Assembly (NCBI GenBank): GCA_017632775.1
Contig: JAGBQR010000021.1
Coordinates: 1 to 32,998, forward strand
Direction of reading: 5' to 3'
Length of the DNA stretch: 32,998 nt
Origin: Oscillospiraceae bacterium
Lineage (GTDB): Bacteria > Bacillota > Clostridia > Oscillospirales > Oscillospiraceae
Shown here: piece by piece, positions 1 to 32,998 of the stretch
How the letters are laid out: the number at the start of each line of letters is the position of its first letter
Position numbering within the stretch: the first letter of the stretch is position 1
Program-made: the position numbers and the translations under genes
The notes under the pieces: generated by a model
Told to the model about the DNA's origin: nothing
The model's input: only the letters and a program-made list of their open reading frames with translations
Database searches by the model: none

Positions 1-456
1 TATCTCTCACAGATCAATCTGCAGGGAAACCTGTTTCAGAAATATCTTCCTTCCGACGGATCGAGGCCTTTCTATTTTCTCTCATCCGGAGAGATCCCTC
101 CCAACCCGGCGGAGCTTCTTGATTCCGGACGGATGAAAACGCTGCTGGAAAAAAACAGCGAGCTGTTTGACTATATCATCATCGACCTGCCGCCTGTCGG
201 GGCGGTAACGGATGCGCTCACCGTAGCCGGCATGGTGGACGGGATGATCGTCGTTGTCCATGAGAACGTCACCCCGTACGGATTCCTCTCTGAAACGCTG
301 ACGCAGCTCAGCTATACCGAATGCCGGATCCTCGGTGTCGTGATGAACGGGGTCGATCTTTCGGGAAGCAAATACGGAAGCCGCTATGGCGGACGTTACG
401 GGAAATATGCCAGTTCCAATCATTATTACAACTACAGTTCCGATAAAGGAAAGTGA
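1..456 (+). CDS. BY-kinase (CpsD/CapB-type tyrosine autokinase), C-terminal part
   Basis: The reading frame is open from the first base, so the gene begins outside the window and only about 151 C-terminal residues are seen. The piece holds the family segment SGEIPPNPAELL, the Walker B stretch YIIIDLPPVGAVTDA and a strand-rich core (MIVVVHENVT). It ends in a tail with seven tyrosines in about 25 residues (pattern KYGSRYGGRYGKY then HYYNY). Bacterial tyrosine kinases of this family phosphorylate such tails on neighbouring subunits, and the cycle controls capsule or exopolysaccharide polymerisation with a membrane Wzz-type adaptor. The partner would lie upstream, outside the window. The next gene, an LCP ligase, supports a surface-polysaccharide locus. 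The Walker A part is not visible, so activity cannot be judged. Confidence 0.9.
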   Translation, partial: YLSQINLQGNLFQKYLPSDGSRPFYFLSSGEIPPNPAELLDSGRMKTLLEKNSELFDYIIIDLPPVGAVTDALTVAGMVDGMIVVVHENVTPYGFLSETLTQLSYTECRILGVVMNGVDLSGSKYGSRYGGRYGKYASSNHYYNYSSDKGK

Positions 457-467
457 CCGGGCTGCCG

Positions 468-1487
468 ATGAAAAAACATCCTCTAAAAAAGCCGTATGTT
501 TCGGTCCTCCTTATCGGAGGGATCCTTCTGGCCGCGGCGCTCCTCCTTTTTCTTGCCCTGCGGGCCGACCGCCGCGTTGACTCCGTGCAGGTTGAGCACG
601 GCGGGGAGCAGCTGACCAGACAGCCGGTCACCTCGATCGAACATGACGGAGAATGGCACAAGCTCCGGAAAGATGTCCAGACCGTCCTGCTCATCGGGAC
701 CGACTCACTCCAGGATACGGAGACCGATCCTGATCTTGATCTGTACTACAACTATGATCAGGCGGATTTCCTTGCACTTGTCGTTTTTGACGATGCGGAA
801 CGAACATGCACCTTTATCCATATCAACCGGGATACGATGTGCAGCGTACCCTGGCTGACTGTGAACGGCATGCTCGGCGGAGAGGACATCGAACAGATCG
901 CCCTGGCCCATACCTACGGGAGCGGAGGCGAAGATTCCTGTGAAAACACCTGCCATGCCGTACAGAACCTTCTTTTCGGCCTGCCTGTGACAAGCTATGC
1001 CTGCGTCACCATGGACGCGGTCCCTGTCGTGAACGATATGATCGGGGGGGTCACGCTCACCCTGGATGAGGACCTTACCGATCTTGATCCCTCCTATACG
1101 AAAGGCAGCCGCATCACTCTGCGGGGAAACGCAGCGCTCTCTTTTGTGCGCGCGCGCATGAGTGTGGGTGACGGGCTGAATCTCTCCCGCATGGGGAGAC
1201 AGCGTCAGTATATCGCCGCTTTCATTGATGCCTTCCGTGCTTCCGCCGGAAATGACGACGCCCTCCTTGTCCGGATCGTGGAAAAGCTGGATAAAAAACT
1301 GCTCCTGAATCTCGGGATGAATCAGATCCGGTCTCTTTCCGACAAGATCCGGGAATATGAAATCCTCCCGCCCGTTATCCCGGATGGAGAGAACCGGCAG
1401 GGGGAAGTGTTCATGGAGTATTACGTGGATGAAGCTTCTCTCTGGGAAACTGTGCGCGACATGTTCTGCGAGGATCCGTCCGCGTGA
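468..1487 (+). CDS. LytR-CpsA-Psr (LCP) family glycopolymer ligase
   Basis: The 339-residue protein has a short basic N-terminus, one membrane anchor at about residues 9-32 and an extracellular LCP domain. Family marks are LLIGTDS (about 74-80), the INRDT segment (119-123, matching the usual S-x-P-R-D-T block), and RARMS...SRMGRQRQ (about 228-247), which carries the arginines that bind the polyprenyl-phosphate head. LCP enzymes move undecaprenyl-linked polymers such as capsule or teichoic-type chains onto peptidoglycan. I chose the ATG at 468. A GTG at 453 overlaps the kinase stop codon, but its AAAGGA is only two bases away; for 468 the same site is rather far, so the start is not certain. 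It follows the BY-kinase without a gap and is probably in the same polysaccharide operon, ending at the hairpin at 1498. Confidence 0.85.
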   Translation: MKKHPLKKPYVSVLLIGGILLAAALLLFLALRADRRVDSVQVEHGGEQLTRQPVTSIEHDGEWHKLRKDVQTVLLIGTDSLQDTETDPDLDLYYNYDQADFLALVVFDDAERTCTFIHINRDTMCSVPWLTVNGMLGGEDIEQIALAHTYGSGGEDSCENTCHAVQNLLFGLPVTSYACVTMDAVPVVNDMIGGVTLTLDEDLTDLDPSYTKGSRITLRGNAALSFVRARMSVGDGLNLSRMGRQRQYIAAFIDAFRASAGNDDALLVRIVEKLDKKLLLNLGMNQIRSLSDKIREYEILPPVIPDGENRQGEVFMEYYVDEASLWETVRDMFCEDPSA

Positions 1488-1497
1488 AACAGATGAG

Positions 1498-1546
1498 AAA
1501 GAAGAAAGAGGAACCGGATACCGGTTCCTCTTTCTTCTTTGTTTTT
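1498..1546. terminator. Bidirectional intrinsic terminator
   Basis: A perfect 20-base-pair inverted repeat (1498-1517 with 1521-1540) closes on an ATA loop. It lies between the convergent LCP gene (stop at 1487) and the transporter gene (stop at 1545-1547). The outer stem is purine on the left and pyrimidine on the right, and T-rich sequence follows (1532-1546), so it should stop the plus-strand transcript. The A-rich left arm gives U residues in the opposite transcript. Confidence 0.9.
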
Positions 1547-2867
1547 ATGCCTGTTCTGTTCTGTTGAGGCTTTTCTGGCGACTGGAGAGAATCAGGAATA
1601 CGAACCCCAGCGCGAAGAAGATGGCCAGGGACGCCACCGCAATATTGATCGTTCCTCCTGCCAGTTTCACCCAGGCGATCACAGCAGACCCCAGGAAAGA
1701 GGCGCCTTTGGAGAAGATATCGTAGATGCCGAAGTATTCTCCGGAGTTCTCCGGGGGAATAATCTTGGAATAGTACGACCGGGAAAGAGACTGGATGGAT
1801 CCCTGGAAACAGCCGACCCCGAATGCCAGGATCCCGAAATCAAGCAGACTGTGCAGTGTCAGCGCGTACAGGCAGACGCAGAAATAGCCGGCGATACAGA
1901 TCAGGATCAGCGGGACGGTGCGGAATCGTTTGGACAGACGCGCGAAAACAAGGGAACCGATCCAGGCAACCACCTGTGTGGCCAGCAGAAAGACGACCTG
2001 CCCGACTGTCGGCAGTCCGAGATCCGTGCCGATGTTGATGCAATTGTCGATGATCGTACCGACACCGTCGATATACAGGAAAAACGCGATCAGGAAAAAC
2101 AGGACCTTTCTGTCCTTCAGGGCGATCTCCTTCAAGGTCCCGAATATCTTCCGGAAAACTTTCCGGACGGAAGCGTTCGAGGCTTCGACAAAGTTTCGCT
2201 GCTGGTAGTTTTTCAGCAGCGGGACCGTAACGAGCAGCCACCAGCCTGCCGTAACGGAGAATCCGAGGATCCTGCCAAGTGACGCGGAAAAGAGCGGTGC
2301 TTTCAGGATCCCGCCTCCGCCGCTCAGGATATAAAAAGCCATTGCGAAGACAAACGGGATGCAGGAGCCGATGTATCCCCAGGCATATCCGTAGGATGAC
2401 ACCTGATCCATCCGGTCTTCTGTCGTGACGTCATTGAGCATGGAATCATAGAAGGTCAGAGATGCCTGATAGAGGATCTTCGTCAGGACATAAACAGCCA
2501 GAAACAGAAACCAGCTCCATGCGAATCCGTTCAGCACGCAGCCGATCACTCCGGCAGCGACTGTCGTCTGGAAAAAGAGCTTCTTGGTTTCCTTACGGTC
2601 AGCCAGCGCGCCGAGAACGGGACCGAGCAGCGCTACGATGATCGTGACGACCGAAATCGCGATCGAATAATATGCCGTGGCCTGATCCCCCGTGATCTGC
2701 CCCGGCGCCGTTCCGATGGCAAGCTCCTTAAACCAGATCGGGATCAGCGAACAGGCAAGCATCGTGAAGGCCGAGTTCCCCACATCATACAGGACCCAGG
2801 AGAATTCCTGTCTGTTGAGATCCCGGAAGGCTTTCAGCCTGTGGATACGTTCAAACAGTCCTCTCAT
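1545..2867 (-). CDS. MFS transporter, UMF1 / Atg22-like family
   Basis: A 440-residue polytopic membrane protein with about 12 hydrophobic segments. The N-terminal EFSWVLYDVGNSAFTM and the late SRSYYSKIIPPENSGEYFG followed by FGIYDIFSKGASFLG match the bacterial UMF1 family, distantly related to the yeast vacuolar amino-acid effluxer Atg22. The substrate of bacterial members is not generally known, so no cargo is assigned. The ATG at 2867 has AAGGAG about ten bases upstream. It lies 80 bases after the DNA glycosylase gene on the same strand and is probably the last gene of the run that begins with the flavoprotein at 5942, ending at the 1498-1540 terminator. Confidence 0.85.
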   Translation of the reverse strand: MRGLFERIHRLKAFRDLNRQEFSWVLYDVGNSAFTMLACSLIPIWFKELAIGTAPGQITGDQATAYYSIAISVVTIIVALLGPVLGALADRKETKKLFFQTTVAAGVIGCVLNGFAWSWFLFLAVYVLTKILYQASLTFYDSMLNDVTTEDRMDQVSSYGYAWGYIGSCIPFVFAMAFYILSGGGGILKAPLFSASLGRILGFSVTAGWWLLVTVPLLKNYQQRNFVEASNASVRKVFRKIFGTLKEIALKDRKVLFFLIAFFLYIDGVGTIIDNCINIGTDLGLPTVGQVVFLLATQVVAWIGSLVFARLSKRFRTVPLILICIAGYFCVCLYALTLHSLLDFGILAFGVGCFQGSIQSLSRSYYSKIIPPENSGEYFGIYDIFSKGASFLGSAVIAWVKLAGGTINIAVASLAIFFALGFVFLILSSRQKSLNRTEQA

Positions 2868-2947
2868 TTCACAAGTTCTCCTTCCAAAATATCCGGTGTT
2901 TCTCTCCCCGCACGTTCTGCCGTTCCCTTCGGCAGGACGCAGGCGCT

Positions 2948-3445
2948 CTATGCCGGTCCGTCCAGAATGACTTTCCAGGCGGATCTCAGTTTATCCATCG
3001 TCCATGCCGCATTCGCAGGACTTGTAGACGGAAGCAGGGCCGCCTCGATCCCCAGCTCTTTTTCCTGATAGCGGTGATAACAGTTCCACGATGTTCTTCC
3101 GTTGCAGAAGATCCGTTCAATGCGGCTTCCCGCAAGGACCGGTCTCAGGTCCGTGGGTGTCACATTCCGGATACTGCTGTCACTCGATCCGGTAATATCA
3201 CAGCTGTAGATCGAATCCCACAGAGCAATATGATGCCGGAGAACAAAGGCTGTTTTTTCTCCGATCCCTTCCGGGAGAGGCTCTTCGTAGAGCGCGGCCA
3301 TCAGCGGCCAGAAGCGGTTCTGAGGATGCCCGTAAAAAAACATCTGCTCCCGCGACTTCACCGACGGAAGACTTCCCAGGATCAGGATCCTTGACTCTCC
3401 GTCATACAGGGGCGGAAAAGGATGTACGATGTGTTCGGCTTTCAT
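2948..3445 (-). CDS. DNA-deoxyinosine glycosylase (UDG superfamily)
   Basis: This 165-residue single-domain protein fits the hypoxanthine/deoxyinosine DNA glycosylase branch of the uracil-DNA glycosylase superfamily. Motif 1 is GSLPS (24-28), followed by the conserved YGHPQNRFW (38-46). The C-terminal motif is PSTSPANA (139-146). These enzymes cut deaminated bases from DNA to start base excision repair. Length and motif order are normal. The ATG at 3445 has AAAGGAG eight bases upstream. It lies between rubrerythrin and the transporter on the same strand, a setting that suits repair of nitrosative or oxidative damage. The exact base preference (hypoxanthine, uracil, G/T mismatch) cannot be read from sequence alone. 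Confidence 0.85.
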   Translation of the reverse strand: MKAEHIVHPFPPLYDGESRILILGSLPSVKSREQMFFYGHPQNRFWPLMAALYEEPLPEGIGEKTAFVLRHHIALWDSIYSCDITGSSDSSIRNVTPTDLRPVLAGSRIERIFCNGRTSWNCYHRYQEKELGIEAALLPSTSPANAAWTMDKLRSAWKVILDGPA

Positions 3446-3491
3446 CCGGACGGCTCCTTTTTTCAGAGAAACGTTCCCTTCGGATAATGCA

Positions 3492-3519
3492 TCGGCCCCG
3501 GCAGACTGGCCGGGGCCGA
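3492..3519 (-). terminator. GC-rich hairpin downstream of rubrerythrin
   Basis: An 11-base-pair perfect stem (3492-3502 with 3509-3519, loop of six) lies 16 bases after the rubrerythrin stop. In the minus-strand RNA it is followed by UGCAUUAUCC, which is not a clean U run. It may be a weak terminator, or a processing or 3'-end stabilising hairpin that lowers expression of the glycosylase and transporter genes beyond it. Confidence 0.5.
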
Positions 3520-3534
3520 CAGGACAGTCTTCTG

Positions 3535-4071
3535 TCAGTAGTTTTCGGCGTTGACTTCAAAATACGCCTGCGGATGCGCGCAGACAGGGCAGATTTCCGG
3601 TGCGTTCGTCCCGACGACGATATGTCCGCAGTTGCGGCATTCCCACACCTTCACCTCGCTCTTGGCGAACACTTCCGCCGCCTCTACATTCCGAAGCAGA
3701 GCACGGTAGCGTTCTTCATGATGCTTCTCGATCGCCGCGACAAGACGGAACTTCTCCGCCAGTTCAGGAAACCCTTCCTCTTCGGCTGTTCTGGCAAACC
3801 CCTCGTACATGTCGGTCCACTCGTAGTTTTCACCGGCTGCGGCAGCTTCAAGGTTTTCCGCCGTGCTTCCGATCCCGTTGAGTTCCTTGAACCACATTTT
3901 CGCATGCTCTTTCTCGTTGTCCGCTGTTTTCAGGAACAGGGCAGCGATCTGTTCAAAACCGTCCTTCTTTGCCTTCGAGGCAAAATAGGTATATTTGTTT
4001 CTGGCCTGGGACTCTCCTGCAAAGGCAGCCTCCAGGTTCTTTTCCGTTTTTGTTCCTGCGTATTTGTTCAT
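3535..4071 (-). CDS. rbr: Rubrerythrin
   Basis: A cytoplasmic, 178-residue peroxide-scavenging protein. The ferritin-like four-helix part (about 1-135) carries the diiron ligands expected of the family: E20, E53 with H56, an E81/E84 pair, and E115 with H118. The C-terminal rubredoxin-like domain has CRNC (145-148) and CPVC (161-164) for one FeS4 iron. Rubrerythrin reduces hydrogen peroxide with electrons from rubredoxin or NADH-linked donors in anaerobes. The ATG at 4071 has AAGGAG seven bases upstream. It starts 36 bases after the thioredoxin stop and is almost surely co-transcribed with it, forming an oxidative-stress pair. Confidence 0.95.
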
Positions 4072-4107
4072 CTCATTCTCCTTTCCGGCAATGTGTTTTC
4101 CGACGTG

Positions 4108-4419
4108 TCAGAGCGGAAGCAGTGCCGTGATCTGTTCTTTCGGTCTGAATCCCACGGATGTGTTCACGACCTCTCCGTCCTTCACAATAATGACTGTCGG
4201 GATGCTGGAGACCCGGAACGTGTTTGCCAGCACCGGTTCTTCATCCACATTCACTTTTCCCACTTTGATCTTTCCTTCATACTCGCTGGCGATCTCTTCG
4301 ATCACCGGTCCGAGCATGCGGCAGGGGCCGCACCAGGTTGCCCAGAAGTCCAGCAGGACCGGGATATCCGACTGCATGACTTCGCTTTCAAAATTCTGCT
4401 GTGTGATCGTATACTCCAT
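4108..4419 (-). CDS. trxA: Thioredoxin
   Basis: A 103-residue, single thioredoxin-fold protein with the classical active site WCGPC (C30, C33), buried D24 and the cis-proline loop SSIPT (P74). It reduces protein disulfides in the cytoplasm and is itself recycled by a thioredoxin reductase, which is not in this window unless the upstream flavoprotein serves another role. Length is that of ordinary bacterial TrxA. It lies 53 bases after the flavoprotein gene and 36 bases before rubrerythrin, with no clear promoter in either gap, so the three genes look like one transcript. Confidence 0.95.
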   Translation of the reverse strand: MEYTITQQNFESEVMQSDIPVLLDFWATWCGPCRMLGPVIEEIASEYEGKIKVGKVNVDEEPVLANTFRVSSIPTVIIVKDGEVVNTSVGFRPKEQITALLPL

Positions 4420-4472
4420 TGCTCTTTCCTCTCTTTCTTCGTGATTGTCCCAACGGTCTGTCGGACAAGGTT

Positions 4473-5942
4473 TCAGTCTTCAAGGCTCAGTGCGTAATCG
4501 GCCGCCCGTTCACCGGCAATGCGGCCGGTGTTCACGGCAAATCCCATCGTGTTCCCCGGGAAATAGAACATATAGGTCCCGTCGTAGATCTCATTGATGT
4601 CGCTTCCGGCGCCCCAGAGTCCCGGGATCGGATTGAACTCCGTATCCACGACCTCCTGCTTCCAGTTCACCTTGATGCCGCCCAGTGTCCCGTATCCTCC
4701 GATGCAGCCCACTGCCGCATAGAAACGTTTCCCGCGGTAAGGGAGCAGGTATTTGCGGTTTTTGCCGAAGAGTTCATCATAGTTGTCGTCGCAGGCATCG
4801 TTATACTCTTCCACGGTCTCCACAAAGTTCTCTCTGTTCATTCCGATCTTATCCGCCAGTTCCTCCAGCGAGTCCGCCGCATAATAGCAGTCCGGATAAA
4901 GCTCGGTGAGCTTCGTGAAGCGCTCGTCGAAGTTATCGATGTTGCCGCTTCCGAAAACATTGGATGAGAACGGCATGCCGTTTCTGCGGAAACGCTTGAT
5001 GATCGAGTCATCCACGATGTTATAGACCCGTTTGCCGGTCTGCTCGTCAATAATGTTCGCAGCCACCGAACTGTTCTGCATGATCGACTCGTCACAGATA
5101 CGGAATCCCTGCTTGTTCACTGTGAGGTTTGCCTGACTGAACACGCCGCGCAGTTCGATCGCTTCAGGATCGGAATCCCCGATCGGGGAAACGCCGCCGG
5201 TCGCCTCAATGGACATGCGTCCCTTCGCGCCGCCGATCTCCCATACCATCCGGATACCGTCTCCGACGATGCCGGGAACCGCGAAGTTGAAAACGTTCTT
5301 CCCGAAATCCAGGCCCGTGTACTCCCGGATCATTTCCGGATTGCAGCCGAAACCGCCCGTCGCCACAATAACGGCCTTGCAGCGGAGCTCTACCTCTTCA
5401 CCCTGGGCATTTTTTCCAAGGATCCCGCAAACTTTTCCGTCTTCTTTTATGATTCTGGTCGCCGGAGTCTCCAGAAGGAAGCGGGCTCCCAGTTCCTGTG
5501 CCCGGCGGTAGAGGATCCGGTTCATCGTGGATGCCGCCCGCGGACCGGGAATCGAGCCGTCTTCCGGCTGGACCACATGCCATGTGGCCTCTGAGTCCGG
5601 GAAATACTTCACCGCTCCGGCGAATTTGACGCCCATGTCCTCCAGCCAGTCGATGGTTTCACCGGATTTCCAGAAGTATTCATGAACAAGCCTCGCATCC
5701 GTGTGCCAGTGGACATAGTCCATGAATTTCCGGAAAACATCTTCCTTGGTAAGGTTGCTGAACGCCGCTTTCTGGATCCGGCTTTCCACGCCAAAGGGTC
5801 CCATGCCCATGTTGGCCGTTCCTCCGACGTTGTTCGCTTTTTCAAACACGACCACCGAAGCTCCCGCTTCCGAAGCGGAAACCGCAGCGCAAAGTCCTGC
5901 CGGTCCTGCCGCGATGATCCCTACATCTGCTGTCAGTTTCAT
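4473..5942 (-). CDS. FAD-dependent oxidoreductase, fumarate reductase flavoprotein type
   Basis: A 489-residue flavoprotein with an FAD_binding_2 fold: an N-terminal Rossmann segment (IIAAGPAGLCAAVSASEAG) followed by VVVFEK, a middle VIVATGGFGCNPEM loop, and a C-terminal FAD-closing region (IPGLWGAGSDINEIYDG). The family reduces or oxidises small substrates such as fumarate, enoates or steroids. There is no signal peptide, FMN-binding domain or heme site, so the electron donor is unknown and it is not a periplasmic respiratory reductase. The first glycine of the usual GxGxxG is alanine here. The ATG at 5942 is preferred over upstream starts because AAAGGAG lies nine bases before it. It heads the trxA-rbr run and has its own promoter at 6010-6038. 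Confidence 0.85.
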   Translation of the reverse strand: MKLTADVGIIAAGPAGLCAAVSASEAGASVVVFEKANNVGGTANMGMGPFGVESRIQKAAFSNLTKEDVFRKFMDYVHWHTDARLVHEYFWKSGETIDWLEDMGVKFAGAVKYFPDSEATWHVVQPEDGSIPGPRAASTMNRILYRRAQELGARFLLETPATRIIKEDGKVCGILGKNAQGEEVELRCKAVIVATGGFGCNPEMIREYTGLDFGKNVFNFAVPGIVGDGIRMVWEIGGAKGRMSIEATGGVSPIGDSDPEAIELRGVFSQANLTVNKQGFRICDESIMQNSSVAANIIDEQTGKRVYNIVDDSIIKRFRRNGMPFSSNVFGSGNIDNFDERFTKLTELYPDCYYAADSLEELADKIGMNRENFVETVEEYNDACDDNYDELFGKNRKYLLPYRGKRFYAAVGCIGGYGTLGGIKVNWKQEVVDTEFNPIPGLWGAGSDINEIYDGTYMFYFPGNTMGFAVNTGRIAGERAADYALSLED

Positions 5943-6009
5943 TGTTTTCTGCTCCTTTCTGTTTAAGCCGGCTGTCATGATCAGCTATACGATAAGGATG
6001 TTCCCATAC

Positions 6010-6038
6010 AGTATACCATTCGGCCGGGCTCCTGTCGA
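6010..6038 (-). promoter_or_regulatory. Sigma-A-type promoter for the flavoprotein-trxA-rbr run
   Basis: Read on the minus strand: -35 TCGACA (6033-6038), a 17-base spacer and -10 TATACT (6010-6015), about 67 bases before the ATG at 5942. Each box differs from consensus at one position. Confidence 0.7.
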
Positions 6039-6155
6039 TACAGCTTCGGATGATTTTCTTTCCGCTGTCCGCTTCCTGAGCTCTCTTTCCTTTTTCCCCG
6101 GCGCAAAAGAAGAGCCCTTTTTTCAGGAAAACGGGAGAAGAAACAAAAAGACCTC

Positions 6156-6184
6156 TTTACTTTAGCTCGTTAGCGTGTTATATT
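6156..6184 (+). promoter_or_regulatory. Sigma-A-type promoter for the amino-acid ABC importer
   Basis: -35 TTTACT (6156-6161), 17-base spacer, -10 TATATT (6179-6184). The binding-protein gene starts at 6222 with GGAGG just before it, so the leader is only about 30 bases and leaves no room for a riboswitch. Between this promoter and the divergent one at 6010-6038 I see no gene. Confidence 0.75.
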
Positions 6185-6221
6185 GATGAAGCAATTTTAC
6201 ACTACAAGCCGGAGGATAAAA

Positions 6222-7010
6222 ATGAAAAAAACAATCTGTCTGATTCTTGCGCTGCTTCTTGTATGCGCGCTGTGCGCCTGCGGCAAACAAGCCGCTCCGG
6301 AAGAGACCGTATTCACCATGGGGATCGATCCGGAATATCCCCCCTTCAGTTATCTGGATGACAACGGTGAATATACCGGATTTGATGTGGAGATCTGCAA
6401 GGCTGCCTGCGATTACCTTGGCTGGAAGTTCCAGATCTTCGGCGTCAACTGGGATGAGAAGCTCGTTCAGCTGGACGCGAAAGAGTGTGACTGCGTGTGG
6501 TCCGGCATGACGATCCTGGACAGCATGAAGGAAGCCGGATATGTGATCTCCGCTCCCTACTATGACAACACACAGGTCCTTCTTGTAAAAGAAGGAAGCG
6601 GTATCTCCTCATCTTCGGATCTCGCCGGGAAAGTCGTGGCCGTTCAGCTGGGCACGTCGGGTGAATCCCTGCTCAACGGGGATCTCCAGGAGCTCACCGA
6701 TACCTTCAGCGAACTGATCACCTGCGACAGTTTTCTCAAATGCTTCACCGAACTTGCCGGCAATGCGGTGGATGCCGTTTTTGTCGATCTGCCTGTCGCT
6801 GCCAGCTACTGCGCGGACAATGCGGGGTATGTGATCATCAATGAGAACCTCGGCGCCGAGCAGTACGGCATTGCTTTCCGTTCCGGTGATGCGGAACTCT
6901 GCGCCAAGATCGAAGAAGCAGTCGCCGCCCTGGTCGCCAACGGGACCTATGCGGAGATCGCCGCAAAATATCCGGACATCGTCAACAACCTGCTTTTCCT
7001 GAACAGCTGA
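6222..7010 (+). CDS. Polar amino-acid ABC transporter, substrate-binding lipoprotein
   Basis: A 262-residue extracellular binding protein of the SBP_bac_3 family. The signal peptide ends in lipobox L17-C-A-C20, so the mature protein is lipid-anchored at C20. Family marks are MGIDPEYPPFSYLD near the N-terminus, then GFDVEICKAA, and the inter-lobe stretch VVAVQLGTSGE. These proteins bind amino acids such as glutamine, histidine, arginine or cystine; the ligand cannot be told here. I start at 6222 because GGAGG lies about six bases upstream and the signal peptide begins there; an in-frame ATG at 6183 lies within the -10 box. First gene of a four-gene operon with permease, ATPase and an epimerase-like gene. 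Confidence 0.93.
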   Translation: MKKTICLILALLLVCALCACGKQAAPEETVFTMGIDPEYPPFSYLDDNGEYTGFDVEICKAACDYLGWKFQIFGVNWDEKLVQLDAKECDCVWSGMTILDSMKEAGYVISAPYYDNTQVLLVKEGSGISSSSDLAGKVVAVQLGTSGESLLNGDLQELTDTFSELITCDSFLKCFTELAGNAVDAVFVDLPVAASYCADNAGYVIINENLGAEQYGIAFRSGDAELCAKIEEAVAALVANGTYAEIAAKYPDIVNNLLFLNS

Positions 7011-7036
7011 GCCGCACTGCCTTTACTGCTTTCAAG

Positions 7037-7063
7037 CCCGAAAGCGCTTCAAGCGCTTTCGGG
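7037..7063 (+). repeat. Hairpin between binding protein and permease genes
   Basis: A ten-base-pair stem (7037-7046 with 7054-7063, loop CTTCAAG) sits in the 84-base gap after the binding-protein stop. No strong T run follows. In ABC operons such hairpins often protect the 5' part of the mRNA or cause partial termination, giving more binding protein than permease; that role is inferred. Confidence 0.6.
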
Positions 7064-7094
7064 ACTTTCCGTTTTCTGAAATGAGGTCTGCTCT

Positions 7095-7742
7095 ATGTCA
7101 CTGTGGGCAATGGTCGTGAAAATGAGCGAAGGGCTTGGAAAGACCTGCGCGATCTTTTTCCTGACGCTCCTGTTTTCCCTTCCGCTCGGAATGATCGTGG
7201 CGCTTCTCCGCATGAGCAAAAACAAGGCGGTTTCCGGCGTTACACGTTTCTGCATCTCGGTCCTGCGCGGGACGCCGCTGATGCTTCAGCTTCTGGCGGT
7301 AACATACGGTCCCTACTATCTTTTCGGAATGAATGTCTCCCGCAACAAACTGATCCCCGTCATCATCGCTTTTTCCATCAATTACGCAGCCTATTTTGCG
7401 GAGATCTACCGCGGCGGGATCGAATCCATCCCGGCAGGGCAGTACGAAGCCGCAGAAGTCCTGGGTTATTCGCGCTTCCAGACTTTCATGCGCATCATCC
7501 TTCCTCAGGTCGTAAAGCGGATCATGCCAAGCGTTACGAACGAAGTCGTTACGCTGGTCAAGGATACGTCCCTCGCCTTCACGGTCTCGTATCAGGAGAT
7601 GTTCACAATCGGGAAACAGATCGCCAACTCACAGACGAGTTTCATGCCGTTCCTTGTCGCCGGCGTTTTCTATGATGTTTTCAACGCCATCGTGGACTGG
7701 GCGATGGGCCGGATCGAAAAGAAGCTCGATTATTACAGATAG
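7095..7742 (+). CDS. Polar amino-acid ABC transporter, permease (HisM/GlnP family)
   Basis: A 215-residue membrane subunit with about five hydrophobic helices. The SVLRGTPLMLQL segment (about 55-66) and the EAA loop, EAAEVLGYSRFQTFMRI then ILPQ (about 118-137), identify the His/Glu/Gln/Arg/opine permease family; the EAA loop docks on the ATPase. Only one permease gene is present, so the transporter is probably a homodimer of this subunit. GAGGT lies seven bases before the ATG. It is 12 bases from the ATPase start. Confidence 0.93.
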   Translation: MSLWAMVVKMSEGLGKTCAIFFLTLLFSLPLGMIVALLRMSKNKAVSGVTRFCISVLRGTPLMLQLLAVTYGPYYLFGMNVSRNKLIPVIIAFSINYAAYFAEIYRGGIESIPAGQYEAAEVLGYSRFQTFMRIILPQVVKRIMPSVTNEVVTLVKDTSLAFTVSYQEMFTIGKQIANSQTSFMPFLVAGVFYDVFNAIVDWAMGRIEKKLDYYR

Positions 7743-7754
7743 GAGGGACCCGCC

Positions 7755-8537
7755 ATGCATGAAGAAAACCGTTCCGGACCGATGCCGGGCAGTCCCCCTG
7801 TACTGGCACTTCAGAATATCCGGAAGTCGTTCGGAGACCTGTCCGTTCTCCGGGATATCTCTCTTGCCGTAGATCAAGGCAATGTCGTATCTGTCATAGG
7901 TCCTTCCGGATCCGGAAAGTCGACTCTCCTGCGCTGCGCCACCTTCCTGGAGAGCGCGGATGCGGGGAACATCCTCTATGACGGCCAGTATGCGATGCGC
8001 GACGGCCTTTACGGGGGAAAAAAAGAACTCCGGGAATTCCGGAGACGTTTTGGTCTCGTATTCCAGAATTTCAATCTCTTCCCGCACTACTCCGTGATGA
8101 AGAACATCACCGAAGCCCCGGTTCTGCGCGGTTTCAGCCGCGCGGAAGCGGAGGAAAAGGCCTTTTCCCTTCTGAAAAAGATGGGCCTGGAGGGAAAGGA
8201 GAACGCTTATCCCTGTCAGCTTTCGGGCGGTCAGCAGCAGCGGGTCGCCATTGCGAGAGCCCTTGCCATGGAACCGGAGATCCTGTTCTTCGATGAGCCG
8301 ACTTCCGCACTGGATCCGGAACTGACCGGTGAAGTGCTGAAAGTCATCCGTCAGCTGGCAGAAGAGAACATGACCATGGTCATCGTCACACATGAGATGG
8401 CCTTCGCTCGTGCTGTTTCCGAATGGGTCGTCTTCATGGACGGAGGCGTTATTATTGAGGAGGGTCCTCCCGAGTCGGTCCTCGGAGATCCGTCTCAGGA
8501 AAGGACTCGCCAGTTTCTGCGCAATTATCAGCAATGA
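7755..8537 (+). CDS. Polar amino-acid ABC transporter, ATP-binding protein (GlnQ/HisP family)
   Basis: A 260-residue cytoplasmic ATPase. Walker A is GPSGSGKST (49-57), the Q-loop VFQNFNLFP (about 102-110), the signature LSGGQ (156-160), Walker B ILFFDEP (176-182) and the H-loop histidine H213. It powers uptake through the permease just upstream. A short non-conserved N-terminal extension (about 15 residues) precedes the core; the ATG at 7755 has GGAGG nine bases upstream, so it is kept. Its stop codon overlaps the start of the next gene (ATGA at 8534-8537), so the epimerase-like protein is translationally coupled to it. Confidence 0.95.
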   Translation: MHEENRSGPMPGSPPVLALQNIRKSFGDLSVLRDISLAVDQGNVVSVIGPSGSGKSTLLRCATFLESADAGNILYDGQYAMRDGLYGGKKELREFRRRFGLVFQNFNLFPHYSVMKNITEAPVLRGFSRAEAEEKAFSLLKKMGLEGKENAYPCQLSGGQQQRVAIARALAMEPEILFFDEPTSALDPELTGEVLKVIRQLAEENMTMVIVTHEMAFARAVSEWVVFMDGGVIIEEGPPESVLGDPSQERTRQFLRNYQQ

Positions 8538-9346
8538 CTTCTGAAATGACTCTTGTATACTGGTACGCAGATCCGACCGGGAACATCACTCTGCTGGTCG
8601 AAGGTTCCTATGCTCCTGAACAACATGCGGCGATCGCCGGACTTCTTCTCGCCGCAGAGCCCCGCGCTGAACAGGTCGGTTTTCTTACCTCCGTTTCCAG
8701 TGACAAGGTTTCTCTCCGCATGGCGGGGGATGAATTCTGCGGAAACGCCGCTCTTTCTTCCGCGGCAGTTTCCCTGGAGGCTTCCGGCGCTTTCTCCGGA
8801 ACACTGACGGTGGATGTTTTCGGTTTGTCCGGATCCCTGCGGGCAGATCTCTGCAGGAGCAGCGGTCACTGTTATTCGGGCTGCATCGAGATGCCCTCCC
8901 CGCTGGAAATCTCCGAACAGGTCTTCTCCCTGTCCGGACAGGATCATCTTTTCCCTGTCGTCCGCTTCCCGGGGATCTGTCATATCCTCTGTACCCGTCC
9001 TCTTGATAAGGCTTCTGCAGAGGAATCGATCCGCAGCTGGTGCCATGCTCTGGATGCCCCCGCCCTTGGGATCATGCAGCTCGATCTGCAGGCAGGCCGT
9101 CTTCTGCCGCTGGTCTATGTCCAGGCAGTCGATACGCTCTATTGGGAGAGTTCCTGTGCCAGCGGCACCTGCGCCGCCGTCAGCTGGCTCTCCGCAAAAA
9201 GCGGAGGGGATGCTTCTTTCCGCTTCTCCGAACCCGGCGGGACGCTCGGAGCCCGGATCGAACAAGGACGCCTGTATCTCTCCGGGACGGTCGCACTGGA
9301 AAAGAAAACTCTTTCGATCCCCGCAGAAAGAAAAAAACCGCTCTGA
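8534..9346 (+). CDS. Diaminopimelate-epimerase-fold protein, candidate amino-acid epimerase
   Basis: A 270-residue protein of the DapF/PhzF fold. The two catalytic-type cysteines of PLP-independent racemases are both in place: C69 in DEFCGNAALS and C208 in ESSCASGTCAA. The sequence is too different from DapF for lysine biosynthesis and looks closer to divergent members such as the CntK histidine epimerase of staphylopine synthesis. Its start overlaps the ATPase stop, so it is made with the amino-acid importer. The simplest inference is that it inverts the alpha carbon of the imported amino acid, allowing use of a D-amino acid or supplying one. No CntL- or CntM-like partner follows. The stop codon lies inside the terminator stem. 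A non-catalytic role or an isomerase of another substrate is possible. Confidence 0.8.
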   Translation: MTSEMTLVYWYADPTGNITLLVEGSYAPEQHAAIAGLLLAAEPRAEQVGFLTSVSSDKVSLRMAGDEFCGNAALSSAAVSLEASGAFSGTLTVDVFGLSGSLRADLCRSSGHCYSGCIEMPSPLEISEQVFSLSGQDHLFPVVRFPGICHILCTRPLDKASAEESIRSWCHALDAPALGIMQLDLQAGRLLPLVYVQAVDTLYWESSCASGTCAAVSWLSAKSGGDASFRFSEPGGTLGARIEQGRLYLSGTVALEKKTLSIPAERKKPL

Positions 9347-9367
9347 CAGGTTCAGAGCGGTTTTTTT
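9331..9367. terminator. Bidirectional intrinsic terminator overlapping a stop codon
   Basis: Stem 9331-9346 with 9352-9367 (16 base pairs, loop CAGGT) ends in seven T on the plus strand and seven A on the left arm. It can stop both the ABC-importer operon and the convergent DUF1015 gene (stop at 9380). The epimerase-like stop codon TGA (9344-9346) is the top of the left arm. Confidence 0.92.
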
Positions 9368-9379
9368 CTTTCATCCGCA

Positions 9380-10603
9380 TCAGCGGATCCTTCTGTATTC
9401 CAGATAATAGCGCTTGTCCCTGGCACTGCCGATGGAGAAACTCTTCCGCGGAAAAATCATGCCCTTCCGGACCACGGAAAAAAGATCCTCTCTTCTCACT
9501 TCCGGAAGGAGGAGAAATGCCGCCTGCCTCTCGCTCCCGATCGTCCGCGCGGCCCCTTCGCCGTGGATATAATCTTCCGTTCCTCCGTACAGCCGCGCAT
9601 AGTCCTCCATCAGACCGTCCGCCGCCGATACGATCTCTCCGGTCGACAATCCGGATACCGTTATCCTTTTTTCTCCTTCCGATGTACCGGCAACCACAGT
9701 CCTCTCGCCGCCGTTTTTTGACCGTCTCCGGAAGTATTCCGCCGCATGAACGGCGAATTCCCGGCTGTCCGTCCCCAGCAGAACGCGATGGATCGGTTCG
9801 ATCTCAACGCCTTCATCATAGACATTCACCAGTTCCACCAGGGCATATCTGGCAGGATGCGTCTCTCTTTCCTGTGCTGAAAGAGACATCTTCATCTGAT
9901 CCCAGCAGAGTTTCGCCGTTGCAAGGGAGTGATTCCCGTCGCCGGCAGCCAGAACGGTCTTCCGGTTTCCCGTCAGTTCCTCAAACGCCCTTTCCAGTTT
10001 TTCAGCAGCAGAATCCCGGAGAGATCTTCCCCGGATCCATCCGCCTCCCAGCATCAGTTCAAAGGAATACTCTTCCTGCATCTCTGCCTGAAGCCTGTTC
10101 AGCTCCGCATCGATCCGATGCTCCGGATCATCAAAAAATACCAGTGTATGCGGCGCTTCAAGGCTGGCCTTTTCCCGCAGCTCGAGCCGCTTGACCAGTC
10201 TTTCTTCCACTGTCTGCTCCGTCGCTTTGATCGCTGCCGGGACATCCGGCCGGAAATCATACGCCTCCAGATCCACCGCAGCCACGATGCCCCGACGGAT
10301 CTTTCCGTCCTGCATCTGTCGCTCGACCGCGATCATGGCGTTTCTGCGCTCCCTGAAGATCCCCTCGCGCTGATAGCGGAGCATCCGTTCAGCGATCCTG
10401 TCTGCCGCCCCTTCCGCCTCTTTTCTTCCGATCCACGCCTCCGGAAGGATCATGTGCAGGGAAGACGGACAGTCTCCAACGATCCTGCAGGTCTCCCTCC
10501 AGTATTCCCGGTCCGAGGTGAACTGATCGCAGGCGATCACACTCCATTTTTCCATCTCGACAGCATCCGGGAGAAGAATGTCCGCCGCTTTGATGATTCC
10601 CAT
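9380..10603 (-). CDS. DUF1015 family protein
   Basis: A 407-residue cytoplasmic protein. The N-terminal AADILLPD and CDQFTSDREYW, and the central GDGNHSLATAK block, match DUF1015, in which a (D/G)DG-N/H-H-S/R motif is the most conserved part. The family is often found near serine or phosphoglycerate metabolism genes in Firmicutes, but its activity is not established and no function is claimed. The ATG at 10603 is chosen: the frame runs further upstream, but the conserved region starts here and a GGAG lies upstream. It has its own promoter at 10637-10665 and ends at the shared terminator. Confidence 0.8.
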   Translation of the reverse strand: MGIIKAADILLPDAVEMEKWSVIACDQFTSDREYWRETCRIVGDCPSSLHMILPEAWIGRKEAEGAADRIAERMLRYQREGIFRERRNAMIAVERQMQDGKIRRGIVAAVDLEAYDFRPDVPAAIKATEQTVEERLVKRLELREKASLEAPHTLVFFDDPEHRIDAELNRLQAEMQEEYSFELMLGGGWIRGRSLRDSAAEKLERAFEELTGNRKTVLAAGDGNHSLATAKLCWDQMKMSLSAQERETHPARYALVELVNVYDEGVEIEPIHRVLLGTDSREFAVHAAEYFRRRSKNGGERTVVAGTSEGEKRITVSGLSTGEIVSAADGLMEDYARLYGGTEDYIHGEGAARTIGSERQAAFLLLPEVRREDLFSVVRKGMIFPRKSFSIGSARDKRYYLEYRRIR

Positions 10604-10636
10604 CCTTTTGCTCCGTTCCTTTTCTTTTTCCGTGCT

Positions 10637-10665
10637 ATTATACACGCTGTCCGCCCGGGCGGCAA
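10637..10665 (-). promoter_or_regulatory. Sigma-A-type promoter for the DUF1015 gene
   Basis: Minus strand: -35 TTGCCG (10660-10665), 17-base spacer, perfect -10 TATAAT (10637-10642), 33 bases before the ATG at 10603. Confidence 0.72.
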
Positions 10666-10715
10666 CCGAAGAAACACTCTGCGGTCAACGCCCCTCTTTT
10701 TTCCGGTCAGCATTC

Positions 10716-10742
10716 AGCCGCCGCAGACGAAGTGCGGCGGCT
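10716..10742. repeat. Strong hairpin at the 3' end of the arc-CGD operon
   Basis: A perfect ten-base-pair GC-rich stem (10716-10725 with 10733-10742, loop GACGAAG) lies 20 bases after the last operon stop. On the minus strand, where the operon runs, a run of A precedes it and no U run follows. On the plus strand a run of six T does follow (10744-10749). It is a likely 3' boundary element, but its U tract faces the opposite transcript. Confidence 0.65.
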
Positions 10743-10762
10743 GTTTTTTCAGGATCGACTGC

Positions 10763-11773
10763 TCAGTATTTGTCCCAGTAGCGGTCAAGCATGGCGATAT
10801 GCCGGCGGATCTGTTCCGAATCCGAGCTCTCCGTATCAAAGCCCTCGTATTCCGAAGCGATATATCCGCTGTAGTTTTCTTCCTTCATGATCCGCACGAA
10901 GTTTTCGTAATCGATGCCCGGACAGTTGCAGTCTTTGTCCATGTAATAGAATTTTCCGTGCATGTATCTGGAATACTTGAGAAGCCTGCGGAAGCCCTCA
11001 TAATCCGGATGCGTACGCCAGTACGGCGTGCCGAACTTGGCGGTGTCCGGATCGATCGAGAAGAGCAGTTTCCTTGCCGCGTATTCATCCGCCGCATCTC
11101 CGCCTTCCGCATAGATCATCCGGATGAGCTCCTCTTCCGGGATCTCGGTCGTGGCATAGAGGTGATTGATCCTGTACAGAAGCTCCTTATGGACCGCATC
11201 GTCGGGCAGCGGCGCCAGAACATTGCCGGGAGCGCCGGAGGCAAACGCGGAATAGTCCATCACGATCCCGAGGTATTCCGAGTTTTTCCTTTCAAACAGG
11301 TCATAGTATTCCTGGAAGATCGGAGTGGACGGGCAATAAGGTCCGTGCAGCTCGATGGCGAGGTGGATGCCGAGTTCTTCTGCATAGGGCAGCATTTTTT
11401 CCATTGTAACGGGAAGAAGCGCGTCCTGGCTCCGGACTACTTTGAATCCCATCCGTTTGGCATATTCCATGCTGGCGACCGTATCGGTCATGCGTTCCGC
11501 CTCGTGCGTGAATCTTCCCCTGTGCTTGCCGCTGTCGACATAGATGCTGTAGCAGACCGGGTCCAGTTCATAACGGGCACAGGCATCCCTGAAATACCCG
11601 ATCCATTCGTCCGACGGATTCGGGTGGCCCGGCACCATCTGCGGAGCAACGATCTCAATCCCGTCACAGCCGATATCCTTTGCCTTCTGCAGGATATCTT
11701 CCAGTTCGGCGTCACCGTGCACATAAGACATGCCGAATCCGTACAGCGTGATCCCGTGTTTCAGTCTGCTCAT
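10763..11773 (-). CDS. Sugar phosphate isomerase/epimerase-fold protein, candidate C-glycoside deglycosidase alpha subunit
   Basis: A 336-residue TIM barrel of the xylose-isomerase-like/AP-endonuclease-2 superfamily. Candidate divalent-metal ligands are E141 (AIELHGP), D173 (VMDYS), H204 (RINHLY) and E308 (IASEYEG). The conserved YMHGKFYYM segment carries H272, a residue type used as a general base in this fold. The next gene upstream, one base away (TGATATG), encodes a DUF6379 protein, and this alpha/beta pair is the arrangement of C-glycoside deglycosidases (DfgAB, DgpBC, CarBC types), which break the C-C bond of 3-oxo-C-glycosides. I chose ATG 11773 (GAGGAGGAAT upstream) over a TTG at 11788. 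An ordinary sugar or inositol isomerase remains possible. Last gene of the operon. Confidence 0.78.
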   Translation of the reverse strand: MSRLKHGITLYGFGMSYVHGDAELEDILQKAKDIGCDGIEIVAPQMVPGHPNPSDEWIGYFRDACARYELDPVCYSIYVDSGKHRGRFTHEAERMTDTVASMEYAKRMGFKVVRSQDALLPVTMEKMLPYAEELGIHLAIELHGPYCPSTPIFQEYYDLFERKNSEYLGIVMDYSAFASGAPGNVLAPLPDDAVHKELLYRINHLYATTEIPEEELIRMIYAEGGDAADEYAARKLLFSIDPDTAKFGTPYWRTHPDYEGFRRLLKYSRYMHGKFYYMDKDCNCPGIDYENFVRIMKEENYSGYIASEYEGFDTESSDSEQIRRHIAMLDRYWDKY

Positions 11774-11774
11774 A

Positions 11775-12287
11775 TCATTCCTCCTCAATCATGCAGACCA
11801 GAGTCTGCTTTCCGACTTCCGGATGCTGGAATTCCAGTGCCCGGGTTCTGTAGCCTTCCACATCGCTTCCTTCACCGTAAGAATGGCCGAAATCGTTCCT
11901 CTTGCTGATCTCGATCTCCAGCGTGTGTTCGCCGGGTTTCAGACCGCCGACCTTGTTCACTACGACCCAGCATTCATCCTTGGCCGCCCAGAATATATCC
12001 GTGTTGTTCCCGGTCTCATCCACCTGACACGCAAAATCCCGCAGTTTGATGCTCATATCACAGTGCGGAACTTCTTCCCCGTCCATTTTGAGGCGGATGT
12101 TTTCCAGTGTGGAGATCCATACTCCGCGATAACTCAGGTTGTTCAGCCGGAAACGGTAACCCGTCCTGCATCCGCAGATGATCTTGTTCTCCAGAGATCC
12201 AGGCCGGACCAGTTCTGAGCCCATAAATCCGCCGAAACTCAATGCGGCGTCGATTGCGGCGATCTTCTCTTCAACGGTTTTTGCCAT
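11775..12287 (-). CDS. DUF6379 protein, candidate C-glycoside deglycosidase beta subunit
   Basis: A 170-residue, mostly beta-strand protein without signal peptide or membrane segment. The features FRLNNLSYRGVWISTLENI, KMDGEEVP, the aromatic DECWVVVNKVGGL and the closing KPGEHTLEIEI fit DUF6379, the beta subunit of C-glycoside deglycosidases. In known heterodimers this jelly-roll subunit helps shape the active site of the TIM-barrel alpha subunit. The ATG at 12287 has AGGGAGGAAG before it. Its stop is separated by a single base from the alpha gene start, fitting equal production of two subunits. It begins 40 bases after arcC with no promoter seen. Family assignment is from recognised pattern, not from a search. 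Confidence 0.72.
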   Translation of the reverse strand: MAKTVEEKIAAIDAALSFGGFMGSELVRPGSLENKIICGCRTGYRFRLNNLSYRGVWISTLENIRLKMDGEEVPHCDMSIKLRDFACQVDETGNNTDIFWAAKDECWVVVNKVGGLKPGEHTLEIEISKRNDFGHSYGEGSDVEGYRTRALEFQHPEVGKQTLVCMIEEE

Positions 12288-12327
12288 TTTCTTCCTCCCT
12301 GTCTTTTCTTTTTAATTTTTCTTGCTG

Positions 12328-13281
12328 TTATTTTCTGTTTTCCTGTCCGACGATCCGGGTCCCCTCTTTCCCGCGCAGCGCTGCGCAGGCCTTTTCAAGA
12401 GAGGTAATCACCGCGTACCGCTCCGGTGCGGAAGTCGCGAAACGTATGGCGGCCTCCATTTTCGGAAGCATGCTTCCCGGAGCGAAATGTCCTTCCCGCA
12501 GATACCGTTCCGCCTCCGCTGTGCGAAGCGTTTCCAGCGCTTTCTGCTCCGGTTTCCCGAAAGACAGATACACGCGGTCCACCGCCGTAAGGATCATCAG
12601 TATATCCGCGCTGATGTCCTCCGCCAGTTTTTCACTTGCGCGGTCTTTGTCGATCACAGCATCGACGCCTTTCAGCCCTTCTGCCGTCCGGATGACGGGG
12701 ATCCCGCCCCCGCCGACCGTGATCACCACGATCCCTGCCTCCAGCATACGGCGGATCCCCTCAAGTTCCATGATCTCTGCCGGAGCCGGGGACGGAACGA
12801 CCCTGCGGTAGCCGCGGCCCGCATCTTCCATATAGATCCAGCCCTTTTCCTTTTCCATCCGGGCGGCTTCTTCCGCCGTGCAGAAATCTCCGATCGGTTT
12901 TTCCGGGTGTGAGAAGGCCGGATCGGAAGGCTCTACCCTGACCTGCGTTACAAGGCTGACGACCGGATCACGAAGCCCGCGGCGGTGCAGTTCCTCCTGG
13001 AGCGCTCTCTGCAGATGGAACCCGATATAGCCCTGGGACATTGCCGTACACTCGGGAAAAGGCATCCGAAAAGGCGCTCTTGCGTTTTTCCCCGCATCGT
13101 TGAGCGCCTGATGGATCATCCCCACCTGCGGTCCGTTCCCGTGACCGATGATCAGCTCGTGTCCCTCCGCCCGAAGTTCAGCGATCGCCCGGGCAGCAGC
13201 GGAAACAGCTTTTTCCTGTTCCTCCGGCGTGTTTCCCAGGGCGTTTCCGCCCAGTGCAACGACGATCCGTTTCTTCTCCAT
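12328..13281 (-). CDS. arcC: Carbamate kinase
   Basis: A 317-residue amino-acid-kinase-fold enzyme that makes ATP and carbamate from carbamoyl phosphate and ADP, the energy-yielding last step of the arginine deiminase pathway. GGNALG (11-16), GHGNGPQVG (46-54) and VVITVGGGGIPVI mark the family; length is normal (about 310). The ATG at 13281 is one base after the arcB stop, so translation is coupled. An in-frame ATG at 13299 lies within the end of arcB, adds six residues not seen in the family, and neither has a strong ribosome site. Confidence 0.95.
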   Translation of the reverse strand: MEKKRIVVALGGNALGNTPEEQEKAVSAAARAIAELRAEGHELIIGHGNGPQVGMIHQALNDAGKNARAPFRMPFPECTAMSQGYIGFHLQRALQEELHRRGLRDPVVSLVTQVRVEPSDPAFSHPEKPIGDFCTAEEAARMEKEKGWIYMEDAGRGYRRVVPSPAPAEIMELEGIRRMLEAGIVVITVGGGGIPVIRTAEGLKGVDAVIDKDRASEKLAEDISADILMILTAVDRVYLSFGKPEQKALETLRTAEAERYLREGHFAPGSMLPKMEAAIRFATSAPERYAVITSLEKACAALRGKEGTRIVGQENRK

Positions 13282-13282
13282 T

Positions 13283-14275
13283 TCAGCAGAGCGTTGCATA
13301 GATCACCGCTTTGATGGTATGCATCCTGTTTTCCGCTTCATCGAACACGACAGACTGTCCGGATTCGAACACTTCATCCGTCACTTCCATTTCCGGCAGA
13401 CCGAAGCGTTCCGCAATATCCGTGCCGATCGTCGTACGCGTGTCATGAAAAGAAGGGAGGCAATGCATAAAGACCGCGGAAGGTTTTGCCTTCTTCATCA
13501 GCGTGCTGTTTACCTGATAGGGCTTCAGCAGTCCGATCCGTTTTTCCCAGACCTCGTCCGGCTCCCCCATCGAGACCCAGATATCGGTGTAGATCACATC
13601 CGCATCGGCAGCTCCTTCCTCCGGATCCTCCGTCAGACGGATCGTACTCCCGCTCGCTTCTGCGATCTTTTCCGCCTTTTCCACAAGCTCCGGTGCCGGG
13701 AACAGTTCTTTCGGCGCGCAGGCGGTGAAGTGCAGGCCCATTTTGGCGCAGGCAACCAGAAGCGAGTTCCCCATATTGTTCCGTGCATCCCCCATATAGG
13801 TGAAATTCAGGCCTTTCAGACATCCGAACTTCTCCTCCATCGTCAGCAGGTCTGCCAGCATCTGCGTGGGATGGAACTGATCCGTAAGACCGTTCCACAC
13901 CGGCACTCCGGAGTACGCGGCCAGTTCCTCCACCAGTTTCTGGCTGAATCCGCGGTATTCGATACCGTCATACATTCTCCCCAGGACCCTCGCCGTATCG
14001 GGGATGCTTTCCTTCTTTCCCATCTGAGAACTACCCGGATCCAGATAGGTCACGCCCAGGCCCAGATCATGTCCCGCCACTTCAAAGGCACAGCGCGTCC
14101 GCGTGGAGGTTTTTTCAAAAAGAAGGACGATGTTCTTTCCTTCGAGATACCGATGCGGGACACCGCAGCGCTTCATGTTCTTGAATTCCTTCGCCATGTC
14201 CAGCAGGTACCGGATCTCCTGCGGCGTATAATCCAGCAGCGTCAGGAAACTTCTTCCCCGGATGTTCACTCCCAT
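13283..14275 (-). CDS. arcB: Ornithine carbamoyltransferase, catabolic
   Basis: A 330-residue enzyme that splits citrulline with phosphate into ornithine and carbamoyl phosphate. The carbamoyl-phosphate loop STRTR (57-61), the FHPTQ block (134-138), DIWVSMGE for the amino-acid side and HCLPSFHDT near the C-terminus are all intact. The sequence alone does not separate catabolic ArcB from anabolic ArgF; the call rests on its place between arcA and arcC. The ATG at 14275 has AAAGGAG seven bases before it; an upstream ATG at 14296 overlaps that site. It lies 21 bases after the LOR/SDH-type gene. Confidence 0.95.
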
Positions 14276-14296
14276 TTCTCTTCTCCTTTGATTCAT

Positions 14297-15418
14297 TCAG
14301 GGTTTTTCCCTGTTTTCTTTTTTCTTCCCGAGTCCCTCGGCCACGATCCGGATAAAGTCCTGCACATTCGTCACCATCGTGGTCGCGGAAAGACTTCCCC
14401 TGTCCAGAAGCTTGTTTACCACAAACTCGTCCGCATCCACTGCATAGAGGAACACAGGCCTCACGCTTCCGTCCGCAAGCATCCGGAAGGAGGGGGTCAT
14501 ATTCCCGGCTGCAATGGTATGCAGCATCGTTGCCAGACAGATGACCGTCGTGGCGTTCTTCAGCATCGCCCGCATGGCATCCTGCGCCTGGTAGACATCC
14601 CCGATCACCTCCGGAAGCGGTCCGTCATCCCGGATCGATCCGGCAAGCACGAACGGCACTTCCTGTTTCACGCAGGCGCAGAGGATCCCGTCACCCAGAC
14701 CATACTCCCGGATGAACGCCGGGATCGATCCGCATCGGCGGACCCGGTTGCAGATGTCCAGATGGTTGTAATGCCCGTTCGGCACCGACTGCTGCGTATA
14801 GATGTCCTGACCGAGCGCCGTATGGAGCAGGGCTCCCTCAAGATCATGGGTCGCGAGGGCATTCCCGGCGAGCAGGCCATGGCAGTACCCCTGCTCCACC
14901 AGGGAGGCCATGCAGTTCCGGGCACCGGCATCAAAGGCAAACGCCGGGCCCATGACCCACACCACATTCCCGTGTTCTTTTTCGTACTCGAGCAGATCGA
15001 TCAGCCGGTCATAATCTCTGCCGTAGGAAGTCTCTCTGCTGCGGCCCTGGCGGAAAATGAACTGGTCCTCCGGTTTCTGATCCTCCGGCCCGGAAAAACC
15101 GCCGCTGTGCAGCCAGATCCCTTCCTCGGCCCGTTCCGTACGGCCCAGAATGACCTTCTCTCCCTTCCGGAGATTCCGGTTCTCCACGACATCCAGCCGC
15201 CCGTTTTCCCGCAGGACGACGCTGGAATCCATGCGGCTCTCCTCCGCAAGGACCCATTTCCCATCGATCTTGAAATACTCGGGATACATGGAGGTACTGT
15301 GAAACCCTTCGGGTGCCACTCCGTCCGCAGGCGCCGGGGCGACACGCACATCCGGTGCCTCCGTGAAGCATGGCTGTGAAAAATCCGGCTGCTGATAAAT
15401 CGGTAATCTGAAGCTCAT
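14297..15418 (-). CDS. LOR/SDH-type protein (TIGR00300, AgrE C-terminal-like), candidate ornithine cyclodeaminase
   Basis: A 373-residue cytoplasmic protein. An N-terminal region is followed by an NAD-binding-like core: VVWVMGPAFAFDAGA (about 152-166), GLLAGNALATHDLEGAL (181-197) and LAGSIRDDGPLPEVIGD (258-274). These match the conserved C-terminal half of the cyanobacterial arginine-catabolic enzyme AgrE and archaeal TIGR00300 proteins, where this half converts ornithine to proline and ammonia. The N-terminal arginine dihydrolase half of AgrE is absent, but arcA, a relative of that half, is the adjacent gene. The operon thus seems to encode as separate proteins what AgrE fuses, while also keeping arcB and arcC. 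AAGGAG precedes the ATG at 15418. The activity is inferred; lysine 2-oxoglutarate reductase-like dehydrogenation is the main alternative. Confidence 0.78.
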   Translation of the reverse strand: MSFRLPIYQQPDFSQPCFTEAPDVRVAPAPADGVAPEGFHSTSMYPEYFKIDGKWVLAEESRMDSSVVLRENGRLDVVENRNLRKGEKVILGRTERAEEGIWLHSGGFSGPEDQKPEDQFIFRQGRSRETSYGRDYDRLIDLLEYEKEHGNVVWVMGPAFAFDAGARNCMASLVEQGYCHGLLAGNALATHDLEGALLHTALGQDIYTQQSVPNGHYNHLDICNRVRRCGSIPAFIREYGLGDGILCACVKQEVPFVLAGSIRDDGPLPEVIGDVYQAQDAMRAMLKNATTVICLATMLHTIAAGNMTPSFRMLADGSVRPVFLYAVDADEFVVNKLLDRGSLSATTMVTNVQDFIRIVAEGLGKKKENREKP

Positions 15419-15460
15419 TCTTCTCTCCTTTTCCAGACCGTTATTCTCTTTCGGCTGTAT

Positions 15461-16696
15461 TCATGATCCCGGCGCTTCCCGGACAAGCGGCATGCTCATG
15501 CAGCGCGGGCCTCCGCGTCCTCTTGCCAGTTCAGAGCTCGGCATTTCATATACCTCCACTCCGCTGTCCCGCAGGATCTCGTTCGTCACATAATTCCGGT
15601 TGTATACGACGACCTTTCCCGGAGCGATGCACAGCGTGTTGGCGCCGTCATTCCACTGTTCCCGCGCCGAAGCGATGATATCCTTCCCTCCGCATCGGAT
15701 CAGCGTCACCCTGTCAAGTCCGAGCGCATCCCGCAGAACATCTTCCAGACTCTCCGTCCGCTCCCTGGCGCGGATACGCTCCCCTCCGCATCCCTGGCAG
15801 ATCTCATAGATACGCAGAGACCGCAGGATCTCCGGATGGATGGAGAACTTGTCCCGGTCGACCTGTGTGAACACCGTGTCCAGGTGCATAAAAGCCCGGA
15901 AATTCGGGATGTCCATCACAAGGATCTTCTTTACAGAAGAGGTCTCCTCCCGGAAAAGATTTGCCGCAAGGCGTTCGATCCCTTCGGGAGACGTGCGCTG
16001 CGAGACGCCGATGGCAAGGACCTCGTGACTGAGATTGAGGATGTCTCCCCCCTCGATCGAAAACGGACAGCTCCGGTCATAGTACAGCGGGACCTTTCCG
16101 GAGAAATCCGGGTGATATTTCAGAATGAACTGTCCATAGATCGTTTCTCTGCACCGGGTCGGCGAATACATCCGGTGCAGGCTGACCCCGCAACCGATCG
16201 ACGCGAAGGGGTCCCTTGTAAAATACAGGTTCGGTATGGGGTCCAGCACGAACTGCCGGGTCCCGCTGGTGAGCCGGACAAGCGGGCCTTCGGTCAGGCG
16301 GCCCCGCAGTTCGTCGGCGGTCACGCCGCTCATCGTCTTCAGAATGAGTTCCTTCTCGTCCGTGATCTCCGAGAGGACTGCGGACAGCTCCTCCATATGG
16401 CTGTTCGCGACAGGCCCCGCCTCTGCGAGGAACTGCCGGATGAAAATCTCCTTCAGTCCGGGATTCACCTGCAGCGTTTCCGCCATGAGGTCCTCCAGAT
16501 AGACGACTTCCGCTCCGTTCTCTCTCAGGATACCGGCAAACCTGTCGTGCTCGTTCCGGGCGAGGGCCAGATAGGGGATGTCATCGAACAGGAGCCTCTC
16601 CAGTTCCTGCGGGACCAGATGCTCCAGTTCTTTTCCCGGACGGTGCAGCAGGACTCTTTTCAGCGGCCCGATCTCACTGTTTACACAGATCGCCAT
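15461..16696 (-). CDS. arcA: Arginine deiminase
   Basis: A 411-residue enzyme that hydrolyses arginine to citrulline and ammonia in the cytoplasm. The guanidine-modifying-enzyme catalytic set is present: D162 in FTRDPF, E215 in IEGGDI, H271 in MHLDT and nucleophile C399 in RGGPRCMSMP. Length is typical. I chose the ATG at 16696, where AAAGGAG sits eight bases upstream and the family N-terminus begins; a frame extension to 16729 would overlap the amylase-family gene. It starts 13 bases after that gene's stop. With arcB and arcC it forms the full pathway giving one ATP per arginine; no arcD antiporter is in the operon. Confidence 0.97.
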   Translation of the reverse strand: MAICVNSEIGPLKRVLLHRPGKELEHLVPQELERLLFDDIPYLALARNEHDRFAGILRENGAEVVYLEDLMAETLQVNPGLKEIFIRQFLAEAGPVANSHMEELSAVLSEITDEKELILKTMSGVTADELRGRLTEGPLVRLTSGTRQFVLDPIPNLYFTRDPFASIGCGVSLHRMYSPTRCRETIYGQFILKYHPDFSGKVPLYYDRSCPFSIEGGDILNLSHEVLAIGVSQRTSPEGIERLAANLFREETSSVKKILVMDIPNFRAFMHLDTVFTQVDRDKFSIHPEILRSLRIYEICQGCGGERIRARERTESLEDVLRDALGLDRVTLIRCGGKDIIASAREQWNDGANTLCIAPGKVVVYNRNYVTNEILRDSGVEVYEMPSSELARGRGGPRCMSMPLVREAPGS

Positions 16697-16709
16697 ACTC
16701 CGGACTCCT

Positions 16710-18008
16710 TTATCCTTCTGATTTCTCATCTGTACGGAACAGCATCGGACGGCCGTCGCAGCGGACAGATCCGTCTGTGACTTCTGCCGCCTTTCCGTCG
16801 ATCAGGTTCCGGTAGATCCCGTCCGGGACCTCCACTTTTACGACAGCGCTTTCCGAACGCAGAGAAAAGATACCGATCGTTTTCCTTCCGTGAAAGTTCC
16901 TCTCCATCACGGCGATCTGATGCGCATCGTCCGCGGAGGCGGTGAAGCTGTCCTCCGGAGTGAAGACCGTTTTCTTGATCTCCGCGAGCTTCTGCAGGTA
17001 CGGACTGATGTCTTTCCCGTCCCGCCGGATGACTTCGCGTTCAAAGAGGCTCGGTTTATGCGTACTGGAGAATTCCTGTCCCGCATACAGGAGTGTCGTG
17101 CCTTTCAGGAAATACAGCATCGCCGTATAGTTTTCCAGGTCGCTGTCTGTGCGTACCCGGCCGCGGATACGCGGCTGGTCATGGTTCTCGAGGTAACGGA
17201 GCTTGTTGTAGTTCTCCGGATAGACCGCCTCCTGAAAATCCAGCAGTTCCGTCCACGCGCTGAGCTGCGCTTCTCCCCGCAGGAAACGCTCGAAGCACTC
17301 CCAGATGTCATACTGGTACTCGATATCGAAGGCTTCATACGCCTCCGAGTCCCGTGAGGAGTAGAATCCGCTGCTCCTGGCGTAATTCCCGAAGGCGAGA
17401 TGCACGGTCTCAGCAAGCCAGATACAGCCGGGTTTCACTTTTGACACTGCCTCCCGGGCCGCTTTCCAGAACTCCACCGGTACGAATGACGCCACATCAC
17501 AGCGGAATCCGTCCACGATCTGCGCCCACATGCACAGGCTCTCGATCTGATAGGTCCAGAGAGCTCTGCAGCTGTAATCGAGATCGATCACATCCGCCCA
17601 GTCTCCGATCTTGTTCCCCGTGCGGCCTTCCGCGTCCCGGTAGTAAAACTCCGGGTGCTCCTGCAGGAGCACAGCGTCCGGGGAGGTGTGGTTATATACC
17701 ACGTCGATCATCACTTTCATTCCCCGGGCATGGATCTCCTCCGCCAGCGTCCGGAAATCCTCCATGCTTCCGTAGAGCGGATTCGTGCTGCGGTAATCCC
17801 GGTTGGCATACGGGCAGCCGAGGCTTCCTTTTTTCTCCTTTATCCCGATCGGGTGGATCGGAAGGAACCAGATGATATCTGTTCCGAGCGCGCGGATGCG
17901 GTCCAGGTCTCCGATCATGGAGAGGAATGTCCCTTCCTCCGTGTGGTCCCGGACGAAAACCGAATAGATGATCTGATTCTGAAGACTTCTGTCCGTGTCT
18001 TTTGCCAT
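16710..18008 (-). CDS. Alpha-amylase family (GH13) glycosidase, intracellular
   Basis: A 432-residue GH13 enzyme without signal peptide. The four conserved regions are visible: DVVYNH (102-107), GFRCDVAS with nucleophile D171, LAETV with acid/base E200, and ENHDQP with transition-state D277. The enzyme acts on alpha-glucans or oligosaccharides; the sub-type (alpha-amylase, oligo-glucosidase, maltogenic) is not clear. A short C-terminal beta domain is present, and no N-terminal CBM34/48 domain. AAAGGAG lies just before the ATG at 18008. It is the first gene after a strong promoter and ends 13 bases before arcA, an unexpected partner for an arginine deiminase operon. Confidence 0.9.
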   Translation of the reverse strand: MAKDTDRSLQNQIIYSVFVRDHTEEGTFLSMIGDLDRIRALGTDIIWFLPIHPIGIKEKKGSLGCPYANRDYRSTNPLYGSMEDFRTLAEEIHARGMKVMIDVVYNHTSPDAVLLQEHPEFYYRDAEGRTGNKIGDWADVIDLDYSCRALWTYQIESLCMWAQIVDGFRCDVASFVPVEFWKAAREAVSKVKPGCIWLAETVHLAFGNYARSSGFYSSRDSEAYEAFDIEYQYDIWECFERFLRGEAQLSAWTELLDFQEAVYPENYNKLRYLENHDQPRIRGRVRTDSDLENYTAMLYFLKGTTLLYAGQEFSSTHKPSLFEREVIRRDGKDISPYLQKLAEIKKTVFTPEDSFTASADDAHQIAVMERNFHGRKTIGIFSLRSESAVVKVEVPDGIYRNLIDGKAAEVTDGSVRCDGRPMLFRTDEKSEG

Positions 18009-18061
18009 AGTTTCTCCTTTTCCGTCTTCGATGGATGCGCACTGCGGTTTCTTTTGAGAAT

Positions 18062-18090
18062 ATTATACCCTCCCTGCAAATCGGGAACAA
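18062..18090 (-). promoter_or_regulatory. Sigma-A-type promoter for the amylase-arc-CGD operon
   Basis: Minus strand: -35 TTGTTC (18085-18090), 17-base spacer, perfect -10 TATAAT (18062-18067), 53 bases before the ATG at 18008. I looked for a cre site or ArgR box between the promoter and the gene and saw no convincing one. Confidence 0.75.
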
Positions 18091-18141
18091 GTCCGTTTTT
18101 GTTCTCCCGACAGGGCGTGATCCTCCTCCGGCGTATCATAA

Positions 18142-18176
18142 AGAAAGACCCGCGGAGCGTGTCCGCGGGTCTTTCT
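18142..18176 (-). terminator. Intrinsic terminator of the aminopeptidase operon
   Basis: A perfect 15-base-pair stem (18142-18156 with 18162-18176, loop GCGTG) lies 27 bases after the M18 aminopeptidase stop. In the minus-strand RNA the stem ends in UCUUUCU and runs into UUAUG, a modest U tract. Confidence 0.8.
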
Positions 18177-18202
18177 GTCTCCTGTTCTGCAGGGATATCC
18201 GG

Positions 18203-19531
18203 TCAGGCCTTCCCGTCTGCCGGTGTGATGAGCTCGATCCCGTCTCTTCTTTTCCGAAGCACGGTCCCGTAAAATGCTGTTATCGCCCGGACAAGGTGCT
18301 CCGTATCCGCCGCTCCGGCGGTCTCGTAACATGAATGCATCGCGAGCTGCGCCAGTCCGATATCAACGGAATCGACCGACACATGCGCCGTGCTGATGTG
18401 TCCCAGCGTCGATCCTCCGGGCAGGTCCGCGCGGTTTGAATACTGCTGCACGGGGACCCCGGCTTTCCGGCAGATCGTTTCGAACACTGCGGCGGAATAA
18501 CCGTCGGTCGTGTACTTTTTCGCCGCGTTCTGCTTGATCACGACCCCTCCGTTCAGCACCGGTCTGTCGATCCGGTCAGCGAATTCCGGATGGTTCGGAT
18601 GCACCGCATGGGCGTTGTCCGCCGAAACCAGGAAACTCGACGCCAGCAGCGCTCTGTGTCCGGACAGGTTTTTTCCCATTGATTCCGAGATGCGGCCGAG
18701 CGTATCCTCCAGAAAGGTGGAATCCGCTCCCTGCACGGTGCCGCTGCCCACTTCTTCGTTATCAAAAACGCAGAAGACCGGGATCGTCCGGGCAGGCGCT
18801 TCCGCCGCGAGAAAGCCCCTCATGCAGCCGTAAACACACTGCAGGTCATCCAGTCTCGGTGAAGAGAGAAATTCCCGTTCCGCTCCCCAGATCGTTCCGG
18901 GAGTCCGCGGCACAAGGATCATTTCCGCGGACAGGATCTCTTCCGGTCCCGCTCCGGCCGCTTCCGCCAGAAGGCTCCGGTAGCAGTCCTCTCCCGAGAC
19001 GGACAGCAGGGGGATCATATCGACGTTCGCCTCATATTTCTTTCCGTCGTTCGCGCTCCTGTCCATATGGATCGCGAGCGAAGGGATCAGCAGCAGGTCC
19101 CGGTCGATATACACATTCTTCATCCGGATGCCGGAACCGGTCCGGATCGCCACCCTTCCGGCCACGGTAAGCGGACGGTCCATCCAGGATGCGCAGATCA
19201 TCCCGCCGTATCTTTCGGTGTTCAGGGAAAAATACAGGCCTCCGCCGGAGCGGAACGCGGCGTCTCCCTTGATCCGGAAAGACGGCGAATCCCCGTGCGA
19301 GGCCGTGATCATATACGATTCGGGCTCTTTTCCCGTTATGCGGAAAGCGGCAAGGGAAGAACCGTTCCGCGTGACGAAATAGCGCCCGCCTTCTTCCAGT
19401 TTCCATTCCTCTGACTCGGATACTTCCGAATAGCCGGCATCCCGGAGGATCGCTGAAAGGTTCTCCACCGTATGCCAGGCTGTCGGACTTGCTTCAATAA
19501 AGGAAAGCAGTTCCTCGTTTTCCGTTTTCAT
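18203..19531 (-). CDS. M18 family aminopeptidase
   Basis: A 442-residue cytoplasmic zinc aminopeptidase of family M18 (aspartyl aminopeptidase-like). Metal and catalytic motifs are SHGDSPSFRIK (H79, D81), FDNEEVGS (the EE pair, acid/base plus ligand), SADNAHAVHPN and the C-terminal MHSCYETAG, which carries the last histidine ligand. Length matches the family (about 430). These enzymes form large tetrahedral assemblies and trim N-terminal residues, often acidic ones, from peptides. CAGGAG precedes the ATG at 19531. It is the last gene of a four-gene minus-strand run and starts 36 bases after a small membrane protein. Confidence 0.93.
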   Translation of the reverse strand: MKTENEELLSFIEASPTAWHTVENLSAILRDAGYSEVSESEEWKLEEGGRYFVTRNGSSLAAFRITGKEPESYMITASHGDSPSFRIKGDAAFRSGGGLYFSLNTERYGGMICASWMDRPLTVAGRVAIRTGSGIRMKNVYIDRDLLLIPSLAIHMDRSANDGKKYEANVDMIPLLSVSGEDCYRSLLAEAAGAGPEEILSAEMILVPRTPGTIWGAEREFLSSPRLDDLQCVYGCMRGFLAAEAPARTIPVFCVFDNEEVGSGTVQGADSTFLEDTLGRISESMGKNLSGHRALLASSFLVSADNAHAVHPNHPEFADRIDRPVLNGGVVIKQNAAKKYTTDGYSAAVFETICRKAGVPVQQYSNRADLPGGSTLGHISTAHVSVDSVDIGLAQLAMHSCYETAGAADTEHLVRAITAFYGTVLRKRRDGIELITPADGKA

Positions 19532-19567
19532 CCCGTTCTCCTGTTTCCGCCCGGATGTGCACCGGAT

Positions 19568-19939
19568 CTACTCTTTTATCCTGAATATCCTGAACATGAG
19601 ATCCAGGTATTTTTCCATGCCGGTTTTCTTTTTTTCCGGATGCTCCGGCTGCATACCGCCCGCCGCTTCCAGTTTAGCCTGTTCTGTCTCCTTCTGCTCC
19701 AGATAGATGTTCAGGTAAAACATCCGGAGAAGAAAATATCCGCAGAGTGCGAACAGAACGATCCCCACAACTGCAAACAGAACGATGAACACGCACAGCA
19801 CCGTCCGGTTGCCGGTTTCATTCCCGAGATTTCGAAAAATCCCGGATGCCGTGTAGAGAAGGTACAGTCCGACGACAAACCACAGGAGCAGTCCCTCTCT
19901 TTTCATTTTTTTGAATGCTTCCAACAGTTTCCGGAACAT
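19568..19939 (-). CDS. Small membrane protein of unknown function, two membrane helices
   Basis: I do not recognise a family. The 123 residues show two hydrophobic helices (about 16-35 and 47-76), a basic N-terminus (KLLEAFKKMKREG) and a charged, E/K/Q-rich tail of about 45 residues. The gene has GGGGAGGAC before the ATG and starts 17 bases after the stop of the larger membrane protein, so both are probably made together and may form one complex. No catalytic motif is visible. Confidence 0.7.
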   Translation of the reverse strand: MFRKLLEAFKKMKREGLLLWFVVGLYLLYTASGIFRNLGNETGNRTVLCVFIVLFAVVGIVLFALCGYFLLRMFYLNIYLEQKETEQAKLEAAGGMQPEHPEKKKTGMEKYLDLMFRIFRIKE

Positions 19940-19956
19940 CCTCCGTCCTCCCCGCG

Positions 19957-20787
19957 TCAGAGCCGTTCAAAGCCGTCCCGCGGCTGATAGGACATCGGCG
20001 CCTCCCGCTGTTTCATGTTGACGATGAGCACCCAGTCATAATACAGCAGCATCGCCGCAGAAGCCACCAGCATGACCTGCTGGCCGAGATACCGTTCGTC
20101 GCCCAGCGTGACGATAAGCATGAAGATCCCGAAAAAGGAAGAGAACAGGATCCTGGACGGTTTCACGGAATCATAGGAGAAGCCGGCCATCCGGAAGAAG
20201 GCGCAGATCGCGGCGCTGACGGCGATCACCTCGACGCCGTACTGCCATACCACACCGTTGATATCGTTCTGTTTATAGGTCGTGATGAGCCAGGCGGAAA
20301 AGAAGACCACCGGCAGCATGGAGAACAGGCGCATGAGTCCCGGCCTTTTCAGCGGTTCCCCGTACCATTTCATCATCAGCGGGAAAGAGACGCCTGTCAG
20401 GAATCCCAGAATGCCGACCACCCGGAGTAAATTCACCTCAGTATCCACTTCACTCTGCAGGATCAGCAGAAGCGCGCCTGCCGCCATGACGGCTCCGATG
20501 GCGATCCGGAGCACCGGATAGATCTTTCCTCCGTTTTTCAGGGCTGTGGATGTCTCCTCGTCGAAATAATAGCGGTCCTTGTTCAGTCTGCGGACCATCC
20601 CGATAAATACGAAGGCCCCCGCGATCAGGATCAGCGGTACGAACACGCCCCATACCGAGTTGTTGTAAAGGCCCTCATCATTCGTTCCGGCCACGTTCTG
20701 CAGCCAGCGGATGAAGACGCCGAATGCTCCGGCGCCGATGACATAGCAGCAGGTCTCGAGCGCCCGCATCTGTATTTTGGAAAGCAT
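19957..20787 (-). CDS. Polytopic membrane protein of unknown function
   Basis: A 276-residue protein with about eight hydrophobic segments (roughly 13-29, 45-65, 89-112, 119-142, 151-171, 180-203, 213-230 and 236-256). There is a polar loop RRLNKDRYYFDEETSTALKN before the third helix and a short charged C-terminus. I see no transporter signature or nucleotide site and do not recognise the family. AAGGAG lies eight bases before the ATG. It follows the beta-helix lipoprotein gene by 48 bases and precedes the small two-helix protein by 17, suggesting an envelope-related unit. Confidence 0.75.
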   Translation of the reverse strand: MLSKIQMRALETCCYVIGAGAFGVFIRWLQNVAGTNDEGLYNNSVWGVFVPLILIAGAFVFIGMVRRLNKDRYYFDEETSTALKNGGKIYPVLRIAIGAVMAAGALLLILQSEVDTEVNLLRVVGILGFLTGVSFPLMMKWYGEPLKRPGLMRLFSMLPVVFFSAWLITTYKQNDINGVVWQYGVEVIAVSAAICAFFRMAGFSYDSVKPSRILFSSFFGIFMLIVTLGDERYLGQQVMLVASAAMLLYYDWVLIVNMKQREAPMSYQPRDGFERL

Positions 20788-20835
20788 GGTTTTCTCTCCT
20801 TTTTGGATGAGCTTATCTGCCGGATGCCGTCGCTT

Positions 20836-22308
20836 TTATTTCGCTTCGACCGTGATGCTGCTGTTCCCGGCTTCGATCGTGTACTCCTGGCCGGAAACGA
20901 GTTCCGGCGCGGAGAAGAATATATAGTTGTAGTCGCGGGTCGTCACTTCGCTCCATTCCCCGGACGCCCCGGAGACGCGGATCGTGTCTCCCTCTTTTCC
21001 GCTGAGGTTCACCGCGACAAACGCCTGTTCGGATCCCCGGTCGGCTCCCTTTGCGTTCTTGGGCGATCCCGTTCCGAAAACACGTCCTCCGCTGCAGAGG
21101 ATGGAGAGCTTTGCCTCCATCGGGTCTCCCGTGGAGAACAGCACGATATCTCCTCCGGAGATGGTGATGGTCCCTACGGGCGTTGTCGTCCCGTCTCCCT
21201 TGTCACCGGCCTTGATGCTGTCTTCCAGGGAACTGACGCGGATCGTTCCTCCGGTAACTTCCACATCCCCGCGGGTCTGGATCCCTTCCTCCACGGCGGT
21301 GATCTCAACAGATCCGCCGGAGATGCGGATCTTCTCGTCCGCATGGATCCCCTTCCGGGAAGAGGAGGCGCTCACGATCTGACCGTCGGTGATGAAAACG
21401 GCTTCGTTGGAACTGATCGTGTTGTCGTCCGAGGAGAGCCTCAGCGTTCCCCCGTTGATGGTGAGCGTATTGTTCGCTTTGATGGCCTTGCAGCTGGAGA
21501 GGAGTGAATCCCCGGTCGTTGTGACGGAGATGTCTCCTCCGTTGATCACGAGCTCCGTTTCCGCGGAGATCCCGTCTCCGCCCACGGTAAAGTCGAGCGA
21601 TCCGCCGTCGATCTGGACGAAGCCCTTTCCCTCTTTATCCGCGGAAGTGGATTTGAGGCCGTCGTTCCCGCAGGTGAGCGTGATGCTCCCTCCGCTGACG
21701 GTCACGCTCTCCGAACCGCGGATGCCGTTGTTCGCGGCCGTGATGGAGATCGTTCCCCCTTCGATCTGTACATCGTCCTTCCCGGTGATGCCGTTGTTGA
21801 TATACCCGAGGATCTCCAGCGAGCCTTCTCCTTCGATATCGATGTCGTCTTCGCCGTAGATGGCCCCGCCGCTGGCATTCTTATCGAAATTCTCCATATC
21901 CGAAGGCGTTCCGGAAACGATTCGGTTCGATGTTCCCTCCGGAAGGACGATATGGACCTTCTTCGCCTGCAGGATATAGATCGCCGGCGCTGTCAGGCAG
22001 GTGAGATCCGCGTTTTCAAGATACAGATAGACCGACTGCGCCGTTTCCCCCGTATTCACAACGACCTGCCCGTCATCAAGCTTGCCTGTGAGAACGTATT
22101 CTCCTTCCGCGTTGATGGTGATGACATTTCCGTTGATCACCACGCCTTTGCCGGAATACTTTGCCGTGTTTCCCGAAAGCGTGATCTTATCCGGACCGGT
22201 AACCGTACTGACGGCGGAACTGCCGGTCTGCACCGTCCCCGAACCGCATCCGGAGAACACGGAAAGGATCAGCACGCTCATCAGGACCAAAGCCAGGATC
22301 TTTTTCAT
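20836..22308 (-). CDS. Cthe_2159-like carbohydrate-binding beta-helix lipoprotein
   Basis: A 490-residue secreted lipoprotein: signal peptide with lipobox FSGC (C21), a Ser/Thr-rich linker, then about ten short repeats of the form I-x-G-G-x-I-x-I followed by x-D/N-G-I (for example VQIEGGTISITAANNGIRG), the pattern of a right-handed parallel beta-helix. This matches the Cthe_2159 type, shown in Clostridium thermocellum to bind acidic and cellulosic polysaccharides. The repeated glycines and regular Asp/Asn turns suggest calcium sites, as in pectate-lyase-like folds, but no lyase residues are evident. A globular C-terminal piece (last 90 residues) follows. It has its own promoter at 22343-22371 and heads the run with two membrane proteins and M18. 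Confidence 0.88.
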   Translation of the reverse strand: MKKILALVLMSVLILSVFSGCGSGTVQTGSSAVSTVTGPDKITLSGNTAKYSGKGVVINGNVITINAEGEYVLTGKLDDGQVVVNTGETAQSVYLYLENADLTCLTAPAIYILQAKKVHIVLPEGTSNRIVSGTPSDMENFDKNASGGAIYGEDDIDIEGEGSLEILGYINNGITGKDDVQIEGGTISITAANNGIRGSESVTVSGGSITLTCGNDGLKSTSADKEGKGFVQIDGGSLDFTVGGDGISAETELVINGGDISVTTTGDSLLSSCKAIKANNTLTINGGTLRLSSDDNTISSNEAVFITDGQIVSASSSRKGIHADEKIRISGGSVEITAVEEGIQTRGDVEVTGGTIRVSSLEDSIKAGDKGDGTTTPVGTITISGGDIVLFSTGDPMEAKLSILCSGGRVFGTGSPKNAKGADRGSEQAFVAVNLSGKEGDTIRVSGASGEWSEVTTRDYNYIFFSAPELVSGQEYTIEAGNSSITVEAK

Positions 22309-22342
22309 ATGTTCAGTACCTCAATTCTTCTATAGCCTGTCT

Positions 22343-22371
22343 ACTATACCCTAAACCACCGGAAAATTCAA
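22343..22371 (-). promoter_or_regulatory. Sigma-A-type promoter for the beta-helix lipoprotein operon
   Basis: Minus strand: -35 TTGAAT (22366-22371), 17-base spacer, -10 TATAGT (22343-22348), 34 bases before the ATG at 22308. Confidence 0.75.
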
Positions 22372-22387
22372 CTTGAAAAGCCTGTTC

Positions 22388-22416
22388 TTGCCGTTTTGAC
22401 AGGGCATTGTTATAAT
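22388..22416 (+). promoter_or_regulatory. Sigma-A-type promoter for the flavoprotein pair
   Basis: -35 TTGCCG (22388-22393), 17-base spacer, perfect -10 TATAAT (22411-22416), 37 bases before the ATG at 22454. A perfect TTGACA at 22396-22401 lies only nine bases from this -10 and cannot pair with it. Back-to-back with the minus-strand promoter; the -35 boxes are 16 bases apart. Confidence 0.68.
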
Positions 22417-22453
22417 ACAAATACAGATATTCCATCCGGAAGTGGTGAATAGT

Positions 22454-23665
22454 ATGAAAACAATCATCGTCATCGGAGGCGGAGCTTCCGGTCTGGCTGC
22501 CGCGTTCACGGCCGCCGAAGACAGAAACAGCCGGGTCCTGCTTCTGGAAGGACAGCAGCGTGTCGGCCGAAAACTCCTGTCGACCGGAAACGGACGCTGC
22601 AACCTGACGAATACACTCCCCTGTGACGGGCATTATCACGGGAAGTCTCCTTCCTTCGCATCCTTTGCGCTGGAACGCTTTCCTGCGGAGGAGACCATCG
22701 CTTTCTTCCGGAAGCTCGGCCTCCTCACGGTGGAGGAATACGGCGGGAGAGTGTATCCTCTTTCCGATTCAGCCAACAGTGTGGTCGATATCCTCCGTTT
22801 TGCCTGTGAACGCGCCGGAGTCGAGCTCCGGACCTCCTGCCGGGTGACAAAGATCCTTCGGAACGGGTCCTGTTTTCTTCTGGAGGCGGGCGGGGAGCAG
22901 CTGGAGGCCGACTGCGTGATCATCGCCTGCGGGGGCTCTGCAGGCGCAAAACTCGGAGGTGTGCGGGACGGCTATGATCTGCTCTGCTCCCTCGGCCATT
23001 CGAGGACGCCGCTGTTCCCCGCACTCGTCCAGATCACGACTGAGCCGGATTATCCGCGGGCGCTGAAGGGTGTCCGGGCCGATGCTGCGGTCCGGATCGA
23101 ATCCGGCGGAAAGATCCTGGCTGAAAGCGCCGGAGAACTGCAGTTTACGGACAGGGGAGTCTCCGGTCCCGCGGCCTTCGATGTTTCCAGAAGCGTTTCC
23201 GTGAGTACGGGCGCGCGCTTCCTTCACGCTGATTTTCTCCGGGACTATCCGGAAGAAGCAGTTCTGCAGCTGCTGAGGGAAAAGACCCGTCTTTATCCGG
23301 ATCTCCCCTGCGGCGATCTTTTCACCGGTCTTCTTCATAACCGGCTCGGCCGGATGATCGGAAAATACAGCCGGATCGATGCAAACGCGCCGCTGTCCTC
23401 CCTGGACGACGCTGCTCTCCGGCGCGCGGCGGCCGCGGCAAAGGACTTCTGTCTCCCGGTCCGCGGAACGGAAGGCTTTGATCATGCGCAGGTCACGGCA
23501 GGCGGGATCCGCACGGCGGAATTCGATCCGCGGACCATGGAGAGCCGTCTGGTCCCGGGTCTGTATGCCTGCGGGGAAGTCCTCGATATCGACGGAGACT
23601 GCGGAGGATTCAATCTGCAGTGGGCATGGGCAAGCGGGCGGCTCGCGGGGAGGCTCGGAAAATGA
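22454..23665 (+). CDS. NAD(P)/FAD-dependent oxidoreductase, HI0933 / BaiN-RdsA-like family
   Basis: A 403-residue flavoprotein. It opens with the Rossmann motif VIGGGASGLAAAF, followed by the family hallmark GRKLLSTGNGRCNLTN, a middle LQFTDRGVSGPAAFDVS segment and the C-terminal LYACGEVLDIDGDCGGFNLQ then WAWASGRLAG. The HI0933 family is widespread; one clostridial member has been linked to bile-acid 7-dehydroxylation (BaiN) and others to flavin or redox roles, so the substrate here is open. I chose ATG 22454; a GTG at 22442 is in frame but adds only four residues. Its stop overlaps the start of the next flavoprotein (ATGA at 23662-23665). Confidence 0.9.
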   Translation: MKTIIVIGGGASGLAAAFTAAEDRNSRVLLLEGQQRVGRKLLSTGNGRCNLTNTLPCDGHYHGKSPSFASFALERFPAEETIAFFRKLGLLTVEEYGGRVYPLSDSANSVVDILRFACERAGVELRTSCRVTKILRNGSCFLLEAGGEQLEADCVIIACGGSAGAKLGGVRDGYDLLCSLGHSRTPLFPALVQITTEPDYPRALKGVRADAAVRIESGGKILAESAGELQFTDRGVSGPAAFDVSRSVSVSTGARFLHADFLRDYPEEAVLQLLREKTRLYPDLPCGDLFTGLLHNRLGRMIGKYSRIDANAPLSSLDDAALRRAAAAAKDFCLPVRGTEGFDHAQVTAGGIRTAEFDPRTMESRLVPGLYACGEVLDIDGDCGGFNLQWAWASGRLAGRLGK

Positions 23666-25269
23666 TCCTGATCCGGAACATCCGTCTGGAAACGCACGAA
23701 GGCGAAGATCTGCTCCAGCTTCGCGCCGCGGAAAAACTGAAGCTGCGGCGGGAGGATCTGACTTCCTTCCGGATCGTGCGGAAATCGCTCGACGCACGGA
23801 AAAAAGCCGATATCCACTGGGTCTGCTCCGTCGCCGTTTCCGTTAAAAACGGAGAGGACCGCCTTCTGAAAAAAAACTCCGGGGACATCCTGCCCTATAC
23901 GGCTCCCCGATACGATATCCCTTCGCTGTGCAAAGATGTTCCGCGGCCGGTCGTTGTCGGCTTCGGACCCGCCGGAATGTTTGCCGCTCTTGTTCTCGCA
24001 AAGGCGGGGGCGCGGCCGCTGGTTCTGGAGCGCGGTCTCTCCGCGCCGGAACGAAAGGACGCGATCGACCTCTACCGTGCCGGCGGAGCGCTGGATGAAC
24101 GGGCGAACGTGCAGTTCGGGGAGGGAGGCGCCGGTACTTTTTCCGACGGGAAACTGAACACGGGGATCCGTGACAGCCGCCTCCACTGGGTGCTGGAGCA
24201 GTTCTTCGTTCACGGGGCGCCGGAACATGTCACCTGGGACGCCAAACCGCACATCGGAACCGATGTGCTGATCGGCATCGTTCAGAACTTTCGCCGCGAG
24301 ATCCTCTCACTGGGAGGAGAGATCCGTTTCGGCCATCAGATGACCGGCTTCCGTTCCAAAGCGGGCAAACTCGCAGCCGTCACCGTCCGGTCCGGGGAAG
24401 GGGAATATGACATCCCCTGCGAGGCGCTGGTCCTCGCTATCGGTCATTCCGCGCGGGACACGTTCGAAATGCTGCATGAAGCAGGTGTACCCATGGAACG
24501 CAAGCCTTTTTCCATGGGTGTCCGGATCGAACACCGCCAGCGCGACATCGACACTGCGCAGTACGGTTCCCCGCGCGGGGATCTCCCTCCGGCCGACTAT
24601 TCCCTGAATGTCCATCTTCCGGACGGGAGCAGTGCCTACACCTTCTGCATGTGTCCCGGCGGCGAGGTATTTGCCGCCGCATCGGAACAGGGCGGCGTTG
24701 TCACGAACGGGATGAGCCGCTCGGCCCGGGACGGGGAGAATGCCAATGCGGCCCTGCTTGTCACGCTTCACACAGAGGATTTTCCGGGTGAAGGCGTCCT
24801 TGCGGGGATGTACTGGCAGAGACAGATCGAGCAGGCCGCCTTCCGCTTCGGAGGCGGGAACGCCCTGGCTCCCGCGCAGCTTGCGGGAGACTTCCTCTGC
24901 GGCCGGAGAAGCAGCGGACCGGCCGGCATTCAGCCGACATACCGCCCCGGCGTCATCTGGGGCAGCATCCGCGATGTTCTCCCGGAACGGATCACTTCGG
25001 TCCTTCAGCAGGCCATCCCCGCGCTGGGGAAAAAACTGAAGGGCTTCGATTCCCCGGAAGCTGTACTGACCGCTCCGGAGACGCGTTCTTCCTCGCCGGT
25101 CCGCATCCTGCGGGGCGAGGATCTCTCCTCGTCTGTCTTCGGCCTCTATCCCTGCGGGGAGGGCGCCGGTTATGCGGGAGGCATCAGCTCCGCCGCCGTG
25201 GACGGGATGCGCTGTGCCGAAGCCGTGCTCCGCAGATATACGGACGGATCGCGGGCGGAGACCCGTTGA
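23662..25269 (+). CDS. FAD-dependent protein, COG2509-like dehydrogenase
   Basis: A 535-residue protein. An N-terminal module of about 95 residues (IRNIRLETHEGEDLLQL, then a stretch rich in R and K) precedes an FAD domain with VVGFGPAGMFAALVLAKAG, the hallmark NVQFGEGGAGTFSDGKLNT and the C-terminal GEGAGYAGGISSAAVDGM. This is the COG2509 family of uncharacterised FAD-dependent dehydrogenases, common next to HI0933-type genes. The reaction is unknown. I start at ATG 23662, which overlaps the upstream stop and so indicates translational coupling; the frame is open further up but that part is coding in the other gene. The stop codon overlaps the -35 box of the next promoter. Confidence 0.9.
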   Translation: MILIRNIRLETHEGEDLLQLRAAEKLKLRREDLTSFRIVRKSLDARKKADIHWVCSVAVSVKNGEDRLLKKNSGDILPYTAPRYDIPSLCKDVPRPVVVGFGPAGMFAALVLAKAGARPLVLERGLSAPERKDAIDLYRAGGALDERANVQFGEGGAGTFSDGKLNTGIRDSRLHWVLEQFFVHGAPEHVTWDAKPHIGTDVLIGIVQNFRREILSLGGEIRFGHQMTGFRSKAGKLAAVTVRSGEGEYDIPCEALVLAIGHSARDTFEMLHEAGVPMERKPFSMGVRIEHRQRDIDTAQYGSPRGDLPPADYSLNVHLPDGSSAYTFCMCPGGEVFAAASEQGGVVTNGMSRSARDGENANAALLVTLHTEDFPGEGVLAGMYWQRQIEQAAFRFGGGNALAPAQLAGDFLCGRRSSGPAGIQPTYRPGVIWGSIRDVLPERITSVLQQAIPALGKKLKGFDSPEAVLTAPETRSSSPVRILRGEDLSSSVFGLYPCGEGAGYAGGISSAAVDGMRCAEAVLRRYTDGSRAETR

Positions 25270-25294
25270 CGCGCTTATTCCGCAGGGTTATAAT
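25266..25294 (+). promoter_or_regulatory. Sigma-A-type promoter for ktrB-ktrA
   Basis: -35 TTGACG (25266-25271), 17-base spacer, perfect -10 TATAAT (25289-25294). The TGA inside the -35 box (25267-25269) is the stop codon of the COG2509-like gene. The transcript leader before the ATG at 25334 is only about 33 bases, too short for a c-di-AMP riboswitch. Confidence 0.82.
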
Positions 25295-25333
25295 CGATTC
25301 CACAGTTTTTTGTTTAAAGACAGGGTGTGCAGA

Positions 25334-26647
25334 ATGAAACGTAAGCTGTCCAGCATCCAGATCATCGCGCTCGGATTCTTCATCATGATCCTGCTCGGCA
25401 CCGGTCTTCTTCTGCTGCCGGTCTCGACAACGAAGCCGATCACGCCCGGAGAGGCTTTCTTCACCGCGACCAGTTCCTCCTGTGTAACAGGCCTCGTGGT
25501 GACGGACACCGCCGAAACCTTCACCTTCTTCGGCCAGTTCGTTCTCCTGATCCTGATCCAGACAGGGGGCCTCGGTTTCATGACCATGGCCATGCTGTTT
25601 CTCCATCTTTTCCGGAGGAAGATGCGCCTGCGCGAAAAGGAGATCCTCACTGAGAGCCTGAATTCCACGCGGATCAAGGATGTCCCTGCGCTGATCCGGT
25701 TTATCCTGAAAGGGACCTTCCTGATCGAGGGCTGCGGCGCGATCCTTCTTTCGATCCGCTTCATCCCTCTCCTTGGCGTCCCGAAGGGCATCTGGTACTC
25801 TGTTTTTCACGCTGTCTCCGCGTTCTGCAACGCCGGATTCGACCTGATGGGCACAGTCAGCGGTCCGTACTCCTCTCTCACGCTCTTTGCAGATGATTGG
25901 CTTTTCAACCTGACCGTGATCGGGCTTATCCAGCTTGGCGGCCTTGGTTTTCTGGTCTGGTCCGATGTCCTTGAAAACGGGGTCCGGCCGAAACACTGGA
26001 ACCTTCACACAAAGCTCGTGCTGTTTGTGAACGGCCTGCTCGTCCTTGGCGGTACGCTGCTGTTCTTCCTTCTTGAGCGGAGCGGGTCCTTCTCCGAACG
26101 CCTTCTCCATGCCCTCTTCGGCAGCATCACCCCGAGAACGGCCGGATTCAACACCGTTGACACCGCGGGACTTTCCGGCGGAGGCAAACTCCTTACGATC
26201 GGACTGATGTTCATCGGCGGAAGCCCCGGATCCACAGCCGGCGGCATCAAGACGACGACTGCGGCCATAATGATCCTCTTCGCCTTTTCCCAGGCAAAAA
26301 GGGCCCGTTCCGTCGCCGTTTTCGGACGAAGCATCCGCAAGGATGCGCTGGAAAAGGCTACGGCCGTCTTCTTTTACAACCTGACCCTCGCCGTGGCCGG
26401 AGCCGTGATCATTCTTCTGATCCAGCCGCTTTCCCTGGAAGACGTGCTGTTTGAAACCTTCTCTGCGATCGATACCGTGGGGATGACGACCGGGATAACC
26501 CGGGATCTTCTCCCCGTCTCCCGTCTCCTGATCGCTCTGCTCATGTATCTGGGCAGAGTGGGAAGCACTTCTTTTGCCATCGCCCTTGTTGAAAGGGGAA
26601 CACGGCCTGTCCTGGATTTCCCGCCCGAGGAGATCATGGTGGGCTGA
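25334..26647 (+). CDS. ktrB: KtrB-type potassium uptake channel subunit (TrkH family)
   Basis: A 437-residue membrane protein built of four M1-P-M2 repeats. The selectivity-filter loops are visible: SSSCVTGL (47-54), SAFCNAGFD (162-170), ITPRTAGFNT (265-274) and DTVGMTTG (380-387). The gate-loop glycine stretch GGSPGSTAGGIKT (295-307) lies in the third repeat. Length is that of KtrB, shorter than TrkH. It moves K+ inward, typically driven with Na+, under control of the cytoplasmic KtrA ring encoded 15 bases downstream. I start at ATG 25334; the frame extends upstream into the previous gene but that part is not membrane-like. Confidence 0.93.
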   Translation: MKRKLSSIQIIALGFFIMILLGTGLLLLPVSTTKPITPGEAFFTATSSSCVTGLVVTDTAETFTFFGQFVLLILIQTGGLGFMTMAMLFLHLFRRKMRLREKEILTESLNSTRIKDVPALIRFILKGTFLIEGCGAILLSIRFIPLLGVPKGIWYSVFHAVSAFCNAGFDLMGTVSGPYSSLTLFADDWLFNLTVIGLIQLGGLGFLVWSDVLENGVRPKHWNLHTKLVLFVNGLLVLGGTLLFFLLERSGSFSERLLHALFGSITPRTAGFNTVDTAGLSGGGKLLTIGLMFIGGSPGSTAGGIKTTTAAIMILFAFSQAKRARSVAVFGRSIRKDALEKATAVFFYNLTLAVAGAVIILLIQPLSLEDVLFETFSAIDTVGMTTGITRDLLPVSRLLIALLMYLGRVGSTSFAIALVERGTRPVLDFPPEEIMVG

Positions 26648-26662
26648 AAAACGGAGGAACGT

Positions 26663-27307
26663 ATGAAATCATTTCTGATAATCGGAATGGGCAGTCTGGG
26701 CCATCATCTCTGCCGGGCTTTCTCCGGCATGAAATGCGAACTGATGATCGTTGACCTCAACGCGGACGCGATGGAGGACATCCTCCCCTATGTCGTCAGC
26801 GCGCGGGTCGGGGACTGCACAAAGGAAGAAGTCCTGAAGAATCTCGATGTGCCCTCTTTTGACGCCTGCTTTGTTTGCGTCGGGAGCAATTTCGAAGTCA
26901 GCCTCCAGATCACGAACCTTCTCAAAGAGCTCAGAGCGAAGAAGGTTTTCAGCAAGGCGGACCGGGACGTTCAGGAAAAATTCCTGCTCCACAACGGTGC
27001 GGACGTGGTCATCTTCCCGGAGAAGACGATCGCTCTGAACATCGCCATCCAGGAGATCTCCGACAGTATTTTCGACTGTCTCACCCTCACGGGGGACTAT
27101 GTCATCTGCGAGATCCTGCCCATGAAGGAATGGGTGGGGAAGACGGTCGCCGAACTGAAGATGAGGGAGAATTACAGGCTTTCCCTGCTTGCCGTGAAAA
27201 AGGGCGTGAACGTGGAACCGATGCCGGATATCGGTTACCGCTTCTCCGAGGACGAACACGTGATCGTCCTCGGGCATATCCGGGACATCGAAAAATGCGC
27301 TTTCTGA
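26663..27307 (+). CDS. ktrA: KtrA-type regulatory subunit of potassium uptake
   Basis: A 214-residue cytoplasmic protein with an RCK_N domain (GMGSLG, residues 8-13, then the acidic MIVDLNAD at the end of the second strand, which binds the adenosine ribose) and an RCK_C domain (about 135-214, ending EDEHVIVLGHIRDIEK). KtrA octamers bind ATP or ADP, and in some species c-di-AMP at RCK_C, and open or close KtrB. GGAGGA precedes the ATG. It is the second gene of the operon and is followed by a terminator at 27328. Confidence 0.94.
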   Translation: MKSFLIIGMGSLGHHLCRAFSGMKCELMIVDLNADAMEDILPYVVSARVGDCTKEEVLKNLDVPSFDACFVCVGSNFEVSLQITNLLKELRAKKVFSKADRDVQEKFLLHNGADVVIFPEKTIALNIAIQEISDSIFDCLTLTGDYVICEILPMKEWVGKTVAELKMRENYRLSLLAVKKGVNVEPMPDIGYRFSEDEHVIVLGHIRDIEKCAF

Positions 27308-27327
27308 CTTTTCCGGGCAGATGATAC

Positions 27328-27369
27328 AAAGAGCTGCGGCGGCCCATGCGGGCTGCTGCAGCTCTTTTT
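27328..27369. terminator. Intrinsic terminator between ktrA and the DUF2461 gene
   Basis: A long stem (27328-27345 with 27350-27367, loop ATGC, two G-U pairs on the plus strand) ends in CTCTTTTTC. It lies between convergent genes and probably ends both transcripts. Confidence 0.85.
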
Positions 27370-27388
27370 CCTTTCTCTTCTGTCCGGA

Positions 27389-28048
27389 TCAGATCTTGGT
27401 CGTCAGGCTGTTCAGATACCGGAACAGCGGCATCAGTTCCGAATAGCCTTCCGTGAGTATCCCGGGCAGCGCTTTCGAAAACAGGTCTCCTCCGAAGTCC
27501 TTCCGGCACGAAACGGAGATATGCCGGAAATTGTACCAGCGGGCAAGGCTTCCGGAATAGTTCCCTTTTTCCCGCTTGTATGTCTCCCCGTCGGCTTTGA
27601 AGGTCCTGCTCTTCTCGATCCTGCGGATGATCCGTTCAAAAGCCGCCGGATTCGCATCGACGGTCTTCCGGTACAGTTCCATCTGTTCGGCGCCTCCCCA
27701 GAAGCCCAGACCGTACGCATAAAAGGCGGCGTTGATCTCAAACCAGAAAACCGGTCCGCCTGTATCGTCGGAAGGTTCCTCCCAGATGGTGAACCACAGG
27801 TTCTCCTTGTACGGGCCCCGTCCGTACAGGCGTCTCGCATCCCGGTAGATCCTGGCCGCATGGACCCGGAAGGGGTCGTCCGGGAATTTTTCACACAGCA
27901 GCGCATGCGTTTCCGCCGCCAGTGCCTTGAACGGCTCGTTCAGGACCTTTTCGAAGGTCTGCTTATGCTCCAGGAACCACGGTCTTTCATTGTTGAAGGA
28001 CAGTTCCCAGAGAAATTCCGAGGTCTCTTTGCAAAATCCGCTGAACAT
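27389..28048 (-). CDS. DUF2461 (TIGR02453) family protein
   Basis: A 219-residue soluble protein. The opening FLWELSFNNERPWFLEHKQ, the central RIYRDARRLYGRGPYKENL and FWFEINAAFYAYGLGFW, and the Lys/Arg-rich later part match DUF2461, a widespread family of unknown activity. The repeated aromatic and basic residues hint at nucleic-acid or phosphate binding, but that is speculation. It has its own promoter (28074-28102) divergent from trkA and sits alone between the two potassium uptake operons. Confidence 0.88.
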   Translation of the reverse strand: MFSGFCKETSEFLWELSFNNERPWFLEHKQTFEKVLNEPFKALAAETHALLCEKFPDDPFRVHAARIYRDARRLYGRGPYKENLWFTIWEEPSDDTGGPVFWFEINAAFYAYGLGFWGGAEQMELYRKTVDANPAAFERIIRRIEKSRTFKADGETYKREKGNYSGSLARWYNFRHISVSCRKDFGGDLFSKALPGILTEGYSELMPLFRYLNSLTTKI

Positions 28049-28073
28049 GTCTCACCCTCACTTTGTGCCGTGT

Positions 28074-28102
28074 ATTCTAACATATCCGCCGGCCGGTTTC
28101 AA
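28074..28102 (-). promoter_or_regulatory. Sigma-A-type promoter for the DUF2461 gene
   Basis: Minus strand: -35 TTGAAA (28097-28102), 17-base spacer, -10 TAGAAT (28074-28079), 25 bases before the ATG at 28048. Confidence 0.75.
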
Positions 28103-28114
28103 TCCGGATCTGCC

Positions 28115-28143
28115 TGTACATCACGGTTTTCTTATGGTATAAT
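28115..28143 (+). promoter_or_regulatory. Sigma-A-type promoter for trkA-trkH
   Basis: -35 TGTACA (28115-28120), 17-base spacer, perfect -10 TATAAT (28138-28143), 42 bases before the ATG at 28186. The -35 boxes of the two divergent promoters are 12 bases apart, so one bound regulator could affect both. Confidence 0.72.
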
Positions 28144-28185
28144 AGTTAATCATTTTTTCAGTCGTTATCTTACGGGAGGCGAAAC

Positions 28186-29553
28186 ATGAAGATCATCATT
28201 GCCGGGGCAGGCAGGATCGGGTCGACACTGACCAGGATCCTCTCTGAAGAAGGACATGATATCACCGTCATCGAACAGAAACCCGAAACGATCTACCATA
28301 TCTCCAACACCTGCGATGTCATCTGTGTGGAAGGCAGTGCGGTCAACTCCGATACCCTGATCGAAGCCGGCGCCGCCACCGCGGATCTGCTCATCGCTGC
28401 CACCGAAAAAGACGAGGTCAACATGGTCTGCGGCATTTCCGCGAGGAAACTGGGGACCGGGGACGTCATCGCGCGCATCCGCGATCCGCAGTTTCTCAGG
28501 CAGAGTGATTTTCTCCGGGAAGCTTTCGGCCTCTCCGTGATCATCAACCCGGAGTTCGAATGCGCGAAGGAGATCTCCAGGATCCTGCGTTTCCCGAGCG
28601 CCGCCCGCGTCGAAACCTTTTCCAAAAGCAACGCGGAGCTTGTCGACCACCGTGTCCGTGAAGGCGGGAAGCTGGACGGGATCCAGCTGAAGGATCTGGA
28701 AAAGATCTCCAAGGCCAAGGTCCTGATCGGCGTGGTCGACCGGGACGGAAACGTGTTCATCCCCCGCGGCGATTTCACTCTGAAGGGCGGAGATGTCCTG
28801 AGCATCACAGGTTCCTCCAGAGAGATGCGGAAATTCTTCGTTTCGGCAGGGGAATACAAAAAGCCGATCAAGGACGCCATCATCATGGGCGGCGGACGGA
28901 TCTCCGTCTACCTCTCCACGCTTCTTCTGGAGGCCGGGATCGACGTCTCCGTGATCGAGATGGACAGGGATCGCTGCGAAGTCCTCTGCGATCTGCTCCC
29001 GGGAGCCCATATCATCTGCGGGGACGGGACCAGCAACGATGTCCTTCTTGAGGAGAACATCGGAACGGTCGGCGGCTTTGTCGCCCTCACCGGAGACGAC
29101 GGCGACAATATCATCACCTCCCTCTATGCAAAGAGCTGCGGTGTGGAGAAGATCGTGACGAAGGTGAACCGCGATCATTACTCCCAGATCATCGATGATT
29201 CCATGCTGGAAAGCATCGTCACGCCGAAGGAGGTCATTTCCCAGCAGATCGCCCGGTACGTCCGCGCCATGGACAATTCCAAGGACAGCAGCATGGAGAC
29301 GCTGTACCGGCTTGCCGGAGGAAAGGTCGAGGCGCTGGAATTCCGTGTGAACGAAGACTCCAAATGCATCGGGATCCCTCTGAAGGATCTTCCTCTCCGG
29401 GAAGATGTGATCATCGGCGCCATCATCCGTGAATCCAGGACGATCATTCCCAACGGCTCCTCTGTGATCCAGCCGGGAGATCACGTGATCATCATCACAG
29501 ACGCAGGCAAAGTGAAGGTTCTTGACGCTGCCCTGAAGGAAGTTGCCGGATGA
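28186..29553 (+). CDS. trkA: TrkA, regulatory subunit of Trk potassium uptake
   Basis: A 455-residue cytoplasmic protein with the duplicated layout RCK_N-RCK_C-RCK_N-RCK_C. The first Rossmann motif is GAGRIG (7-12) with the acidic VIEQK end; the second, MGGGRIS at about residue 230, has serine in place of the last glycine, so the two sites may bind nucleotides unequally. TrkA tetramers bind NAD(H) or ATP and gate TrkH. GGGAGG lies before the ATG. The stop overlaps the trkH start (ATGA at 29550-29553). Confidence 0.96.
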   Translation: MKIIIAGAGRIGSTLTRILSEEGHDITVIEQKPETIYHISNTCDVICVEGSAVNSDTLIEAGAATADLLIAATEKDEVNMVCGISARKLGTGDVIARIRDPQFLRQSDFLREAFGLSVIINPEFECAKEISRILRFPSAARVETFSKSNAELVDHRVREGGKLDGIQLKDLEKISKAKVLIGVVDRDGNVFIPRGDFTLKGGDVLSITGSSREMRKFFVSAGEYKKPIKDAIIMGGGRISVYLSTLLLEAGIDVSVIEMDRDRCEVLCDLLPGAHIICGDGTSNDVLLEENIGTVGGFVALTGDDGDNIITSLYAKSCGVEKIVTKVNRDHYSQIIDDSMLESIVTPKEVISQQIARYVRAMDNSKDSSMETLYRLAGGKVEALEFRVNEDSKCIGIPLKDLPLREDVIIGAIIRESRTIIPNGSSVIQPGDHVIIITDAGKVKVLDAALKEVAG

Positions 29554-30989
29554 ACTACAGGATGATCATTCATGTTCTCGGCTATGTCCTGCTGATCATT
29601 GCCGTATTGATGCTCCTTCCGCTGATCGCAGGCCTCTTTTTCCGCGAGAACATTTTCAATTTTCTTATAACATCGCTCCTGACCGCGGTCCTCGGCGTGA
29701 TCATGCTGCTGATCCGGCCGAAAAAGCAGGACCTGTATGCCCGGGACGGATTTGCCATCGTCGGAGTGGGCTGGATCCTCATGTCGCTTCTCGGCGCGCT
29801 GCCCTTTGTCCTCTGCGGAGATATCCCGAATTATATCGACGCCGTGTTTGAAACGGTCTCCGGCTTCACCACGACCGGCGCCTCCATCCTGAACGACATC
29901 GAAGGTCTTTCCCGCAGCGGTCTTTTCTGGCGGTCCTTCACCCACTGGATCGGCGGCATGGGGATGCTGGTGTTCATCATGGCCGTGATGCCCATGAGCG
30001 GCAACCACTCCATGCACATCATGCGCGCGGAGGTCCCCGGCCCCACTGTCGGAAAGCTCGTTCCCAAAGCCCGCAAGACGGCCATAATCCTTTACCTCAT
30101 CTATCTGGGCCTCACGATTCTGGAAACGATCCTGCTCCTTCTGGGCGGCATGAGTTTCTACGATGCTCTCCTGCATTCGTTCGCGACCGCGGGCACCGGC
30201 GGCTTTTCCACGAGGGCGTCTTCCATCGGCGCTTTCAACAGCGTGTATATCGATGTCGTGGTCTCGACCTTCATGCTGCTCTTCGGTGTGAACTTCAACA
30301 TCTACTTCCTTATCCTGATCGGGAAGTTCCGCACCGCATTCGGCAGTGAAGAGCTGCGCACCTATCTTCTCATCGTGGGTTCGGCGGTCCTTGCCCTTAC
30401 CCTGTCCATCTCCCGCATCTACGGCGGCTTTTTCAGTGCGCTGCGGTATTCCTACTTCAATGTGGCCACGGTGATCAGTACCACGGGTTTCGGAAACGCC
30501 GACTTTACGAAGTGGCCGGTCTTTTCCCAGTGGCTCCTCGTTCTCCTGATGTTCATCGGAAGCTGCGCCGGCAGCACCGGCGGCGGGCTGAAGGTGTCCC
30601 GCCTGATCATCATCTTCAAGGCCGCGTTTGCCGATGTGGCCCAGATGATCTTTCCCCGCAGCGTTTCGGTGATCCGGCTCGACAGGACCCGGGTGGATGT
30701 CGGCACCATACGGGCAAGCTATACGTTTTTCGCCCTGTATATAACTTTCCTGATGCTCGCGACCCTGTGCGTTTCCGTGGACGGGTTCGACGTGACCACC
30801 AATTTCACCGCCGCGGTCTCCTGTCTGTCGAACATCGGACCGGGACTTTCCCTTGTCGGCCCCTCGGGGAATTTCGCCATCTTTTCGTATTTTTCCAAAA
30901 TCGTCCTCTCCATCGCCATGCTTCTCGGCAGACTGGAGATCTATCCGCTCCTCGTGCTGGTCATGCCGACGATGTGGAGAAGAAAATAA
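29550..30989 (+). CDS. trkH: TrkH, membrane subunit of Trk potassium uptake
   Basis: A 479-residue membrane protein with the four-repeat channel fold and the extra N-terminal helices that separate TrkH from KtrB. Filter or pore segments include TVSGFTTTGAS, GTGGFSTR, STTGFGNAD and SNIGPGLS; the gate loop is GSCAGSTGGGLKVSR. The last repeat has N-I-G-P-G in place of the more usual V/T-G-x-G. It conducts K+ in and is coupled to TrkA by overlapping start and stop codons. The gene ends one base before the terminator stem at 30991. Confidence 0.96.
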   Translation: MNYRMIIHVLGYVLLIIAVLMLLPLIAGLFFRENIFNFLITSLLTAVLGVIMLLIRPKKQDLYARDGFAIVGVGWILMSLLGALPFVLCGDIPNYIDAVFETVSGFTTTGASILNDIEGLSRSGLFWRSFTHWIGGMGMLVFIMAVMPMSGNHSMHIMRAEVPGPTVGKLVPKARKTAIILYLIYLGLTILETILLLLGGMSFYDALLHSFATAGTGGFSTRASSIGAFNSVYIDVVVSTFMLLFGVNFNIYFLILIGKFRTAFGSEELRTYLLIVGSAVLALTLSISRIYGGFFSALRYSYFNVATVISTTGFGNADFTKWPVFSQWLLVLLMFIGSCAGSTGGGLKVSRLIIIFKAAFADVAQMIFPRSVSVIRLDRTRVDVGTIRASYTFFALYITFLMLATLCVSVDGFDVTTNFTAAVSCLSNIGPGLSLVGPSGNFAIFSYFSKIVLSIAMLLGRLEIYPLLVLVMPTMWRRK

Positions 30990-30990
30990 G

Positions 30991-31032
30991 AACAACAAAG
31001 CGGGACCGGACCGGCTCCGCTTTGTTGTTTTT
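30991..31032 (+). terminator. Intrinsic terminator of trkA-trkH
   Basis: A 13-base-pair stem (30991-31003 with 31017-31029) right after the trkH stop, followed by T-rich sequence up to 31032. Confidence 0.88.
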
Positions 31033-31063
31033 CATGAAAATCATTTTTACCCGAAGCCCGCAG

Positions 31064-31092
31064 TTGCAATGAAAAAAAGACAAAGCTATAAT
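31064..31092 (+). promoter_or_regulatory. Sigma-A-type promoter for the GMP synthetase gene
   Basis: -35 TTGCAA (31064-31069), 17-base spacer, perfect -10 TATAAT (31087-31092), 32 bases before the ATG at 31125. There is no room for a purine riboswitch in the leader. Confidence 0.78.
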
Positions 31093-31124
31093 GTTTCGCA
31101 TAAGAAAAAAGGGAGGAAATAACC

Positions 31125-32105
31125 ATGGCAGATAACGTCAGGCCCGCAAGCATGGCCCGCATCAACACTCCTGAACTCGCGGAAGCGTTCATTGAAGAAC
31201 AGATCGCTTCCCTTCAGGCACAGATCGGAAAAGACAAAGTCCTTCTGGCTCTTTCCGGAGGGGTCGACTCTTCCGTCGTTGCCGCGCTCCTGATCAAGGC
31301 GGTCGGCAATCAGCTCACCTGCGTTCACGTGAACCACGGCCTTCTCCGGAAGGGCGAACCCGAGCAGGTGATCGAAGTCTTCCGCAACCAGATGAGCGCG
31401 AATCTCATCTACGTTGACGCGGTGGACCGCTTCCTGGATAAGCTGGCCGGCGTTTCCGACCCCGAGCAGAAGCGCAAGATCATCGGCAAGGAATTCATCG
31501 ATGTTTTTGCGGAAGAGGCTTCCAAGCTGGAGGGCATCCGTTTCCTCGGACAGGGCACGATCTATCCCGACATTCTTGAATCCGACGGGGTCAAGGCGCA
31601 TCACAATGTCGGCGGCCTGCCTGAAAACCTGCAGTTCGAGCTGGTCGAGCCGGTCAAGTTCCTCTACAAGGACGAAGTCCGCGTCGTCGGAAAGGCACTC
31701 GGTCTTCCCGACAGCATGGTGTACCGTCAGCCCTTCCCCGGCCCCGGTCTCGGTGTGCGCTGCGTAGGCGCTATCACCCGCGATCGGCTGGAGGCCGTCC
31801 GCGAATCCGACGCCATCCTCCGCGAGGAATTCGCGAAAAACGGACTGGAAGGCAAAGTCTGGCAGTATTTCACGATCGTTCCCGACTTCAAATCCACCGG
31901 CATCAAGGACAACAAGCGCACCTTCGAGTGGCCCGTCGTGATCCGTGCCGTCAACAGCGTGGACGCAACCAGCGCCAGCATCGAGCAGATCCCGTACGCG
32001 CTGCTCGGCCACATCACTGACCGGATCCTCAGCGAAGTCAGGGGTGTGAACCGCGTCCTCTATGATCTCTCGCCCAAACCGGTGGCCACCATCGAGTGGG
32101 AGTGA
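31125..32105 (+). CDS. guaA: GMP synthetase, ATP-pyrophosphatase and dimerisation domains only
   Basis: A 326-residue protein equal to the C-terminal two thirds of ordinary bacterial GuaA. The PP-loop LSGGVDSS (43-50), the xanthylate-site GTIYPDILESDG, the block KAHHNVGGLPE, the PFPGPGLGVRC linker and the closing VLYDLSPKPVATIEWE are all intact. It adenylates XMP and aminates it to GMP. The N-terminal class-I glutaminase (about 190 residues) is missing, and this is not a truncation: the gene has its own promoter and a GGGAGG site just upstream, and trkH's terminator lies before that. Archaea split the enzyme in the same way into GuaAa and GuaAb. A separate glutaminase elsewhere in the genome, or free ammonia, would have to supply nitrogen. 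Confidence 0.95.
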   Translation: MADNVRPASMARINTPELAEAFIEEQIASLQAQIGKDKVLLALSGGVDSSVVAALLIKAVGNQLTCVHVNHGLLRKGEPEQVIEVFRNQMSANLIYVDAVDRFLDKLAGVSDPEQKRKIIGKEFIDVFAEEASKLEGIRFLGQGTIYPDILESDGVKAHHNVGGLPENLQFELVEPVKFLYKDEVRVVGKALGLPDSMVYRQPFPGPGLGVRCVGAITRDRLEAVRESDAILREEFAKNGLEGKVWQYFTIVPDFKSTGIKDNKRTFEWPVVIRAVNSVDATSASIEQIPYALLGHITDRILSEVRGVNRVLYDLSPKPVATIEWE

Positions 32106-32190
32106 TCCCGGTTCGTTCGGCAGCACTCACACGGAGCCTGAAAATGACGGGCTGAATGAGCGTCTGAGAAGCAGAACAGAATAAAACAGG

Positions 32191-32234
32191 AAGCCCTGTG
32201 CTGTGACGAAACGTCACTGCACAGGGCTTTTTTC
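32191..32234 (+). terminator. Intrinsic terminator of the GMP synthetase gene
   Basis: An 18-base-pair stem with one mismatch (32191-32208 with 32212-32229, AAA loop) followed by a run of T to 32233. It lies 85 bases after the stop. Confidence 0.9.
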
Positions 32235-32263
32235 CATCCTTATGTCTTGAGTGAAAACCAGTA

Positions 32264-32292
32264 TTGTCTTTGGAGACCGCGTCTGCTATAAT
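32264..32292 (+). promoter_or_regulatory. Sigma-A-type promoter for the leader ORF and serine hydrolase
   Basis: -35 TTGTCT (32264-32269), 17-base spacer, perfect -10 TATAAT (32287-32292). Transcription should begin near 32299, about 30 bases before the leader ATG and about 250 bases before the hydrolase. Confidence 0.75.
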
Positions 32293-32314
32293 GACAGCAA
32301 CACTATTAAGAAAG

Positions 32315-32377
32315 GAGGTCATCTGAAATGTATAACAAAATGTCTGCATCGGAAACTGAATACGGAATGATGACCTC
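32315..32377 (+). promoter_or_regulatory. SD / anti-SD pairing in the leader
   Basis: GAGGTCAT (32315-32322), which contains the leader ORF's ribosome site, is perfectly complementary to ATGACCTC (32370-32377) inside the same ORF. If they pair, translation of the leader is blocked; ribosomes already on the ORF would break the pairing. This is a switch-like layout; the pairing itself is seen, the regulation is inferred. Confidence 0.55.
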
Positions 32378-32399
32378 GGCCTGTGCGTTTCTGTCCTGA
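32328..32399 (+). CDS. Leader peptide or small protein, 23 residues
   Basis: A short ORF (MYNKMSASETEYG...) preceded by AAAGGAGGTCATCTGAA, the best ribosome site in this part of the window, nine bases from GGAGG to ATG. The ATG lies about 30 bases after the predicted transcription start. The peptide has four methionines, one cysteine and no membrane or signal character; I do not recognise it. The next element, 31 bases after the stop, is an intrinsic terminator, so it is either a regulatory leader for the serine hydrolase or a stand-alone small gene. Confidence 0.6.
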   Translation: MYNKMSASETEYGMMTSACAFLS

Positions 32400-32430
32400 C
32401 AGGGCAATAATGTATGATATGCTGATCATG

Positions 32431-32459
32431 CCGTGGCGTCTGCGTCACGGTGTTTTTTT
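32431..32459 (+). terminator. Intrinsic terminator or attenuator before the serine hydrolase gene
   Basis: Stem CCGTGGCG (32431-32438) with CGTCACGG (32443-32450), loop TCTG, one G-U pair, followed by TG and seven T (32453-32459). It lies between the leader ORF and the hydrolase with no new promoter seen after it, which is the layout of transcription attenuation. Confidence 0.78.
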
Positions 32460-32462
32460 GCC

Positions 32463-32477
32463 CATTTTGGCAAAATG
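32463..32477. repeat. Short inverted repeat CATTTTG-G-CAAAATG
   Basis: A perfect seven-base inverted repeat with one central base, immediately after the attenuator. It resembles a small operator but could be part of the leader fold. Confidence 0.4.
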
Positions 32478-32521
32478 CGCACCGGCCGGGTCAATGCCGA
32501 TAACGATAAAGAAAGGAAAAA

Positions 32522-32537
32522 CAGCCCTGCAGGGCTG
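32522..32537. repeat. 16-base palindrome just before the hydrolase start
   Basis: CAGCCCTG followed directly by CAGGGCTG. It covers the place where the ribosome site of the ATG at 32547 would lie (the only purine-rich AGGG is inside it), so in RNA it may limit translation. It could equally be a DNA-binding site. Confidence 0.45.
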
Positions 32538-32546
32538 CAGAAAAAA

Positions 32547-32998
32547 ATGGATAAGAAAACAATGATGGAAAACCTGGCCCGTGAGTCGCACGAAAAGGGC
32601 GGCTTCAACGGAACCTGGCTATACGCGGAAAAAGGTGAGATCGTGTCCAAAGGAGCTTTCGGCTTCCGGGATCCTGAAAACACGCTTCCGATCAGGGAGG
32701 ACACGATCTTCCAGCTGGCTTCGGTCAGCAAGACTTTCGCTTCGGCGGCGGTCATGCTGCTGATACGGCAGGGCACGCTGAGTCTTGAGGACGAGATCAC
32801 GAAGTTCTTCCCGGAGATCCCCTATCCGGGCGTGACGGTCCGGCATCTGCTGACCCACACAAGCGGTGTTCCCGATTACTTTGACGACGCGGACTGGTTC
32901 ATCAATATCTGGAAGGAGGAAAAGCGGGTGCCGGGCAACGACGAGATCCTGCGCTTCCTCCGCGAAACCAAGGCAAAGCCGTATTTCGCCCCGGGAGA
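32547..32998 (+). CDS. Beta-lactamase-family serine hydrolase, N-terminal part
   Basis: The reading frame runs off the window end; about 150 residues are seen. The segment FQLASVSKTFASAAVMLL carries the S-x-x-K active-site motif (SVSK), followed by RQGTLSLEDEITKFFPEIP and then VRHLLTHTSGVPDYF, all typical of the class C beta-lactamase / penicillin-binding-protein-like family. No signal peptide is visible, so it may be a cytoplasmic esterase or peptidase rather than a beta-lactamase. The start is uncertain: ATG 32547 is the first in frame, but ATGs at 32562 and 32565 are close and no clean ribosome site precedes any of them. It follows the leader-attenuator at 32264-32460. Confidence 0.88.
   Translation, partial: MDKKTMMENLARESHEKGGFNGTWLYAEKGEIVSKGAFGFRDPENTLPIREDTIFQLASVSKTFASAAVMLLIRQGTLSLEDEITKFFPEIPYPGVTVRHLLTHTSGVPDYFDDADWFINIWKEEKRVPGNDEILRFLRETKAKPYFAPG

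What the first reader, a model, noticed from the sequence alone, without database searches (positions are those of the whole stretch)
10763..12287. Candidate C-glycoside deglycosidase pair at the end of an arginine deiminase operon
A DUF6379 gene is followed, one base later, by a TIM-barrel gene with the expected E/D/H/E metal set. Established knowledge: such pairs (DfgAB, DgpBC, CarBC) cleave C-C bonds of C-glycosides, but only after an oxidoreductase makes the 3-oxo sugar. No Gfo/Idh/MocA or GMC oxidoreductase is in this operon. The pair may act on an oxidised sugar made elsewhere, or on a different 3-oxo substrate. Its link to arginine catabolism is, to my knowledge, not described.
Basis: partly seen in the sequence, partly recalled or inferred. 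Interest (0 to 1): 0.72.

Follow-up and report, generated by a model that had tools for sequence, protein, structure and literature searches.

The report
C-glycoside deglycosidase pair beside arginine operon
Two genes at the end of an arginine-breakdown operon encode a known type of enzyme that splits sugars off plant compounds after the sugar has been oxidised; the enzyme looks genuine, but its place next to the arginine genes was not seen in its relatives and is most likely accidental.

Summary
11775-12287(-) is a PF19906 C-glycoside deglycosidase beta subunit. One base later, 10763-11773(-) encodes an alpha subunit matching the PuCGD (DgpC) chain over its whole length (6e-54), with all seven catalytic residues. 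It falls in a five-row clade inside the DgpC group, apart from three isomerase-like proteins. In L043 (alpha 69%, beta 55% identical) the pair is followed by a gene whose best solved relative is the 3-oxidase DgpA (6e-166). So this is most likely a DgpBC-type 3-oxo-glycoside eliminase.

The arginine link is not supported as biology. The pair follows arcC in 1 of 5 loci. G051 (97% complete) has the closest pair (alpha 85%) but no arginine deiminase match. Of 102 genus genomes, 3 have the alpha orthologue, 26 the deiminase, one both. A DgpA-type oxidase is encoded elsewhere, on contig C21. Separately located dgpA and dgpBC genes are already published for Catenibacillus (PMC11170127). New member of a known kind; substrate unknown.

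The parts
11775..12287 (-). CGD beta subunit (PF19906, CGDB), 170 aa; Tyr53 corresponds to Tyr39-beta of PuCGE
10763..11773 (-). CGD alpha subunit (AP_endonuc_2 TIM barrel, DgpC-like), 336 aa; catalytic set E141 H143 D173 H272 K274 E308 E310
12328..13281 (-). carbamate kinase (arcC), last gene of the ADI operon, 40 bases before the beta gene; neighbour, not part of the enzyme
   Evidence: TIGR00746, 370.1 bits, cut-off 358.25
13283..14275 (-). ornithine carbamoyltransferase; neighbour
14297..15418 (-). putative nickel-pincer-nucleotide-dependent ornithine cyclodeaminase variant; neighbour
   Evidence: NF052526, 606.7 bits, cut-off 440
15461..16729 (-). arginine deiminase (arcA); neighbour
   Evidence: TIGR01078, 502 bits, cut-off 489.1
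9380..10645 (-). DUF1015 protein, next gene downstream of the pair; also next to the pair in G051 (L046)

Best explanation
The pair is a DgpBC-type, metal-dependent 3-oxo-glycoside beta-eliminase. Alpha binds the metal (probably Mn2+). His143 removes the C2 proton of a 3-oxo-glucoside and assists loss of the aglycone, giving the aglycone and a 2-hydroxy-3-keto-glucal. Beta completes the active site and holds the aglycone, with Tyr53 in the place of the Tyr39-beta that PuCGE needs for C-glycosides. The 3-oxo substrate is made in trans by a Gfo/Idh/MocA dehydrogenase, most likely the DgpA-type enzyme on contig C21 of the same genome. The position after arcC is a lineage-specific juxtaposition that may place the pair under read-through from the arginine deiminase operon; arginine is not part of its chemistry. 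Shown: family, residues, clade, operons of relatives, lack of linkage in the relatives examined. Inferred: catalysis, partner oxidase, transcription. Unknown: the natural aglycone and whether the bond is C-C or C-O.
For: Beta PF19906 1.7e-22. Alpha to 7bvr_A 6e-54; the same chain sequence is entry 7EXZ, PuCGD. The eight best alpha hits (6e-54 to 1.4e-21) are all from entries in which the beta query also finds a partner chain or fused domain; the next hit, a putative sugar isomerase, is at 7e-4. Seven of seven catalytic residues. Tree: five-row clade (100/100) inside an 18-row clade with 7bvr (100/99), three isomerase-like rows apart (98/99, on long branches). L043 has beta, alpha, then a Gfo/Idh/MocA protein whose best PDB hit is DgpA 7xr9, 6.3e-166. 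L044 has an AP_endonuc_2 gene, beta, alpha and two Gfo/Idh/MocA genes, the second 73% identical to the L043 one. The own C21 protein is 48% identical to both and hits DgpA1 and DgpA at 5e-109 and 6e-101. Published chemistry: PMC8563793 sections 7, 11-13 and PMC10628242 passages. Separate dgpA and dgpBC: PMC11170127.
Against: No activity test exists. The beta match to DgpB is modest (1.2e-9). PuCGE Tyr303 corresponds to Phe312 here and Asn144 to Gly144, so the aglycone side differs from the puerarin enzyme (counted along the alignment; roles). G051, with the closest pair and 97% complete, has no DgpA-type gene: its best match to the L043 one is 32%, so the partner is not the same in every genome. 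The C21 oxidase lies directly beside a fused CGD, which may be its real partner. In G051 and G013 no Gfo/Idh/MocA gene was found beside the pair either (17 of 21 and 9 of 11 predicted genes covered, the pair included).
Confidence: 0.85

Rival explanations
1. The pair is functionally part of the arginine operon: it processes a sugar-linked arginine, citrulline or ornithine compound (for example an oxidised glycosylamine), so that the operon feeds on glycated arginine.
For: Same strand, 40 bases after arcC; the promoter scan found no minus-strand site between arcC and beta (4 sites in the whole region against 4.6 expected by chance, so the scan is weak). That 3-oxo chemistry could release N-linked leaving groups is inference.
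Against: Directly after arcC in 1 of 5 pair loci. G051 and G013 have the pair but no ADI match (G013 is only 71% complete). Of 102 genus genomes 26 have ADI and 3 the alpha orthologue, with one overlap. I read 8 of the 25 other ADI loci: none has a CGD after it in the 7 with enough sequence; the eighth, L099, ends 418 bases after ADI. Two relatives carry Gfo/Idh/MocA genes with the pair instead.
Confidence: 0.04
2. The pair is an O-glycoside (or S-, N-glycoside) 3-oxo-eliminase rather than a C-glycoside enzyme; the family name over-states C-C cleavage.
For: PuCGE cleaves 3-keto O- and C-glucosides (PMC10628242, abstract and passages). The alpha partner of the oxyanion tyrosine pair, Tyr303, is Phe here and falls in a gap in G051.
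Against: Tyr39-beta, whose Phe mutant lost over 99% of C-glycoside cleavage, is conserved as Tyr53; but it is invariant in 16 of 16 aligned rows and so does not discriminate. The EuCGD chain 7bvs also lacks a Tyr at the Tyr303 place in the alignment.
Confidence: 0.4
3. The junction between carbamate kinase and the pair is a misassembly of the metagenome bin, so the pair is not next to the ADI operon at all.
For: Window 3535-12287 is largely collinear with G051 contig C14, while window 19967-22998 matches G051 contig C21. GC steps from 0.54-0.55 up to the pair to 0.57-0.58 from 12328 on.
Against: ADI operon proteins are 57-88% identical to those of genus relatives, so they fit this genus. A true rearrangement would look the same, and the GC step is small. 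Read coverage is not available.
Confidence: 0.12

Closest known systems
DgpBC (PuCGD/PuCGE) with DgpA, intestinal strain PUE
   Same: Alpha TIM barrel and PF19906 beta, same catalytic residues, full-length alpha similarity (6e-54; beta 1.2e-9); the L043 relative has a DgpA-type gene directly after the pair.
   Different: No oxidase in the window operon. Beta has extra residues at both ends and alpha a longer stretch around residues 220-250, seen in the five rows of the clade (one other beta row, L061, also has a shorter N-terminal extension). Tyr303 and Asn144 of PuCGE are not kept.
Catenibacillus scindens / C. decagia dispersed dgpA and dgpBC genes (PMC11170127)
   Same: Several dgpBC clusters per genome with dgpA genes located separately (abstract and passages seen).
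EuCGD (DfgAB; 7EXB, same chain as 7bvs) and AgCGD2 (7DNM)
   Same: Same metal and base residues in 7bvs; both are found by alpha and by the beta profile.
   Different: More distant in sequence (alpha 8e-28 and 1.4e-21); 7bvs lies outside the clade of window alpha and DgpC (my label there, DfgC, is wrong: the paper calls this subunit DfgA). 7dnm was not in the tree.
AtOGE O-glycoside eliminase (PMC10628242)
   Same: Same type of Mn2+ beta-elimination of a 3-keto glucoside (passages).
   Different: The paper's abstract calls it unrelated in sequence to the C-glycoside enzyme and specific for the O-glycoside; I did not compare the sequences.

Membership tests
C-glycoside deglycosidase (DgpBC/CGD) | small beta subunit of PF19906 | tested here: met
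   1.7e-22, 79.8 bits, cut-off 27.6; a profile of 16 betas including the window finds eight PDB sequences, seven CGD or DUF6379 betas and the fused chain 8qrz
C-glycoside deglycosidase (DgpBC/CGD) | alpha subunit homologous to DgpC over full length | tested here: met
   7bvr_A 6e-54, residues 2-334 of 335; chain identified as PuCGD through 7EXZ
C-glycoside deglycosidase (DgpBC/CGD) | metal and base residues E147 H149 D179 H269 K271 E305 E307 (AgCGD2 numbering) | tested here: met
   7 of 7 present
C-glycoside deglycosidase (DgpBC/CGD) | Tyr39-beta needed for C-C cleavage | tested here: met
   Tyr53 of beta aligns
C-glycoside deglycosidase (DgpBC/CGD) | alpha/beta heteromer with shared active site | not testable with these tools
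   structure prediction switched off
C-glycoside deglycosidase (DgpBC/CGD) | 3-oxidase partner | tested here: inconclusive
   absent from the contig; DgpA-type gene on contig C21; pairing not shown
C-glycoside deglycosidase (DgpBC/CGD) | cleavage of a 3-oxo C-glycoside | not testable with these tools
   needs an enzyme assay
Inositol or sugar-phosphate isomerase (IolI-like) | alpha groups with isomerases | tested here: not met
   IolI 1i60 E 0.48; three isomerase-like rows apart in the tree, on long branches
Component of the arginine deiminase operon | conserved linkage with ADI genes | tested here: not met
   1 of 5 pair loci; 0 of 7 readable ADI loci of relatives, 8 of 25 having been read

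The most novel reading that the evidence does not exclude
The five-member clade, with an extended beta subunit and an enlarged alpha region around residues 220-250, acts on a class of 3-oxo glycosides not yet tested with any CGD; in this genome the pair has been captured by the arginine deiminase operon, so that glycoside cleavage is switched on by arginine supply.
Probability: 0.15. Interest if true: 0.45.

Novelty: new member of a known kind. Interest (0 to 1): 0.22.

Why it matters
It adds a distinct, apparently untested clade to a small enzyme family that cleaves otherwise inert C-glycosides of dietary and medicinal plants. The genome carries nine PF19906 matches although only about 65% complete; 18 of 400 genomes of its family, itself included, have any (17 over the cut-off), and two others have 11 each. 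Such genomes may be specialists in oxidise-then-eliminate glycoside use, as already suggested for Catenibacillus (PMC11170127). The arginine link itself does not matter unless it is seen again.

Tried and rejected
Arginine link: tested on five pair loci, ADI presence in 102 genus genomes, and eight of the 25 other ADI loci; rejected as a conserved association.

Isomerase reading of alpha: rejected by PDB ranking, residues and tree. In the tree the row own_C38fus was cut wrongly by me: that protein is beta-first, so its last four residue columns read as gaps and its place should be ignored. The label DfgC for 7bvs is mine and wrong (DfgA in PMC8563793). The isomerase-like rows have long branches, and the program warns that their joins may be false.

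GMC oxidase in the genome: no match to PF00732, in an assembly of about 65% completeness. Other kinds of 3-oxidase were not searched for.

Gene calling: the first script chose wrong-frame ORFs and its lists were not used; crashed; one search used a codon-usage scorer trained on this genome, so start sites in other loci are approximate.

Promoters: the site upstream of the G051 pair is one of 2 found against 0.9 expected by chance (sd 0.9), so it is weak evidence.

Reach: the genome-contig scan gave only 3 loci, one of them (L045) only 36% identical, so conservation outside the genus rests on L043 and L044. The family scan used a cut-off of 1e-40 and found no further close orthologue.

Papers: no paper in the library holds DUF6379; 5 hold arginine deiminase with C-glycoside, and from titles and abstract starts none concerns this pairing. 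The library holds open-licence papers only. Searches, for a broad-specificity 3-keto glycan pathway that I recalled, did not list that paper itself.

Full report
What is there. On the minus strand, 11775-12287 encodes a 170-residue protein that matches PF19906 (C-glycoside deglycosidase beta subunit) at 1.7e-22, well over the curated cut-off. One base after its stop codon starts a 336-residue protein, 10763-11773, a PF01261 TIM barrel. Against solved structures, alpha matches 7bvr_A at 6e-54 over its whole length; that chain sequence is also entry 7EXZ, the PuCGD of PMC8563793 (DgpBC of strain PUE). The eight best alpha hits all come from entries in which beta also finds a chain or domain; the next, a putative sugar isomerase, is at 7e-4 and IolI at 0.48. 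Beta matches DgpB at 1.2e-9. A profile of 16 betas, the window's included, finds eight PDB sequences at 8e-47 to 5e-14, seven CGD or DUF6379 betas and the fused chain 8qrz.

Catalytic residues. PMC8563793 (sections 7 and 11-13 read) names the metal ligands and the base of AgCGD2. All seven positions are kept: E141, H143, D173, H272, K274, E308, E310 (numbered with Met). In a 31-row tree, window alpha falls in a five-row clade (100/100) with G051, L043, G013 and L044, within an 18-row clade that holds 7bvr (100/99); three isomerase-like proteins lie apart (98/99), though on long branches. In beta, Tyr53 corresponds to Tyr39-beta of PuCGE, whose Phe mutant lost over 99% of C-glycoside activity but only 2.4-fold of its O-glycoside activity (PMC10628242, passages). 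It is invariant in 16 of 16 aligned betas, so it supports function but not specificity. Counting along the alignment, PuCGE Tyr303 is Phe312 here and Asn144 is Gly144, so the aglycone side is not that of the puerarin enzyme.

What the relatives say. In L043 (alpha 69%, beta 55% identical) the order is beta, alpha, then two Gfo/Idh/MocA genes; the first has DgpA as its best solved relative, 6.3e-166. In L044 (alpha 59%) an AP_endonuc_2 protein precedes beta and alpha, and two Gfo/Idh/MocA genes follow, the second 73% identical to the first of L043. This resembles the published order of oxidation, elimination, hydration and reduction (PMC10628242, passages). In G051 (alpha 85%, beta 76%) the pair keeps the downstream DUF1015 neighbour but has a different upstream region, with a promoter-like TTGCAA-17-TATAAT (weak, 2 sites against 0.9 expected). 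In G013 (alpha 62%) it lies between a sulfatase gene and a LysR/enolase-type cluster. No Gfo/Idh/MocA gene was found beside the pair in G051 (17 of 21 predicted genes of L046 covered, the pair included) or in G013 (9 of 11 of L047).

The arginine operon. The four genes upstream are arginine deiminase, a nickel-pincer-nucleotide-type ornithine cyclodeaminase variant, ornithine carbamoyltransferase and carbamate kinase. The gap to beta is 40 bases and the scan listed no promoter-like site in it, so read-through is likely; that is inference. Homology between the window and G051 upstream of beta ends about 15 bases before the start codon. G051 (97% complete) and G013 (71%) have no match to the arginine deiminase. 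Of 102 genus genomes, 3 have the alpha orthologue at 1e-70 and 26 the deiminase at 1e-30, with only this genome in both. Eight of the 25 other deiminase loci were read: none is followed by a CGD in the seven with enough sequence, the eighth ending 418 bases after the gene. The linkage was thus seen only in this assembly, by rearrangement or possibly by misassembly: the two sides of the junction match different contigs of G051 and GC steps from 0.54-0.55 to 0.57-0.58 there.

Where the oxidase is. The genome (1.17 Mb, 42 contigs, 65% complete) holds four Gfo/Idh/MocA matches, three directly beside other CGD genes on contigs C21, C3 and C7 and a fourth about 2.5 kb from one on C3, and no match to the GMC family. 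The C21 protein is DgpA-like: best PDB hits DgpA1 and DgpA, 5e-109 and 6e-101, and 48% identical to the partner genes of L043 and L044. It is the best candidate to supply the 3-oxo substrate, with the reservation that it sits beside a fused CGD of its own and that G051 has no equivalent (best 32%). Separately located dgpA and dgpBC genes are already reported for Catenibacillus (PMC11170127, abstract and passages), and dispersed DfgAB genes for CAKRHR01 sp934339005 (PMC12101588, passages). A pair without its own oxidase is thus not new.

Verdict. A genuine CGD pair by every sequence test I could run, a new member of a known kind in a clade for which I found no solved or tested member; the arginine association is not supported. 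The substrate, and whether it is a C- or an O-glycoside, remains open.

Noticed in passing
G000 contigs C3, C7, C8, C21, C24, C38 (L048-L052 and window): Nine PF19906 matches in a 65% complete genome; relatives G013 and G051 have 8 and 4; 18 of 400 family genomes have any, two of them 11.
   Followed up: partly
L048:16632-18101, L050:5764-7224, L052:8770-10182: CGD alpha and beta fused in one protein, in both orders within one genome: alpha-beta on C3 and C21, beta-alpha on C38; the solved chain 8qrz matches as beta then alpha.
   Followed up: partly
L048:14997-16040(-): A CGD alpha paralogue with Asp where the catalytic His should be; possibly a changed activity.
   Followed up: no
window 14297-15418(-): Putative nickel-pincer-nucleotide-dependent ornithine cyclodeaminase variant inside the ADI operon (NF052526, 606.7 bits, cut-off 440); an arginine-to-proline route is my inference.
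   Followed up: no
window 4473-5855(-): FAD-binding protein whose best NCBIfam hit is vinyl phenol reductase, 262.6 bits but far under the cut-off of 600.
   Followed up: no
window 10715-10743(+): Hairpin of 11 pairs followed by a T run on the + strand, between the pair and DUF1015, antisense to both.
   Followed up: no
L051:8476-11609(+): Two CGD beta-alpha pairs in tandem with no Gfo/Idh/MocA gene on that contig, followed by a DUF2804 gene.
   Followed up: no
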